The notes under the pieces were generated by a model that did not search any database, was not told where the DNA came from, and saw nothing but the letters and a program-made list of their open reading frames with translations. Position numbers and translations under genes: made by a program. 64,000 bases of DNA. It comes from Acidovorax sp. CF316. GTDB taxonomy: Bacteria; Pseudomonadota; Gammaproteobacteria; Burkholderiales; Burkholderiaceae_C. The DNA is taken from positions 1 to 64,000 of the forward strand of contig NZ_AKJX01000094.1 in the NCBI RefSeq assembly GCF_000276605.1. The letters are read 5' to 3'. The first letter of the stretch is position 1; every line of letters begins with the position of its first letter. This document shows positions 1-64,000 of the stretch, in pieces.

Positions 1-199
1 AGATCTCAGTGGAATCCAACATGATGGTTACCGTCTGGTCGTCAAATGCAACTCGGCGCGTTTAACCCTAATCCAGGCCTGAGCCAGTAACAAGAGCTTC
101 ACTGCGAAGTTTTCGTCTGGGCCTACCTCCCTGGGGATGTCGAGGCCACCTTCTGCGGGCGCTTCGAGAACGGGACCTCGGCCGCTGGAGACACGGGGG

Positions 200-923
<724 letters not shown>

Positions 924-1056
924 TTCTTCTTTCATAGACCCCTTCACTTTGTCTGTCGTCTGTGCAGTAATTTTTCGTTGCAACGGCTTCACCCAGTGTT
1001 CGTCTATGTCCGAGATACTGATGCGCACTCCTTTCCAAGAAGTGAACTGAACAACC

Positions 1057-1959
1057 TTACGAGGAAGCCTGCTGGACGGCGTGGATCTTTTGAATGCTGA
1101 AAAGATTGCGGCGCAGGTGCAAAGCTAGCGATTCGGAGGCTTTTGCGTTCTCACCCTGCTCCAACAGATCGAGAACGTTCAGGTGCTGATGACAGTGCTC
1201 CTTGTGCCTACTTCTGTCTTTCGTTGACCTATACGAGAGCAGTCTGCGCGCAGAGTTCACGTGCTTGATCGCATCAATGAAGAGCGGGTTCTTTGAACCG
1301 GCTACGAGTGCTTCATGAAAGCTGACTCCACGCGCATGGATCTGGTCTGCGGTGACGACGTCGATCCCCTGGTGCAGCATGCGAATCTCTGCGGCACGGC
1401 ACTGTTCCAAGACCTCACGCGGCATCCTGTATCCGGGCTCCAAAAGTGCGGCAGGCTCCAATGCCAAGCGCAGCCGGTACGACTGCATCAGTTCGTCGGG
1501 AGTCGTCAACATCTCGCAGAACTTCCAACCGTGCCCGGCACGCTCTCGGATCCACCCCTCTTGGCTGATTCGCGCGAGAACCGCCGATGTTTGATTGGGT
1601 GTCAGCGCGTAGCGTTGCCGAATTTCGAGGTCCGAGAACTCATCTCCCAGCTCGCCTTGAAGCCGGTCTTCCGCGATCTGCAGATAGGCCTGCGTGATGC
1701 GGTCCTTTTCCACCGCTTCCCTGGCCGCGGAAAGTGCACTGGACTGCAGATCGATCGTTTGGGCAAGGATGTATCCGCGGTTCCTTTCACATCGCAGTAC
1801 ACCTTGTTCAGACAGCTGTTCCAAGGCCGCGTTGACGGGCGTTCGAGAGACGCGGAGCCTGGTCGCAAGCGACTGAGCTGACAACCTTCCACCGACCTTG
1901 AGATTGGACTCCGCGACGAAGTCGAGGATTTGCACGACCAGTGTGGAACTCAATCGCAT
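1057..1959 (-). CDS. GntR/FadR-type (FCD) regulator with two winged helices
   Basis: About 300 residues. A winged helix-turn-helix lies at residues 15-65 (LATRLRVSRTPVNAALEQLS, then a wing ending near RNRGYIL). A second winged-helix-like stretch lies at about 100-150 (FSDLEIRQRYALTPNQTSAV, then GHGWKF). The rest matches the all-helical FCD ligand domain (SFHEALVAGS). Classical FadR-type proteins have only one such DNA-binding domain. The gene is divergent from gapN and resembles the regulator at 8636-9553 throughout, including both winged helices. I chose the ATG at 1959 because GGAG lies 7 bases upstream; an in-frame ATG at 1977 is possible. FCD proteins usually sense small organic or sugar acids, which fits the island, but the ligand is unknown. 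Confidence 0.88.
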   Translation of the reverse strand: MRLSSTLVVQILDFVAESNLKVGGRLSAQSLATRLRVSRTPVNAALEQLSEQGVLRCERNRGYILAQTIDLQSSALSAAREAVEKDRITQAYLQIAEDRLQGELGDEFSDLEIRQRYALTPNQTSAVLARISQEGWIRERAGHGWKFCEMLTTPDELMQSYRLRLALEPAALLEPGYRMPREVLEQCRAAEIRMLHQGIDVVTADQIHARGVSFHEALVAGSKNPLFIDAIKHVNSARRLLSYRSTKDRSRHKEHCHQHLNVLDLLEQGENAKASESLALHLRRNLFSIQKIHAVQQASS

Positions 1960-2412
1960 ATCCACTCCGAGGCGCATGCCTGCGCGCGACGCTCAGCGCT
2001 CGTGATGACCTGCACGCCGTCATGCGGAACTGCGGATTGGACAACACATCTACTTCCGCCCCGCAAAGTGGCGCTTAGGGTGACCTGAATACTCTGTGCA
2101 TGAGACATACCATCAGTTTGCATCAAAAATCAATTTGATACAATACGAATAGATATAGCACGACAATCGCTCATTCGATAGGCAGAGGCGTGCGTGGGGC
2201 GAAATGTCCAGTTTTTGGCATGCCATTTGTTCCATCGAGGCATTCACGGTCAATTTTGATTCAATAGCGGCACTATGCTTTATTGTACAAATTCAATGTT
2301 TGGTACAAAATACCGGCCGTCTGGTGCCGCAGATCAGCGCTTTCATTAGGAAGCTCTTGCGGCCGCTACAACGCTCTCCCGAAATGGGTGACCTACAACT
2401 GATTGAGACGCC
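1960..2412. promoter_or_regulatory. Divergent control region with candidate GntR operators
   Basis: This gap of roughly 450 bp separates the regulator from gapN and holds no convincing gene; an ORF at 2204-2416 looks like chance. It is AT-rich in a GC-rich background. It contains an 11-bp odd palindrome ATCAA-T-TTGAT (2129-2139) that runs into GATACAATA (2137-2145), the 8-bp palindrome TTGTACAA (2283-2290), and TTGGTACAA (2300-2308). GATACAATA and, in inverted orientation, TTGGTACAA recur exactly in the control region at 12652-12749. I infer operators for one or both FCD regulators of the island. No confident -35/-10 pair was assigned. Confidence 0.55.
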
Positions 2413-4037
2413 ATGAACCCCAGCATTCAGCTAAGTCAATTTTTCCCGTCGCCTGAAGACATTCCGAGCGAACACAGGCTGGAAACGCCCATCCATCAGC
2501 GCGCGTACGTTGTGAACGGTCAGCTCGCTACATGGTCAGGGGACATGAAGCGCGTGCTGTCGCCGATCTGCGTGCGAGCAACCGACGGTTCGGTGTCCCA
2601 AGTGGAGATTGGCAGCTACCCCGTTATGGGGGTCGCCGAGAGCGACTCGATTCTTGAGGCCGCTGGACAGGCCTACGACAGCGGGCGTGGAGAGTGGCCA
2701 ACGATGCCAGTCTCAAAGCGCATTGAATGCATGCAGGAATTCGTTCGACAGATGGCCGCGCAGCGCGACCTGGTCGTCAAGTTGTTGATGTGGGAAATCG
2801 GAAAGAGCCTCGCCGACTCGCGCAAGGAATTCGACCGAACTGTCGAGTACATCCAGGCCACCATCGTCGCCCTCAAGGCGCAGGACAACGAGAACTCGCG
2901 CTTCACCGTGGTCGAGGGCACCATCGGTCAGGTTCGGCGAACACCTTTGGGCGTGGTGCTGTGCATGGGCCCATACAACTACCCGCTCAACGAGACCTTC
3001 TGCACGCTGATCCCGGCGCTGTTGATGGGGAACACGGTTGTGCTGAAACCGCCGCAGTATGGAACGCTCTTGTTCTGGCCGCTGCTCGAAGCATTTCGGA
3101 CCGCGTTTCCCAAGGGTGTCGTCAATACCATCTACGCTCCCGGCGAGCTGGTCGTGCCGCGCATGTTGGCGAGCGGCAAGGTCAACGTCCTGGCGTTGAT
3201 CGGGTCCAGCCGCGTTGCAGACCATCTCAAGAAGCAGCATCCCAAATCTCACCGCCTACGCGCCGTACTCGGGCTTGACGCGAAGAACGCCGCCATCGTG
3301 CTCCCCGATGCGGATCTCGATGTTGCGGTCAAAGAGTGCGTGCAAGGCGCGCTTTCGTTCAACGGTCAAAGGTGCACAGCACTGAAGATGCTGATCGTGC
3401 ACCAATCGATCGTCGCCGAGTTCATCCGTCGTTTCACCGAGGAGGTTCGCAAGCTCAAGGTGGGCATGCCGTGGGAGGCCGGTGTCAACATCACACCATT
3501 GCCAGGGCCCCATCGCACGGCGTACATGACGGAGGCCATCACCGAAGCCGTGGACAAGGGTGCTGTCGTGGTCAATGCGAATGGAGGCGAGCACTGCGCG
3601 ACCTTGTTCTATCCGGCGGTCGTCTATCCGGTTCGGGAGGGCATGCGCCTTTTCCGGGAGGAGCAGTTCGGGCCCGTCGTGCCGGTGATGACCTTTGACG
3701 ATGTGAAGGAGGCGCTGGACTACGTCATGACCTCCGACCATGGTCAGCAGGTCAGCATCTTCGGCACTGATCCAGACGAGATCGGTGCCCTGGTGGACCC
3801 TCTCGTCAACCAAGTCTGCCGGGTGAATATCAACTGCCAGTGCCAACGTGGTCCAGACGTGTTCCCCTTCGCAGGACGGAAAGACTCCGCTGAAGGGACG
3901 TTGTCTGTAGCCGACGCCCTGAGAGCGTTCTCGATTCGCTCGATGGTTGCCCTGAAAGAGACGGAGAAGAGCAAGCAACTGCTCAACGCCATCGTCCGCG
4001 ACCACAGCTCCAACTTCATCAACACAGGGTTCATTCT

Positions 4038-4041
<4 letters not shown>
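2413..4041 (+). CDS. gapN: Non-phosphorylating NADP-dependent glyceraldehyde-3-phosphate dehydrogenase-like ALDH
   Basis: A 542-residue aldehyde dehydrogenase. It has the nucleotide-binding region (GVVLCMGPYNYPLNE), the catalytic cysteine at residue 321 (SFNGQRCTALK), and a GapN-like C-terminal segment (GPDVFPFAGRKDS). GapN oxidises glyceraldehyde 3-phosphate straight to 3-phosphoglycerate with NADP, bypassing phosphoglycerate kinase without ATP gain. The usual ELGGKN motif reads LGLDAKN at residues 286-292, so the standard general-base glutamate is not at its normal place. Whether this is a subfamily trait or a defect cannot be told here. Pyruvate kinase follows with an overlapping start and enolase follows that, forming a lower-glycolysis operon. 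Substrate is inferred from family and context; another phosphorylated aldehyde is possible. Confidence 0.8.
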
Positions 4042-6766
<2,725 letters not shown>

Positions 6767-7071
6767 AGCGTTGATCCGCTTCAATCACCGCCGCTCAAAG
6801 GTTGGGCTCACGTCGCGCGTTCCAGGCGCCCGATGTCCAGCCTGCGAGCGGTCGGTTGTCGATGTCATCGGATGTGGGTCTGGATACCGATACCCGCGCG
6901 CGCAGAGACGGACCCTTCTACAGCCCTTTGATTTCCGTGCGAACTCGTAGCGTGTCGAAGCATGCGAGGAAGTCGAGGGCGGTGCAAGACGCAGATCCAA
7001 TCCCAAGCGCGTTCGAGAGGGTTGGACGCAAGAGACTGGTCCGCTGAGAGGTGCCAGCCTCTACGCGTGCA
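6767..7071. other. Gap between converging eno and mgs genes
   Basis: About 305 bases between two converging stops. Open stretches on both strands run through it but none has a ribosome-binding site or a recognisable domain. No strong hairpin with a T-run was found. I see nothing I can name. Confidence 0.5.
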
Positions 7072-7956
7072 CTAGCGCCATGCCGTGGCCCACGCATCGG
7101 CCATGGCCGGCGTGTGATAACAAGCAGCCTCGAAGCTCTTGGTGCAGACGGCGCGCTCCAGCAGCTGGATGTCGGCCTCGTGCTGGCGCGCGACGTGTAC
7201 GTCTTCGAAGAAGAGCACCTTGTCGCAGCGCTTGTCGAGCACCAGTTCTGCAATCTGCGCATCGCCGCCCAGCGGGCCGCTACGTAGGAGCTGCACCCAG
7301 GGCAGGTCGCGCGGCCAGCCGCAGGACCAGGCCATTTCGTTGAGCCGGCCGCCTGTGGTGCCGGTGGCAAAGCGTTCCTGCGTCTGTGACAACAGGTCGA
7401 AGTGGCGGAAGGCGAAATCCACCATCGCGGACTTCAAGGCATCGTGGGCGATGAGGGCCACGGATTGTTTGTCGATGGACGGCACCATGGCCGGCGGGCG
7501 CTGGCGCAGCGACACGCCGACCTGCAGCGCAGCCTCCACCGCGATCCATTCGACGGCGGCGGCCACGGTGAGCAGCAGGGGCTTGCCGTGCGAGATGCAC
7601 TGGCGCTTGAGGGCCTGGGCCTCAGGGTACAGCGATGAAGGATCAAGCGGGTCCAGCAGGTAGATGGCCCCGGCCAGTTCCTGCTCGGCATGCACGCCGC
7701 CCGCGATGCGCGAGACCATGCGCATCACCCCGCCCTCGCGGCCGTAGGGCAAACGCAGGAGGCGGGGGAAATGGCCAGCCAGGGCATGGTTCTCGATGGC
7801 GTCGGCGCAGCCGCCAACTGCGGCAATACCCAGTTGCAACTCGGCAAGCGCGCTTCGCGAGGCGGCAGCCCATAGGGCCAAACCACCGTCCGCATTCGAG
7901 CGGTGCAGCCGGTGTGCTGCCAAGCCGAATGATTTTCGAGGATGGCGGTCTACCAC
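7072..7956 (-). CDS. Tandem methylglyoxal-synthase-domain protein
   Basis: About 294 residues holding two MGS-like domains. The C-terminal one (about 160-285) is canonical: VALIAHD, FATGTTGGRL, RSGPLGGDAQ (Asp near 232, the catalytic position in MgsA) and VLFFED (Asp near 252) followed by HEADIQLLERA. The N-terminal one (about 12-145) keeps the fold pattern (GIAAVGG, GAIYLLDPLD, HGKPLLLTVAA), but the phosphate/catalytic loop has become LPYGREGG. MgsA turns DHAP into methylglyoxal and phosphate, and E. coli MgsA is about 150 residues. The likely GTG start at 7956 overlaps otnC by 7 bases. OtnC makes DHAP in known pathways, so a DHAP-using or DHAP-sensing role is plausible; activity is inference. 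Confidence 0.78.
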   Translation of the reverse strand: MVDRHPRKSFGLAAHRLHRSNADGGLALWAAASRSALAELQLGIAAVGGCADAIENHALAGHFPRLLRLPYGREGGVMRMVSRIAGGVHAEQELAGAIYLLDPLDPSSLYPEAQALKRQCISHGKPLLLTVAAAVEWIAVEAALQVGVSLRQRPPAMVPSIDKQSVALIAHDALKSAMVDFAFRHFDLLSQTQERFATGTTGGRLNEMAWSCGWPRDLPWVQLLRSGPLGGDAQIAELVLDKRCDKVLFFEDVHVARQHEADIQLLERAVCTKSFEAACYHTPAMADAWATAWR

Positions 7957-8639
7957 GATGCAGCGAATGTTTCGCGCAACTCCGCCAGATCTGAGTCGCC
8001 CAGGCTGGAACAACTGAAATCCGAGAGCAGCCAAAGTTTGGCGGTCTCTTCCAGTTCTTCCAGCGTGGCCATGGCCTCAGAAGGCGTGCGGTGCCACACA
8101 TTGGGACCTAGCCGGTCGAGCATCACCGCGCGGAGCTGGCGGCCCTTGGAGGCGTATTCGGCAATGAGTTGCGCGACCTCCTGTGCCACGGCGGGTGCGC
8201 CAGGACGCTGGTAGGGCACCAGGGGCACTCGGCCCACCTTCATCACGAAATATGGAGTGATGGGTGGGAGCAATTCACCGCTCTGCTCCAGGTAGCCGCT
8301 TCGCTGCAGCGTAAGCGCGACCAAGTGCGTGCTATGGGTATGCATCACGCAGGCAGCGGGCTGCCCCGTAGCCTCGGTTGCACGGTAGATGGCGCGGTGC
8401 AGCGTGATGGTCTTGCTGGCGCGAGCGCCGCTGAGCTGAGCGCCATCGTCGCCGATGCGCGCCAGTTGCGCCGGGTCCAGAAAGCCCAGGCAGGCATCGG
8501 TGGGCGTGATGAGAAAGCCGCCGCCGTGCTCCGGTGCAAGGCGGGCACTGATGTTGCCGGCCGTGGCGTGCACATAGCCACGTGCGAACAGGCTGGCTCC
8601 CACGCGGCAAATTTCTTCTCGGGCCTGGGATTCGGTCAC
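7950..8639 (-). CDS. otnC: Class II aldolase family, 3-oxo-tetronate 4-phosphate decarboxylase-like
   Basis: 229 residues with the class II aldolase fold: an N-terminal TAGNIS segment, ITPTDACLGFLD, and the metal-binding histidines in VMHTHSTHLVALTL plus a later conserved region. In characterised OtnC pathways this enzyme decarboxylates 3-oxo-tetronate 4-phosphate to dihydroxyacetone phosphate. The OtnK-type kinase two genes upstream supports that assignment over a fuculose-phosphate-type aldolase. Start is GTG at 8639, overlapping the stop of the GntR gene as GTGA. The stop overlaps the start of the MGS-domain gene, so the three genes are probably translationally coupled. Confidence 0.85.
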   Translation of the reverse strand: MTESQAREEICRVGASLFARGYVHATAGNISARLAPEHGGGFLITPTDACLGFLDPAQLARIGDDGAQLSGARASKTITLHRAIYRATEATGQPAACVMHTHSTHLVALTLQRSGYLEQSGELLPPITPYFVMKVGRVPLVPYQRPGAPAVAQEVAQLIAEYASKGRQLRAVMLDRLGPNVWHRTPSEAMATLEELEETAKLWLLSDFSCSSLGDSDLAELRETFAASW

Positions 8640-9553
8640 TCCTCGCTCCCCAGCTTGGTGATGCGCGCGGTGTTAAGGTGCTGACGCAGGAACAGCGACG
8701 CTTCCATGCGTTCGCCGCGCACCAGCAGCTCGATCAACTGCAGGTGCTCTTCGCACTGGCGGTGGAGGCGGCTGCGGTCCAGCAGAGTGCCGTATTCGAC
8801 GATGCGGCGCATCTGGTTGACGTTGCGCAGCGCATCGACCACAAAGCGGTTGCCGCTACCGGCCGCCACGGTTTCATGGAAGTGGCTGCCCGCCTGGAAC
8901 AGCTGCGCTGGTGTGCACTGCTCGATGCCGCCATCGAGCAGTTCCTGCTGTTCCCGACGGCAGCGCTCCAACTCGGCCAGGTCCACGGTGTAGCCAGGTT
9001 CGAGAATGGCAGCGGGCTCCAGCATCATGCGAAAGCGGTAGCTCTCGCGGTGCGATTCGAGGCTTGTGAGCATGCGACGAAAGACCCAGCCGCGCCCGGG
9101 CTTGCGGTCCACCAAGCCGTCCTTGGCCATGGTGTTGAGAAGTCGCTGCATCTGAGGCCTGGCCAAGCCGTATCGGCTCATCAGCTCTACCTCGGTCACC
9201 TCCTGATCGATATAGCCCTTGATGCGATCGCTGGCGATTCGCATGTACGTGTCCTCGCTGGAAACGCCGGCCTCAGAGAGATCAAGACCTTTGATCTCAT
9301 GCGACTCTTTGGCGAGCTGAAATCCCCGGTTCGGATTGGAAGTCACGACCCCGGTGGATTCCAGGAACTGCAAGGCCTTTCTCACTGGCGAGCGAGATAC
9401 GTCCAATGCGTCGCACAACGCTTGCTCCGTGAGACGGTAGCCCTTGGGCAGGCCCTCGCGCTGAACCATCTCCAGAATCTGGGCAGCCAGTTTAGGGATG
9501 AGAGGGCTTACATTCCCACTCGGCGCGATTTCAAGTGCAGCATTGGATTTCAT
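8636..9553 (-). CDS. GntR/FadR-type (FCD) regulator with two winged helices, in the otn operon
   Basis: 305 residues. The first winged helix-turn-helix is at about 20-75 (LCDALDVSRSPVRKALQFLE). A second winged-helix-like block is at about 110-160 (YGLARPQMQRLLNTMAKDG, GRGWVF). An FCD ligand domain follows (SHFHETVAAGSGNRFVVDAL). It aligns along its length with the regulator at 1057-1959, so the two are paralogues sharing the unusual double DNA-binding layout. It sits inside the kinase-decarboxylase operon and overlaps otnC, the usual arrangement for a local pathway regulator. I infer control of the divergent promoters at 12652-12749 and perhaps 1960-2412, with a tetronate or phosphorylated intermediate as ligand. 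Confidence 0.88.
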   Translation of the reverse strand: MKSNAALEIAPSGNVSPLIPKLAAQILEMVQREGLPKGYRLTEQALCDALDVSRSPVRKALQFLESTGVVTSNPNRGFQLAKESHEIKGLDLSEAGVSSEDTYMRIASDRIKGYIDQEVTEVELMSRYGLARPQMQRLLNTMAKDGLVDRKPGRGWVFRRMLTSLESHRESYRFRMMLEPAAILEPGYTVDLAELERCRREQQELLDGGIEQCTPAQLFQAGSHFHETVAAGSGNRFVVDALRNVNQMRRIVEYGTLLDRSRLHRQCEEHLQLIELLVRGERMEASLFLRQHLNTARITKLGSEE

Positions 9554-9563
9554 CGTGAACTCG

Positions 9564-10838
9564 TCAGGTCAGCTGTTCAAAGGCCTTGGTAAAGAAATCA
9601 GTCGTGCCGAAGTTGCCGGACTTCAATGTCACGTGGATTCCCTCGGTCAAAGCATAGCGTGATTGTGCGTGGCACCAGGGGACGCCGGGTGCGATGGCGG
9701 GACCGATGCGCATGCGGTCAATGCCAAGCGCCTGCACGCAAGCACCCGAGGTTTCGCCTCCAGCGACCACCAGTTGCCCCACGCCTTTGGCTACCAACCC
9801 GCGGGCAATCTGGGACAGTGCATGCTCAACCATCTGCCCGGCTTCCTCCACACCGAGCTTTGCCTGGGTGGTTTTCACCGCCTCAGGCTCCGCGGTGGCA
9901 TACACCAGCACAGGCCCGACATCATCGAGCAGCTTGTCTGCCCAAGCCAACGCTTCGGAGACCACGTCCACACCGGCCACGATCTGCATCGGATCAATGG
10001 AGAAAGCGGCACCTCCACGCTGCCGGAAGTCTGCAACCTGTGCATTGGTGGCCACCGAGCAGCTACCGGACACGATTGCACGGCGGCCGCGAGCCGCTGG
10101 CAGTCGTGCGGCCAAGTCGCTGGCACTCACCCCGAAGTTGGCTGGCAGGCCGATGGCGACGCCCGACCCTGCAGTGACCAGGGGCAGCCCGGCCAAGGCG
10201 GGACCCATGGCCAGCAGATCGTCGTTGTCGATGGCATCGACGATGGCGACTTCAACGCCTTCGCTGCGCAACGCGGCAATGCGACTGCTGACGGCGTCAC
10301 TGCCCCGCCTGACGTAGCTGTGATCCACCAGGCCCACGCGCCGCTTGGTCTGCGCCTGCAGCACGCGCACGAGGTTGGAATCGGTCATGGGCGTCAGGGG
10401 ATGGTTCCTCATGCCCGACTCCTGCAGCAACACGTCGCCCGCGAACAGATAGCCCTTGTAGACGGAGCGACCGTTCTCGGGGAACGCGGGGCACGCAATC
10501 GTGAACTCCGTGCCGAGTGCGTCCATGAGCGCATCGGTTACCGGGCCGATGTTGCCTTCTGGCGTGGAGTCGAACGTGGAGCAGTACTTGAAATAGACCT
10601 GCTGCACTTGCTGCGTCCGCAACCATTGGAGCGCAGCGAGCGACTGCTCCACGGCCTGGGTGGCCTGAATCGTGCGTGATTTCAACGCGATCACGATCGC
10701 ATCGACCTCTTCGCTGGGAGGCTCAGACGGAATGCCGATGGTTTGCACCACCCGCATGCCGCTGCGCACCAGGTTGCTGGCCAGGTCGGTCGCGCCGGTG
10801 AAGTCATCGGCGATGCAACCCAGATAGGGTGGTTTCAT
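9564..10838 (-). CDS. otnK: 3-oxo-tetronate kinase (DUF1537, four-carbon acid sugar kinase)
   Basis: 424 residues. The N-terminal sugar-binding domain opens with LGCIADDFTGATDLAS, the hallmark of the four-carbon acid sugar kinases. YFKYCSTFDSTPEGNIGPV and ACPAFPENGRSVYKGYLF follow, and the C-terminal nucleotide-binding domain has GQLVVAGGETSGACVQALG. OtnK phosphorylates 3-oxo-tetronate at O4, feeding OtnC. The adjacent decarboxylase is of the OtnC class II aldolase type, supporting otnK rather than the D-threonate kinase of PdxA2-linked operons. ATG at 10838 was chosen; GTG at 10844 is also in frame. Ten bases separate it from the downstream GntR gene. Confidence 0.88.
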   Translation of the reverse strand: MKPPYLGCIADDFTGATDLASNLVRSGMRVVQTIGIPSEPPSEEVDAIVIALKSRTIQATQAVEQSLAALQWLRTQQVQQVYFKYCSTFDSTPEGNIGPVTDALMDALGTEFTIACPAFPENGRSVYKGYLFAGDVLLQESGMRNHPLTPMTDSNLVRVLQAQTKRRVGLVDHSYVRRGSDAVSSRIAALRSEGVEVAIVDAIDNDDLLAMGPALAGLPLVTAGSGVAIGLPANFGVSASDLAARLPAARGRRAIVSGSCSVATNAQVADFRQRGGAAFSIDPMQIVAGVDVVSEALAWADKLLDDVGPVLVYATAEPEAVKTTQAKLGVEEAGQMVEHALSQIARGLVAKGVGQLVVAGGETSGACVQALGIDRMRIGPAIAPGVPWCHAQSRYALTEGIHVTLKSGNFGTTDFFTKAFEQLT

Positions 10839-10853
10839 GGGCACCGTCCAGAC

Positions 10854-11927
10854 TCAGGCGGCTGCCACGGCATCCGCCACGGCCGTGGCGAAGGCCTTGC
10901 AGCCGATGCTTCCGCCGATATCAGCAGTGCGGGTCGCGGGGTTCTCCAGCACCTTGTCCACTGCTGTCTCGATGGCCTTGGCAGCCTGCTTGAGCTTGGC
11001 GTCGCCACGCTTGTCGCCGAGCCAGGCCACCATCATCGCGACGGACAGGATCATGGAGGTAGGGTTGGCCTTGTCCTGGCCCGCAATGGTAGGGGCCGAG
11101 CCGTGCTGCGCCTGGGCGCAGCAGTTCGTATCGCTGGCCATGATGGAACCTGCCAGACCCAGGCTGCCCGAGAGTTCGCTGCACAGGTCCGAGAGGATGT
11201 CGCCGTAGAAGTTGGTGGCCACCAGCACGTCGAAGCGCTCCGGCTCCTTGACCAAATGGGCAGTGGAGGCATCGACCAGCAGATCGTCCAGCACCACCTC
11301 CGGGAAATCCTTGGCGACATGGCGCACGGCTTCGAGGAACAGGCCGTCGGTCATGTGGAAGCTGTTGGCCTTGTGGATGGCGGTGACGCGCTTCTTGCGG
11401 GTCATGGCCAGCTCGAAGGCGCGGCGCGCGATGCGCTCGCTGCAGTGGCGGGTGATCTTGCGCGTGGACAGCGCCATATCGGGACTGGGCATGACCTCAC
11501 CCCAGCCGCGCGACATGTTGCGGTCTGGGTAGAAGCCCTCGGTGGCTTCGCGCATGATGACCAGGTCCATGGTCTTGCCTTCGCGCATGTTGGACTGCAG
11601 GAAAGGCCGAGTGCGTGCGGGGCGCACGTTGGCGTACAGGTCCAGACCGATGCGGTAGGCAGCGGACACGTTGCGACCGCCCTTCTCAGGCGGGGGGTAG
11701 TCGGCATGCGACTGCGTGCCCAGGATGATGCCGTCGTAGGTCTTCGAGCGTTCCAGCAGCTCGTCGCGGATGGTGACCCCGTACTTTTCCAGACTCGCGA
11801 AGCCCAGGTCTTCATAGTCGAATTGGAAGTCCAGGCCGAAGCGAGTGCCGGCTGCCTTCAGCACGCGCACGGATGCGTCAACGATTTCGGGGCCGATGCC
11901 GTCGCAGGGCAGAACGATGAATTTCAT
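10854..11927 (-). CDS. Isocitrate/isopropylmalate dehydrogenase-family (beta-decarboxylating type) enzyme
   Basis: 357 residues. It begins with the family pattern LPCDGIGPEIVDAS and carries YANVRPAR (substrate arginines), an active-site lysine in VTAIHKANSF, metal-binding aspartates in TNFYGDILSDL, and the NAD-binding block HGSAPTIAGQDKANP. Such enzymes oxidise a 2-hydroxyacid with NAD and may decarboxylate it; tartrate and D-malate dehydrogenases are members. Known otn loci generally use a LtnD-type dehydrogenase, and none is visible here, so I infer this protein supplies the oxidation step on a C4 sugar acid. A GGAG sequence lies before the ATG at 11927. It is not PdxA: the fold signature is that of isopropylmalate dehydrogenase. 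Confidence 0.82.
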   Translation of the reverse strand: MKFIVLPCDGIGPEIVDASVRVLKAAGTRFGLDFQFDYEDLGFASLEKYGVTIRDELLERSKTYDGIILGTQSHADYPPPEKGGRNVSAAYRIGLDLYANVRPARTRPFLQSNMREGKTMDLVIMREATEGFYPDRNMSRGWGEVMPSPDMALSTRKITRHCSERIARRAFELAMTRKKRVTAIHKANSFHMTDGLFLEAVRHVAKDFPEVVLDDLLVDASTAHLVKEPERFDVLVATNFYGDILSDLCSELSGSLGLAGSIMASDTNCCAQAQHGSAPTIAGQDKANPTSMILSVAMMVAWLGDKRGDAKLKQAAKAIETAVDKVLENPATRTADIGGSIGCKAFATAVADAVAAA

Positions 11928-11958
11928 GTGAGTCTCCAGTCAGTTGCGGGGGTTAAAA

Positions 11959-12651
11959 CTAGGGGGTGGTGGCGGAATGTTCAACGGAACGCCTGAGCAG
12001 CTTTACCGCGCTGTCAGGGCTTGAAAGGACTGGCCGACGCGTCTCCGCTTCGACACGGCTCCTCATGTGCGAGGTAGAGAACTGGCCCAGCATGATCACG
12101 TCACAGTCGATGAGTTCCTGTGCGGCCTTGCTGACCAGGGTGTCATGGATCTCGACGTTGCCTTCGCTCAGCGCCTTCAGCGCGCCGTCTGGGCACTCGA
12201 CTTTCAGCACGTAGTCCAAATTCAACTTGGCTGCGAGTTCGCGAAGCTCTTCCTTCATGCTCGACACAGAGGGCGCGAACGTCGAAACCATTCCTATCTT
12301 TCCTGTGCGCCCAAGCTTTGCGCACACGCCCAACGCTTCGCCAAACATCGCTTCGTTGGGTTTCAACGTGGGCAGGTCAACACCTTCTGCGGCCGAGTCA
12401 ATGGCCGGGCCGAACGCTGAGCATGTGAAGAGGACGCCTTTCACTCCAGCACTTTCCGCGTAGCGCGTCAGGGAATGGAACCGGGCCGTGAGGCCTCCGG
12501 TGATTTCGCCTGCCTCTGCAAGGTCAACAGACAGGCTGTCGTCAAGCAGGTTCATGCAGTAGGCCTCAGGCCAAAGACGCGCAAAGGCGTCCTCGATTGG
12601 ACGGATCGCTAAGGGAGTGGCATGTATCAAAGCAATTTTTGGTGCATTCAT
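11959..12651 (-). CDS. Asp/Glu/hydantoin racemase-family protein
   Basis: About 230 residues from the ATG at 12651 (MNAPKIALIHATPLAIRPIE); a longer frame to 12747 would run into the divergent promoter. The first conserved cysteine region is VLFTCSAFGPAID. The second half (VDLPTLKPNE onward, then CDVIMLGQFST) lacks an obvious second cysteine at the usual spot, where the motif reads LGQFS. Two-cysteine racemases need both, so a classic racemase reaction is uncertain and a lyase or isomerase role is possible. It is the first gene of the minus-strand otn operon, directly behind the shared control region. Confidence 0.72.
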   Translation of the reverse strand: MNAPKIALIHATPLAIRPIEDAFARLWPEAYCMNLLDDSLSVDLAEAGEITGGLTARFHSLTRYAESAGVKGVLFTCSAFGPAIDSAAEGVDLPTLKPNEAMFGEALGVCAKLGRTGKIGMVSTFAPSVSSMKEELRELAAKLNLDYVLKVECPDGALKALSEGNVEIHDTLVSKAAQELIDCDVIMLGQFSTSHMRSRVEAETRRPVLSSPDSAVKLLRRSVEHSATTP

Positions 12652-12749
12652 TGGCTTGATATTCGATGTAGGGTTGACACTGATTGTACCAACATCGAAG
12701 TCGATACAATATCGGGTATCTACTGACCGCCAACCAAAAGGAGACAAAC
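12652..12749. promoter_or_regulatory. Divergent promoter/operator between racemase-like and Bug genes
   Basis: A gap of 98 bp driving the minus-strand otn operon and the plus-strand transport/lactonase operon. It contains TTGTACCAA (12684-12692), the exact reverse complement of TTGGTACAA at 2300-2308, and GATACAATA (12703-12711), identical to 2137-2145. TTGACA-like bases (gttgaca, 12673-12679) offer a possible -35 toward the Bug gene. Such sharing in a small AT-rich segment points to one regulator for both halves of the island. Confidence 0.6.
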
Positions 12750-13751
12750 GTGCATCTGACCAACGATCAACGCCTTCGCCGACTCGGCCTGATGGCCATA
12801 GGAGGCCTGCTTGCGCTTCCTTCGTACGCGAACACAGACGTCGGGGGCTATCCCAACAAAAACATCACGTTTGTGGTGCCCTACGCTGCGGGCGGCAGCT
12901 CGGATACACGGTCGCGCCAGATTGCGACGAAGCTGTCAGCGGCATACGGTGTTCCGGTGATCGTCGAAAACAGGCCAGGTGCTGGCGGGAATATTGGTAC
13001 GGAGTACATCGCCAAAGCCAAGGGCGATGGCTATGTCATCGGGCTGGGCAACTTTGCACCACTGGCCGTCAACAAGGCCCTGTTCCGCAAGCTCAATTAC
13101 GATCCAGCGACCGATCTGGTGCCTATCGTGATGATTGAGAAGGGACCGCTGATCATGTCGGTCGCACAAGCGTCCCCCTTCAAGTCTGCGAAGGATGTGA
13201 TCGCGGCGGCGAAGGCCAAACCGAATTCGCTGAGCTTCGCTTCCGGCGGTATCGGTGGATCTCACCACCTTGCTGGCGAGTTGCTCCAAGATGCTGCGGG
13301 CATCGAGATGACGCACATTGCCTACAAAGGCGGTGCCCCAGCGACCAATGACCTGATCGCCGGCACCGTGAACATCATGTTCGAGTGGATCTTCGCGGTG
13401 ATGCCCTATGTGTCGGGCAACGAGCCACGGCTGCGCCCGCTGGCCATCACCAGCACCCAGCGCTCTCCGCTGCTCAAAGACGTGCCGACCTTTGAGGAAC
13501 TGGGCATCAAGGGTATGGAGATTTCCAACTGGTTCGGTGTCGTCGCGCCCAAGGGCACGCCCGCGCCCATCATCGCGAAGCTGAACGCCTCGATCAACGA
13601 GATCCTCAAGCAGCCTGAAATGGTGAAAGCCATCACCAGCCTGGGCGATGAGCCGGTAGGCGGCACCCCTGAACAGTTTGGCAGCTTCATCAAGGCTGAG
13701 ACGGCGCGCTGGTCGAAGTTGGTCAAGAGCCACGACATCAAGCCCGAGTAG
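12750..13751 (+). CDS. Bug-type periplasmic solute receptor (TctC family)
   Basis: About 333 residues. I place the start at the GTG at 12750 because AAAGGAG lies just upstream; an upstream in-frame TTG lies within the operator. An N-terminal signal peptide (RRLGLMAIGGLLALPSYAN) precedes the mature domain YPNKNITFVVPYAAGG, which is the Bug ligand-binding opening, followed by NRPGAGGNIGTEYIA and YKGGAPATNDLIAG. Bug proteins bind carboxylated solutes in the periplasm. No TctA/TctB membrane partners are nearby, which is common in this order. Position beside otn genes suggests an aldonate or lactone ligand. Confidence 0.9.
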   Translation: MHLTNDQRLRRLGLMAIGGLLALPSYANTDVGGYPNKNITFVVPYAAGGSSDTRSRQIATKLSAAYGVPVIVENRPGAGGNIGTEYIAKAKGDGYVIGLGNFAPLAVNKALFRKLNYDPATDLVPIVMIEKGPLIMSVAQASPFKSAKDVIAAAKAKPNSLSFASGGIGGSHHLAGELLQDAAGIEMTHIAYKGGAPATNDLIAGTVNIMFEWIFAVMPYVSGNEPRLRPLAITSTQRSPLLKDVPTFEELGIKGMEISNWFGVVAPKGTPAPIIAKLNASINEILKQPEMVKAITSLGDEPVGGTPEQFGSFIKAETARWSKLVKSHDIKPE

Positions 13752-13791
13752 TCCCTTCCATCAATGCAGCGGCCCAGCCGCTGGAGATTCC

Positions 13792-14844
13792 ATGCAACAC
13801 TTCAAGAACGCCGCCATGCGCAGCATGGCCGGCTTGGCGCTCGTCGCGCCAGCATTCACCTTCGCTCAGACATCCAGCCAAACTCTGTACGGCATCATGG
13901 ATGTGACCGTCCGCCACGCCAGTAATGCAGGTGCCAACCGGGGCGGGCTCACCAACGTCGGCGACGGCCTGTTCGGCGGCTCGCGCCTGGGCTTCAAGGG
14001 GACTGAGGACCTCGGCGGCGGAACCCGGGCCTTCTATGTGCTGGAGATGGGGATCGATCCATCCACCGGCCTGGCCCAGCAGTCCACAGCCACGGCCAAC
14101 TACGGCCAGGTGGCATCCGCAGCGGGACGCGCCTTCGGCCGTGAATCACTGGTAGGCGTGTCCTCGGACGCATTGGGAGTGCTCACGCTGGGCCGCCAGT
14201 ACACACTGGCGCACCAGGCTGCTGCGCGCATCCAGCCCATGGGCAACCCCAATACTGATGCGATCACGGTGCTTAGCAACCACCACATGGCGCGCCAAGA
14301 CAACATGATCAAGTACGCAAAGGACCTTGGTCCCGTCACGCTGGCTGGCAGCGTGACGCTGTCCGAAGGAAATGGCCGCGGCAGCGGACTTTCGGCGACA
14401 TACGCCAGCGGGCCATTCGAGGCCGTGGCGTATGGTCAGAACCTGTCGGCAGCCACTGGCGGCGAGACGCGCAAGATCCGCGGTGCTGGGGTGGCATACC
14501 GCATCAGCACGGATTGGAAGGCGTTCCTCGCCTACATGGAGCGCAGCCACGAGATCAGCCTGCAACGCAACAAGGTCGCTTCCATCGGCGTCAACTACAG
14601 TGTCACTCCACTGCTCACGCTGACGGCGAGCTACACGCAAGACCGCCAAAACGCGTTCGCCGCCAATGGCTCGGGGGACCGAAAAGTCGCGTGGGTCTCC
14701 GCGGACTACTACCTGTCCAAACGGACGGATGTGTACGCAGAAGTGGACCGCAACCGGATCGATGGCGGCTACGTGCTGCCTGCGTTCATGGGCACGCGCG
14801 GCTCGCAGACGGGTGTGACTGTCGGTCTGCGTCATCGGTTCTGA
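13792..14844 (+). CDS. Gram-negative trimeric porin
   Basis: 350 residues. A signal peptide (MRSMAGLALVAPAFTFAQ) is followed by SSQTLYGIMDVTVRHAS, the typical first strand of betaproteobacterial porins. GSRLGFKGTEDLGGG and a C-terminus ending in aromatic Phe (GVTVGLRHRF) are the classic outer-membrane insertion pattern. The start at 13792 has GGAG 6 bases upstream. It lies between two Bug receptor genes in the same direction, so it probably serves outer-membrane entry of the same solute. Confidence 0.93.
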   Translation: MQHFKNAAMRSMAGLALVAPAFTFAQTSSQTLYGIMDVTVRHASNAGANRGGLTNVGDGLFGGSRLGFKGTEDLGGGTRAFYVLEMGIDPSTGLAQQSTATANYGQVASAAGRAFGRESLVGVSSDALGVLTLGRQYTLAHQAAARIQPMGNPNTDAITVLSNHHMARQDNMIKYAKDLGPVTLAGSVTLSEGNGRGSGLSATYASGPFEAVAYGQNLSAATGGETRKIRGAGVAYRISTDWKAFLAYMERSHEISLQRNKVASIGVNYSVTPLLTLTASYTQDRQNAFAANGSGDRKVAWVSADYYLSKRTDVYAEVDRNRIDGGYVLPAFMGTRGSQTGVTVGLRHRF

Positions 14845-14858
14845 GAGGAGCACGGAAC

Positions 14859-15830
14859 ATGTCTCACTTCCTGATCGCACGCCGCGCCCTCTTGTTGGCG
14901 GGCCTTGCGGCCTCATCGCTCGCCATCGCTCAGTCTTATCCCACCAAGCCGGTTCGGCTGATCGTGCCCTTCGCCGCCGGCGGACCCAACGACGTGATGG
15001 CCCGTGTGCTCGCGAAGCGCCTGACGGGCGACACGGGTCAGCCCTTTGTGGTGGACAACAAGCCGGGGGCCGGCGGCATCATCGGCACGGATGCCGTGGC
15101 CAAGGCCACGGCCGACGGCTACACGCTGGGCTTCATCAGCGGACCTGTGACCATGGCCCCGGCCTTGCAGCCGAAGATGCCGTACGAGACCATGCGCGAC
15201 CTGGTGCCAGTGGCGCGCGTGGCTGAGTCGCCGATGGTGATGATGGTCCCCGCAACCTCGAACTTCAAAACTGCGGGCGAACTCATCGAGTTCGCGAAGA
15301 AGAATCCGGAGAAGCTGACCTATGGGACTGGGGGTGTGGGGAGTACGCCGCACCTCACGACCGAACTGCTCTCCAGCATCACGGGCGCGAAGTTCTTGCA
15401 TGTGCCCTACAAGGGCGGCGGCGAGTCGATCAAGGCTGTGATGGGGGGCGAGGTCGATCTGTTGATCGACAGCGTGACGAGCACCGGTTCGGCATTTGCC
15501 TCGGGCCGCATCAAAGGCCTGGGCATCGGCTCCGCCAAGCGCCTGCCAACCTTGGCCAATGTCCCTACCTTCGAAGAAGCAGGACTGAAGGGCTTCAAGG
15601 TAGAGCACTGGGTGGGCATCGTCGCTACGGCCAAGACGCCCCAGCCGGTGCTGGACGCACTGCAGGCCCAGATCGCCAAGGCGCTGCAAAGTCCTGAGGT
15701 CGCGAAGAAGTTCGAAGAACTGGGCGCGCGCACTGTCTCGGACACGCCCGCAGAGTTCGACAAGTTCATGCGCGAGGAATTGGCCAAGTGGCAGCAGCTG
15801 GTCAAGACCGCCAAGATCCAAACGCAGTGA
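14859..15830 (+). CDS. Second Bug-type periplasmic solute receptor
   Basis: 323 residues from the ATG at 14859, which is preceded by GAGGAG. A signal peptide (RRALLLAGLAASSLAIAQ) precedes YPTKPVRLIVPFAAGGPNDV. KPGAGGIIGTDAVAKATADG and VPYKGGGESIKAVMGGEVD are the usual Bug ligand-loop motifs. It differs clearly from the receptor at 12750, so the operon may recognise two related acids, for example the lactone and the open acid. The stop overlaps the next start (GTGA at 15827-15830). Confidence 0.92.
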   Translation: MSHFLIARRALLLAGLAASSLAIAQSYPTKPVRLIVPFAAGGPNDVMARVLAKRLTGDTGQPFVVDNKPGAGGIIGTDAVAKATADGYTLGFISGPVTMAPALQPKMPYETMRDLVPVARVAESPMVMMVPATSNFKTAGELIEFAKKNPEKLTYGTGGVGSTPHLTTELLSSITGAKFLHVPYKGGGESIKAVMGGEVDLLIDSVTSTGSAFASGRIKGLGIGSAKRLPTLANVPTFEEAGLKGFKVEHWVGIVATAKTPQPVLDALQAQIAKALQSPEVAKKFEELGARTVSDTPAEFDKFMREELAKWQQLVKTAKIQTQ

Positions 15831-16696
15831 GCGAGCCATCCTTCCAGCTACCGCAGAGCGTGCTCTGTGACACCCACGTCCATGTGTTCGACGCGGCACG
15901 GTTCCCTTTCGCGGAGCGCCGACGCTTTACGCCGGGCTATGCGGGCGTGGATCGGCTGGTCGAGCACCTGCATCACATCGGCGCGGGTCGGGTGGTGCTG
16001 GTGCAGCCGAGCGTGTACGGTAGCGACCACGGCTGCCTGGCACATGCGCTGCAGCGGTTGAAAGGCCGCGGACGCGGTGTGGCCGTGCTGGCACCTACCA
16101 GTACGGCCTACGAGATTGCAGGACTGGACGCACTTGGGGTACGCGCCACCCGCATCAACTTCGTTGTGGATGACAATGCCGACGCATCCGCTGCGCGTGA
16201 TGCAGTCACGCAAGCGATCCGGCAGGTGCCTGCGCACTGGCATGTGCAGCTGCACGTCACCCTGGGCGTGTTGCGCGAACTCAGCGACCTCATCCGAAGT
16301 AGCTCCTGCCACTTCGTGCTCGATCACATCGGGCTCCCCCCCGTCACGCCCCGTGCTGCGGAGAGCGAAGAGTGGCGGGAAGTGTGCGACTTGGCTGCAG
16401 CGGGCAAGCTCTCCGTGAAGCTGTCCGCGCCCTACCTTTCCGCTGCAGATGCAGAACTGCTCGCGCCGATGGCCCAAAGCCTCCTGCAGGCCGCCCCCCG
16501 TGCCGTGCTATGGGGGACAAACTGGCCGCACACGCAGGGCACGGCACGCTCAGCGCCGGCAACACCCGACGCAATCGAACCGTTCCGCGAAGTGGATGAC
16601 CTTGCCTGGCTTGCCCGGTGCCAGGGTTGGCTGGAGACAGCCGGCCTGGCGGCCGATACCCTGGATGCCAACGCACAACGGCTCTATGAATTCTGA
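15827..16696 (+). CDS. Amidohydrolase-2 family hydrolase (2-pyrone-4,6-dicarboxylate lactonase-like)
   Basis: 289 residues from a GTG that overlaps the preceding stop, implying translational coupling. The TIM-barrel metal motif is present (CDTHVHVFD), with later pieces VLDHIGLPP and ALWGTNWPHTQ-type residues near the C-terminus (VLWGTNWPHTQG). Members hydrolyse lactones or decarboxylate aromatic acids; the closest recognisable pattern is the pyrone-dicarboxylate lactonase group. Together with the beta-propeller lactonase that follows, I infer hydrolysis of a sugar lactone after uptake. No signal peptide is seen, so it is cytoplasmic. Confidence 0.82.
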   Translation: MSEPSFQLPQSVLCDTHVHVFDAARFPFAERRRFTPGYAGVDRLVEHLHHIGAGRVVLVQPSVYGSDHGCLAHALQRLKGRGRGVAVLAPTSTAYEIAGLDALGVRATRINFVVDDNADASAARDAVTQAIRQVPAHWHVQLHVTLGVLRELSDLIRSSSCHFVLDHIGLPPVTPRAAESEEWREVCDLAAAGKLSVKLSAPYLSAADAELLAPMAQSLLQAAPRAVLWGTNWPHTQGTARSAPATPDAIEPFREVDDLAWLARCQGWLETAGLAADTLDANAQRLYEF

Positions 16697-16714
16697 CCCA
16701 TTGAAGACCTTCTG

Positions 16715-17806
16715 ATGACATCGAAGAACGACCCCAACCCAGCTCCGCGCTATGCCTATGTGGGATCGCGCACCACGCGCGAAAGGAATTCCCGGGGTGA
16801 AGGTATCAGTGTCTATGCCATCGAAGCCGATGGACGGCTGCGCCTGACGCAGGTTTTCGGCGGGCTTGTGAATCCTTCGTTTCTGGCGTTGAACAGTGAC
16901 CGTAGCCGCCTTTACACGGTGCATGGCGATGGCCATGATGTCAGCGTGCTGGCCGTTGACCCCGAACACGGCACGCTTTCGCTGCTGCAGACACAGGAGT
17001 GCGGTGGCCTCAACCCGGTGCATCTGGCGCTGGATCCAACTGAACAGTGGCTGCTCGTTTCTGATCACCTCGGCGTTGGCCGCCAGGGCGGCGCTTTGTT
17101 GGTGATGCCCGTACTATCGGACGGAACATTGGGGCCGGTGTGCCAACGCGTGGAGATGACCGGCACGCCGGGACCTCATCGAAAGGAGCAACCGCATGCA
17201 AAGCCTCATTGCAACGTGTTTGATCCAAATGGCAGGTACGTGGTGGTGCCCGACAAGGGACTGGATAGAGTGTTCGTGTTTCCGTTTGTCAACGGCGAGA
17301 TCGTTGAGGGGGCTACGCGCTGGGCCGATACGCGAGCAGGCGCCGGCCCCAGGCACGTGGCCTTTCATCCTTCGCTGTCAACTGCGTACGTGGTTAACGA
17401 ACTCGATTCCACGGTCACAGCTTACCGGTTCGACAAGGAAACGGGCGTGCTCAATCCGTTCCAGATTCTGTCCACGTTACCCGACTCATTCATCGGCAAC
17501 AATACTGGTTCGGGAATCGCTATCTCACACAATGGCTGCTACCTCTACACCTCTAACCGGGGACACGACAGCATTGCCACCTTCGCTATCGATCTGCTCA
17601 AGGAAAGCTTGTCTTTTCAGGGAACGACGTCTTCGATGGGCCGCACGCCTCGGTTTTTTACGATGGACCGCAAAGGCACATGCTTCTACGTTCTGAACGA
17701 GGACAGCGACTCCATAGTGGTCTTTTCTGTCGATCCAGAGGAGGGTGCGATGGGAACAGTCCTCGATACGCTGGACTGTGCAAGCCCCGTCTGCCTGGTA
17801 ATGTGA
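16715..17806 (+). CDS. Seven-bladed beta-propeller lactonase (6-phosphogluconolactonase/Pgl type)
   Basis: 363 residues of repeating propeller blades. Visible pieces are YAYVGSRT at the start, GLVNPSFLALNSDRSRLYTV, GGLNPVHLALDPTEQWLLV, GAGPRHVAFHPSLSTAYVVN, GSGIAISHNGCYLYTSNRGH and TPRFFTMDRKGTCFYVLNE. Each has the Pgl-family blade ending. Family members hydrolyse aldono-lactones or carboxymuconolactones. As last gene of the transport operon it probably opens a sugar lactone to the tetronate or aldonate used by the otn set. No secretion signal is evident. Confidence 0.88.
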   Translation: MTSKNDPNPAPRYAYVGSRTTRERNSRGEGISVYAIEADGRLRLTQVFGGLVNPSFLALNSDRSRLYTVHGDGHDVSVLAVDPEHGTLSLLQTQECGGLNPVHLALDPTEQWLLVSDHLGVGRQGGALLVMPVLSDGTLGPVCQRVEMTGTPGPHRKEQPHAKPHCNVFDPNGRYVVVPDKGLDRVFVFPFVNGEIVEGATRWADTRAGAGPRHVAFHPSLSTAYVVNELDSTVTAYRFDKETGVLNPFQILSTLPDSFIGNNTGSGIAISHNGCYLYTSNRGHDSIATFAIDLLKESLSFQGTTSSMGRTPRFFTMDRKGTCFYVLNEDSDSIVVFSVDPEEGAMGTVLDTLDCASPVCLVM

Positions 17807-17876
17807 GCTTGCGCAGGGCACGTTGATGAATAGCGTTCCCGGTGAGATGAAAGGCGAGGCGGTGCGGTTGCGCAAT

Positions 17877-18218
17877 GCGGTGGCCTACAACGCAGGGCTG
17901 GGCATCGCCATTGAGCGGCTGCTGACGGACAATGCCGCAGCGCTTCGCTCACGTGAGTTCATAGCTGCCCGCGCAACATTAGGCATCCGAAACAAGTTTA
18001 TTCGGGCCTGTCGGATCCAGACCGTTGGCAAGGCATCGCGATTCATCCAATCTGCACTGCGAGATTGGACCTACGGCTGAAGCTACCAGAACTCGGGCCA
18101 GCGAACGCTGGCCTTCGCAAGTTGGCGGCACCGTTACAACTGGCACCGGCCGCACAGTGGCATTGGCGGCCTGGTGCCTACCGCGAGGCTCGATCCCCAC
18201 TGGAAAATTATCTATTGA
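17877..18218 (+). pseudogene. IS481-type transposase C-terminal remnant
   Basis: Translation gives IAIERLLTDNAAALRSREF, then TVGKASRFIQSALRDWTYG, a stop at 18078-18080, then in the same frame HRYNWHRPHSGIGGLVP. These are the end of an IS481/IS3-like DDE transposase. The TDN aspartate is kept, but the glutamate expected in GKAERFIQ is serine, so the catalytic triad is broken even without the stop. No N-terminal half or terminal inverted repeats were found. It sits exactly at the right edge of the sugar-acid island. Confidence 0.82.
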
Positions 18219-18228
18219 CTCATCACCT

Positions 18229-18702
18229 CTAGGCGGCAATCTCATGCTGCATTACGTCTACCCATCGAGCGTTGACGAGCTGCGCCATCCGCTCGGGTGA
18301 AACCCTGACACCTGCATTGTTTGCACCTGCGGCTGGAAGTACTTCGCTGAAGCTCCGCAGCGAGACATCGCAATAGACATCGAGCTGGCTGGCGAGACCG
18401 AAGGGCCCAACGCCGCCAACTGGGTGACCGGTTGCCTTCTCCACCTCACTCGCCGCGAGGAAGCGGGCCTTTGCCCCGAACTGGTCTTTGTACTTTCTGT
18501 TGTCAAGTCGAGCGTCGCCTCTCGCAACGAGCAAGATGACTTGCTCGCCTACGCTCAGCGAAAGCGTCTTGGCAATCTGCCCTGGATTGACACCGAACGC
18601 CGTAGCCGCCATTGCGACGGTCGCGCCACTCTCATTCACCTCAATGATTGAGAGATCCGGGGCCTTCTCGGCGAGAAACTTTTTGACGGACTGGAGACTC
18701 AT
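18229..18702 (-). CDS. YbaK/EbsC-type aminoacyl-tRNA editing domain protein
   Basis: About 157 residues, free-standing. Motifs of the editing domain are VAMAATAFGVNPGQIAKTL, VILLVARGDARLDNRKYK, and VGGVGPFGLAS, the GxxxPxG region with the family lysine nearby. Free-standing YbaK-type proteins hydrolyse mischarged tRNAs such as Cys- or Ala-tRNA(Pro). Start could be ATG at 18702 or 18717. It stands alone beside the transposase remnant, with no evident operon partner. Confidence 0.87.
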   Translation of the reverse strand: MSLQSVKKFLAEKAPDLSIIEVNESGATVAMAATAFGVNPGQIAKTLSLSVGEQVILLVARGDARLDNRKYKDQFGAKARFLAASEVEKATGHPVGGVGPFGLASQLDVYCDVSLRSFSEVLPAAGANNAGVRVSPERMAQLVNARWVDVMQHEIAA

Positions 18703-18953
18703 GATGAAAGTTGCCAATGAAAGCTATGAATGTTCGTTGGACAGCAACACAGGGTGCGATTGCTTCGCTTTCACCCCGCTTGTGCTACGTTAGGTTCTCA
18801 GTATTGTTCTCCACAGGCCTCGCGTACATTGGCTAAAACGCCATATTCGTGGCCGTTTTCGACATCCTTTTGTCGGCTTCGCGGGAGATGCGTAGGCAGG
18901 CTACCCAGCCATTTCTGTGCACACTATCAAGCGTGCTTTTCGTCGTTAGGGAG
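18703..18953. other. Gap upstream of ybaK
   Basis: About 250 bases with scattered open frames on both strands but no ribosome-binding site or domain I recognise. It would hold the ybaK promoter. Stretches on the minus strand could be eroded coding sequence continuing from the small ORF at 18954-19133, but nothing specific can be said. Confidence 0.4.
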
Positions 18954-19133
18954 CTAACCATCCGCAGTCGCTGCGACGTCGCTGCAACCATCATCGATGG
19001 CACCGAGGAGTACGCGGGCGTATGCGAAGTGGATGTCTCTCGCCGAGCTGACAATCGCTGATGATGGCTCGCTGAACAAGAATGGAAGAGAAATGAAGTC
19101 CGGCTGTCCCCATGTTCTCTGCCAGAGTTTCAT
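18954..19133 (-). CDS. Small 59-residue ORF overlapping rraA-like gene
   Basis: The ATG at 19133 overlaps the stop of the upstream RraA-type gene as ATGA, with GAGGA just before it, so it could be translated by coupling. It reads MKLWQRTWGQPDFISLPF at the start and ends in SDVAATADG. I do not recognise the family. It could be a genuine small protein, or the first part of a longer gene cut short by the stop at 18954. Confidence 0.3.
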   Translation of the reverse strand: MKLWQRTWGQPDFISLPFLFSEPSSAIVSSARDIHFAYARVLLGAIDDGCSDVAATADG

Positions 19134-19837
19134 TCCTCGATTGCGCCACCAATCGAACGCAGATGTTGTCGGAACGTAATGCTCTCGTCAGCGTTCCTGG
19201 TCGCCAGAAATTCATCGAACCGAGCCTGCTTCCTGAAATTCGTACCAAGTTGCATCCGTGCCGCTTGACTGCGCTCGGTGTCGCGAATCGCGGCTGCGAG
19301 CTCCGACACGCCTTGGGCTTGGCTCAAGGGCATGAAGATCACCCCATCGTCGTCTGCCAAGACGAAGTCGTCGGAGGTGACCTCATGCTCTCCACACCTG
19401 GCAGAAGTGAGCGCTGCCGCCTCCTGCGTCTCCAAACGCTGCGGCCCCGTCGGCAACGTGCCAAGGCTGAAGATCGGTAGCCTGATGGTCCGCAATTCAG
19501 ATGAATCGCGATGCAATCCCCAGATGACGATACCGCGGAGGCCAGCCAGGGCCGTCTCCAAAGTTACGAGATCGCCAACACAGGCCTCATCCAGTCGCCC
19601 GCCGTTGTCGACCACCAGAATATCTCCGGGAGCCGCACGGTCGATCGCTTCGAGAAAAACGTCGACGCTGCCATAGTGCCGAGCAGGACATGCTCGACCG
19701 ACGATGTGAGATTCGCTCCACAAGGGACGAATTCCAGCTGGAGCACACCGAACCGCGATGCCCAGACGCATACATGCATCCGCGACGTGCGGCGTCGTGA
19801 GGTCAAGGTAAGTACGTTGAAGCTGCAAAGAGTCCAT
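19130..19837 (-). CDS. RraA-family / 4-hydroxy-4-methyl-2-oxoglutarate aldolase-type protein
   Basis: 235 residues with the RraA fold: TPHVADACMRLG near the N-terminus, GDILVVDNGGRLDEACVGD (the metal/pyruvate-binding glycine loop), and GIVIWGLHRDSSEL, followed by DDFVLADDDGVIFMP. Enzymes of this family cleave 4-hydroxy-4-methyl-2-oxoglutarate or decarboxylate oxaloacetate using a divalent metal; other members only bind RNase E. The usual GxxRD motif reads WGLHRDS, keeping Arg-Asp. It follows the acetoacetate-decarboxylase-like gene with no gap and an AGGAG ribosome site. A catabolic aldolase is the better guess given the operon. Confidence 0.82.
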   Translation of the reverse strand: MDSLQLQRTYLDLTTPHVADACMRLGIAVRCAPAGIRPLWSESHIVGRACPARHYGSVDVFLEAIDRAAPGDILVVDNGGRLDEACVGDLVTLETALAGLRGIVIWGLHRDSSELRTIRLPIFSLGTLPTGPQRLETQEAAALTSARCGEHEVTSDDFVLADDDGVIFMPLSQAQGVSELAAAIRDTERSQAARMQLGTNFRKQARFDEFLATRNADESITFRQHLRSIGGAIEE

Positions 19838-19838
19838 G

Positions 19839-20690
19839 TCATTTCTCCTCAGACGAACCAGGCTGAGCGAGGCTGCGAAGGTCCCGAAGCAGATAGTTGT
19901 TTCGGTTCGTCATCGCAAGCGAGTACCGCCAGCCGCGACCGATCCTCGTTGGACGTAGGGCAGCCAGGGGCTCCGTTGGCGAATCAAAGATCGTCAATGC
20001 TGCATCACCTTTCCAGACAGGGCTGGCCTGTACGTTTTCACCCTGGAGCCGCACAAGTTCGTAGACAGCCGGCTGATCGTGCTGCCCCTCGAACATCGAT
20101 GGGAAGTGTCGAAGGGCAACGATTGGCCGGCTCCCAAACGTGACCGCCGACGTGTCCGCAGGGCCAGAGAGCTTCACGTGTCCTTCCGCCAAACGCCTAT
20201 CCTTGACTGCAACCGTACCAGCAAAGGTCGCACCAGGCTCGAGCCTCGGAGAAGCAATAGAAGGTACGCCCATTGAACGCGTGATCCACACCGAGCCGAT
20301 CTTCTTGGGATAGCCCAGAGCCCAGCCGCGCGCGAGCGACGTATCCTGGTCAACCACGATGTAAGGGCAATACTGCATGAGCTTACCCTCATGCTGGACG
20401 CTCACGAGCACGATGCACTCACGGTACTGGGCCCGAATGGGATCCAGCAATTCGCCCCCAGTGTTAGTACAAGCTTGCCAATCGACAAAGGAGACCGTCA
20501 TCAGCCCACGTTCGTCAGGGTGAAGACTCAGACCAGGCGGCAGCAGCGCCTCAACGGCGGAGGGTTCCGCCCAGCACTCGATCGTAATGAAGTCGGCCGC
20601 GTAATGCCACGGTGGATTGGGGGCAATACTGGCTCTCCCGTCATGGGAAAAAGGCCCCATGAAGCCCTGAGCTGCGGTGAAATGGGTCAT
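19839..20690 (-). CDS. Acetoacetate decarboxylase-family protein
   Basis: 283 residues from the ATG at 20690, which has AGGAG upstream; the longer open frame to 21032 lies inside ggt. The Schiff-base lysine motif is clear (RGWALGYPKKIGSVW), matching YPKKLG of acetoacetate decarboxylase. SVQHEGKLMQYCPYIVVDQ and the C-terminal barrel part are also present. The family includes true decarboxylases and aldolase-dehydratases that act on 2-oxo acids. Being directly upstream of an RraA-type aldolase and downstream of an aminotransferase, it may act on a branched or dicarboxylic oxoacid rather than acetoacetate. Confidence 0.85.
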   Translation of the reverse strand: MTHFTAAQGFMGPFSHDGRASIAPNPPWHYAADFITIECWAEPSAVEALLPPGLSLHPDERGLMTVSFVDWQACTNTGGELLDPIRAQYRECIVLVSVQHEGKLMQYCPYIVVDQDTSLARGWALGYPKKIGSVWITRSMGVPSIASPRLEPGATFAGTVAVKDRRLAEGHVKLSGPADTSAVTFGSRPIVALRHFPSMFEGQHDQPAVYELVRLQGENVQASPVWKGDAALTIFDSPTEPLAALRPTRIGRGWRYSLAMTNRNNYLLRDLRSLAQPGSSEEK

Positions 20691-20782
20691 ATGAACTCCT
20701 GTTTTGAAAAATGAGCGAATATCCCGGCGCTTGCGCAGCGTCCGGGGACGGGCTGAATTGGTTGCATGTGGGGTGCATGCCG

Positions 20783-22579
20783 TCAGTCCCCCATGACCAC
20801 GCCCTCGCGGCGCGGATCGGCTCCGCCGAAATAGCCGCCCGGCACCCGTTGGATCGCCTGCAGACCGCTTGTCATGTTCATCTCCCGGACCTCGTGACCC
20901 CGGGCCTTGAGTGCCTCGTCGGTGGCTACCGGGAAGCGCTTTTCTTCGAGCAGCGTGGGACCGTTGGCCGATCCGAAGTTGGGCAGGTTGATTGCTTGCT
21001 GCGCGTTCAAGCCCCAGTGCAGAGTGCCCCACAAGGTCTTGGCCGTGAAATGAATAATCAACGCGCCACCGGGGCTGCCGCCGCTCATGACCAATTGGCC
21101 GGTGGTTTTGTCGAATACCAGTGTGGGTGACATGGACGAACGCGGGCGCTTGCCCGGTTGCACGCGGTTGGCGAAAGCGTTGCCCTTGGCGTCACGCGGT
21201 GCGAAGCTGAAGTCGGTCAATTCGTTGTTGAGCAGGAAACCCTTGACCATCTGCCGCGCACCGAAGACGTCCTCGATGGTGGTGGTCATGGCCACAGCAC
21301 GTCCCTGGGCATCGACAATGCTGATGTGACTCGTGCCGTACTCTGGCTGATCGGGCATAGGGGCGAAGCTGGTCTGCGTGCCTCCCGGGTGGCCGGGCTG
21401 GGCAACCTTCATAGACTGGTTGCCAATGAGCCGCGCACGATCGGCCAGGTAGTCTGGCGACAGCAGGCTCATCCACGAACCTGCGGGCGGGGCCACGAAA
21501 TCGGGATCGGCTACATACAGTGCTCGGTCGGCGAACGCCAGCCTGGCGGCTTCGGTATAGAAGTGAAGCCAATCGGCGGTGGGTAGGCCGTCTTGCCCCA
21601 GGGGAAGCGCGGCACCCGCTGTGTTCTGCAGTATGCCCAGCATCTGGCCGATGGCGATGGCGCCCGAACTGGGCGGTGGGAATCCGCAAATCCGGTACAC
21701 CTTCTGCGGTAGCACGGCGTGGTCGCGGCACAGCGGTTCGCGCTTGCGCGACTGGTAGCCGGATAGGTCGGCCCGGGTCATCCGGCCGGGGTTGGACGGA
21801 TGGGAGCGTACCTTGTCCACGATAGCCTGGGCCACGGGGCCTTCGAGCAGTGCCTTGGAACCCCCTGCCGCGATGTCCCGAAGCACCTGGGCCAGCTCTG
21901 GGTTCTTCAGGACGTGCCCCACTGGCCAGGGCTGGCCGCTGCCGTCGTAGAAGTAGGCGGCTGCAACTGGGTCTTTCTTGAGGTGCGGTTCAGCCGCCAG
22001 CAGCATGTTCAGCCGGGCGCTGACCTTGAAGCCTTGTTCGGCCAAGGTGATGGCTGGCTGGAAAAGACTGGCCCAGGGCAGCTTACCGTGCTGCCGGTGG
22101 GCCAGTTCCAGCATGCGCACGGTGCCTGGCACACCCACCGAGCGTCCGCCCACGACGCCTTCAATGAAAGCCATGGGCGTTCCGTCTGGTTTGAGGAATA
22201 GGCTTTCGTCGGCAGCAGCAGGGGCGGTCTCGCGGCCGTCATAGGCCTCGACTGACTTGCCATCGAAATGCATGAGAAACGCGCCGCCGCCGATGCCGCT
22301 GGACTGTGGTTCCACTAGCGTGAGAACCATTTGCACGGCGATGGCCGCGTCCACAGCGCTGCCACCGGCCTTGAGGACCTGGAATCCAGCGTCGGTGGCC
22401 AATGGGTTAGCCGCCGCGACGGCGAACTTAGCTGTTTGCCAGCCGGGTTTTTCCGTGTAGCCGGACGAGCCCTCTGGCTGCGTGGGCACGCTGTAGTTAA
22501 GCGAGGGTACGGTGGTGCCGCAGCCGGCCAGCAAGACGGCCGCGAGCAAAGCGCTCAGTTCAATTTGGGAAATCCGCAT
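20783..22579 (-). CDS. ggt: Gamma-glutamyltranspeptidase, lipoprotein-anchored
   Basis: About 599 residues from the ATG at 22579 (TTG at 22603 is also in frame). A lipoprotein signal is visible (LLAAVLLAGCGTT with the lipobox LAGC). The large subunit contains GFQVLKAGGSAVDAAIA and QSSGIGGGAFLMH. The autoprocessing and catalytic threonine is near residue 416 in EYGTSHISIVD, and GSPGG follows in the small subunit (VMSGGSPGG). Ggt cleaves gamma-glutamyl bonds of glutathione and gamma-glutamyl amides in the periplasm. It lies 16 bases after ilvE. The lipobox suggests anchoring to a membrane rather than a free periplasmic enzyme. Confidence 0.92.
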   Translation of the reverse strand: MRISQIELSALLAAVLLAGCGTTVPSLNYSVPTQPEGSSGYTEKPGWQTAKFAVAAANPLATDAGFQVLKAGGSAVDAAIAVQMVLTLVEPQSSGIGGGAFLMHFDGKSVEAYDGRETAPAAADESLFLKPDGTPMAFIEGVVGGRSVGVPGTVRMLELAHRQHGKLPWASLFQPAITLAEQGFKVSARLNMLLAAEPHLKKDPVAAAYFYDGSGQPWPVGHVLKNPELAQVLRDIAAGGSKALLEGPVAQAIVDKVRSHPSNPGRMTRADLSGYQSRKREPLCRDHAVLPQKVYRICGFPPPSSGAIAIGQMLGILQNTAGAALPLGQDGLPTADWLHFYTEAARLAFADRALYVADPDFVAPPAGSWMSLLSPDYLADRARLIGNQSMKVAQPGHPGGTQTSFAPMPDQPEYGTSHISIVDAQGRAVAMTTTIEDVFGARQMVKGFLLNNELTDFSFAPRDAKGNAFANRVQPGKRPRSSMSPTLVFDKTTGQLVMSGGSPGGALIIHFTAKTLWGTLHWGLNAQQAINLPNFGSANGPTLLEEKRFPVATDEALKARGHEVREMNMTSGLQAIQRVPGGYFGGADPRREGVVMGD

Positions 22580-22595
22580 AGTGTTCCGTTCTTGT

Positions 22596-23693
22596 TTATG
22601 CAAGCCGATCTAGCCAGCCACGCGTGTCAGAGGCACGCCCCAATTGAATGTCCGTCAGTGCAGATTTCAGTCGCTCTGTGATGGGACCTGGGCCCCCATC
22701 ACCGATGACGAAGCGATGTTTGCGTCCCTTGACCTCTCCAATTGGCGCTACCACTGCTGCCGTGCCGCAAGCGAAAGACTCCAGCAGTCGGCCACTCTTG
22801 GCATCGTCTTGCCACTGGTCAATGGAGTAAGGCTCTTCACGAACAATCAGTCCCATGTCGCGGGCCAATGTGATCAGCGATTCGCGGGTGATGCCCGCCA
22901 GGATCGTGTCGCTCAAAGGAGGCGTCTGGATCGATCCATCGGCGAACACGAAGAAGACATTCATCCCACCGAGCTCTTCGATCCAACGGCGCTCCACAGT
23001 GTCAAGGAAAATCACCTGGTCACATTGCTCGCGGATTGCCTCGGCCTGCGCCGCTAGACCGGCCGCATAGTTGCCGCCGCATTTGGCGTCCCCCGTTCCA
23101 CCAGGCGCGGCGCGCGTGAAGTTGTCCGACACCCAAAGCGTCACTGCGGCAGCTCCACGTCTGAAATAGGGCCCAACTGGCGATGCCACGACGCAGTAGA
23201 GATAGTCGGCCGACGCCCTGACCCCGAGAACGGATTCGGTTGCGATCATGAATGGCCGCAGGTACAGCGCGAAGCCTTCGGTAGAAGGAATCCAAGCGTT
23301 ATCCACTCGCACCAGTGCACGCACCGATTCAATGAACATCTCCTCGGGCAACGGCGGCATAGCAAGGCGGGCGGCCGAACGGCGAAAACGGCGCGCATTC
23401 TCTTCGGGACGGAACAGCCCCGTTCCACCTCCATCCAGGCGATAGGCTTTCATGCCTTCGTAGATCTCTTGCGCGTAATGAAACACTAGCGCTGCCGGGT
23501 CGAGGCTCAATGCCTGGCGAGGGCCGATTTTTGCGTCATGCCAGCCTTGATTCTTGGAGTATTTGATGGTGACCATGTGGTCGGTGAAAACCTGGCCAAA
23601 CACTGGGTCTTGAAGCAGTGCCTGCCGCTGATCCGCACCCACTGGGAATAGATGACTTTCCACAGGAAAGCGCAGCGATGAACTTGACGTCAC
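22596..23693 (-). CDS. ilvE: Branched-chain amino acid aminotransferase (class IV PLP)
   Basis: 365 residues of the long BCAT type. VTIKYSKNQGWHDAKIGPRQ, VFHYAQEIYEGMKAYR, the PLP lysine in GGTGDAKCGGNYAAGL, and EELGGMNVFFVF are typical. It transfers the amino group of Leu, Ile, Val or similar amino acids to 2-oxoglutarate. Start is GTG at 23693 with GGAG 7 bases upstream. It is divergent from an Lrp-type regulator and leads the ggt-ADC-RraA run, so it may act on a non-standard amino acid released by Ggt as well as on the usual substrates. Confidence 0.92.
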   Translation of the reverse strand: MTSSSSLRFPVESHLFPVGADQRQALLQDPVFGQVFTDHMVTIKYSKNQGWHDAKIGPRQALSLDPAALVFHYAQEIYEGMKAYRLDGGGTGLFRPEENARRFRRSAARLAMPPLPEEMFIESVRALVRVDNAWIPSTEGFALYLRPFMIATESVLGVRASADYLYCVVASPVGPYFRRGAAAVTLWVSDNFTRAAPGGTGDAKCGGNYAAGLAAQAEAIREQCDQVIFLDTVERRWIEELGGMNVFFVFADGSIQTPPLSDTILAGITRESLITLARDMGLIVREEPYSIDQWQDDAKSGRLLESFACGTAAVVAPIGEVKGRKHRFVIGDGGPGPITERLKSALTDIQLGRASDTRGWLDRLA

Positions 23694-23845
23694 TCTTCAA
23701 CTCCTTGATTCGGGGTGCATCATCATGAAAAACAGAATTGCAATATTAGGCCAATCTTTATAGAATTTGATTGCGCTTATGCCCACTAAGAATTCAATTT
23801 CGGCATGCAGTAGCTTGTTTTTTATAAAATACAGAATCCAATGCC
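23694..23845. promoter_or_regulatory. Divergent ilvE/lrp-like control region
   Basis: About 150 AT-rich bases between the divergent aminotransferase and Lrp-type regulator genes. AGAATTTGATT (around 23762-23772) and AGAATTCAATTT (around 23789-23800) are similar, spaced AT-rich elements that could be Lrp-type sites. The assignment rests on layout and composition only. Confidence 0.4.
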
Positions 23846-24322
23846 ATGCAAAACAACATCGTCAAAGATCTAGATGCGATTGACCGCCGAATACTCCAGG
23901 CTCTTCAAGAAGATGGGCGCATCCAAAACGTGGATCTAGCGGAGAAGATAGGACTGTCGCCGTCTCCGTGCTTACGTCGAGTCAAGCTCCTTGAAGAGTG
24001 CGGAGCCATCGAGCGGTATGTCGCTCTCTTGAACCCGTCAAAACTCGGCATCGGATTGACTGTCTTTGTCCGCATCTGGCTAACAAGCCAGGATGCGCGA
24101 ACCATCGATGGATTTACGGCTGAAGTTCAGCGGTTCCCTGAGATCGTTGAATGCCATCTCATGGCGGGTGACTGTGACTTCTTGCTTCGCGTTGTTGCGG
24201 CTGACCTCGACGCCTACAGACGCTTCCAAGGTGAGCATCTGACGCGCATAAAAGGAGTTCAAAGTGTCAAGACCGAGATCCCCATGCAAAAGATCAAGCT
24301 AACGTCTCAACTCCCACTTTGA
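23846..24322 (+). CDS. Lrp/AsnC-family transcriptional regulator
   Basis: 158 residues. An N-terminal helix-turn-helix is seen (LDAIDRRILQALQEDGRIQN, then LAEKIGLSPSPCLRRVKLLE). The RAM (AsnC) ligand domain follows, with FPEIVECHLMAGDCDFLLRV. Such proteins sense amino acids and form octamers around DNA. It is divergent from ilvE, so I infer control of that operon by an amino acid. Confidence 0.93.
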   Translation: MQNNIVKDLDAIDRRILQALQEDGRIQNVDLAEKIGLSPSPCLRRVKLLEECGAIERYVALLNPSKLGIGLTVFVRIWLTSQDARTIDGFTAEVQRFPEIVECHLMAGDCDFLLRVVAADLDAYRRFQGEHLTRIKGVQSVKTEIPMQKIKLTSQLPL

Positions 24323-24442
24323 ACAGGATTTCACTGCCACGGACAGCGGGCCAATTGCTGAGAAGCCGCCTGAGATCTCTTCGTAGCCGGTGAGCGATAC
24401 GCCATCGGGTGTGGCGGCGCTCTCCTACGGAGCGACACGCTC

Positions 24443-25147
24443 TCAATTCGGCAGGGTTACATAATTGCGTAAACGTGGTGCGTGGACACTGACGAAACCC
24501 CACCGACGCTCGCAGCGGACCAACCCTGACTGCTTCAGCGTGTTGAGCGCCATGTTGACTCGCTGGCGCGATAGTCCGCACATCAAGGCCAACTGATGCT
24601 GCGAAATCGAAATCTCTTGCGCATCGCTAGCTTGACCATCGGCGAGCATCATGAGTGTTCTCGCCACGCGCATCTCCGGCCCGAGCAGTCGGGAGGCCTC
24701 CAGCATCCCGACAAAAATGCCCATGCGGGCATTCATGATCTCGCAGAGAAATTGATTGAACTCGATTGACGAGTTACGCAATAGCTCGAATGTCTTCAAT
24801 GGAATCGTGCACAGCCTGACCGGGGTAAGGGCACGCAGGTCATACCGGCGGGGCTCTCCTTTCAGTAGGGATCCTTCACCGCCCCACTCGCCTTCTCTCA
24901 AGCAATACAGCGTAGTCTCAGACCCGCGGGTGCCGATCACATACATCTGCAGGAAACCTTGCATGAGTCCATACCAATCCGCGCAAGGGGCTCCCGCGCG
25001 GGCGATGTACTCTCCCGCGTCGGCAACGCGTTCGGTCGCCGTCTGTATGACCAGCGAACGCAATTCGGGAGTCAGTGCGTGATACCACGGCCATCGCTCT
25101 ACGAAGGAAAGCACCGACGTCTGCGCTAGGTGGCCCGCTGTTCCCAT
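24443..25147 (-). CDS. Crp/Fnr-family transcriptional regulator (copy 1)
   Basis: About 234 residues: a cyclic-nucleotide-binding-type beta barrel (ETTLYCLREGEWGGEGSLL), a dimer helix, and a C-terminal winged helix (QLALMCGLSRQRVNMALNTL). No N-terminal cysteine cluster, so it is not an Fnr iron-sulfur sensor. ATG at 25147 is preferred because GGAG lies 8 bases before it; ATG at 25153 is also in frame. It is a close paralogue of the protein at 52920-53648, sharing SSIEFNQFLC-like and GLSRQRVNMAL stretches. Confidence 0.9.
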   Translation of the reverse strand: MGTAGHLAQTSVLSFVERWPWYHALTPELRSLVIQTATERVADAGEYIARAGAPCADWYGLMQGFLQMYVIGTRGSETTLYCLREGEWGGEGSLLKGEPRRYDLRALTPVRLCTIPLKTFELLRNSSIEFNQFLCEIMNARMGIFVGMLEASRLLGPEMRVARTLMMLADGQASDAQEISISQHQLALMCGLSRQRVNMALNTLKQSGLVRCERRWGFVSVHAPRLRNYVTLPN

Positions 25148-25149
25148 GT

Positions 25150-25662
25150 TCATACTCCTTTCCCGTGTTGTGCCGCCGGTCGCCTAGCGGTGCGCACCCA
25201 AAAACCGATGACTCGCAGGTGTCTCGCTTCCTTGCCCAGCGAAAAAATTGACCTGTCGCGTTGCCACCGGTTGTGGAGAATCGCCTGCGCAGCCTGCCCA
25301 TGGCACTCGCTCTTCCGAATCACGTCACTCGCGAAGAAGGGGGATCCCGCCACCAGGATGCGCGCATGCGCATCGCGAGGGTCCAGATCAGCACATGCGT
25401 AAAGCATCGCAATAGCCTCAATACAGCCGTGGCGCCATGTCGTCGACCAGCCTCCAGACTGCGCCTCTGATAAGAGTGCAGGCGCTCCGGTGGAACTTCG
25501 GCAGGCCCCTTTCTCCCTGTTCTTCAGCAATTCCGCGAAGAGAATGGGCACTGCCCGTATCTCCAGCCTCTCGCACAGGGACGCAAGCTTGCGCCGATGC
25601 AGGTACGAGAACGGCGATACGAGGCCAAAGAACCACAGAGCCTGTTCCATGCCGGTGCTCAT
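25150..25662 (-). pseudogene. Frameshifted 2-hydroxychromene-2-carboxylate isomerase-like (DsbA fold) gene
   Basis: The N-terminus is clear: ALWFFGLVSPFSYLHRRKLA and VPILFAELLKNREKG match the SPYSYL and PVLFGGLLK motifs of HCCA isomerases. After about 50 codons the family pattern continues in another minus frame (GERGLPKFHRSACTLIRGAV, around 25418-25520), so a frameshift lies near 25510-25530. The rest of the 513-bp frame no longer resembles the family and runs up to the start of the Crp-type gene. The enzyme would be glutathione-dependent and act in naphthalene-type aromatic degradation. I call it a decayed copy. Confidence 0.6.
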
Positions 25663-25788
25663 TGAAAGCGGTTGAGAAATCTAGGTCATCGTCGATTTTT
25701 GTCGCGTGAATCGTGCGCGGGTGCAGATCGACCGATCTGCTGTTGGATGGATCGCGACGCGCTCCACGCTACCTGCCCCTGTTCGGCG

Positions 25789-26973
25789 TCACGGGCGCAG
25801 CGCGGCGAATCTCGCTGCAGCCTCCTGCAACTGCTCCATCGAGTTGGCCGTCGAGAAACGAACGAACCTCGCCGACTCGGCCGTGCCGAAATCGCGTCCG
25901 GGCGAGATCGCAACGTGGGCCCGCTTCATGGCCTCGAACGCAAAGTCCCAGCTGTTCGAAACGTTCCAGGCATCGAACCACGACGAGCAATCCGCCCATG
26001 CGTAGAACGCGCCATCGGGCACCACCGGAACCTTGAACCCGATCTTCTCCAGTTCCGGGATGAACCAGTCGCGGCGCGCCTTGAACTGAGCCCGTCGGAG
26101 CTCGTACTCGGCGATGCTGTCGGGCTCGAAGCAAGCCAGTGCGGCATGCTGGGCGACGGTACTGGGGCAGAGGAAGAAGTTCTGCGCTAAACGCTCAATC
26201 ACCGGGATCAGGGGTTCTGGCGCCACCACCCAGCCCAAGCGCCACCCTGTCATGCAGAAGTACTTAGAGAAACTGTTGATGCTGATCACGTTCTCGTCTA
26301 TGGCCAGGCCGGTCTGACAGAATGCATCGTCGTGGCTCAGCCCGAGGTAGATTTCGTCGAGCAGCGTGACCCCCCCCTTGGCCTGGACGCAGGCATGGAT
26401 GCGGCGCAGTTCTTCAGGATGGATGGACGTTCCCGTGGGGTTGGACGGCGAGGCGAGCAGCACACCACGCGTTTTCTCGCCCCAATGGGCCTCGACCTTT
26501 TCCGCGCTCAGCTGATACCGCTCGGCTGCCGTGGTGGGCACCATGACGGGCTGGCCTTCTGCGGCAATCACGAAGTGCCGGTTGCACGGATAGCTCGGGT
26601 CGGGCATCAGGACTTCATCGCCAGCCTCGATCAAGGCTTGGCAAACGAGTTGCAGCGCGGCCGAGGCGCCTGCGGTCACCGCGATCCGGCGTACTGGGAC
26701 GTTCACGCCGAAACGCTGCCTGTACCAGTCGCTGATGCGCTCGCGCAAAGGCTCCAACCCGATAGCCGGTGTGTACTGCGTCGTGCCATTCCGCACCGCG
26801 CTCACGGCGGCCTCCTGCACCAGAGGCGGGGCAGTGAAGTCCGGCTCGCCAATGGTCAGGTAGACCATGGGCTTGTCGCCATGGGCGACCTCACGAGCCA
26901 ACTGCGAAGCGGCCTTGGCCACCTCCATCACATAGAACGGCTCGATGCGCTCAGCGCGCTTGGAAATTCTCAT
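25789..26973 (-). CDS. Class I/II aminotransferase (PLP-dependent)
   Basis: 394 residues, fold type I. Visible are YLTIGEPDFTAPP, TAGASAALQLVCQAL, the PLP aspartate and tyrosine region (LLDEIYLGLS), and the PLP lysine in NSFSKYFCMTGWRLGW, with the substrate arginine in RFVRFSTA. The family includes aspartate, alanine and N-succinyldiaminopimelate aminotransferases; the exact amino acid cannot be read. It precedes 3-hydroxybutyryl-CoA dehydrogenase in reverse order with a 71-base gap, so co-transcription is possible. Confidence 0.88.
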   Translation of the reverse strand: MRISKRAERIEPFYVMEVAKAASQLAREVAHGDKPMVYLTIGEPDFTAPPLVQEAAVSAVRNGTTQYTPAIGLEPLRERISDWYRQRFGVNVPVRRIAVTAGASAALQLVCQALIEAGDEVLMPDPSYPCNRHFVIAAEGQPVMVPTTAAERYQLSAEKVEAHWGEKTRGVLLASPSNPTGTSIHPEELRRIHACVQAKGGVTLLDEIYLGLSHDDAFCQTGLAIDENVISINSFSKYFCMTGWRLGWVVAPEPLIPVIERLAQNFFLCPSTVAQHAALACFEPDSIAEYELRRAQFKARRDWFIPELEKIGFKVPVVPDGAFYAWADCSSWFDAWNVSNSWDFAFEAMKRAHVAISPGRDFGTAESARFVRFSTANSMEQLQEAAARFAALRP

Positions 26974-27044
26974 GGCTTGGCCTCAATCAAAATGCACTGG
27001 AGAAGGACCGAGGCGCTGTGCATCGCCCTCAGCCCTCCAATTGG

Positions 27045-27902
27045 TCAACGACCGCTGTAGGTGTAGAAGCCCTGGCCAGTCTTGCGCCCCAGGCGGCCAG
27101 CATCCACCATCTCCTTGAGCAGGGGTGCAGGTCGGTACTTCGGATCGCCAAATCCCTCATGGAACACTTGCATCACTGCTAGCATCGTGTCCAGACCGAT
27201 CAGATCGCTCAATGCCAAAGGCCCAATCGGATGATTGCAGCCGAGCTTCATCCCGACGTCGATCTCCTCAGCCCTGGCGAGCCCTTCCTGCAGGACGTAG
27301 ATGGCCTCATTGATCATCGGGCAGAGAATGCGGTTCACTACGTACCCGGGACTGTTCTTGACAGTGATCGCGCTCTTGCCGATCGCCCGTGCAAAGGCCA
27401 ACGCCTGTTCGTGTGCCAGATCCGAGGTTTGCAACCCGCGAATCAACTCCAGCAGTTCCATCACAGGAACTGGGTTGAAGAAGTGCATGCCGATGCAACG
27501 ATCCGGCCGGTTCAGGACGGCAGCCAGCTGCGTGATGGAAATAGACGAGGTATTGGTCGCAATCACTACATCGTCGCTGGCCACTGCCTCGATGTCACGG
27601 AGGATGCGCAGCTTGATGTCGAGCCTTTCGGTAGCCGCCTCTATCACCAGGCCAGCACCGCGCAGATCCTGATAGGAGACCGTCGGATGGATCCTGGCAA
27701 GCGCCAAATCCTTGTCCTCAGCGCGCAGCTTTTCTTTCTTTACCAGCCGGTCCAGGCTGGCAGCAATGGTCGAGATACCGCGTCCGAGTGCCTCTTCGGA
27801 GACGTCGAGCATCGTGACGTCGAGTCCGGCAAGCGCGCACACCTGTGCAATGCCGTTGCCCATGGTTCCGGCGCCAATCACGCCAACGTGCTGTCTGTTC
27901 AT
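27045..27902 (-). CDS. 3-hydroxybutyryl-CoA dehydrogenase
   Basis: 285 residues. It opens with the NAD-binding [20 protein letters not shown] and contains [26 protein letters not shown], the HCDH signature [16 protein letters not shown] and [15 protein letters not shown]. The catalytic His-Glu pair is in that region. It oxidises (S)-3-hydroxyacyl-CoA to the 3-oxo form. Full length for the stand-alone bacterial type. It works with the hydratases and thiolase found further along this strand. Confidence 0.93.
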
Positions 27903-27991
27903 GATGAATTCGGAGAAGTAAGAATCATCAGTGTCCAGCTAACCAGCCCTTAGAGCCATTGGCAAATATGACACATTCAATGCTATATCCG

Positions 27992-28993
27992 TCACAGGAA
28001 ACGTGATTCCAAGAATTCACGGCTCCGGTGGTACAGCTCGATCCGGTTCAATTCCAACACCATCGAGTGCGTACCGCGCGCAAGCACTTCCAGCCGTTTG
28101 TAGGGCGCCTGCTCCAGCTTGGAAAACAATTCCTGCGCCATGTACACCGGCGTATCCACGTCCCATTCGCCCAGCAGCAATTGCGTAGGCACGCGAATGC
28201 GCTCGGGCTCATAAGTAGGCCGGCCGGCAGCCCACAACTCCATCAAATCGGCAATCACGCCGTTCGGCGCCAGTACCGCCTGGCTTGCGTCCCCGGGCTT
28301 GCCTTGAATGCTGGACAGCGCGTTCCACCAGCTGTCGAATTCCGCTTGAGGCATCAATTGCTCTGCCACGGAGGCAGAAAGGCCGCGCACCCAGCGCTGG
28401 CGCGCCTCTGCCTTGCTGATGACTCGAAAGTCGCTCAGGTGGGCACCAGGGGCCAACGAAGGCGGGAGGCCCGCCATGGCCCATCGCATCATGGTCATGC
28501 CAGGCGTATTGCGGATCAGCCACAGCGGGGCAAACAAGACCAGATGCCTCACCGCCCCGTTGTTCGCCGCGGTGAAGCCACCTGCAAGCGCCGTGCCCCA
28601 AGACCAACCAATCAAATTGACACGGGCATTGCCGCTTCGGGCACGCACGAAGTCCACCACCGCAGCAAGATCGAACTGCGCCTCCGAGGTACGCGCGTAG
28701 GGCCCCCCATGCTCCGGATATGTCCTGGGCATGCTCGGGTGCAGTGAGTGCCCATAGCCACGCACGTCGAACAGGTACGCATCGAAGCCATGCGCGGCAA
28801 GATAGTCAAGCCAGGAGCCACTCTCAAACGCAGCATGATCGAAAACAACGCTGCCCGGGTAGGTTGCGCCATGCACGAACAGCACCACCTTGTCTGGATC
28901 CGGCGCGCCCTCCCCCGCCAGACGTTTGTTGCGCACATGGAGATCTATGCCGGGTGTTGCGCTGGCGATCCGATGGTCGGTGGCTACGATCAT
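27992..28993 (-). CDS. Alpha/beta hydrolase
   Basis: 333 residues. Oxyanion-hole region VVLFVHGATYPGSV, nucleophile elbow LIGWSWGTALAGGF (serine), an acid in LLGEWDVDTPVY and a histidine in LARGTHSMVLE give a complete triad. Its ATG shares one base with the stop of phaC (TGATG at 28993), so it is translated with the PHA synthase. A depolymerase- or thioesterase-like role near PHA is conceivable, but substrate is not evident. Confidence 0.85.
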   Translation of the reverse strand: MIVATDHRIASATPGIDLHVRNKRLAGEGAPDPDKVVLFVHGATYPGSVVFDHAAFESGSWLDYLAAHGFDAYLFDVRGYGHSLHPSMPRTYPEHGGPYARTSEAQFDLAAVVDFVRARSGNARVNLIGWSWGTALAGGFTAANNGAVRHLVLFAPLWLIRNTPGMTMMRWAMAGLPPSLAPGAHLSDFRVISKAEARQRWVRGLSASVAEQLMPQAEFDSWWNALSSIQGKPGDASQAVLAPNGVIADLMELWAAGRPTYEPERIRVPTQLLLGEWDVDTPVYMAQELFSKLEQAPYKRLEVLARGTHSMVLELNRIELYHRSREFLESRFL

Positions 28994-30555
28994 CAGCTTT
29001 GCGGTACCTGTTCAAGCACATACGAACCAGGTGCAGCTTGCAGCGCGGGCCAAGCCTCGCTTCCCGGCTGTGCGGGCGCAGGAGCCAGCTTGCCGCCAGT
29101 CTTAGCGACCCAGTTGCACCATTCGGGCCACCAACTGCCTTGGCGCTTCTGGGCACCAGCTTGCCACGCTTGCGGGTCGGTGGTTTTCGGGCCGTTGACC
29201 CAGTAGCTCTTGCGCGATCTGGCCGGATGGTTGATGACCGTTCCCGACACGTGGCCGCCTTCGGTCAGCAGGAATTCACACGGCCCGCCCACCATGTCGA
29301 GCGTGAGCAGCGTGGTCTGCCACGGCACGATGTGGTCCTCGGTGGCGGAAACCACGCAGCACGGCATGTTGATGTTGCCCACATCCACCTTGCGCCCGCG
29401 CAGGCTCAGCGCGCACGGTTCGCGCAGCCGGTTGTGCAGGTACATGTTCTCGACGTAGTACTGGTACAGGTCGCCCGGAACGTTGGCGGTGTCGCTGTTC
29501 CAGTACAGCACGTCGAATGGCGGAATCTTCTCGCCCAGCAGGTAGTTGTTAACCCAAAAGTGCCAGATCGAATCGTTGGCGTGGAGCATGGCCATGGCCT
29601 TGGCCAGGTCCTGCCCGGGCATCACGCCCTTCCTGCGCACGCGCGGCTCGAAGGAAGCGATCTGCGGTGCGTCAACGAAGATACCGATGTCGCCGTGGTC
29701 GGAGTAGTCAACCAGCGTGGTGAGGAAGGTGGCCGAAGCCACTCGCTTCTTCTCCTCGGGCGTCATCACCGCCAGCGCCGACACCGACAGCGCGCCACCG
29801 ATGCACCAGGCCAGCAGATTCAGGCGCGCCGCCCCGGCGATCTCGCAGGACATTTCTACCGCCTTGTGCACGCCGTCGTAGACATAGTCGTCCCAGCTCT
29901 GGCCCGACCCGCCCGGGTGCGGGTTGCGCCACGACATCACGAATACGTTGTGCCCCTGCTCCAGCAGGTACTTGACGAAGGACTTCTGCTCATTCAGGTC
30001 GAAGGCGTAGAACTTGTTGACGCAGGGCGGCACAATCAGGATCGGCGACGTATGCACCTTGTCGGCCAGCGGCTGGTACTGAATGAGCTGGAAGATCTCG
30101 TTCTGGAACACCACCGCGCCAACGGTGGTGGCCAAATTGCCGCCCACAGTGAAGGCCTGCGTGTCGCTGGAAGCCGGCAGCGCGTTGCGCTGCATGTCGG
30201 CCAGCAGGCGGGTGACGCCGGCCAGCACGCTCTGGCCCTGAGTTTCCGCCGCCTTTACGAGCGCCTGCGGGTTGGTCAGGAAGAAATTGGACGGCGACAG
30301 CGCATCGAGCGCGTACTGCACATAGAAGTCCCACACCTGCTTCTGGTGCGGCGGCAGCGCCTCACCCAGGTGGCCGATCTGTTGCACTGTCTGACTGGTC
30401 GCCTGGTACCAGTGCAGCAGCAACTGGCCATAGGGGGTACCGGTCCAGGCCGGATCCTTGAAGCGAGGGTCATCAGCCAGCGGATTGGGGGCCGAAGCTC
30501 CGGCGGCGGATGCCGTCCAGCTATCGAACAGGCGTTGCAGGCTTTCGGGAGTCAT
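28993..30555 (-). CDS. phaC: Class I-type poly(3-hydroxyalkanoate) synthase, N-terminally short
   Basis: 520 residues, versus about 590 for Cupriavidus PhaC1. It carries VHTSPILIVPPCVNKFYAFD, VMSWRNPHPGGSG, the nucleophile Cys at 251 in LLAWCIGGAL (usual box G-x-C-x-G-G, here Ala in the first place), Asp in SATEDHIVPWQ and His in LTEGGHVSG. About 70 N-terminal residues of the standard form are missing. It polymerises (R)-3-hydroxyacyl-CoA into storage granules. It lies 39 bases after a truncated hydrolase gene of the valine operon, an unusual position away from phaA/phaB, and is coupled to the alpha/beta hydrolase. Confidence 0.88.
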   Translation of the reverse strand: MTPESLQRLFDSWTASAAGASAPNPLADDPRFKDPAWTGTPYGQLLLHWYQATSQTVQQIGHLGEALPPHQKQVWDFYVQYALDALSPSNFFLTNPQALVKAAETQGQSVLAGVTRLLADMQRNALPASSDTQAFTVGGNLATTVGAVVFQNEIFQLIQYQPLADKVHTSPILIVPPCVNKFYAFDLNEQKSFVKYLLEQGHNVFVMSWRNPHPGGSGQSWDDYVYDGVHKAVEMSCEIAGAARLNLLAWCIGGALSVSALAVMTPEEKKRVASATFLTTLVDYSDHGDIGIFVDAPQIASFEPRVRRKGVMPGQDLAKAMAMLHANDSIWHFWVNNYLLGEKIPPFDVLYWNSDTANVPGDLYQYYVENMYLHNRLREPCALSLRGRKVDVGNINMPCCVVSATEDHIVPWQTTLLTLDMVGGPCEFLLTEGGHVSGTVINHPARSRKSYWVNGPKTTDPQAWQAGAQKRQGSWWPEWCNWVAKTGGKLAPAPAQPGSEAWPALQAAPGSYVLEQVPQS

Positions 30556-30594
30556 GGTGCTTGTCTCAGGATGTTGCGTTGTGGAGCGGACACC

Positions 30595-30780
30595 TCACGC
30601 CAGGTCGGTCAGCGGATGCGGCGACTGGATGCGCGGATCGCGCGCCCACTGCGTCAGCTGCGCCGCCAACCGATCAACCATGTTGTGCGCCAGCGCGTTC
30701 AGGGTGCCCGACGAATTCAACGTGACACGGCCAAAGCACCGCCCGCACGCGGTGGGAATTTCCTCGAAGCGGACGCTCAT
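30595..30780 (-). pseudogene. Truncated 3-hydroxyisobutyryl-CoA hydrolase (N-terminal 61 codons)
   Basis: The frame MSVRFEEIPTACGRCFGRV, TLNALAHNMVDRLAAQLTQW and ARDPRIQ is the start of an enoyl-CoA hydratase-type 3-hydroxyisobutyryl-CoA hydrolase. After DPRIQ the family sequence is lost and the frame stops at 30595. The start overlaps the stop of the upstream enoyl-CoA hydratase gene as ATGA, the normal gene order in valine-degradation operons. About 300 residues are missing and phaC follows at once, so a deletion or recombination joined the two. The valine pathway would lack this step here unless another copy exists. Confidence 0.72.
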
Positions 30781-31559
30781 GCGTTGCGCCACTGCGGCGC
30801 GCGCTTGCCGAGGAAGGCGTTGACGCCTTCGCGCTGATCCTGAGTGTCGAACAGGTCGACGAAGGCCTCACGCTCGGCCGCCAGCGTCGAACTGGGCGAC
30901 TGGGTGCGTGCGCCGTGGATCAGCTTCTTGCAAGCCGCGACGCTGGTCGGGCTCTGCCGCTCCACCGACTTGGCCATCACCAGCGCGCGCTCCAGCCCTT
31001 GGCCGCGTGGCACCACTTCCTGCACCAGCCCGATGCGCAGTGCAGTGGCGGAGTCAACGCGCTCACCGCACAGGATCAAGCGCTTGGCCCAGGCCTCGCC
31101 CACCTGCCAGGAAAGCCACTGCGAGCCGCCTGCAGCGGGCAGCAGGCCCACCGCAGCCTCAGGCAGCGCCATCTGGGCATGCTCCTCAGCAATGCGCAGG
31201 TCGCAGGCCAGCGCGCACTCCAGTCCGCCCCCCATCGCGAAACCATTGATGGCAGCCACGCTCAGCCCCCGAAAACCCGCGAGCGCCTCAAAGGCCTCGC
31301 CGAAGCGGCGTGCCATCGCACGCGCCATCGCCTTGTCCCCGTCTGCGAAAAGCTTGAGTTCTGCACCTGCAGAGAAGAACTTCTCTCCCGCGCCGATGAG
31401 CACCAGGCTGTAGATCTCGCGGTCGGCATTCAAATCAGCCACGAGTCGAGTCAGCGCTGCCAGGCTTTCCAACGTCCAGGTATGGGCAGGTGGGTTATCG
31501 AGCGTGACCAGTGCGATGTGGTCACGCTTTTCGAGTTTGAGTCCAGAGTAGTCAGTCAT
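30777..31559 (-). CDS. Enoyl-CoA hydratase/isomerase (valine operon)
   Basis: About 260 residues from the ATG at 31559; upstream ATGs at 31571 and a longer frame to 31595 also exist. Crotonase motifs are FSAGAELKLFADGD for the first oxyanion glycine, AINGFAMGGGLECALACDLR, and ALPEAAVGLLPAAGGSQWLS for the catalytic region. Between mmsB and the hydrolase fragment, it fits methacrylyl-CoA hydration in valine breakdown. It couples to the downstream fragment by an ATGA overlap. Confidence 0.9.
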   Translation of the reverse strand: MTDYSGLKLEKRDHIALVTLDNPPAHTWTLESLAALTRLVADLNADREIYSLVLIGAGEKFFSAGAELKLFADGDKAMARAMARRFGEAFEALAGFRGLSVAAINGFAMGGGLECALACDLRIAEEHAQMALPEAAVGLLPAAGGSQWLSWQVGEAWAKRLILCGERVDSATALRIGLVQEVVPRGQGLERALVMAKSVERQSPTSVAACKKLIHGARTQSPSSTLAAEREAFVDLFDTQDQREGVNAFLGKRAPQWRNA

Positions 31560-31601
31560 TTCTATGTCCATTCCATACGATCTCGGTTCCGGCACCGCGC
31601 G

Positions 31602-32496
31602 TCAGCCATGCTTTTGCAGCAGCTTGATCACGCTGGAGAAGTCTTCCCCGCCATGCCCGGCGATGCTGTGCGCCGCATAGATCGCACGCGCCAGGCCGCC
31701 CAGCGGGGTGCTGGCCTTGGTGGTCATGGCGTTTTCCTGGGCCAGACCCAGGTCCTTGAGCATCAGGTCGGAGCCGAAGCCGCCTGCGTAGCCCTTGCTG
31801 GCCGGGGCGTTCTCGTGCACGCCGGGGAAGGGGTTGTACTTTTCGAGCGCCCAGTTGCCGCCCGAACTGCGGCGCATGATTTCGCTCAGCCCCTTGGGGT
31901 CCAGCCCGTTGGCCACGCCCAGGGCGATGGCCTCGCTGGTGCCTACCATCAGGATGCCCAGCAGCATGTTGTTGCAGATCTTGGCGGTCTGGCCCGCGCC
32001 CACGCTGCCAGCGTGGAAGATGTTGGCGCTCATTTTTTCGAGCAGGGGCGGCGCGTTCCAGGTGAGCATCGCTGCCGCCCACCATGAAGGTGAGGGTGCC
32101 CGCGATGGCACCGTCGGTGCAGTCCGAGACGGGCGCATCGATGAAGGCGATGCCCGCGGCCTCGGCGGCCTTGGCCACCTTCTGGCTGGTGGCGGCGGCG
32201 ATCGTGGAACTGTCGATCACCAGCGCACCCTTGGCAATGGAGGCCAGCAGGCCCGGGCCATTGCCGTTGCCCAGAAACAGGCCTTCCACATGCTGGCTGG
32301 CGGGCAGCATGGTCACAATGGCCTCGGCGCCCTGCACGGCGTCCTGCGCGCTCGCAGCCACGGCCACGCCCTCGGCCTGCAGCTTGGCGCAGGCATCCTT
32401 GTTCAGGTCGAACGCGGTGACGGAGTAGCCTGCCTTTTGCAGGTTTACGGCCATGGGGCCACCCATGTTGCCTAGGCCGATGAAGGCGACTTTCAT
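31602..32496 (-). pseudogene. mmsB: 3-hydroxyisobutyrate dehydrogenase with a frameshift
   Basis: Two overlapping frames together make one full-length protein. The first gives MKVAFIGLGNMGGPMAVNLQ through FMVGGSDAHLERAA. The second gives LLEKMSANIFHAGSVGAGQT, AKICNNM (catalytic lysine), and on to SVIKLLQKHG. The switch lies at about 32045-32050 in the run AGGGGC, consistent with a one-base difference in a homopolymer. The enzyme oxidises 3-hydroxyisobutyrate to methylmalonate semialdehyde with NAD. It may be a sequencing error; if real, the protein is lost. Order with the acyl-CoA dehydrogenase and mmsA upstream is typical. Confidence 0.85.
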
Positions 32497-32546
32497 TTGT
32501 ATCTCCTGGGAGTGCTGGAATGGGGTCAGTGCGAGGGATTCAAGAC

Positions 32547-33713
32547 CTAGCGAATCACGTCCGGCGCATCGCCTTCGAGCATGCGCCTGCCGACGATCAC
32601 TCGCATGATCTCGTTCGTGCCTTCGAGGATCTGGTGCACGCGCGCGTCGCGCAGCAGGCGCTCCAGCGGGTACTCGCGGATGTAGCCGTAGCCGCCGTGC
32701 AGTTGCAGCGCATCGTTCACCACGGTGAAGCCCGCGTCGGTGGCGAAGCGCTTGGCCATGGCGCAGTAAGTGCTGGCGTTGGGGTCGCCCGCGTCGAGCT
32801 TGCTGGCGGCCAGGCGCACCATCTGACGCGCGGCGACGAGTTCGGTCGCCATGTCGGCCAGCTTGAACTGCAGCGCCTGGAACCTGGCTATGGGCTTGCC
32901 GAACTGCTTGCGGTCCTGCATGTACTGCTGGGCGGCGTTGAGCGCGCCCTGCGCCGCGCCCACCGAGCAGGTGGCGATGTTGATGCGGCCGCCGTCCAGG
33001 CCCTTCATGGCAATCTTGAAGCCCTCGCCCTCACGGCCGAGCAGGTGGTCGGCCGGGATGCGCACGTTGTCGAAGCTGATGGTACGCGTGGGCTGGCTGT
33101 TCCAGCCCATCTTTTCCTCCTTCTTGCCGTAGCTGATGCCAGCCGCATCGGCCGGCACCACGAAGGCCGATATGCCCCCCGCCCCCGAGACAGCATCGCC
33201 CGTGCGCGCCATCAGCACCAGCACGTCGGTGGCGCCCGCGCCCGATATGAAGGCCTTGGAGCCGTTGATCACGTACTCATGCCCCACCAGCTCGGCCCGG
33301 GTCTTGAGCGAGGCCGCGTCCGAGCCCGCGCCGGGCTCGGTCAGGCAGTAGGAGGCGAGCTTTTTCCCACTGGTCAAGGCCTCGCCCCACTCGGTGCGCA
33401 CCCCGTCTGCGCCCCAAGTGCCGAGCATCCAGGTCGCCATGTTATGGATGGTGATGAAGGCCGTCGTGCTAGGGTCAACCGCAGCCATTTCCTCGAAGAC
33501 CAGCGTGGCGTCGAGCCTGGGCAACTGCAGGCCACCAATTCTCTCGGGCGCATACAGGCCGCAGAAACCCAGTCCGCCGGCCTTGGCGATCGCCTCGCGG
33601 GGAAAGACGTGCTTGCTATCCCACTCTGCTGCATGCGGTGCCAGCTCGGCTTGCGCAAATGCTCGAGCCGTATCGGCGAAGGCGCTTTGCTCCTCGGTCA
33701 GTTCAAAGTCCAT
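32547..33713 (-). CDS. Acyl-CoA dehydrogenase (isobutyryl-CoA type)
   Basis: About 388 residues from the ATG at 33713 (MDFELTEEQSAFADTARAFA), with GAGGAG upstream. FAD-binding LTEPGAGSDAASLKTRA, GAGATDVLVLMARTG, and the C-terminal QLHGGYGYIREYPLERLLRD with EGTNEIMRVIVGR are classic. In this operon (mmsA, dehydrogenase, mmsB, hydratase) it most likely oxidises isobutyryl-CoA to methacrylyl-CoA, passing electrons to ETF. The catalytic glutamate region near EGTNEIMR looks intact. Confidence 0.92.
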   Translation of the reverse strand: MDFELTEEQSAFADTARAFAQAELAPHAAEWDSKHVFPREAIAKAGGLGFCGLYAPERIGGLQLPRLDATLVFEEMAAVDPSTTAFITIHNMATWMLGTWGADGVRTEWGEALTSGKKLASYCLTEPGAGSDAASLKTRAELVGHEYVINGSKAFISGAGATDVLVLMARTGDAVSGAGGISAFVVPADAAGISYGKKEEKMGWNSQPTRTISFDNVRIPADHLLGREGEGFKIAMKGLDGGRINIATCSVGAAQGALNAAQQYMQDRKQFGKPIARFQALQFKLADMATELVAARQMVRLAASKLDAGDPNASTYCAMAKRFATDAGFTVVNDALQLHGGYGYIREYPLERLLRDARVHQILEGTNEIMRVIVGRRMLEGDAPDVIR

Positions 33714-33785
33714 GTACGACTGTCTCCTCGCGTTTGCCGCTTGATAACTGCCAGCCTTTGGTGAACAGGTGTTGGCGGCCAAGCT

Positions 33786-35291
33786 CTACTTCAGGCTGAT
33801 GGTGGTGTTGACGCCATGGCCCGTGGTGCTGTCGTCGAACCAACGCTCGGTCACCGTCTTAATTTGCGTGTAGAACATGACGACCTGCTTGCCGTAGGGA
33901 CCGAGGTCGCCGAGCTTGGATGCGCGCGAACCCGTGAACGAGAACAGCGGCACCGGCACGGGGATCGGCACGTTGATGCCGACCTGGCCCACGTCGATCT
34001 CCTCCTGGAACTTGCGCGCTGCGGCACCCGACTGGGTGAAGATGGCCGTGCCGTTGCCGTTGGGGTTGCTGTTGATGAACTCGATGGCTTCGTCGATGTC
34101 CTTGGCGGGCACCAGGGCCAGCACGGGGCCAAAGATTTCCTGGTCGTAGATGGCTATGCCGGGCTTCACGTTCGAGAAGATCGTTGGGCCCACGAAGTTG
34201 CCCTTTTCATAGCCGGGCACCGTGGGCTGGCGGCCGTCCAGCTCCAGCGTGGCGCCGTCGGCAATGCCGCGTTCGATCAGGCCTTCCACGCTGGCGAGGG
34301 CCGCGCACGACACCACGGGGCCCACGTCGGTGCCTTTTTCGGTGCCGCCGTTGACCTTGAGCGTCTTGGCCTTGGCCACCAGGTCAGGAATCCACAGTTG
34401 CGCCTCGCCCACCAGCACCACCACGGGCAGGGCCATGCAGCGCTGGCCGGCCGCACCAAAGGCGGCACCGGCGATGGCGTTGAGCGACTGTTCCTTGTTC
34501 GCGTCGGGCAGGATGATGGCGTGGTTCTTGGCGCCCATCATGCATTGCGCACGTTTGCCGGCTAGGGTGGCGCGGTTGTACACGTGCGTGCCCACCTTGG
34601 TGGAGCCGACGAACGACACCGCCTTGATGTCCTTGTGGTCGCAGATCGCGTTGACGGCCATTTCGCCACCGTGGATCACGTTGAGCACGCCGGGTGGGAT
34701 GCCCGCTTCGAGCGCCAGCTCGACCAGACGCATGGTCACCATGGGGTCTTGTTCAGACGGCTTGAGCACGAAGGTATTGCCGGTGGCGATGGCCATCGGG
34801 AACATCCACAGCGGGATCATGGCCGGGAAGTTGAACGGCGTGATGCCTGCGCACACACCCAGCGGCTGCATCAGCGTATAGGTGTCCACGCCATTGGCCA
34901 CGTTGTTGGCCAGTTCGCCCAGTTGCAGATTGCCGATGCTGGCCGCGTGTTCGACCACCTCCAGGCCGCGGAACACATCGCCTTCGGCGTCCGGCAGGGT
35001 CTTGCCCTGTTCGGCTGTCAGGATGGCTGCCAGTTCGGCCATGTTTTCGCGGATGAGCTGCTGGTACTTGAGGAAGATGCGGGCACGCGCGCCAATGGGG
35101 GTTTTCTTCCAGGTCTTGAACGCTTCTTTGGCCGAGGCAACAGCGGCGTCGATTTCTTCGGCCGTGGCAAACGGCACGCGGGCCAGCACCTCTTGCGTGG
35201 CGGGGTTGACCACGTCGCGCCACTCGTTGGTCTTGGACTCGACGAATTGGCCGCCGATCAGCAGCTTGACAGTGGGGATTGGACTAGACAC
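33786..35291 (-). CDS. mmsA: Methylmalonate-semialdehyde dehydrogenase (CoA-acylating)
   Basis: About 501 residues from the GTG at 35291 ([20 protein letters not shown]), with AAGGA upstream; the track frame starts earlier. Nucleotide-binding [34 protein letters not shown], and the catalytic cysteine in [18 protein letters not shown] are MmsA-type; [18 protein letters not shown] is the family C-terminal block. It converts methylmalonate semialdehyde to propionyl-CoA, the last valine step. First gene of the operon in the direction of transcription. Confidence 0.95.
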
Positions 35292-35385
35292 GGGATTCCT
35301 TGACACGATGCGGCATCGAACTCGACCCCTGAAATTCACAGAGCTCTCACCGCGATAGGACGTGGCAGGCGAGAGCGATACTCAA

Positions 35386-36570
35386 TCAGACACGTTCGAA
35401 GATGGCGGCTATGCCCTGCCCTCCACCGATGCACAGCGTCACCAGCGCATAACGTCCACCAATGCGGTGCAATTCAGCGATTGCCTTCGTCGTGATGATT
35501 GCGCCCGTTGCACCGACAGGGTGACCCAGCGAGATGCCGGAGCCATTCGGATTCACCTTGTCCGGATCGAAGCCAAGCTCCTGAATCACCGCACAGGCCT
35601 GTGCCGCAAATGCCTCGTTCGACTCGATCACATCGAGGTCCTGTGCTTTCAGGCCCGTGCGTGCCAACACCTTGCGCGTAGCCGGAATGGGGCCGATACC
35701 CATATAGGCAGGCTCCACACCCGCATGCGCATAGCCCACCAAGCGAGCCAGCGGCTTGAGGCCCAGCGCATTCACGCGACTCCCTTCCGCCAACACCACG
35801 GCAGCTGCGCCATCGTTGATCCCGGAGGCGTTTCCGGCTGTGACCAACCCGTCCTTCTTGAAGGCGGGCTTCATTGCGGCGAGGGACTCGACCGTGGTGT
35901 CGCCGCGCACGTGCTCATCGGTGTCGAACAGCACAAGTCCCTTCCGGGTCTTTATTTCCACCGGAACGATCTGTTCCTTGAAGCGACCCGCAGCAATGGC
36001 AGCGGCCGCGCGTTTCTGGCTGAGAACCGCCAGTTCATCCTGCTGCTTGCGCGAGATCTTGAAGCGCTCCGCTATGTTCTCTGCGGTAATGCCCATGTGG
36101 ATCTTTTCCCAGGGGTCATGCAGGATGCCGAGCATGTAGTCAACCAGCGTCGCATCGCCCATGCGGGCACCGTAGCGCGCCGAAGTATCAATGTATGGAC
36201 CGCGGCTCATCGACTCCGAACCCCCTCCGATAGCGATCTCACAGTCGCCCTGGGCAATGGCCTGCGCAGCCGAAACAACGGCCTGAAGCCCAGAGCCGCA
36301 CAGACGATTGACGTTGAATGCCGGGGTCTCTATCGGTATCCCCGCATCGATGGCGGCGACGCGACTTAGGTACGCGTCCTTCGGATCGGTGGGGATCACA
36401 TTCCCAATGACGACATGCCCGATGGCGTCGGGCGCAACGCCGCTGCGTTCCAATGCAGCCTTGACCGCAGTGGTTGCCAACTGGGTGTTTGGCACATCCT
36501 TCAACGCACCGCCAAAGGTGCCGATGGCTGTACGAGCGGTGGCGACAACAAAGATTTCGCGAGCATTCAT
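35386..36570 (-). CDS. Acetyl-CoA acetyltransferase (thiolase)
   Basis: 394 residues. Active-site cysteine in NRLCGSGLQAVVSAAQAIA, the GGSESMSRGPYI block, NASGINDGAAAVVLAEGS, and the C-terminal catalytic GHPVGATGAIITTKAIAEL plus CIGGGQGIAAIFE are intact. It interconverts two acetyl-CoA and acetoacetyl-CoA, or cleaves 3-oxoacyl-CoA. It could feed PHA synthesis with the synthase nearby or close a beta-oxidation route. It stands 94 bases before the start of mmsA. Confidence 0.94.
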   Translation of the reverse strand: MNAREIFVVATARTAIGTFGGALKDVPNTQLATTAVKAALERSGVAPDAIGHVVIGNVIPTDPKDAYLSRVAAIDAGIPIETPAFNVNRLCGSGLQAVVSAAQAIAQGDCEIAIGGGSESMSRGPYIDTSARYGARMGDATLVDYMLGILHDPWEKIHMGITAENIAERFKISRKQQDELAVLSQKRAAAAIAAGRFKEQIVPVEIKTRKGLVLFDTDEHVRGDTTVESLAAMKPAFKKDGLVTAGNASGINDGAAAVVLAEGSRVNALGLKPLARLVGYAHAGVEPAYMGIGPIPATRKVLARTGLKAQDLDVIESNEAFAAQACAVIQELGFDPDKVNPNGSGISLGHPVGATGAIITTKAIAELHRIGGRYALVTLCIGGGQGIAAIFERV

Positions 36571-36819
36571 AGAGGGCCTGTCAGAAGCTGAAATGGTCAG
36601 ATTGCGTGGATGCCCAGAAACGGCATGGCACCCGATTGCAAGTACTGTAGAAACTTAAGGCCCTGCAGAACAGTGGCTAAATTGACTGTTTTTATGCGTA
36701 TTCCGCCAACCTAAAATTACGACGGACGCGCGCCGCGTGTCCGTTCTTGGCGTCCGGCAAGAACAAGAGACCTTGCTCTCTTCCGAAGCGATCTGATTGA
36801 GAGTTATCTCAGTCGCGAC

Positions 36820-38514
36820 TCACGCAGAGGCTGCGTCATTGAGACGAAGTTCTTCCTTCATCATCTCCCGCATCACGAACTTCTGGATCTTTCCGGTGAC
36901 CGTCATTGGAAAGCTCTCGACGAAGCGGATGTACCGAGGAATCTTGTAGTGCGCGATCTGCCCTCTGCAAAACGACCGCAACTCATCTTCACTGAGCGTG
37001 GCACCGTCGCGAAGGACAACCCATGCGCACAGTTCCTCACCGTATTTCTGATCCGGCACTCCAATAACCTGCACGTCCTGGATGGCGGAATGTCGATAGA
37101 GAAACTCTTCGACCTCCCGCGGGTAGACGTTCTCTCCGCCTCGAATCACCAGATCCTTGATGCGGCCCGCGATGTTGACGTATCCGTTCCCATCAATCGT
37201 GGCGAGATCCCCTGAGTGCATCCAGCCTTCTGCATCGATAGCCTCAGAGGTCTTCGCGGCGTCCTCCCAATATCCGCGCATCACGGAATAGCCGCGTGTG
37301 CAAAGCTCGCCCACGGCCCCCACAGGAAGAATTTCCCCGGACTCAGGAGCTATAACTTTCAACTCCAGATGAGGCAGCACTTTTCCGATGGTGGAGACAC
37401 GTTTCTCCAAAGGGGTGTCCGTGGTGCTTTGGCAGCTTGCCGGGCTGGTTTCGGTCATGCCGTAGGCAATCGTCACCTCGCCCATATGCATCTCGCTCAC
37501 GACGCGCTTCATCACTTCGATCGGACAAGGCGACCCGGCCATCACCCCAGTGCGCAGCGTCGAGAGATCAAACTCCTTGAAGCGCGGATGGTCGAGTTCG
37601 GCAATGAACATGGTCGGAACACCATGAAGTGCCGTACACCGCTCGTCTTGCACGGCCCGCAACACCGACACAGGCTCGAACGCATCGTTCGGGTACACGA
37701 TGGTCGCGCCGTGCGTCAGAGCGGCAAGGTTGCCGACCACCATTCCGAAGCAGTGGTACAGCGGCACCGGGATGCAAAGACGGTCGTCTGGAGACAGCCG
37801 CATGGCTTCGCCAATGAAGAACCCGTTATTCAGCACGTTGCGATGAGTCAGGGTCGCGCCCTTGGGAGAACCCGTGGTACCGCTCGTGAACTGAATGTTG
37901 ATGGCATCGGTGTTCCGCAATCGCGCCCCGAGGGAGTGGACGGCCTGATCGGCCGGGTCGCCCATCGCAAGCAGATCCGAGAAGCGCATGAAACCGGGAA
38001 CCGTATCGCTTCCAATCTGGACGACGGTTTTCAGCGACGGCAGTCTGGCGGACTCAAGGCGTCCAGGAACCGCATGGCTCACTTCATGTGCGATGCACCG
38101 GATCATCTCCAGATAGTCGGTCGTCTTGAAGGTTGGCATCATGATCAACGCCTTGCATTCGACCTTGTTCAGCGCGTACTCAAGCTCAGCCACCCGATAC
38201 GCCGGATTGATGTTGACGAGGATGACCCCGGCTTTGGCTGTTGCGAACTGAGTGACGAGCCATTCGACGTTGTTGTGCGACCAGATCCCGATCCTGTCAC
38301 CAGGCTCCAATCCCATTCGAAGCAAAGCGCTCGCCATCCGGTTGACTTCACGCTGCAACTCCGCATAGGTGTATCGGATGCCTTGGTGACATGAGACCAC
38401 CACCTCCTTGTCAGCGAACCGTCCGACCATCTCATTGAAGAAGGCACCGATCGTCTGCTCGATCAGTGGACTGTCCACCGCTCCACGCGAATAGCTCGTC
38501 TCTAACTTGGTCAT
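36820..38514 (-). CDS. Acyl-CoA synthetase (AMP-binding)
   Basis: About 564 residues from the ATG at 38514, which has GGAG about 10 bases upstream; GTG at 38541 is also in frame. Motifs are the AMP-binding [48 protein letters not shown] and the C-terminal lysine in [12 protein letters not shown]. It activates a carboxylic acid to its CoA ester with ATP. Next to an aromatic-acid permease, an aromatic or medium-chain acid is a fair guess, but the substrate pocket cannot be read. Confidence 0.92.
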
Positions 38515-38701
38515 CGATTCAGTCTCCAAAAATTCATTCACCCAAGCTCCGCGCGCCTGGAAGCTGTGCGTAGCGCCAACGTCACTCGCCTCAACGAATG
38601 GATGCCTGCGTGTGACAGCGCCTAGCCACGCTTCTCAATAGCACGGCAATTTTTTGGTGAACCATGTTTCACGCGCTCCATATCAATAGCTCACCAGCGA
38701 T

Positions 38702-40054
38702 TCAAGAAGCACGTGCAGGGGCTGCAACGCCCCCAATCGCATCCGCACCTTGGACAGACGCGGCGCGGCGGTGGTCAATCAAGGCCACCGCGACGACGCC
38801 GACGACTCCCGCCAAGGCAATCGCGATGAAGTTCTGCTCCAGGGGCAACTGCATGGACATCAGCATGCCGATACCGATCGGTGCCGCAATCCCGCCGGCA
38901 CGCCCCACGCCCGAAGCAAAGCCCACCCCAGTGGAGCGGACAGCAGCCGGATAGAACTGAGCGGCGTAGGCATAGACCAAAATCCCAGTGCCCAGCGTTG
39001 AGGCGCCGACGACAGCGACAACCAGGGCTAGCGGATGCACGCCATATCCCAGCAGCGTCAACGAAACCACGGATCCGGCGAAGAATGTGCACAGGACCCA
39101 CTTGATATTCAGCTTGTCGCCAAGCCAGCCACCGAGCACAGCCCCAAAGATGGCACCGCCGTTGTAGATCAGCAGGAAGTTCAGCGCGGAGCCAACGCTG
39201 TGGCCTGCCATGGCCAACAGCTTGGCGAGCCACGTACTCAGCGCATACATCATGAACAATGCGGTGAAGAAGGCTACCGAGAACATGACCGTGCTGAGCC
39301 CACGCCCGTACTGAAACAACTTGCCAACGGGCGCGCCATCAGCCTTGCCATCCACCGGCATCTGAAAACGCGCATCGGCAGGAAGATAGTGGCTCGGCGC
39401 GATGCTGGCAACGATCCGCCGAAGGCTTGCATCCTCATCGCGCTTCATCAAGAAGGACATCGACTCGGGCATGTACTTCAGAATGAACGGAATCAGAATG
39501 ACCGGTGCACCCGCCGCGAAGAACACAGACTGCCACCCGTAGATCTCCAGGAACTGCTTGCCCACTAGCGTGGCAAGCACACTCCCTACCGCATAGCCGC
39601 ACAGCATCGCTGTCGCCAGCACCCCCCGCAGCTTTTTAGGTGCGTACTCGGTCATGTGCGCAGTCGTGCAAGGCAACGCGCCACCAATGCCAAGCCCTGC
39701 AATGAAGCGCAGTACGCTGAAAGTGACGGGATCGCTCGCGAGGGCGGCTGCCGCCGTGAAGGCACTAAAAAGAAACACCGAGATCGAAAGCGCCCAGCGA
39801 CGGCCAATCTTGTCGGCGAGCATGCCCAGGCCCATTGCGCCAAACATCATGCCGAACAGAGCCGAACTCGTCATGAATCCAGCTGTCGTCGGGTCTACGT
39901 TCATGTCCTTCATGATGGCCGGGAGCGCTATTCCTGCAACGGCCAGGTCGTAGCCGTCGGCGACGATGATCACGGCACACAAGAAAAGAACAACAAAGTG
40001 AAAACCGTTGAATCGGGCTTCGTCCACAAGCTTCTGAATGTCAATACGACGCAT
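38702..40054 (-). CDS. MFS aromatic acid:H+ symporter (AAHS family)
   Basis: 450 residues with about 12 membrane segments. The AAHS pattern includes VIIVADGYDLAVAGIALP (TM1 with the DGYD motif), LADKIGRRWAL after TM2, and GWLGDKLNIKW between halves. Relatives such as PcaK, BenK and MhpT import hydroxybenzoate, benzoate or hydroxyphenylpropionate. It is 187 bases downstream of the synthetase gene in plus coordinates, on the same strand and upstream in transcription, so it may be transcribed with it. Confidence 0.93.
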   Translation of the reverse strand: MRRIDIQKLVDEARFNGFHFVVLFLCAVIIVADGYDLAVAGIALPAIMKDMNVDPTTAGFMTSSALFGMMFGAMGLGMLADKIGRRWALSISVFLFSAFTAAAALASDPVTFSVLRFIAGLGIGGALPCTTAHMTEYAPKKLRGVLATAMLCGYAVGSVLATLVGKQFLEIYGWQSVFFAAGAPVILIPFILKYMPESMSFLMKRDEDASLRRIVASIAPSHYLPADARFQMPVDGKADGAPVGKLFQYGRGLSTVMFSVAFFTALFMMYALSTWLAKLLAMAGHSVGSALNFLLIYNGGAIFGAVLGGWLGDKLNIKWVLCTFFAGSVVSLTLLGYGVHPLALVVAVVGASTLGTGILVYAYAAQFYPAAVRSTGVGFASGVGRAGGIAAPIGIGMLMSMQLPLEQNFIAIALAGVVGVVAVALIDHRRAASVQGADAIGGVAAPARAS

Positions 40055-40882
40055 AAGTCTTTCCTCGATAGTTCAGAGAAAGTATCGGCATGACCGCGTC
40101 TTCTGACTGTTCTGCACAGAACACTTGCGGGGCGGGATTCCCCGGGACTTCGACCAAATGCCTTGACTCTGATCCGCACCGCGCCTTTGTGCGACACACA
40201 TACTCCAACCTCCCTCATGAGTGGACATGTATGGGTGGCATATGTTGAGCAACCCGCTTGGCAGAACCTGGCAGCAAGCGGGTATCGCCCGAATGGATCC
40301 AAGTCATCGCAGTACCGCTTTTTCCTATGACGCGCGCGCAGCAGTGCCGTCGCGCGTGGCCATAGACCTGCTTGATCTGCGTGATGTCGGCCGCATGGAC
40401 GCTGTGGCCCCAGGTTCACGTCTGCCTATTTGCGCCGCCTTCAAGGCCGGTGCGGCTGTTTACGATACTGAAGCCTACTCACACGATGCTGAACACTGCG
40501 GCACCGAAGAGCAGCAGGCCGAGCATGGACCCGTAGACGCTGAGCAGTTCGAGTTGGCTCCAAAGCAAAGCGGCGACAAATTTCACAGTCCGAACTACCG
40601 TGAGGACGCGGACGAAGCGCGGGTAGGCCTTTCCAGCGCGACGCCAGCCAAATTCTCCTCCGCGTTCATGATCTGAGGTCGGTCCCGAGCGTGGGCGGCT
40701 CGAACTCCGGTACTGGCACCCGTTGCGCTTCTTGTTGCCGAAAGGATCGTCCATGTTGGCCCCCCGGGCCCAGAACCATGGCGAAGTCACCGGCGGTCGA
40801 ATTCATCGGCGCCCTTCTTAGGACTCGAGTCAGGCCGCCCTGGCGTTGCGCCAGCGGGTCTCGCTCGCAGGAACCCTATCCT
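40055..40882. other. Long gap with eroded sequence
   Basis: 828 bases between the permease and the FAD oxidase genes. No gene has both a ribosome-binding site and a recognised domain. On the minus strand around 40250-40440 translation gives a stretch faintly like the start of a GNAT acetyltransferase (ADITQIKQVYGHARRH), too weak to call. A minus-strand ORF at 40479-40754 has a hydrophobic C-terminus and is listed separately. The gap probably holds degraded genes and the permease promoter. Confidence 0.4.
40479..40754 (-). CDS. Doubtful small ORF with hydrophobic end
   Basis: About 91 residues from MDDPFGNKKRNG. The last 35 residues are hydrophobic (VKFVAALLWSQLELLSVYG and SMLGLLLFGAAVFSI), enough for a membrane helix. 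No family recognised and no convincing ribosome site. It may be the tail of a lost membrane protein. Confidence 0.2.
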   Translation of the reverse strand: MDDPFGNKKRNGCQYRSSSRPRSGPTSDHERGGEFGWRRAGKAYPRFVRVLTVVRTVKFVAALLWSQLELLSVYGSMLGLLLFGAAVFSIV

Positions 40883-42298
40883 CTAATGCACCCACGAAAA
40901 AATCTTTCCCGGATTCATTAGATTGCGGGGGTCTAGGGCCCGCTTGACAGCGCGCATGGCATCAACGGCCACCGAACCGCACTCCTCGATCAAGAAGTCC
41001 ATCTTGTGCAAGCCCACACCGTGCTCGCCTGTGCAGGTGCCATTCATCTGCAACGCTCGCTGGACGATCAGGCGGTTCAGCCGCTCTGCCTCCTCAAGCT
41101 CTTCCGGCTTTTCGGGGTCAATCAGAATCGCCACATGAAAGTTACCGTCGCCAACGTGGCCCACGATCGGGCAAGGCAGGGGCGACTCCATGATGTTTCG
41201 TTCCGTCTCGGTGACGCACTCCGCCAGCCGTGAAATCGGCACGCACACATCCGTCGTGACCGCTCGACAACCGGGCTTGAGCTGCAGCATGGCGAAGTAG
41301 GCGTTGTGCCGGGCATTCCACAGGCGGCTGCGGTCTTCCGGCCTCATTGCCCATTCGAAACCCTCGGCGTTATTCTGATCGGCTATCTCTTGAACCAGTT
41401 CCGCTTGCTCCTTCACGCTCGCGTCAGTGCCATGGAACTCGAAGAAGAGCGTAGGCGCTTCGCGGAGCGTTAAATTTGAATAGCGATTGATGGATCGTAT
41501 CGTGAGCGAATCCACAAACTCGACGCGCGCAATTGGGACGCCGATCTGGATTGTTTCGATTACAGCGCGAACGGCGTCTCCCATTGATGGAAACACGCAC
41601 ACCGCCGCGGACACAGCTTCAGGTTGCGGATAGAGCCGCAGCGTGACCTCGGTGATGATCCCCAACGTCCCTTCTGAGCCCACGAAGAGACGCGTCAGGT
41701 CGTATCCAGCGGACGACTTGCGCGCACGCGTGCCCATGCTGATCATCCTGCCATCTGCGAGAACAGCCTTCAGCCCCAGCACGTTCTCGCGCATCGTTCC
41801 ATAACGTACGGCGTTGGTGCCCGACGCGCGCGTCGCCGTCATGCCTCCGATGGTCGCATCTGCGCCCGGATCGACGGGAAAAAAGAGGCCGGTGTCGCGC
41901 AGAGCCTCGTTGACTTGCTTGCGTGAGATGCCCGATTCAACGGTGATGGTCAGATCATCGGCATTGATCGAAAGCACACGATTCATCCCCGACATGTCAA
42001 TCGTCACGCCCCCCTGTACAGCAAGCAAATGGCCCTCCAGCGAGGAGCCGTTGCCATACGCGATGATTGGTACGTCATGCTGTGCGCAGAGAGTCACCGT
42101 GAACTGCACCTCCTGAGTGTTCTGCGCGAACACAACCGCGTCGGGCAACTGGGGGGCAAAAGGCGATTCGTCGCGACCATGGTGCATGCGAACCGCTTCT
42201 GCGATCGAGACCCGCTCGCCCAGTTCCGCCTTGAGCGACGCGAGCAGTTCGGCAGGAAATGGACGGCGCACAGTTGCCGATGGTGTGGATTGATTCAC
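40883..42298 (-). CDS. FAD-linked oxidase, D-lactate/2-hydroxyacid dehydrogenase type (GlcD-like)
   Basis: 471 residues. The FAD (PCMH) domain has PIIAYGNGSSLEGHLLAVQG, FFPVDPGADATIGGMTATRA and SSAGYDLTRLFVGSEGTLGI. The C-terminal FAD-oxidase domain has GHVGDGNFHVAILID with metal-binding histidine and CTGEHGVGLHKMDFL. Family members oxidise D-lactate, glycolate or D-2-hydroxyglutarate, giving electrons to the respiratory chain. It precedes an orphan TRAP receptor in reverse order; TRAP systems often carry 2-hydroxy or 2-oxo acids, so the two may be linked. Confidence 0.9.
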   Translation of the reverse strand: MNQSTPSATVRRPFPAELLASLKAELGERVSIAEAVRMHHGRDESPFAPQLPDAVVFAQNTQEVQFTVTLCAQHDVPIIAYGNGSSLEGHLLAVQGGVTIDMSGMNRVLSINADDLTITVESGISRKQVNEALRDTGLFFPVDPGADATIGGMTATRASGTNAVRYGTMRENVLGLKAVLADGRMISMGTRARKSSAGYDLTRLFVGSEGTLGIITEVTLRLYPQPEAVSAAVCVFPSMGDAVRAVIETIQIGVPIARVEFVDSLTIRSINRYSNLTLREAPTLFFEFHGTDASVKEQAELVQEIADQNNAEGFEWAMRPEDRSRLWNARHNAYFAMLQLKPGCRAVTTDVCVPISRLAECVTETERNIMESPLPCPIVGHVGDGNFHVAILIDPEKPEELEEAERLNRLIVQRALQMNGTCTGEHGVGLHKMDFLIEECGSVAVDAMRAVKRALDPRNLMNPGKIFSWVH

Positions 42299-42441
42299 AT
42301 ATTTCTCCTTCTATCCCTGAAACTCTTCGCTTCCTATGCCGTTACTTCACAACTCGTACCCGGCATCGCGGACGCGAAAGTTTGATGCAGGATTGCCATG
42401 GGAATTCTTCTGCGACAACATTGCGCAGGCGCAGCTCGAAA

Positions 42442-43521
42442 TCACAGCTGTTGCTGCTGCATGAATCGGTCGAAAGTACCCTCCGCAAACCGAAACCAGA
42501 CGTTCTGATCAGCCAGGAACTTGGAGTAGTCGGTATAGATCTTCTTCCACTCTGGGTTGCTGTTGTTCAGGTCGGCGTAAAGCTGTTGGGCCGACTTGAA
42601 GGCGGCACTCATAACGTCGTGCGTGAACGGACGCAGCTTGGTCCCTGAGCCGACGAGTTGCTTAAGCGCGGTCGGGTTCCTGGCATCGTACTTGGCGAGC
42701 ATTGACACATGGGCATGGGAAGCAGCAGCTTCTACCACCGCCTTGTACTCCGCCGAAAGGTCGTCCCAGGCCTTGGTGTTGATGTAGAAGTCAACGTGTG
42801 GACCTCCTTCCCACCAACCGGGGTAGTAGTAAAACGGGGCAATCTTGTTGAAGCCAAGCTTCTGGTCGTCATAGGGGCCGACCCACTCCAGTGCATCGAT
42901 AGTGCCCTTCTCCAAAGCGGGGTACAGGTCTGCAGCGGGAAGTGATTGGGGTATCAAACCAAAGGGTTCCAGCACCTTGCCCGCGAAAGGGTTGGTGCGG
43001 AACTTCAGGCCCTTCAAGTCGGCGACGGATTTGATCTCCTTGCGGAACCAGCCACCCATCTGCGCGCCCGTGTTGCCACCCGGCAGGTTGTAGATGTTGT
43101 ATCTGGCGTAGAACTCACGCATCAGCTTGAGGCCGTTGCCCTCATACATCCAAGCATTGATTTGGCGCGCGTTCATGCCAAAGGGCACCGAACTACCGAG
43201 GCAGAAAGCCGGGTCTTTTCCGTAGAAGTAGTAGCCGGCCGAGTGCGCCATTTGGACTGAGCCGGTCTGGACCCCGTCCACCACGCTGAAAGCGGGCATT
43301 AGTTCGCCGCCAGCGTGCACAGAGATCTGGAATTTTCCACCAGTCATTTCGCCCACCTTCTTGGCGAATAGCTCGGAGGTGCCGAAGACCGTATCGAGCG
43401 ACTTAGGAAAACTCGAGGCCAATCGCCAGCGAATTGCGGCTTGCGCATGGATAGCAGGTGCGACGCCGGCAGCCAGCAGGCCGAAAATGCCACCACCTTT
43501 GATAAGAGAACGACGATTCAT
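42442..43521 (-). CDS. TRAP transporter solute receptor (DctP type), orphan
   Basis: About 359 residues from the ATG at 43521. A twin-arginine-like signal opens it (MNRRSLIKGGGIFGLLAAGV). The mature part matches TRAP receptors that bind 2-oxo acids: FPKSLDTVFGTSELFAKKV, MAHSAGYYFYGKDPAFCLGS, and the conserved arginine in GLKFRTNPFAGKVLEPFG. EWVGPYDDQKLGFNKIAPFY is typical of the TakP-like group. No DctQ or DctM membrane subunits lie in the window, so it must use subunits encoded elsewhere or be an isolated receptor. Confidence 0.9.
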   Translation of the reverse strand: MNRRSLIKGGGIFGLLAAGVAPAIHAQAAIRWRLASSFPKSLDTVFGTSELFAKKVGEMTGGKFQISVHAGGELMPAFSVVDGVQTGSVQMAHSAGYYFYGKDPAFCLGSSVPFGMNARQINAWMYEGNGLKLMREFYARYNIYNLPGGNTGAQMGGWFRKEIKSVADLKGLKFRTNPFAGKVLEPFGLIPQSLPAADLYPALEKGTIDALEWVGPYDDQKLGFNKIAPFYYYPGWWEGGPHVDFYINTKAWDDLSAEYKAVVEAAASHAHVSMLAKYDARNPTALKQLVGSGTKLRPFTHDVMSAAFKSAQQLYADLNNSNPEWKKIYTDYSKFLADQNVWFRFAEGTFDRFMQQQQL

Positions 43522-43639
43522 CGGAGCCACCTCGAGCTTTGGAATGGAGGACCTTGCTTAGCACCTCGTTGTGGCTATCGACGCAATGTGCTCGCGTTCC
43601 CTTCAAAGAGAATTGAGGCAAGTGTGACGAGGATCAGGC

Positions 43640-44428
43640 TCAAGGAATGTTTTGCACATGACACTTGCTGGCTGGGTTTTCCCGCTCCCGTAGGGACAGT
43701 AGGGTCGACATCTCTGCCGGGCGACGTTTAGTGGGGAGACAGCGCGCTTCGCCACCTGCCCAGGCCCGTAAGCCATCAATATCAAGAACGTCGATACCGC
43801 CATAGCGAACACGTAGCAGACCTGCTTCTTGTAGTTCACGGAGTGCTTGATTGGTATTGCCGCGCGCCAGGCCTGAGAGGCGGCCAACCTCCTCCTGGGA
43901 CATTTGTACTTGGCTACGCGTACCGGGATACAGCTCTTGATTGAACAGTTCGGAGAGGCTGTAAGCTAACCGCCCGGTTGCATCATTCAATCTGCTGATC
44001 TGCACAAGCGCCATGTAGTGGGCAAGACGCTCATTCAGCTGGCCGATGACGAATCGACTGAACGCTGGGTTGTTCTCGAGGAGCCACAAGAAGGTGCCTT
44101 GCGGCACAAAGACGACCGTGCTTTCCTGAAGCGCAACAAAGGCATAGGGCCGAGGCTCGTCCTTCAGCACCCAGCTCTCGCCCGCCCACGCGCCTGCTGG
44201 CACAGCCCCCAATGTGGTTGCTCGACCTGTCACGTCGATGGACTCGCACTTCAAGATTCCATCAGCGACACCTATCCAATGGGCAGAAGGAGAACCTTGC
44301 TCGCAAACAGACGCGCCGGCCGGATACACCCGCTCGAACATCGCGCTTCGGACATATTGATGTTCCTCTGTCGTCAAGCACGCTCCCCATGAGGAGTTTG
44401 CGAGCAACCGTTCTCCATGCGCTATCAC
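43640..44428 (-). CDS. Crp/Fnr-family transcriptional regulator (copy 2, divergent)
   Basis: 262 residues from a GTG at 44428. Sensor barrel (YPAGASVCEQGSPSAHWIGV, GAWAGESWVLKDEPRPYAFV), dimer helix and a winged helix with VQMSQEEVGRLSGLARGNTN. A C-terminal tail of about 35 residues past the usual end is odd. It is only distantly related to the other two Crp-type proteins in the window. It lies between the orphan TRAP receptor and the oxidoreductase operon on the same strand, so it may regulate either. Confidence 0.88.
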   Translation of the reverse strand: MIAHGERLLANSSWGACLTTEEHQYVRSAMFERVYPAGASVCEQGSPSAHWIGVADGILKCESIDVTGRATTLGAVPAGAWAGESWVLKDEPRPYAFVALQESTVVFVPQGTFLWLLENNPAFSRFVIGQLNERLAHYMALVQISRLNDATGRLAYSLSELFNQELYPGTRSQVQMSQEEVGRLSGLARGNTNQALRELQEAGLLRVRYGGIDVLDIDGLRAWAGGEARCLPTKRRPAEMSTLLSLRERENPASKCHVQNIP

Positions 44429-44595
44429 GAAAGCCTTCCTCTCAGATAGATCGATCTCCGTTCCGGCTTAACCCAAACGAGCATGACTTGATGAGCTGAT
44501 CGCGCTTTTGCGGAGGCTCCTTGGCATGTGTCAGGTCGACACATACTGCCGCTCTGGATAGCGATCGTCCTGCGCCACGGGAAGGGCGTGTGCGC

Positions 44596-45375
44596 TCATT
44601 TCTTGTTTTTATGCATGATCTCCTGCCGGCGACGATCCTGAGCCTTCCGGTTCCCAGGGTCGCTCATACCAATCGGCAGCAACGCATCCAGATCTACGGT
44701 GCGCTCATCAATCTGCTTGTTCGTCGCATCTTGCAGCGCTTTCTTGGACATCGCATAGGCGACGTTGCAGTCAGGAGTGATGCAGCGCGCGTAGCGAATA
44801 GCGGTGGACAACAGTTGGTCCGGCTCCACCACTTCATGAAAGAACCCCAGTCGCTCGGCTTCCTCCAAGCCGTACAACTCACCACGCAAGGTGGTCAGCG
44901 CACCGATCTTGTCGCCCAGGGTGTACTTGATGATCTCCACATAGGCAGCTGGCATCGGAATGCCGATGGGGACCTCGTTCAGGCCAAACTTCGCGCTCTT
45001 GCGGGCAGCAACGCGGAAATCGCAGTCCAGTGCGGTGATGAGGCCACCCGCAATGGCGTGACCATTGATGGCTGCGACTGTCGGTCTCGGGTAGCGGAAG
45101 ATGCGCAGATTGGTCTCGCGGTAGGCTTTGTACCAAGCGCGGATCTTGTCGAGGTTACCGCTTCCGAATATCTCGAAACTGTACTGGAAGTCGATACCAG
45201 CCGAGAATGCGTCACCCTGCCCTGTCAAAACTACGGGGAGCTCGCCGAACTCGCGCTCAAGGCGATCAAATGCTGAGTGCAGATCGGAAAAGAACTGGTC
45301 GTTCTGGACGTTGACCTTGTTAGTGTTCATGCGCACTACCGCGCATTCATCAATGACTTCGATATCCCATGCCAT
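44596..45375 (-). CDS. Enoyl-CoA hydratase/isomerase family protein
   Basis: 259 residues. Crotonase fold: VVLTGQGDAFSAGIDFQYSF, AAINGHAIAGGLITALDCDF, and FGLNEVPIGIPMPAAYVEII. The C-terminal basic tail (RRRQEIMHKNKK) is normal for some members. It is the last gene of the operon running from 51259. The family can hydrate, isomerise or cleave acyl-CoA; the two hydratases in this operon share only the general fold, suggesting consecutive steps on one acyl-CoA. Confidence 0.88.
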   Translation of the reverse strand: MAWDIEVIDECAVVRMNTNKVNVQNDQFFSDLHSAFDRLEREFGELPVVLTGQGDAFSAGIDFQYSFEIFGSGNLDKIRAWYKAYRETNLRIFRYPRPTVAAINGHAIAGGLITALDCDFRVAARKSAKFGLNEVPIGIPMPAAYVEIIKYTLGDKIGALTTLRGELYGLEEAERLGFFHEVVEPDQLLSTAIRYARCITPDCNVAYAMSKKALQDATNKQIDERTVDLDALLPIGMSDPGNRKAQDRRRQEIMHKNKK

Positions 45376-45417
45376 GAGAGTCTCCTTCAGTTGTTAAGCA
45401 AATTGCTGTCGATGAGA

Positions 45418-46251
45418 TCAATCTTGCAGGTTAAACGCGCGACGCGCATTCCCTGCAAGGAATCGAGGGAGTACATCGCCTCCGAGTTCCAACGCCTGGA
45501 TGTCCTTCAGGCATTCCGCAGGGGTCAGCATCGGATAGTTGGTGCCGAAAAGCACCTTGTGCTTTCCTGGACCGCGCATGTAGGCCACCAGTTCCTGAGG
45601 AAAGCGGGAAGCCTTGTAGGCCGAGGTGTCGACGTACACGTTCGGGTGCTTCATCATGAGCGAGATCATCTCGTTCACCCATGGGAATCCGATGTGCCCA
45701 CCGACGATGCGCAGTTCAGGGAACTCGTGCGCGACGTTGTCCAAATACGGGATCGGCCGCCCAGGCTCCGAAGGCCGCATCGGCCCGGCATGGCCCACCT
45801 GCAGACAGAAGGTGACATCGAGTTCAACGCATTCGGCATAGAGGGGGTAGTACCTACGATCATCAGGAGGAATTCCCCACAGCCAGGGCAAGACACGCAG
45901 CCCTTTGAAGCCGAACTGCTTGACGCATCGGCGCAGCTCCCTCACTGCTTCCATCGGCCTGTTAATGTCCACGGACGCAATGCCGACCACATATCCGGCA
46001 TTCGCCTTGACCGCTAGGGACACTTCGTCGTTCGTAATCATCGGCCCCGCAGGCCCCCACCACGCACTTGCAATAGCCCGCGTCACACCCTGCTCGCGGA
46101 ACGTCTTGAGCGCCTCGTGGTGCGAGATGTCCGGGCTGTCCTGCGCCAATGTCCGCCAAGCTGTCGGCCAACGGCGCAGCGAATCGAACATGGGGTCGAG
46201 CAAGTACGCCTTGTTCGGAAGCTGCATCCAGGCATCAATGATTTCGGTCAT
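45418..46251 (-). CDS. Amidohydrolase-fold protein lacking the HxH metal motif
   Basis: 277 residues. The barrel resembles the amidohydrolase-2/ACMSD group: VGIASVDINRPMEAVRELRR, FKGLRVLPWLWG, IVGGHIGFPW and VLFGTNYPMLTPAE. The first strand reads IIDAWMQLP where the family has DAHxH, so both N-terminal metal histidines are gone; the later HIG histidine and the final acidic region remain. Such proteins may decarboxylate or hydrolyse without that metal site, or use another chemistry. Position between a flavodoxin-type reductase and a hydratase points to a ring or acyl-chain degradation step. Confidence 0.78.
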   Translation of the reverse strand: MTEIIDAWMQLPNKAYLLDPMFDSLRRWPTAWRTLAQDSPDISHHEALKTFREQGVTRAIASAWWGPAGPMITNDEVSLAVKANAGYVVGIASVDINRPMEAVRELRRCVKQFGFKGLRVLPWLWGIPPDDRRYYPLYAECVELDVTFCLQVGHAGPMRPSEPGRPIPYLDNVAHEFPELRIVGGHIGFPWVNEMISLMMKHPNVYVDTSAYKASRFPQELVAYMRGPGKHKVLFGTNYPMLTPAECLKDIQALELGGDVLPRFLAGNARRAFNLQD

Positions 46252-46266
46252 CTCACGACTCCTAGG

Positions 46267-46989
46267 TCAGGCGGACGAAGTCTGCGCCACCTTGGGCCGG
46301 AACTGGTCGTCGAAATCATCCAGGCTCGGCATGGGAAGTACTGGCCGGCTGTCGATGTTCTCCACGGCATGGAAGAGTTTCATGAGCATGCCAGTGCGCT
46401 CAGTGTTTTCCACGTATGGGACGTGATAGGCAAAAAACGGTTCATGGACTGAATAGCCAACATACCCTAACGTTCCTTGTAGCAGGTGCTTGAGCATGTC
46501 CTTCAGATCACCATGGATCGAACCGGGGCCAAACATGTAGTCCCGACCACCCAGGGACGCTACGACCATCGCGCGCTTGCCGCGCATGCCGCCTTGGTCG
46601 TATACCCGCATCCCACCGTAAAAGACACCGGAAAGGAACACCCGGTCAATCCACCCTTTGAGCTGCGCTGGTACTGAGTACCAGAAGATTGGAAATACCA
46701 GCACAAGTAGATCGGCATTGCGCACAGCCTCGACCTCGGCGGCAATCTGCGGGTCGAGCGTCTTGTTTTGCCAGGCATGCCGCTGCTCAAGTGGGTAGAC
46801 CAGGTAGTCGTCGCGAGACCTAGTACCAAAGTCATCTGCACTTGCTACAGCATCGAAGTTGATAGCTTGCAGATCTGTAAGGCTCGTCTGCCAGCCATCC
46901 TTCTCCAAGGCTTCTTTGGTCATGTCGCGCATTGCCGCGACGAACGAGTTCGGTTCAGGGTGTGCGTAAACGATGTGTGCGCGTTTCAT
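46267..46989 (-). CDS. NAD(P)H:quinone-reductase-like flavoprotein (flavodoxin fold)
   Basis: 240 residues. It starts MKRAHIVYAHPEPNSFVAAM and has VLVFPIFWYSVPAQLKGWID, GGMRGKRAMVVASLGG and FGPGSIHGDLKDMLKHLLQG, all typical of the MdaB/NQO1/KefF family that bind FAD or FMN and reduce quinones by two electrons. Its start overlaps the stop of the hydratase gene upstream (ATGA at 46986-46989), so it is translated in the same unit. It might reduce a quinone or enone intermediate of the pathway. Confidence 0.88.
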   Translation of the reverse strand: MKRAHIVYAHPEPNSFVAAMRDMTKEALEKDGWQTSLTDLQAINFDAVASADDFGTRSRDDYLVYPLEQRHAWQNKTLDPQIAAEVEAVRNADLLVLVFPIFWYSVPAQLKGWIDRVFLSGVFYGGMRVYDQGGMRGKRAMVVASLGGRDYMFGPGSIHGDLKDMLKHLLQGTLGYVGYSVHEPFFAYHVPYVENTERTGMLMKLFHAVENIDSRPVLPMPSLDDFDDQFRPKVAQTSSA

Positions 46990-47720
46990 TGCATGCTCTC
47001 CATTGCCTTTCGACGGCGACCGACGGCCGCATTAATTTCAATCACCTCGTCGTCAATGCGTTGGTGATACTCGCTGCTGGGATGCAGCCAGTCCTTGATG
47101 CGCCGAAGAATCGCCGGATCCTTCGAGGCTAGAAGCTTTGCACGCTCTGAGGCGCGCGACCCGACCTCACCAGCGGGCGAGATCTCTGCGACCAGTCCCC
47201 ACTCGTATGCCTCGGCGCCCGTGAATTTCTCACCACCAAAGAGCAGGCGTTTGGCACGCGGCAAGCCAATGGCACGCTGCAGCAGCAGTGTGCTGGCAGC
47301 CTCTGGAACAATGCCCAGATCGATGAAGGGGAGGCGGAAGACCGTGTCGGCACTCGTCACCACCCAATCGGCATGCAGTAACCAAGTCACGCCGATCCCG
47401 GTGGCAGAGCCATGCACAGCGATCACGACAGGTTTCCTCACGTCGGCGATGGCGTGCAGGAAGGATGGCACGGCATCCTGCGGTTGTTGAGGCCATTCGT
47501 CAAAGGCCTTTAAGTCATGTCCGGCGCAGAACACATCACCCGCCCCCGTCACCAGCACACAACGCACATCGTCCCTTTGATCTGCGGCCTTCAGAGCATT
47601 TGCAATGGCCGCAAACATTGGCATGGTGAGAGCGTTGCGCTTCTCTGGTCGAGTTATACGGAGATGCCATACCCCGTCCTGCACACTGCATTGGATGGAA
47701 TCGGCAATCGTAATACTCAC
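46986..47720 (-). CDS. Enoyl-CoA hydratase/isomerase family protein (second of operon)
   Basis: 244 residues. Crotonase motifs LVTGAGDVFCAGHDLKAFDE, AVHGSATGIGVTWLLHADWV and FRLPFIDLGIVPEAASTLLL are clear. The GTG start at 47720 overlaps the stop of the large oxidoreductase as GTGA and has AAGGAG upstream. Glu in IVPEAAS suggests isomerase or hydratase chemistry. It is immediately coupled to the oxidoreductase that would make an acyl-CoA, so it likely acts on that product. Confidence 0.9.
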   Translation of the reverse strand: MSITIADSIQCSVQDGVWHLRITRPEKRNALTMPMFAAIANALKAADQRDDVRCVLVTGAGDVFCAGHDLKAFDEWPQQPQDAVPSFLHAIADVRKPVVIAVHGSATGIGVTWLLHADWVVTSADTVFRLPFIDLGIVPEAASTLLLQRAIGLPRAKRLLFGGEKFTGAEAYEWGLVAEISPAGEVGSRASERAKLLASKDPAILRRIKDWLHPSSEYHQRIDDEVIEINAAVGRRRKAMESMQ

Positions 47721-50700
47721 GATGCTGCTCCTTGTAAGCGGTGCCGCTGGGTCATCGACGGCAGGTCCTTGCCAGTGATCTCAGCCAGCAAGGCACGCTG
47801 GCGTTCACGCGCCTCCTCGATGGCTTGGAGTTTCACGTGCCCGAACCCACGGATCTGCTCGGGTATGCGAGCCAGTTCCAGACATTCCTTCTGCTTGGCC
47901 GCAATGAAAGGAATTGTCGCCTGGATACCCTGCATGTATTCCTCGATCAACGCGCGCTCCGTCCTCCGCTCATGCGTGTACCCGAACGGATCGAATAACG
48001 TGCCTCGCAGGAATTTCAGCTTCGCAAGGACTTCGAAGGCCGACGCCATCCAGCCGCCATAGAGCTTCTTGCGCGGGAGGCCATCAGAACCACGACGGGC
48101 AAACAGTGGTGGCGCCAAGGAGAAGCCAATTTTGTATTCCCCATCGAACTGGCTTTCAATCAGCTTGCGCAGTTCCGCAGACGAATGCAGGCGTGCGACC
48201 TCATACTCGTCTTTGTAAGCCATCAGCTTGAACAGGTTCTTGGCGACGGCCTGCTCGTAACCACCGGGCTTCGCAGCACCGGACGAGCGTACCGTCCCCA
48301 GAAAGCTTTCGTACTGCTGGGCATAGCTGTTGCCCTGATAGGCAACGAGCCGCGCGTATCGGTCCTGCATCAACTGCTGCACGTCTTCCTTGTCTGCCCT
48401 TGGAACCCATTGCACCACCGCAGCGGGTTTGGCCACCAGCCGCTCTGGCGCCGAAACGTACTGCCGACCGATCTTGAACGCGCGCAAGTTCGCAGCCACC
48501 GCCTGCCCGTTCAGTTCGATCGCGCGGCAGAGCGCATCGTGCGACAGCGGCACCTGCCCCGCCTGCCAAGCAGCACCCAACAAGATCATGTTGGCGTAGA
48601 CACTATCTCCGCAGTAACGCACCGCGATGTCATGCGCCGGAATCTTGGCCAGGTTTTTCTCTGCACACGCCTGCTCGATGGTGGCCCACAGCGCCTCATT
48701 CGGCATGCTGAAGTCGCGGTTGCGCTGGAAGTCGGAGGTGGGCGATACATTGGTGTTCACTATGGCGCGGCAATCGGACTTCAGTCGACTGATGGAGTCC
48801 GGATGCGCGCTCACCACCAGATCGCCCCCGATGAGCGCATCGGCGGCAGCGTCCGGTATGCGGGGTGCGTGGACGTCCTCGGCAGATGCCGCGATGCGCA
48901 CATGGCTCCACACCGCGCCGCCCTTCTGGGCCAGGCCTGCCATGTCCATCACGGAGCAATGCAGGCCCTGCAGATGAGCTGCCATGCCCAGGATGTTGCC
49001 GATCGTCAGCACGCCCGTGCCACCAATGCCGTTGACCAGCACCGCATAGCTCGTGTGCAGCGCAGGCAGTTGGGGATGTGCCGGTTCGGGCCAGGCTGCC
49101 GGATCTCCGTCGAAATCGGTGCCGGAATCGACCGGCTTCTTGCGCAGGGTTCCGCCTTCCACAGCCACGAAGCTCGGACAGAAGCCGTCTGCACAGGAGT
49201 AGTCTTTGTTGCACGAGGACTGGTTGATCTGGCGCTTGCGGCCCAGCTGTGTCTCCAGCGGTTCAATGGAGACACAGTTGCTCTTAGCGGTGCAGTCGCC
49301 GCAGCCTTCGCACACTTCCGGGTTGATGATGTAGCGGACCTGAGGATCCGGATAGTTGTTGCGCTTGCGCCGACGGCGCTTTTCGGCGGCGCAGGTCTGG
49401 TCGTAGACCAATGCGGTCACAAAGGGCAATTCGCGCAGTTCGCGCTGAACGGCGTCCAGATCGCGCCGGTGATGGAAGGTTGTGCCAGGCGCAAACGCTG
49501 CTTCGTGTCCCTTGTACTTCTCGACGTCGTCACTGACAACCACGACGTGCGTCACACCTTCGGCATGCAGCAGCTGGGTCAGCATCGGCACCGTGAGCGG
49601 CCCGTCGTGCGGCTGCCCGCCCGTGAGCGCTGTAGCGTCGTTGAACAAGACCTTGAACGTCATCGGCGTCTTGGCCGCCACCGCCTGACGGATGGACAGC
49701 GAACCCGAGTGGAAGAACGTCCCATCGCCCATGTTGGCGAACATGTGCGGCCGCTTGGAGAAGCGGCTTTGCCCCACCCATGGAGCACCCTCACCGCCCA
49801 TGTGCGTGTAGCTCTCGGTGCGGCGATCCATCCAGTTGGCCATGTAGTGGCAGCCGATCCCAGCTGTGGCGCGCGAGCCCGCCGGCACCTTGGTAGAGCT
49901 GCTGTGTGGGCAACCGGAACAGAAGTACGGTGTGCGCATGAGGGGCGCCAGAAGCTTTCCCTTTTCTGACGTGAAGGGGAGCGCCTGGCATGCGTCCATG
50001 CCTGCGGCATGCAGCCGCGCCTGCAGAGCCGCCGCGATGTCCACGGGACCGAGTTCAGAGTCCCCGCGCAAGAGGCGATGCTCATGCGGAATCTCGAATT
50101 CCGCGCATTGGAGCCCGCCACTGGACTTGCCAACGACCTGAGGCGCCTTCTCACCGCTTGCGGCAAGCGGGTAGAGGATGTCCTTGACCTGCTGTTCGAT
50201 CAGCGCCCTCTTCTCTTCGACCACGAAGATCTCGTCGAGACCCTGCGAAAACTCGCGGATGATCTGCGGCTCCAGTGGCCAGACCATGCCCAGCTTCAAA
50301 AGGGCTATGCCCCTTGCGGCCATGTCCTGCTCGCTGATGCCGAGCAGTTCCAGAGCTTCGCGCACGTCGTTGTAGGGCTTTCCGCCCGCAATGATGCCGA
50401 TGCGTGAACCTGTGCCCTTCGCGACGATGCGGTTCAACCCGTTGGCACGGCAGTAGGACAGCGCCAAGGGCAGCTTGGTGCGCACGATCCGCGGCTCCTG
50501 CGTCGCCCATACGTCGGGCCAACGGATGTGGACGTCTTCAGTTGGCTTGAAATCCTCGGGCGGCCGGCATTCGACCCGGAACGGATCGACTTCTGCGATC
50601 GACGTGGTCTCGACGATATCTCCAACACACTTAAGCGCCACCCACAGGCCGGACGCGCGGCTCATCGCCCAACCATGAATCCCGTAGTCGAGGTATTCCT

Positions 50701-51259
50701 GCACATTGCTCGGGTACAGGATAGGAATGAACGACGCAACCAACAATTGCTCGCTTTGGTGCGCAAACGAGGACGACTTGGCCGTGTGGTCGTCAGCGGC
50801 CAGCACGAGCGCTCCGCCATGCGGGGATGTTCCAGCCGCATTGGCATGCTTGAGGGCGTCTGCACTCCTGTCGACACCGGGCCCCTTGCCATACCACATA
50901 GCGAAGACACCATCGACCGTGGCCTCCTCAGGGTGTTGCATCAATTGCTGAGTTCCCCAGCAGGCTGTCGCAGCTAAGTCCTCATTGAGGCCTGGGATAA
51001 ATTCGATCTGCTTCTCTTTAAGGAGCTTCTGAATACTCCAGAGAGTTTGGTCAAGACCAGACAATGGTGAACCACGATAGCCGCTGACAAACCCACCTGT
51101 ATTCAACCCTGCAGCACGGTCGCGGGTGCTTTGATTGAGCAACAGCCGAACCAATGCCTGCGAGCCGCTGATGTATGCCAGACCGCTCTCCAATTGGTAG
51201 CGGTCTTCGAGTTTGGCGGGACGCAGAAGCGCCCCCGGCGGCGGCGCGACTTCAGACAT
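47717..51259 (-). CDS. Fused indolepyruvate/2-oxoacid:ferredoxin oxidoreductase
   Basis: About 1181 residues from the ATG at 51259, with GGAGG upstream. Alpha and gamma subunits are fused. N-terminal thiamine-pyrophosphate half: NTGGFVSGYRGSPLSGLDQT, LNEDLAATACWGTQQL. TPP/metal region: GCHYMANWMDRRTESYTHMG and ANMGDGTFFHSGSL. A ferredoxin-like part around 640-690 with CEGCGDCTAKSNC and CNKDYSCADGFCP. Then the gamma domain (LVNGIGGTGVLTIGNILGM). These oxidatively decarboxylate aryl or branched 2-oxoacids to acyl-CoA, reducing ferredoxin. First gene of a five-gene operon. Confidence 0.93.
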   Translation of the reverse strand: MSEVAPPPGALLRPAKLEDRYQLESGLAYISGSQALVRLLLNQSTRDRAAGLNTGGFVSGYRGSPLSGLDQTLWSIQKLLKEKQIEFIPGLNEDLAATACWGTQQLMQHPEEATVDGVFAMWYGKGPGVDRSADALKHANAAGTSPHGGALVLAADDHTAKSSSFAHQSEQLLVASFIPILYPSNVQEYLDYGIHGWAMSRASGLWVALKCVGDIVETTSIAEVDPFRVECRPPEDFKPTEDVHIRWPDVWATQEPRIVRTKLPLALSYCRANGLNRIVAKGTGSRIGIIAGGKPYNDVREALELLGISEQDMAARGIALLKLGMVWPLEPQIIREFSQGLDEIFVVEEKRALIEQQVKDILYPLAASGEKAPQVVGKSSGGLQCAEFEIPHEHRLLRGDSELGPVDIAAALQARLHAAGMDACQALPFTSEKGKLLAPLMRTPYFCSGCPHSSSTKVPAGSRATAGIGCHYMANWMDRRTESYTHMGGEGAPWVGQSRFSKRPHMFANMGDGTFFHSGSLSIRQAVAAKTPMTFKVLFNDATALTGGQPHDGPLTVPMLTQLLHAEGVTHVVVVSDDVEKYKGHEAAFAPGTTFHHRRDLDAVQRELRELPFVTALVYDQTCAAEKRRRRKRNNYPDPQVRYIINPEVCEGCGDCTAKSNCVSIEPLETQLGRKRQINQSSCNKDYSCADGFCPSFVAVEGGTLRKKPVDSGTDFDGDPAAWPEPAHPQLPALHTSYAVLVNGIGGTGVLTIGNILGMAAHLQGLHCSVMDMAGLAQKGGAVWSHVRIAASAEDVHAPRIPDAAADALIGGDLVVSAHPDSISRLKSDCRAIVNTNVSPTSDFQRNRDFSMPNEALWATIEQACAEKNLAKIPAHDIAVRYCGDSVYANMILLGAAWQAGQVPLSHDALCRAIELNGQAVAANLRAFKIGRQYVSAPERLVAKPAAVVQWVPRADKEDVQQLMQDRYARLVAYQGNSYAQQYESFLGTVRSSGAAKPGGYEQAVAKNLFKLMAYKDEYEVARLHSSAELRKLIESQFDGEYKIGFSLAPPLFARRGSDGLPRKKLYGGWMASAFEVLAKLKFLRGTLFDPFGYTHERRTERALIEEYMQGIQATIPFIAAKQKECLELARIPEQIRGFGHVKLQAIEEARERQRALLAEITGKDLPSMTQRHRLQGAAS

Positions 51260-51372
51260 GCCGCACCTCCACTTCCGCGCCACAGCAGCTAGACACTGCA
51301 ATGATGTTCGTTGCGCGCGAGTATGTTTCGCCCGGTGACCAACTCATGGGGAACTCCTTGTATTTTTGCTCA

Positions 51373-51457
51373 GTGAGATGACTCACCCGCAATTAGCCGC
51401 CATATCGGGTATTTCGTACATTGGCGAAATTGACTTTGTTTGTGCCAAAATCGCCAA
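51373..51457. promoter_or_regulatory. Candidate operators upstream of the oxidoreductase operon
   Basis: Two elements lie 110-200 bases before the oxidoreductase start. First, GTGAG-ATGA-CTCAC (51373-51386), a perfect palindromic pair of the Crp/Fnr type in spacing style. Second, TTGGCGAAATTG (51421-51432) facing CAAAATCGCCAA (51446-51457), an imperfect inverted repeat with 10 of 12 positions matching. The block GTACATTGGCGAAATTGAC (51416-51434) is closely repeated at 51839-51857 before the AraC-type gene. Confidence 0.6.
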
Positions 51458-51497
51458 GCCGTGCCTGTTACGCGATGCAACGACTTCGCAGCTATGC

Positions 51498-51767
51498 TCA
51501 AAACGCAAAATAGGTGATCGCAACTACTGCGAGCATGGTGGCTGGAACTGCAACTAACGCGTAGCCGCGATAGAAGTCCTTCGCTTGGCTAGCGGGGAAG
51601 ACAGCGAACCCGTGGCAGTTTCCTAGGAAGGAAATTTTGTCGCAGTCCTCGCAGGCAAGAGCTGTTCTATCGACAGTGGAGCAAGAGACCGCGTCCTTTT
51701 GCCTATGCAGCTCTAAGCCAGCGTCAGGAACATCTTCGTGCAGTGCTACCGGTTGTCTGTTGCTCAT
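51498..51767 (-). CDS. Small hypothetical protein with C-terminal membrane helix
   Basis: About 89 residues from the ATG at 51767, which has GGAG 8 bases upstream. N-terminal half polar with several cysteines (CSTVDRTALACEDCD), then a hydrophobic end (RGYALVAVPATMLAVVAITY). No family recognised. It lies between the two matching operator blocks, on the strand of the oxidoreductase operon, so it could be its leader gene. Confidence 0.4.
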   Translation of the reverse strand: MSNRQPVALHEDVPDAGLELHRQKDAVSCSTVDRTALACEDCDKISFLGNCHGFAVFPASQAKDFYRGYALVAVPATMLAVVAITYFAF

Positions 51768-51838
51768 CTCAGTGCTCCATTTTGTAGTCGCTGGTCTCAA
51801 GGCCAGCAGGACTATTAGGCGCACTCACGGGCGTTGGT

Positions 51839-51880
51839 GTACATTGTCGAAACTGACATCTTCAATGCCGTTTACGACAT
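51839..51880. promoter_or_regulatory. Candidate operator directly before the AraC-type start
   Basis: GTACATTGTCGAAACTGAC (51839-51857) matches the block at 51416-51434 in 17 of 19 positions. TTGTCGAAAC (51844-51853) also faces TTTACGACAT (51871-51880) as an imperfect inverted repeat. The element ends right at the ATG of the regulator, and no ribosome-binding site is visible. I infer autoregulation, possibly with a leaderless or very short transcript. Confidence 0.55.
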
Positions 51881-52873
51881 ATGCCGCGTGCTGCCATCCT
51901 CACCTTCGACGGCTGCTACGCCTCCAGCGTGGCGGGCTTTGCGGACATCCTTCAGATCGCCAACTCCCACCTACGGCTCGAACAGGCCCCGGCATCCGCT
52001 CTGTTCGAATGGCGATTCGTTTCTCCCTCAGGTGAGGCGGCCGTAGCCAGCAATGGCCTATCTCTCCAAACCCATAAATTGGGGCCTCGGGAGCGCTACG
52101 ATTTGGTGTTCGTGCCCAGTTTCCACTATGGTGGTCACCGCCAATTTGACAGGTTCCTGGATCAACAGGCTGACGCCTGTGCATGGATCACAGCGCAATG
52201 GCACGCAGGCGCTTGGATAGCGGCGAACTGCACGGGCACCTTCATCCTCGCTCAAACCGGACTACTCGACGAGCGTACGGCAACTACAACCTGGTGGCTG
52301 GAGCGCCAATTCAGGGAGAAGTTTCCGCGCGTCGACTTGCAACTGCGACCAGTTCTGACTGAGATTGACCGGCTGATCTGCGCCGGCGCGTCAGCCTCTT
52401 ACTTGCTGCAGACTGTACGTGTCATTGAGCGCTTCGCAGGTCCTGTCATTGCATCGCAGTGCGCAAAGGCCATGTTGATCGACGTGAGCCAAACCAGTCA
52501 AATTCCTTACCTCCCTTTGCTCGCGCAGAAGAATCACTCCGATTCGTTGGTACATCGTGCCCAGCGTTGGCTACAGAGCAATATGACGAACGATCTTAGG
52601 ATCACTGAACTGGCGCAGTCGCTCGCAGTCAGTGACCGGACGCTCATCCGGCGTTTCCGCAGCGTGCTGGATCAAACTCCCCTCGCTTATCTCCAGGATC
52701 TGCGTCTGGAAGCTGCTCGCGCTTTGCTCGAAAACAGTTCTCATAGCGTCGAAGAGGTAGCGAGCCAAGTGGGATACAACGATACAAGTTCCTTCTCCAG
52801 ACTGTTTCGCCAACGCATCGGAATGAGTCCGGGCGCTTACCGTGGTCGCTTTCAGATGGACTCGTCGATGTAG
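51881..52873 (+). CDS. AraC-family regulator with GATase1 (DJ-1/PfpI-like) domain
   Basis: 330 residues. An N-terminal class I glutamine-amidotransferase-like domain (AAILTFDGCYASSVAGFADI, WIAANCTGTFILAQTGLLDE with the elbow cysteine) is followed by two AraC helix-turn-helix motifs (LRITELAQSLAVSDRTLIRR and VEEVASQVGYNDTSSFSRLF). This is the GlxA/FtrA layout, whose members sense amino-acid or quaternary-amine-related compounds. The domain begins right at the start codon, so a later start is unlikely. It is divergent from the oxidoreductase operon through shared operator blocks. Confidence 0.9.
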   Translation: MPRAAILTFDGCYASSVAGFADILQIANSHLRLEQAPASALFEWRFVSPSGEAAVASNGLSLQTHKLGPRERYDLVFVPSFHYGGHRQFDRFLDQQADACAWITAQWHAGAWIAANCTGTFILAQTGLLDERTATTTWWLERQFREKFPRVDLQLRPVLTEIDRLICAGASASYLLQTVRVIERFAGPVIASQCAKAMLIDVSQTSQIPYLPLLAQKNHSDSLVHRAQRWLQSNMTNDLRITELAQSLAVSDRTLIRRFRSVLDQTPLAYLQDLRLEAARALLENSSHSVEEVASQVGYNDTSSFSRLFRQRIGMSPGAYRGRFQMDSSM

Positions 52874-52919
52874 CTGGAGCTGTAACTTTTGCCAACGGCT
52901 GAGACCCTTGGAGTTAGTC

Positions 52920-53648
52920 ATGGAACATAGAACCGTCCAAGCAACGAAAGCGGACGCTGGTTCCGCATCAAGCGTAGCCGACTTCCTTGAAAAGTGGCCA
53001 TGGTTCCATACGCTGTCTGAAGAGCTTCGGAAAATGACGCTCGAGACATCGTTGGAGTTGACAGTGCCCGCCAGTGAATATGTCGCCCGAGCTGGTGAGC
53101 CCAGCTCATACTGGTATGGCGTCATAAGTGGCCACCTACAGATGTACATCGTTGGCCCCGCGGGAGACGAGACGACGCTCTACTACCTCCGGGAAGGTGA
53201 ATGGTGCGGCGACGGCTCCTTGTTGAAGAGGGAGTTGATGCAGTATGACCTGCGCTCGCTCACGTCAGCACACCTCTGTCTCATTCCGGCTAGCTCATTC
53301 AACATTTTGCGTAGTTCGTCAATTGAGTTCAGCAACTTTCTTTGTGATGTCATGAACGCTCGTATGGGCGAGTTTGTCGGAATGCTTGTAGCGTCGCGTC
53401 TGCTCGGTCCCGAAAAGAGAGTCGCAAAGGCGCTCCTGATGCTCGCCAAGAATGGACAAGAGGAAGACCTCCGGCTGTCGATCCACCAACATGATCTGGC
53501 ATTAATTTGTGGGCTCTCGCGCCAGCGAGTGAACATGGCCCTGGCCTCATTTAAACAGGATGGAATTGTCCGAACGGAAGGCACCAAGGGATATCTGATC
53601 GTCCACATACAGCGCCTGCGCAGCTACATTGGAACAACCGACTGCTGA
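52920..53648 (+). CDS. Crp/Fnr-family transcriptional regulator (copy 3)
   Basis: 242 residues from the ATG at 52920, with GGAG 7 bases upstream; the open frame extends further but without a better start. Sensor barrel (ETTLYYLREGEWCGDGSLLK), dimer helix with SSIEFSNFLCDVMNARMGEF, and winged helix (DLALICGLSRQRVNMALASF). It closely resembles the protein at 24443-25147 along its length. It lies downstream of the AraC-type gene in the same direction. Confidence 0.9.
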   Translation: MEHRTVQATKADAGSASSVADFLEKWPWFHTLSEELRKMTLETSLELTVPASEYVARAGEPSSYWYGVISGHLQMYIVGPAGDETTLYYLREGEWCGDGSLLKRELMQYDLRSLTSAHLCLIPASSFNILRSSSIEFSNFLCDVMNARMGEFVGMLVASRLLGPEKRVAKALLMLAKNGQEEDLRLSIHQHDLALICGLSRQRVNMALASFKQDGIVRTEGTKGYLIVHIQRLRSYIGTTDC

Positions 53649-53866
53649 CAACGCGCGACATTCGCAACTGCGATCCGTCGCATTTAGTTATGGGACGCTT
53701 TCGCTAGTTTCCGATGTGGCAGAGCTCTGGCGGGTTCTGCAATCCCATGCGTCGCCCTTCTTCGATGACTGGATGATAAAAAGGATATCTAAGCATCTCC
53801 TGCACACCGTCTCCCCGATCCGCCGAGCTTTCAGTGGCTGAAGACAGATCTACGCCGCACTGGACA

Positions 53867-54478
53867 CTAGCCTTGTGCGGGCGCCCCTAGGAGCGCAGAC
53901 TCCAGCAGATCCATACGGTCTCCACCCCAGAACATTTCACCCTTATAGATGAAAGTTGGAGCACCAAAGACCCCTAGTTTCTCGGCATGTTCGAGAGTCC
54001 TAGCCAAAGCCACTTCGGCTTCATTTTGTAGGAACTCGTGCCAATCCGACGATGACAGGCCGGCCTTTGTAAGAGCTCTAGCCACCTCGGTTGGTGACTC
54101 CAGGTCAAACTCGCGTCGCCAGAATGCTGCGAGCACTGGATCACAGAACTCCCAGAGATGATTTCTTGCCTTGGCGAAAAGAATGGCCTGGCTCGCAAGT
54201 GTAGGATTCCATAGCTTCGTCGTTGACCGCACGGTCAATCCCTGTAGCTTCGCAAGCCGTCGGCAATCCATATACAGGTACTTCAACTTTGCGACATCGC
54301 GGCTTGAGCGCTGATCGACCTCGCCGCCGTACGCGGACTGAAAATCTGTCACGTATGGCCACCAGTCAAAACCGATTCCACTACGCTGAGCGAGCGCTCG
54401 GGCAGGGCCAAGCGCGAGGTAAGAGTATGGGCTTCGCAGATCGAAGAATGCTTCTACCCGATCAGTGTCGGTCTCCAT
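53867..54478 (-). CDS. DsbA-family / 2-hydroxychromene-2-carboxylate isomerase-like protein
   Basis: 203 residues. It begins with AFFDLRSPYSYLALGPARAL, the SPYSYL opening of HCCA isomerases, and ends with GVFGAPTFIYKGEMFWGGDR, the cis-proline and GxDR-type motif of the fold. WNPTLASQAILFAKARN fills the helical insert. Members use glutathione to isomerise ring-cleavage products. It is directly followed in reverse by a glutathione transferase, two bases apart, a typical aromatic-degradation pair. Confidence 0.88.
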   Translation of the reverse strand: METDTDRVEAFFDLRSPYSYLALGPARALAQRSGIGFDWWPYVTDFQSAYGGEVDQRSSRDVAKLKYLYMDCRRLAKLQGLTVRSTTKLWNPTLASQAILFAKARNHLWEFCDPVLAAFWRREFDLESPTEVARALTKAGLSSSDWHEFLQNEAEVALARTLEHAEKLGVFGAPTFIYKGEMFWGGDRMDLLESALLGAPAQG

Positions 54479-54480
54479 GA

Positions 54481-55164
54481 TCAGCGATTCTTCTGGAAAA
54501 GATTCAGCTTAGCCTCGTCGGACTTCGTCACGTCCACCCACTGGCTGCGCAGGAGGTCCAAGCCACGACTGACGCCAGGACGGCTTCGTACCCTTCCATA
54601 CCAGGCCTGCACTTGCGGGAAATCATCAAGCGAAACGCCTGTCATTTTGTTGATGCGGATCCAGGCAAAGTTTGCCATGTCGGCAATCGAGTATTCATCA
54701 CAAATGAACTCGCGACCAACAAGACGTTCATCTAGAACTCTGAAGAGACGCCTCGTTTCTGTCTGATAGCGGGTGATGGCATAGGGCACCTGTTCGGATG
54801 CATAGCGGAAAAAATGCTGGGCCTGCCCCATCGCCGGGCCAATCCCTCCTACTTGCCAGAATAGCCATTGAAGCACTTCGCTGCGCTGGCGCATAGCTGT
54901 CGGGAGAAAGCGATTTTCCTTCTCGGCCAAGTACACCATGATGGCACCAGTTTCAAAGACCGAAAAGGGCTCACCCCTGTCGCTTGGCGCATGATCCACG
55001 ATTGCGGGAATCTTTCCATTCGGATTGATGGCTCGATAGCCGTCTGTGTGCTGGTCACCTGCAGTGATGTTGATTGGAATGATCCGATAAGGAATTCCAA
55101 GTTCCTCCACCAAGATTTGCACCTTGTGTCCGTTCGGCGCTGCCCAGCTGTATAGATCGATCAT
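54481..55164 (-). CDS. Glutathione S-transferase (nu/Ure2p-like)
   Basis: 227 residues. Thioredoxin-fold N-terminal domain (DLYSWAAPNGHKVQILVEEL, NPNGKIPAIVDH, FETGAIMVYLAEKENRFLP) and helical C-terminal domain (YSIADMANFAWIRINKM). The sequence matches the YfcG/Ure2p type, which often act as disulfide-bond oxidoreductases. AGGAG lies before the ATG at 55164. Two bases separate it from the isomerase-like gene, so they form an operon. Confidence 0.92.
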   Translation of the reverse strand: MIDLYSWAAPNGHKVQILVEELGIPYRIIPINITAGDQHTDGYRAINPNGKIPAIVDHAPSDRGEPFSVFETGAIMVYLAEKENRFLPTAMRQRSEVLQWLFWQVGGIGPAMGQAQHFFRYASEQVPYAITRYQTETRRLFRVLDERLVGREFICDEYSIADMANFAWIRINKMTGVSLDDFPQVQAWYGRVRSRPGVSRGLDLLRSQWVDVTKSDEAKLNLFQKNR

Positions 55165-55187
55165 GCTGTCTCCTGTAAACGTAGCTG

Positions 55188-55209
55188 ATCCACTCGGGAG
55201 CGAGTGGAT
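55188..55209. repeat. Inverted repeat upstream of the GST gene
   Basis: ATCCACTC at 55188-55195 and GAGTGGAT at 55202-55209 form a perfect 8-bp inverted repeat around a 6-base centre. It sits about 25-45 bases upstream of the GST start on the minus strand. Position suits an operator; no T-run follows, so it is less likely a terminator. Confidence 0.45.
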
Positions 55210-55293
55210 ACCTTACTCAACTTCGTTTTAGGTTAGCAGCACGCGCCGCATTTCCATGTCTTTGCAAAGACAGATTGATCCGATCAATCGCGG

Positions 55294-55419
55294 CTGCTGG
55301 CCGTCAAGTGGGTGTGGCAGCGGCGAGGACAGGTCATCAACCTGATCGCGGACAGGCTGGTGAATCTGACGCCTTGGCTAGGGAGGCTGGGGCGCTTGGA
55401 GAGTCGAGATTTCAAATAG
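55294..55419 (+). pseudogene. DnaE2/ImuC (error-prone polymerase) C-terminal remnant
   Basis: One open frame of about 42 codons ends in a proper stop and reads LLAVKWVWQRRGQVINLIAD, RLVNLTPWLGRLGRL and ESRDFK. It resembles the last residues of error-prone DNA polymerase DnaE2/ImuC (a GVWQ..G.V.HL.A..L.DL pattern and a final SRDFH-like tail). No upstream polymerase sequence remains. I infer the scar of a deleted or moved SOS mutagenesis cassette. Confidence 0.5.
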
Positions 55420-55516
55420 GTTGAGCTAACGATCAGCCCCCTGCGCACGAACTCTATTGGCCAGCCGTTGCGCGGATTGCGCTATAAATCGCGCTTCAAC
55501 TCTTTTCCGGGAATGT

Positions 55517-55828
55517 ATGAATCGCGCTGATCTAATTGAAGTCCTCGCCGCAAAGCATGACCTGTCCAAGGTTGCAGCCGGTGCCATCCTCGAAACCCTG
55601 ATAGACACCATCCAGAATGCAGTCAAGAAGGACGACCCCGTCCAGTTGGTCGGATTCGGTACCTTCAAGTCGGCCAAGCGTGCTGCTCGTACTGGAAAAA
55701 ACCCATCTACTGGCGCCGCTCTGAAGATCCCGGCATCCACCGTGCCCAAGTTCGTGCCCGGTGCCAAGTTCAAGGCTGTGGTCGATCCGAAGGCTGCCAA
55801 GCGCAAGGCCGACAAGGCAGGCAAGTAA
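55517..55828 (+). CDS. HU-family DNA-binding protein
   Basis: 103 residues from the ATG at 55517. Typical HU/IHF: MNRADLIEVLAAKHDLSKVA, VQLVGFGTFKSAKRAARTG, NPSTGAALKIPAS and a DNA-binding arm ending near VPKFVPGAKF. A short Lys/Ala-rich tail (PKAAKRKADKAGK) lies beyond the usual 90-residue end. HU bends DNA and compacts the nucleoid. A clean intrinsic terminator follows, so it is transcribed alone. Confidence 0.92.
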   Translation: MNRADLIEVLAAKHDLSKVAAGAILETLIDTIQNAVKKDDPVQLVGFGTFKSAKRAARTGKNPSTGAALKIPASTVPKFVPGAKFKAVVDPKAAKRKADKAGK

Positions 55829-55848
55829 GTGCCCTCTCAAGCAAACAG

Positions 55849-55878
55849 CCGCCAAGCCAGCCGTCTTGGCGGTTTTTT
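55849..55878 (+). terminator. Rho-independent terminator after the HU gene
   Basis: CCGCCAAG (55849-55856), 8-base loop, CTTGGCGG (55865-55872), then TTTTTT (55873-55878). The stem is perfect, and it begins about 20 bases after the HU stop. Confidence 0.92.
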
Positions 55879-55929
55879 CATTTCTGCCAACCTGCCACTC
55901 GTTGGCACTGTCTCGTACACAATGCACCC

Positions 55930-56385
55930 ATGACCACCTTCTCCAATGCATTCCGATCCGAAGTCGTCCGGATGGCCCGCAAGGAGCTCAAGCCGGAGCT
56001 CCATGGAATGCGCAAAGCGCTGACCCTTCATCGTTCGGAAATCGCGGCGCTCAAGCGCGAAGTGAAGACGCTGACCTCGCAGCTCAAGGCAGCTCAGCGC
56101 GTCGTCAAAGCAGTTACCCCTCCGAAGACAGAGGAGTCACCTCAAGAGCGTAAAGGCGGAAGGAAGTGGGTATTCAAGCCGGAAGCGCTGACCGCCAAAC
56201 GCGCTGAATTGGGAGTCACCGCCAAGGACATGGCCAAGCTACTGCAGGCGTCGCCGCTCTCCCTCTCAAAATGGGAGAACGGCCAAGCCAATCCACGTGC
56301 AGCCCAGTTGGAGCGAATTCGCGCAGTGCTCGGCCTGGGCAAACGCAAAGCCCTTGCCCTGCTGGCAGAAGGCGAGGGCAAATAG
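55930..56385 (+). CDS. Coiled-coil protein with C-terminal helix-turn-helix
   Basis: 151 residues. The first half is charged and helical (MRKALTLHRSEIAALKREVK, TLTSQLKAAQRVVK), likely coiled coil. The second half has an XRE-like helix-turn-helix (VTAKDMAKLLQASPLSLSKW, ENGQANPRAAQLERIRAVLG). It would bind DNA as a dimer through the coil. No obvious phage or toxin partner next to it. Family known only as a conserved small HTH protein, function unclear. Confidence 0.75.
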   Translation: MTTFSNAFRSEVVRMARKELKPELHGMRKALTLHRSEIAALKREVKTLTSQLKAAQRVVKAVTPPKTEESPQERKGGRKWVFKPEALTAKRAELGVTAKDMAKLLQASPLSLSKWENGQANPRAAQLERIRAVLGLGKRKALALLAEGEGK

Positions 56386-56406
56386 CGGCTTGAGCGCCGC
56401 ACTACG

Positions 56407-56700
56407 TCAGGCTGCCGCTGCGGCGCTCAACACCTTTGCGCCCGTGAAGATGCACTCCAGCTTCTCATTGATGTAGTCTGACATCACCGGGTGCAGCGGC
56501 AGCGTTTGCCCGTTGTGCACATTGCATTGCGTGAAATCGATCCCATCCCTGTGCGCAGCCCGGCAGGCGGTGATGTACTCATTCATGAGCCCAGCGAACT
56601 CGATGAAGGGATGGTTGCCGATGGACACCGCGCTGCGATAAAACGCATCCGATGCATCCTGCATGCGGGCCAGAGCTACGAGGCGTTCGTTGGCGTCCAT
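56407..56700 (-). CDS. Conserved hypothetical protein
   Basis: 97 residues from the ATG at 56700, with AAGGA about 10 bases upstream; the open frame to 56835 overlaps yhaN. Sequence MDANERLVALARMQDASDAF, then GLMNEYITACRAAHRDGIDF, and an Ala-rich tail (LSAAAAA). No family recognised; helical and soluble. Its stop is close to the HTH gene stop, converging. Confidence 0.6.
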   Translation of the reverse strand: MDANERLVALARMQDASDAFYRSAVSIGNHPFIEFAGLMNEYITACRAAHRDGIDFTQCNVHNGQTLPLHPVMSDYINEKLECIFTGAKVLSAAAAA

Positions 56701-56770
56701 GTTCACTTCATCCTTCAAAATCTGATTCGGGCAGCATACCAGCGAGCCATTGCGATTCAGCGATATCGCG

Positions 56771-59700
56771 TCACAGCGTGACCACATTGAGATCGCCCCC
56801 GAGCACCTCCCTGGCCAGCGGCACCAGGTGATCATGGTGAGTTAGGAAGATGACCTGCATCTTCTGCGAAAGTTCACCCAACACCCGCAGCCCAGCCGCA
56901 GTGCGCCCGTCATCAAAATTGATGAACAGGTCGTCCGCAATGAGCGGAATGTTGAGCCCTTGCTCGATCTGCAACTCCAGCGCCGCCAGTCGCAGCGCCA
57001 GATAGAGCTGATCCCGGGACCCCTCGCTCATTCCGGAGACCTCCACCTGTGTCCCACCGTGCCGGATACCGTAGAGCCGTGGCGTCTGGTCGCCAGAGTC
57101 GACCAGCAGGCGCTCGAACGAGCCCAGCGTCAGTGCGCTGAACGTCGATGACGCCTTGGCCAGCATCGGGCCCTGGCGGGTCTCGCGGAATTTCTCCATC
57201 GACCATTTCAGCAGGCGCGCGGTGGTGTGCAGCTTGAGGTAGCGCTCCGCTGCATCCGCCATCGATGCGACGGCTTCTTGCCGGCGCGCATCGGCCGTCG
57301 CCGCGGCGGCGGTACCGTCCAGGGCTTCAAACGCTTTGCGCTGTGTGCCCTGCTGGGTGCTCAACTGAGCGATCTGCTCGACCAGTTGCGCAGATACGCT
57401 TCCTAGCCGCTCGATCTCGGCCACCAGTTCATCGGGCGCGATGCTCTGCGCTTCCTCTCTAAGTTGATCGAGGCTCATCCCGTCACCGCTGTGCACCAGG
57501 TCGGATTGCGCTGCGGCGATCCTGGAGTCGATCTCCCGGCGCTGCTCGGACTGCTGAGCGGCCGCGGCCAGCGCGTTGACGTCATCCACACCTGCAGCAG
57601 CCATCAGCGGCGCAAGGCGAGCCGCTTGGGCTTCGTGACGTTGCCCGGCATCGGCGAGTTCCGCCTCGACCTGAGAATGCCGGACGCGCAGTTCGCGCAG
57701 GGCTTTGTCTGCCTGCTGGGTGCTTGCCAGGCGAGCGAAGAGTTCCTGCGCGATAGCGTCGGCATCCTGCTGGGCAAGGTCGGTTGCCGCCCGGCTTGCA
57801 AGGGCTTCTGCGGATGCCTTCAGATCATCGAGGTCCATCTGCATCGGCTCGATGCGCTCGGTGCGGATCTTTCGGATCAAGCCCAGCAGGCGGTCCACTT
57901 CCTGGATTGCTTCCGCCTCAGCTTCGACCTGTTCGGCCTTCGTGGCACCGTCGTAGCCCGCAGCTTCGACTGCCGCCTGCCATGACGACTCCCAATCGGT
58001 CCATCCCGTCTGGGCCTGCTGCATTGCGGACTGCAGGCGCGGCAGGCTGCTTTGGGCTGCGGCCAACTGCTCCTCCAGCGTGCTGTGCTGCCCCCGCGCC
58101 TGCTCGACCATGGTGAGCAGCGCACGCGCACGCTGTAGGCAGTCTTGGAGGGATGGCGCCTGCGCTTCGGTGTTTGGTTCTCCAAGCATGGACCAGATGG
58201 TGGTCGCCAGTTCAGAACCAGTGGCCTGCAGATCCTTGCGCTGCTGCTCAAGCCTGGTGAACTCGGCGCTCATCTCCAGGACAGCCCTGCGTTGGCGCAG
58301 CCATGCAGGAGCGGCTTCCAGCGGGAGCTCGGGCAGTCCGCACTGGCCGGCGAGCTTTTCCCATTGGCGTTTGCGCTCTTCCTGGCGACCCTGTGCACCC
58401 TGCAGGCGCACTTCATGCATCTGCTGTTCCAGCCGCACATGTTCGATGCGCTCTGCCTTGGAGCGGCGCGTGGCCTCATGGTCGGCTTTCAGGAGCCTGT
58501 CGTCCGCGAGTACATCGGCCTTGGTCACCCACTGCTCGTAGGGACCCGCCTTGGCGGCCAGCTCGCTGGGTGCGGCCTTGATCGCCTGCCATTCCTTGTC
58601 GCGGGCCTGGCGGGCCTCTTCCACCTGTTCGCGGGACACGGGTTGGAAATCCTGCACGAAGTGCTGCAACTCCAGCTCCAGGCGCTGAAGCTCCTGTGTC
58701 TTCTCGGCAAGGGCTTCCTGCATTGCCTGCACTTCGGCGTTTGCGTTGCGGCTTTCATCAACGAGACCTTGTACGGCAGCATCCTCGGGCACGAGCATGG
58801 CCGCGAGTGCAACGGGTTCAGCGCGCCACTTGCCAAGCCCCGCCTTGGCGGCTTCCAGCTCTGCATTGAGTGTCTCTACCTTTTGCGCGAGCTGGGACAG
58901 TGCGGCGGCATGGTCGCCGAGCTTCAGGGCGCGTTCTACGGCGCCGGCCAGGTTCGGATTCACCTCCCGTGCGCCCAGGCGTGCCAATGCCTGCTGGGCC
59001 TGGTCGATCTGCTGCGCCTTGTCATCCAGGGAGGCTTGCGCACCGCGCAGTTGCTGCGCCAGTGCGCCCTTGTCCTTGAGCAGGCCCGCCAGTCGGTTCC
59101 GCACGGCGGCAGCCGGAAGGCGCTTGCGGACTGCTTCTTCGGTGTCGGCTGCCCAGCCCAGCTCCTGCACAAGCTCTTGCACCCGGGACCAGTGGGTCTG
59201 GATTTCTTCGCCCCGTTTGGCAATGTCTGTTCGGTGGCTGCGGTACTGCAGCCTGCGTTCATGGAGGTCGGTGATGTCCGCGGCCAGGGACAACAGGGTC
59301 TGGTCGACGCGGATGGCTTCCAGTTGGGTTCGCAGGCTGGATGCTTGCTGTTCAAGGCGTTGCCTGTCGGCCTGGGCCATCGCCATGGCGTGGGCTGCAT
59401 CGCGGATGGTGCTGGAGGCGTTCTCCGGCAGCAGCGGAACCTCGTCGGTGAGGCCGAGCGATTCCTTCTGTGCGTGGGCAGCATCAAGGGCCTGCAGCAT
59501 GGGGCGCACGCGGCGAATGCGCTCGAGCTGGCTCAGTTGCTGCCGGGTGGCCTTCTCTTGCTGGCGGGCGTCGGCAATGGCTTGCTCTGTCGATTGCAGC
59601 GCATCGTGCTGCGCCTTCCAGTCCTTGGCCTTGAGCACGACCTGCTTGAGCTGTGCTCCTGCGGCCTCGTAGGCTTCCTGGGCCTGGTAGTAGACCCGGG

Positions 59701-60250
59701 CGCCTGACTTGCGGCTGGCGAACAGGCTGTCGGCTTCGGCCTCCAGCTTTTGCAGCACGCCGGCGAGGCCTTCGATGCCGGCGGCCGACTGGAAGAGCAA
59801 ACGGCCCACGTCATCCGATGCCGACAGGATGCCGGCACCCCCTTCGACCAGGGTGGAGTGGTCCAGCGCGTACATACGCTGGAATGCGTTGAGCTGCAGA
59901 CCGCCGAGCCAGGGCTGCAGCATGGCATCCGGGAGCACCGCGTCTTGCGGCGAGCGCACCGTGTTCTTGTTGCCCTTGGTTCGGTCAAACGCAAGAGGCG
60001 GATCCTGGGAAGCATCTGCAACGCGTTCGAGAACACCGCCCACCCGCAACTCCGACATCGGGTGCAGAAAGGCCAGGGGTGTTCTGACAGGAATGCCGAA
60101 CAGCCAGTCCCCGATGGCCGACCGGACCGTGGACTTTCCGGCTTCGTTGGGCCCCACGATCAGGTGGATGTCCCGGGGTTGCCTGGGCAAGGACAGATGG
60201 CGGTCGGTGAACTTGCCGTACCGGATCAGCTTGAGTTCGCGGATACGCAT
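56771..60250 (-). CDS. yhaN: SbcC-like AAA ATPase (YhaN)
   Basis: 1159 residues. N-terminal Walker A in IVGPNEAGKSTVRSAIGDWL and YhaN-type opening MRIRELKLIRYGKFTDRHLS. Long coiled-coil arms rich in Gln/Ala/Glu occupy about 180-950. The C-terminal ABC signature and Walker B are SGMSEGSRDQLYLALRLAAL and LIADDLFINFDDGR, with an H-loop-like FLTHHDHLV. It pairs with the YhaO nuclease as an SbcCD/Mre11-Rad50-like complex on DNA ends. Forty bases separate it from yhaO; the same strand suggests an operon. Confidence 0.93.
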   Translation of the reverse strand: MRIRELKLIRYGKFTDRHLSLPRQPRDIHLIVGPNEAGKSTVRSAIGDWLFGIPVRTPLAFLHPMSELRVGGVLERVADASQDPPLAFDRTKGNKNTVRSPQDAVLPDAMLQPWLGGLQLNAFQRMYALDHSTLVEGGAGILSASDDVGRLLFQSAAGIEGLAGVLQKLEAEADSLFASRKSGARVYYQAQEAYEAAGAQLKQVVLKAKDWKAQHDALQSTEQAIADARQQEKATRQQLSQLERIRRVRPMLQALDAAHAQKESLGLTDEVPLLPENASSTIRDAAHAMAMAQADRQRLEQQASSLRTQLEAIRVDQTLLSLAADITDLHERRLQYRSHRTDIAKRGEEIQTHWSRVQELVQELGWAADTEEAVRKRLPAAAVRNRLAGLLKDKGALAQQLRGAQASLDDKAQQIDQAQQALARLGAREVNPNLAGAVERALKLGDHAAALSQLAQKVETLNAELEAAKAGLGKWRAEPVALAAMLVPEDAAVQGLVDESRNANAEVQAMQEALAEKTQELQRLELELQHFVQDFQPVSREQVEEARQARDKEWQAIKAAPSELAAKAGPYEQWVTKADVLADDRLLKADHEATRRSKAERIEHVRLEQQMHEVRLQGAQGRQEERKRQWEKLAGQCGLPELPLEAAPAWLRQRRAVLEMSAEFTRLEQQRKDLQATGSELATTIWSMLGEPNTEAQAPSLQDCLQRARALLTMVEQARGQHSTLEEQLAAAQSSLPRLQSAMQQAQTGWTDWESSWQAAVEAAGYDGATKAEQVEAEAEAIQEVDRLLGLIRKIRTERIEPMQMDLDDLKASAEALASRAATDLAQQDADAIAQELFARLASTQQADKALRELRVRHSQVEAELADAGQRHEAQAARLAPLMAAAGVDDVNALAAAAQQSEQRREIDSRIAAAQSDLVHSGDGMSLDQLREEAQSIAPDELVAEIERLGSVSAQLVEQIAQLSTQQGTQRKAFEALDGTAAAATADARRQEAVASMADAAERYLKLHTTARLLKWSMEKFRETRQGPMLAKASSTFSALTLGSFERLLVDSGDQTPRLYGIRHGGTQVEVSGMSEGSRDQLYLALRLAALELQIEQGLNIPLIADDLFINFDDGRTAAGLRVLGELSQKMQVIFLTHHDHLVPLAREVLGGDLNVVTL

Positions 60251-60289
60251 GGGATGTGTCGAGCTGGGTGGACGGTTGCAACAGTTGCG

Positions 60290-61573
60290 TCAGGCGGCAG
60301 GTGCCGATCCCGGCGCGACCCGGGCCATGAGGACGGGGGCGGCCTGGCGGACCCGCTCGGCGATGAGCGGTGAGTCTGCCTGGCGGAGTTCTGCCAACTC
60401 TGGCGCGGCAAGCAGGACATCGTGCGGCAGCTTTTCCAGCAGTACCTGCCACTCGGCGTGAATGGCCTGCAGGAACTCCGGGTCCGCATGGGCCGATGCA
60501 GCCAGGTCGTGCAGCGCATCGAGCGCGTCTTGTGCATCGTCCGAACCGGCGGTTGCCGGCGCCGCCGGTGCTGTCGTGGACACCCGCACCTTCTCGATCC
60601 AGATGCGGTCCGGGTCCAGTGCAACGGCCTGGGCGATCACCTCCTGCCGCAGTTGCCCTTCGTCACTGGCCAGCGCTGCGTGGGCGGCGCACTGCCCCGT
60701 GAAGCTCACGCGGACTGCAAGCGGAAGGCCTGCTGGCGCAGTGGCCAACAGCTGCTCAAGCGACTGGCCCACCAGCCGCACCGCGCTGCGCAGATCGTCG
60801 CAAGCGCTGACGTCCACGGACAGCGCATGCCAGCGCAGCACGTCGACCTCGATGCGCTCGATCTCAGTGATCTCCCCGGCATCGGCAGAGACCAGCAGGG
60901 CTCCGCGCGCGCCGGTCTCCTTGATGTGGCGGCCTTGCAGGTTGCCTGGGTAGGCAATGGTGGTGTCGCCGCGTTCGATCCAATGCTCATGCACGTGGCC
61001 CAGGGCCCAGTACTGGTAGCCCTTGGCCTGCAACTCGGCCACAGAGCATGGCGCGTATTTGGCATGCTCATTGTTGCCCTCCAGAGCCGTGTGCAGCACG
61101 CCGATGTTGAGCCAGCCTGGCACGGGCATGGGGTAGCTGGGGACCAGGTTCTCCACAGTGGCTGCGACCTTGAAGCTGCGGCCATGCAGGGCAACCTTGA
61201 GTGGCTCGATGCGGAAGGTATCGGCCTTGCGGGAGGCGAAGGCGTGCACGTTGTCCGGCAACTCCAGGCCCTTGGTCATCTCGCTGTCGGCATCGTGGTT
61301 GCCGTAGAGCAGGTATACAGGGATGCCGGCCTGGCGCAGGCGGCCCATCTGGCGCACGAAGAACAGGCCGGTGTTGAAGTCCTTCCAGTCGCCGTCGTAG
61401 ACGTCGCCGGCGATGACCATGAAGTCCACCTTCTCTTCGATGGCCACGGTGACCAGGCGCTCGAAGGCATCGCGGGTGGCGGTGCGCAGGCGCTCCGCTG
61501 GGGCATCCGCGTAGGAGGAGAGACCTCGCAGGGGGCTGTCCAGGTGCAGGTCTGCGGTGTGGATGAATTTCAC
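60290..61573 (-). CDS. yhaO: Mre11/SbcD-like phosphodiesterase (YhaO)
   Basis: 427 residues from a GTG at 61573, with GGAG 8 bases upstream. Metallophosphoesterase motifs are all there: FIHTADLHLDSP, VIAGDVYDGD, LLYGNHDADSE, WALGHVHEHW and YPGNLQGRH, which hold the two metal ions. A C-terminal domain would bind the ATPase partner. It is a DNA exonuclease/endonuclease family. Both genes are complete, so the complex should be functional. Confidence 0.94.
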   Translation of the reverse strand: MKFIHTADLHLDSPLRGLSSYADAPAERLRTATRDAFERLVTVAIEEKVDFMVIAGDVYDGDWKDFNTGLFFVRQMGRLRQAGIPVYLLYGNHDADSEMTKGLELPDNVHAFASRKADTFRIEPLKVALHGRSFKVAATVENLVPSYPMPVPGWLNIGVLHTALEGNNEHAKYAPCSVAELQAKGYQYWALGHVHEHWIERGDTTIAYPGNLQGRHIKETGARGALLVSADAGEITEIERIEVDVLRWHALSVDVSACDDLRSAVRLVGQSLEQLLATAPAGLPLAVRVSFTGQCAAHAALASDEGQLRQEVIAQAVALDPDRIWIEKVRVSTTAPAAPATAGSDDAQDALDALHDLAASAHADPEFLQAIHAEWQVLLEKLPHDVLLAAPELAELRQADSPLIAERVRQAAPVLMARVAPGSAPAA

Positions 61574-61622
61574 GAAAGGATCTCCTCTGGATGGCAGGCA
61601 GAAGGACGGCTACGGACGCTGG

Positions 61623-61910
61623 TCACTTGCGGGGCACGATCTGGATGGTGCCCACGCCAGATTCGGAAGGCGGAGCAATCCAGTGGACCCAGACGCCGCG
61701 CATCCAGGCGCCCAGGTAGATCACGCTCACGAGGAAGATGCCCCACTGGTCAGCCTTCCATGCGGCGTAGAACCAGGCGGGCTGCCCAAGCATGCCGAAG
61801 ATGCAGGCCCAACGGCGCAGCTTCTCGCTGCGGGCTTGGGACAGCCAGGCTGCGAGGGCGCCGAACAAGGCGATGGCGATCTGGTCGAGTTCCATGCAGT
61901 GATTGTGCAT
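61623..61910 (-). CDS. Small membrane protein
   Basis: 90 to 95 residues; ATG at 61910 or 61895. Two hydrophobic segments: LDQIAIALFGALAAWLSQ and then ACIFGMLGQPAWFYAAW with GIFLVSVIYLGAWMRG. The pattern (W-L-S, then QPFW-FY-W-W-G-F) resembles small conserved inner-membrane proteins seen in proteobacteria and phages. Function unknown. It ends about 50 bases before yhaO on the same strand and could share its transcript. Confidence 0.65.
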   Translation of the reverse strand: MHNHCMELDQIAIALFGALAAWLSQARSEKLRRWACIFGMLGQPAWFYAAWKADQWGIFLVSVIYLGAWMRGVWVHWIAPPSESGVGTIQIVPRK

Positions 61911-62024
61911 GACTGGATGAATTTACAGCACCCATGCTGTAGGCGACTGGGCAATTTCTTGTTTGTGGTGTACGGCAGCAGCACCCACAATCGAAACAAG
62001 ACGTACAAAAAGGGAGGTCCTGCA

Positions 62025-62123
62025 ATGAAAGGGTTGGGATTTGATCGAGCTGTCAAATCACCTCAACAGGTGCAGCTGGCCATGTTTCAACTGGCCGAAT
62101 TGCAACGCAGTTGCCCCACCTGA
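62025..62123 (+). CDS. Possible 32-residue small protein
   Basis: The ATG at 62025 is preceded by AGGGAGG at 62011-62017, seven bases upstream, the best ribosome site in this region. It reads MKGLGFDRAVKSPQQVQLAM and ends in LAELQRSCPT. Basic start, amphipathic middle, no family known. It lies between the small membrane protein and the OLD-type gene, and two hairpins follow its stop at once. Confidence 0.4.
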   Translation: MKGLGFDRAVKSPQQVQLAMFQLAELQRSCPT

Positions 62124-62156
62124 AATGCCCGTAGGCATTCAGCGATTGCGTCGCTG
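62124..62156. repeat. Two adjacent perfect hairpins
   Basis: AATGCC-CGTA-GGCATT (62124-62139) is followed without gap by CAGCGA-TTGCG-TCGCTG (62140-62156). Both stems are 6 bp and perfect. No T-run follows, so they are not a standard intrinsic terminator; they may be an RNA structure or a small repetitive element. Confidence 0.6.
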
Positions 62157-62277
62157 GTGTGTGCTAGCTACAGACGATTTTCAAGAAGTCCGGGTTCTTT
62201 GATTGGTCCGCTCAGCCCATTACGCGGCCGACTCGTCTATGGAATGCCGCTCTACACAGCAATTCAAAGGTACTTCA

Positions 62278-64000
62278 ATGCCCGACACGGCCGCAGCCCC
62301 GACAAACGGCGATATCAAACTCCGGTTTCTTGAACTCTGCCAGTTTCGCCGGCTTGGCAAAGTTCAGTTGGAGATCGATCAAAAAACGACCATCTTGGTC
62401 GGTGCGAATAACAGCGGGAAGACTTCGATCCTTGCAGCCCTACGTCACTTTCTTGCTGATGGCACCTCATTCGGGGCCTTCGACATCAGTCTCTCGCAGT
62501 GGCCAAAGTTGCGTACTCTTGGAAAGAGTTGGGAAGCGCTGGCAGAGGACCCTTCCACGGTAGCAAGCTCTGAGGTCCAATGGAAGGAGCAGCTGCAGAC
62601 TCTCCTTGAGGCGATGCCTACCCTGGACCTATGGTTCGATGCCGAGGCAGGCATGTATCACTATGTCGCGCCATTTTTGTCCAAGTTCAGCTGGACGGGA
62701 GGCGCTGTCGGTGTTCGATTGCGTCTTGAGCCCGCAGCCACTGTAGACGAGCTGAAACAGCTGGCCTGGACCTACCAACTGGCACGCGCTCCAGTTAAGG
62801 ACATGGGGGCAGATTCGCTGGCGTGGCCGATTGATCTGCTGGACTTTTGGCTTCGCGAACCAGGAAAGCTTGGCCAAGTTCGCGCGTACAAGCTTGATGC
62901 AGACAACAATCCCCTAGCTGGTATTGCAGCCTACACCACACAGGCGCTACCAGAGGATGCTAGTCCTATTGAGCGAAAGAACCTGTCGAAGGTGATACGC
63001 GTTGACTTTGTTGCGGCCCAGCGCGGACTCGGCAGCGAAGAGGCTGATTCTCGGTCGGCTTCAGGCCCACATAGGGTCGGAATGTTTTCCAACCAACTTC
63101 TGAAATTTGCTCGGCAGCACTTGAATGTCGCAAGCACGGGGCACGGTCATCGTGCAGACCTCATCAAAGCCGTTGCAGAGGCTCAGCGCGACCTGGACAA
63201 GAAGATTCACGAAGCCATTGCGGATTCAGTTGAGGAGGTGAAAGAACTTGGCTACCCTGGCCTGCATGATCCTCAAGAGATCCACTTTCGAACTCGGATC
63301 CAAACCGCTGACTTGCTCGACCACGGTACCGCTGTCCAGTACAGCATGCATAAAGAGTCGCTCGAGGAACTGCTTCCAGAGTATTCCATTGGGCTTGGCT
63401 ACCAAAATCTTCAGTCGTTAAGCTATCAACTAGTTTCTTTCAAAACAGCTCGACTGAAGCCAGAAAAGGGCTCTCCAGCGCCTGTTCACTTGGTCATGAT
63501 CGAGGAGCCTGAAGCACACCTCCATGTTCAGGTTCAACGCATTTTTTCCGAAAAGGCGCACAAGCTCATCAGCCCGACAGCAAAGGATGAGTCAACCCTC
63601 AAAAGCCAGCTGCTCATCAGCACGCACTCAAGCCATCTTGCCCATGCGGAGAGCTTTGACCGCCTAAGGTATGTTCGCCGGATAGCAAAAAGCGCCTCAA
63701 ACCCGATGCCGTCCACCGAAGTGGTCAATCTCGGTCAGGTGTTTGGCAACGACAAGAAGACGCGGCAGTTTGCGGAGCGCTACTTCCGTGTCCAGCACAC
63801 CGACCTTCTTTTTGCCAATGCGGCGGTCTTTGTAGAGGGAGTCGCGGAGAGGATGCTAGTCCCGCTCTTTATGGAGCGTGACTTTAAAGCACTCAACAGT
63901 CGATACGTGTCATTTCTCGACATCGGCGGAAGTCACGCTCATCGACTGAAGCCGTTAGTCGAGAAGCTTCGAATTCCTACGGTCATCATCACCGACATCG
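62278..64000 (+). CDS. OLD-family AAA ATPase/TOPRIM nuclease, 3' end cut by window
   Basis: At least 574 residues, open at the edge. RFLELCQFRRLGKVQLEIDQ leads to the Walker A GANNSGKTSILAALRHF. The ABC-type core has VHLVMIEEPEAHLHVQVQR (Walker B) and LLISTHSSHLAHA (H-loop). A TOPRIM domain starts at AVFVEGVAERMLVPLFMERD with the conserved glutamate and reaches VIITDI at the edge. OLD-type nucleases include phage-defence proteins such as Gabija GajA. The start at 62278 has AAAGG 8 bases upstream. Type and partner genes cannot be decided without downstream sequence. Confidence 0.88.
   Translation, partial: MPDTAAAPTNGDIKLRFLELCQFRRLGKVQLEIDQKTTILVGANNSGKTSILAALRHFLADGTSFGAFDISLSQWPKLRTLGKSWEALAEDPSTVASSEVQWKEQLQTLLEAMPTLDLWFDAEAGMYHYVAPFLSKFSWTGGAVGVRLRLEPAATVDELKQLAWTYQLARAPVKDMGADSLAWPIDLLDFWLREPGKLGQVRAYKLDADNNPLAGIAAYTTQALPEDASPIERKNLSKVIRVDFVAAQRGLGSEEADSRSASGPHRVGMFSNQLLKFARQHLNVASTGHGHRADLIKAVAEAQRDLDKKIHEAIADSVEEVKELGYPGLHDPQEIHFRTRIQTADLLDHGTAVQYSMHKESLEELLPEYSIGLGYQNLQSLSYQLVSFKTARLKPEKGSPAPVHLVMIEEPEAHLHVQVQRIFSEKAHKLISPTAKDESTLKSQLLISTHSSHLAHAESFDRLRYVRRIAKSASNPMPSTEVVNLGQVFGNDKKTRQFAERYFRVQHTDLLFANAAVFVEGVAERMLVPLFMERDFKALNSRYVSFLDIGGSHAHRLKPLVEKLRIPTVIITDI

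Follow-up and report, generated by a model that had tools for sequence, protein, structure and literature searches.

A two-domain protein joining a non-catalytic and a predicted catalytic methylglyoxal synthase domain in Acidovorax sp. CF316 and its relatives

We analyzed a stretch of 64,000 nucleotides from Acidovorax sp. CF316 (contig NZ_AKJX01000094.1, positions 1 to 64,000), referred to here as the window. A row of genes on its minus strand ends with a gene for a protein of two halves, both resembling methylglyoxal synthase (MGS). The following features are relevant here:

7072..7956, minus strand: tandem MGS gene, 294 aa, with a GTG start at 7954-7956 and a TAG stop at 7072-7074
7519..7941, minus strand: N-terminal half (N-half), residues 6-146, MGS fold without catalytic residues (pseudo-MGS)
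7075..7470, minus strand: C-terminal half (C-half), residues about 163-294, MGS with the active-site residues H171, D172, K175, T198, T200, T201, S226, D232, H259 and D262
7950..8639, minus strand: otnC-like gene, whose 3' end shares 7 bases with the start of the MGS gene
8636..9553, minus strand: GntR/FCD regulator (Pfam), upstream of the MGS gene and in the same direction
9564..10844, minus strand: otnK, 3-oxo-tetronate kinase (632 bits against a cut-off of 350)
10854..11927, minus strand: isocitrate/isopropylmalate dehydrogenase-family gene (Iso_dh; Pfam)
11959..12651, minus strand: Asp/Glu/hydantoin racemase-like gene, start by gene calling (a longer open reading frame reaches 12747)

The original prediction had reported an open reading frame at 7072-7956 without its strand. 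The frame exists and lies on the minus strand; the plus-strand frame at the same positions is interrupted by stops. The proposed overlap with otnC is also present, the GTG start of the MGS gene overlapping the otnC stop. OtnC is the best model for the product of 7950-8639, with 216 bits, which is under the cut-off of 250. Between 9564 and 12651, the Iso_dh and racemase-like genes occupy the places expected for LtnD and OtnI, and the operon is possibly a variant tetronate route. PMC12540250 gives dihydroxyacetone phosphate (DHAP) as the product of OtnC. On the plus strand, genes for a GapN-like aldehyde dehydrogenase, a pyruvate kinase (pyk) and an enolase (eno) form a cassette at 2413-6766 that faces the otn operon and could be devoted to converting triose phosphate to pyruvate; its enolase is one of two found in the genome.

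The C-half passed the NCBIfam MGS model NF003559 with 97.7 bits (cut-off 84), and its best match among solved MGS chains in the PDB was 1wo8 (E 9.5e-16). Against the stricter TIGR00160 it scored 78.8 bits, under the cut-off of 146.9, and in a Pfam search of the window protein neither half matched at E<=1. Residues were compared in a table of 57 tandem proteins, left from 61 loci after removal of identical sequences, with 20 single-domain MGS of the same family and E. coli MgsA. All 57 C-halves keep H19, D20, K23, T45, T47, T48, S65, G66, D71, H98 and D101 (E. coli numbers), which we take to be the catalytic and phosphate-binding residues of MgsA. Compared with E. coli MgsA, a conserved insert of about 9 residues lies between the TGTTG and SGPxGGD loops of the C-half, and the C-terminal tail with R150 is missing from 56 of 57 C-halves, as it is from all 20 single-domain MGS. 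The R107 position is retained in both halves of all 57 proteins.

It had also been proposed that both halves share the MGS fold, and this was borne out, for the C-half by NF003559 and 1wo8 and for the N-half by sequence profiles and a structure model. When a profile of 36 N-halves was searched against the PDB, MGS chains made up the top 11 of 12 matches, the best being 1wo8 (E 1.2e-4), the first match alone falling below 0.001. An hhalign comparison of 28 N-halves with E. coli MgsA and the 20 single-domain MGS gave 97.5% and an E value of 5.4e-12 across 122 columns, so that MGS similarity is seen in family alignments as well. Other comparisons gave weaker signals: Pfam MGS was matched by one of 36 N-halves (E 0.035), NF003559 detected the N-half in 14 of 56 tandem genomes with weak E values between 9.4e-6 and 7.9e-4, and the shallow profiles of the two halves, compared with each other by hhalign, gave 7.2%.

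The N-half was also modeled alone (pLDDT 91.6, pTM 0.87). Foldseek placed MGS structures best (6.2e-8), and superposition gave Z 19.0 and 1.7 Å over 125 residues with the Thermus MGS 2x8w and Z 17.3 with the E. coli MGS 1b93. As 21 of the 27 rows of the underlying alignment were MGS from viral contigs, the model leans to the MGS fold; the sequence profiles are independent of these rows and agree on MGS. A full-length model (6 sequences) reached a pLDDT of 44.5, too low to read the domain packing. Next to MGS, the N-half model resembled the MGS-fold domains of carbamoyl-phosphate synthetase (CPS; 1a9x, 2yvq), with Z 12.6, and of PurH/ATIC, with Z about 9. Both in sequence and in fold, however, it is closest to true MGS.

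The catalytic positions of the N-half are replaced throughout the family. At the D71 position all 57 proteins carry leucine (51) or valine (6), and histidine occurs at the H98 position in none. The T45 position is valine in 57 of 57, D20 is arginine in 56 and lysine in one, K23 is histidine (31), arginine (21) or glutamine (5), and D101 is glutamate in 57 of 57; threonine is retained at T48 in 42. The motif LPYGREGG does align with SGPLGGD of the active half, as originally read. The same reading had the FFED aspartate missing from the N-half, which was wrong: E. coli D91 corresponds to D102 there, an aspartate in 57 of 57. With D71 and H98 lost from every N-half, the joining of a non-catalytic half to a catalytically intact one is a property of the whole family and not of the window protein alone. 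For two longer relatives (see below) and for family f63, the catalytic residues were read by eye, outside the table of 57.

How the changed pocket evolves bears on whether the N-half is a structural scaffold alone, which fills oligomer positions or stabilizes the C-half and has no ligand or regulatory role. We regard this as possible but rather doubtful. MGS is known as an oligomer, the N-half retains both the fold and the R107 position (57/57), and its 11 changed pocket positions are conserved no more than the average column (P 0.26), all of which a scaffold would explain. Extra conservation was found for 17 pocket positions (P 0.005), carried by kept glycines, prolines and acids. Against a mere scaffold, some replaced positions are near-fixed, namely arginine for D20, valine for T45 and glutamate for D101.

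Purifying selection acts on both halves. Against the four nearest relatives, which include the second copy of the same assembly, the N-half had a dN/dS of 0.086-0.118 and the C-half one of 0.020-0.058. Across all 1170 usable pairs, with synonymous sites near saturation, the medians were 0.375 and 0.316, respectively. The values against the nearest relatives make it very improbable that the N-half is a functionless, decaying copy. Its catalytic residues are lost and it evolves somewhat faster (mean identity 60.5% against 69.5% for the C-half), as decay would predict; yet besides its low dN/dS it has 23 invariant positions across the 57 proteins and is present in carriers from several families.

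The search for further two-domain homologues, suggested with the original prediction, found the tandem form in 70 genomes, of which 62 belong to the order of the window (Burkholderiales). Using the window protein, it was detected within the genus Acidovorax in 14 of 47 genomes and within the taxonomic family in 37 of 399. The N-half profile matched in 17 of 399 genomes of the order (13 of those outside the family), in 6 of 369 of the class (4 new) and in 12 of 398 of the phylum, 3 of which were new tandem carriers; one phylum-level match (G136) is a single-domain MGS. Both halves are present in each of the six genomes of family f63. Two long forms were also obtained, one in the class-level search (G1027) and one (G1546) from a search in which 2 of 54 genomes matched.

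The tandem protein seems to replace the usual MGS enzyme, since all 70 NF003559 matches at E<=0.001 in the 56 tandem genomes scanned fall within the tandem gene. A second, separate MGS was found with this model and threshold in none of the 56. The scan covered 56 of the 62 tandem genomes then known and left out G000, G425, G614, G670, G672 and G699. The genome of the window carries the tandem gene twice and gave no other match at E<=0.001. The second copy (L068:7349-8233, plus strand; G000, contig C90) is 90% identical and lies in a different neighbourhood; because the assembly has 4.85% contamination, it could be foreign. In the family of 399 genomes, where up to 6 candidates per genome were scored, 82 other genomes had a match to the C-half only. 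None of these overlapped with the 37 tandem carriers, where an overlap of 7.6 would be expected (Fisher P 0.00018, without correction for relatedness). The 82 count as single-domain carriers by this C-half-only match, a definition that a dissimilar upstream domain would escape; 20 were sampled for the residue table, their proteins trimmed 14 residues before the match.

In a tree of 76 rows, one branch separates 24 N-halves and another 24 C-halves, both with support of 100/100, consistent with the fused form having arisen once. N-halves and C-halves do not emerge as sister groups. The C-halves cluster with the MGS of E. coli and viruses (96/91), and a very long branch, of 4.7 changes per column, leads to the N-halves. 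With few columns and long branches, the tree is compatible with a duplication inside one gene as well as with the joining of two MGS genes.

To place the gene in its surroundings, 46 stretches were taken, and the gene caller placed the tandem gene in 37 of these and not in 9; two of the 37 (L046 and L069) cover one place, leaving 36 different neighbourhoods. Two of the 37 have an otn arrangement, one being the window and the other a Xylophilus MAG (L048). In the latter, racemase, dehydrogenase, otnK, regulator, otnC and MGS follow in the same order as in the window, and the GTG start of the MGS gene again overlaps the otnC stop. The remaining 35 lack an otn operon, and those read by eye have no clear link to DHAP. 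The predicted connection to OtnC and DHAP is thus real and recurs in a second lineage, but with 2 of 37 neighbourhoods it is too rare to define the role of the family. A general linkage of tandem MGS and otn was rejected for the same count. Among the other surroundings, read by eye, are six loci in which the tandem MGS lies behind an apparent isc operon, and a PBP1C-like gene (cluster 1) near the tandem MGS in 13 of the 46 stretches. A further stretch (L104) contains a gene for pyruvate kinase that shares 61% identity with that of the window.

The otn context raises the question of whether the protein might instead catalyze a different reaction, as a lyase or isomerase with a related phosphate ester as its substrate, for instance an intermediate of the tetronate pathway. 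The overlap with otnC and the common operon in two lineages would be in line with this, as would the missed TIGR00160 cut-off and the position of the C-halves on their own long branch with a conserved insert. Nevertheless, we consider another reaction improbable: the MGS residues of the C-half are intact in 57 of 57 proteins, the tandem gene occurs where no other MGS was found, and otn genes are missing from 35 of 37 neighbourhoods. That the protein substitutes for triosephosphate isomerase was also considered but dropped, as the genome has TIM.

The two long forms lie next to other genes of sugar metabolism. In G1546, glpD, a DJ-1/PfpI gene and a 658-aa tandem MGS follow one another on the same strand (L214:4646-9170, minus), the glpD product scoring 365 bits against a cut-off of 360; a GlpR-like regulator, glpK and a glpF-like gene lie nearby (by eye). 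The product of GlpD is DHAP. The row looks like a unit leading from glycerol through DHAP and methylglyoxal to lactate. PfpI of P. aeruginosa is described in PMC11987610 as a methylglyoxalase that converts methylglyoxal to lactate. In G1027, a form of 537 aa (as cut) lies behind edd and an apparent eda (by eye). Both long forms score under the NF003559 cut-off (71.0 and 83.5 against 84).

The C-terminus of the G1546 long form matched the Pfam Sugar-bind effector domain (PF04198; SorC/DeoR-type regulators) with E 3.3e-9 and 36.7 bits (cut-off 27), the match spanning profile positions 178-256 of 257 alone, that is, the last third. The same stretch gave weak PDB matches (best E 0.046) and a match to the DeoR model NF053881 with E 1.9e-5, far under that model's cut-off. 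Sugar-bind domains are normally found within transcription regulators. The window protein does not have the domain, and neither, by Pfam, does the G1027 long form, whose C-terminal extension had no Pfam match.

That two distant relatives carry a C-terminal extension, one of them partly matching a sugar-binding effector domain, speaks against pure scaffolding. The MGS-fold domain of CPS is non-catalytic and regulatory, and a PDB title among the matches of the N-half model names IMP as an allosteric ligand of the CPS domain. Because G1546 partly matches the effector domain and the CPS regulatory domain is the next structural match after MGS, allosteric sensing by the N-half is plausible by analogy. 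The Sugar-bind fusion and the placement near triose-phosphate genes suggest regulation over pure scaffolding, but the fusion is foreign to the window protein and the changed pocket is without special conservation.

Taken with moderate confidence, our preferred reading is that of a working MGS with an inbuilt non-catalytic pseudo-subunit, scaffolding or allosteric, which in the window would act on DHAP as a valve. The C-half is predicted to convert DHAP to methylglyoxal and phosphate. The N-half would have lost catalysis and been retained as a pseudo-subunit in an MGS-type oligomer, in the simplest picture a pseudo-hexamer of three tandem chains, where it may hold the active half in place or tune it allosterically. 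As the last gene of a predicted tetronate-degradation operon, in which OtnC should supply DHAP, the window MGS could serve as an overflow valve for DHAP with release of phosphate. We infer MGS activity, oligomer architecture, allostery and the overflow role alike. More tentatively, and with clearly less confidence, we propose a regulated methylglyoxal valve in which the dead MGS domain, in some lineages together with a sugar-binding domain of SorC type, would sense a sugar phosphate and act as a gate on the active domain. Such a valve would recur in operons feeding triose phosphate (otn, glp, Entner-Doudoroff), once with a methylglyoxalase-family gene.

Solved MGS chains are single-domain proteins of 126-178 aa, whereas the tandem protein has two domains, one of them non-catalytic. 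With MgsA (NF003559, TIGR00160; E. coli 1b93, Thermus 1wo8 and 2x8w), the C-half shares the catalytic residues and the N-half the fold. In CPS and PurH/ATIC the MGS fold is joined to unrelated enzymes, whereas here a non-catalytic MGS fold is joined to MGS. MGS itself is known; among the papers listed by a full-text literature search, with most subscription journals outside its coverage, none described a tandem MGS.

The deliberate synthesis of toxic methylglyoxal, and how MGS is restrained, is an old question. A natural, widely conserved pair of an enzyme and its dead copy is a ready system for testing control from subunit to subunit, and the dead half singles out positions that matter for assembly or sensing and not for chemistry. 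Annotation can conceal this architecture: a plasmid relative of the tandem MGS is plainly annotated as 'methylglyoxal synthase'.

Relatives of MGS are also encoded by viruses. Searching viral contigs with the tandem profiles found no relative. In IMG/VR, 66 contigs (L131-L196) encode MGS relatives. The 31 viral translations examined carry an SGPxGGD motif and one of TGTTG or TGTTA type; in several, long inserts separate the two loops. Judged by these motifs, they are possibly phage-borne methylglyoxal synthases.
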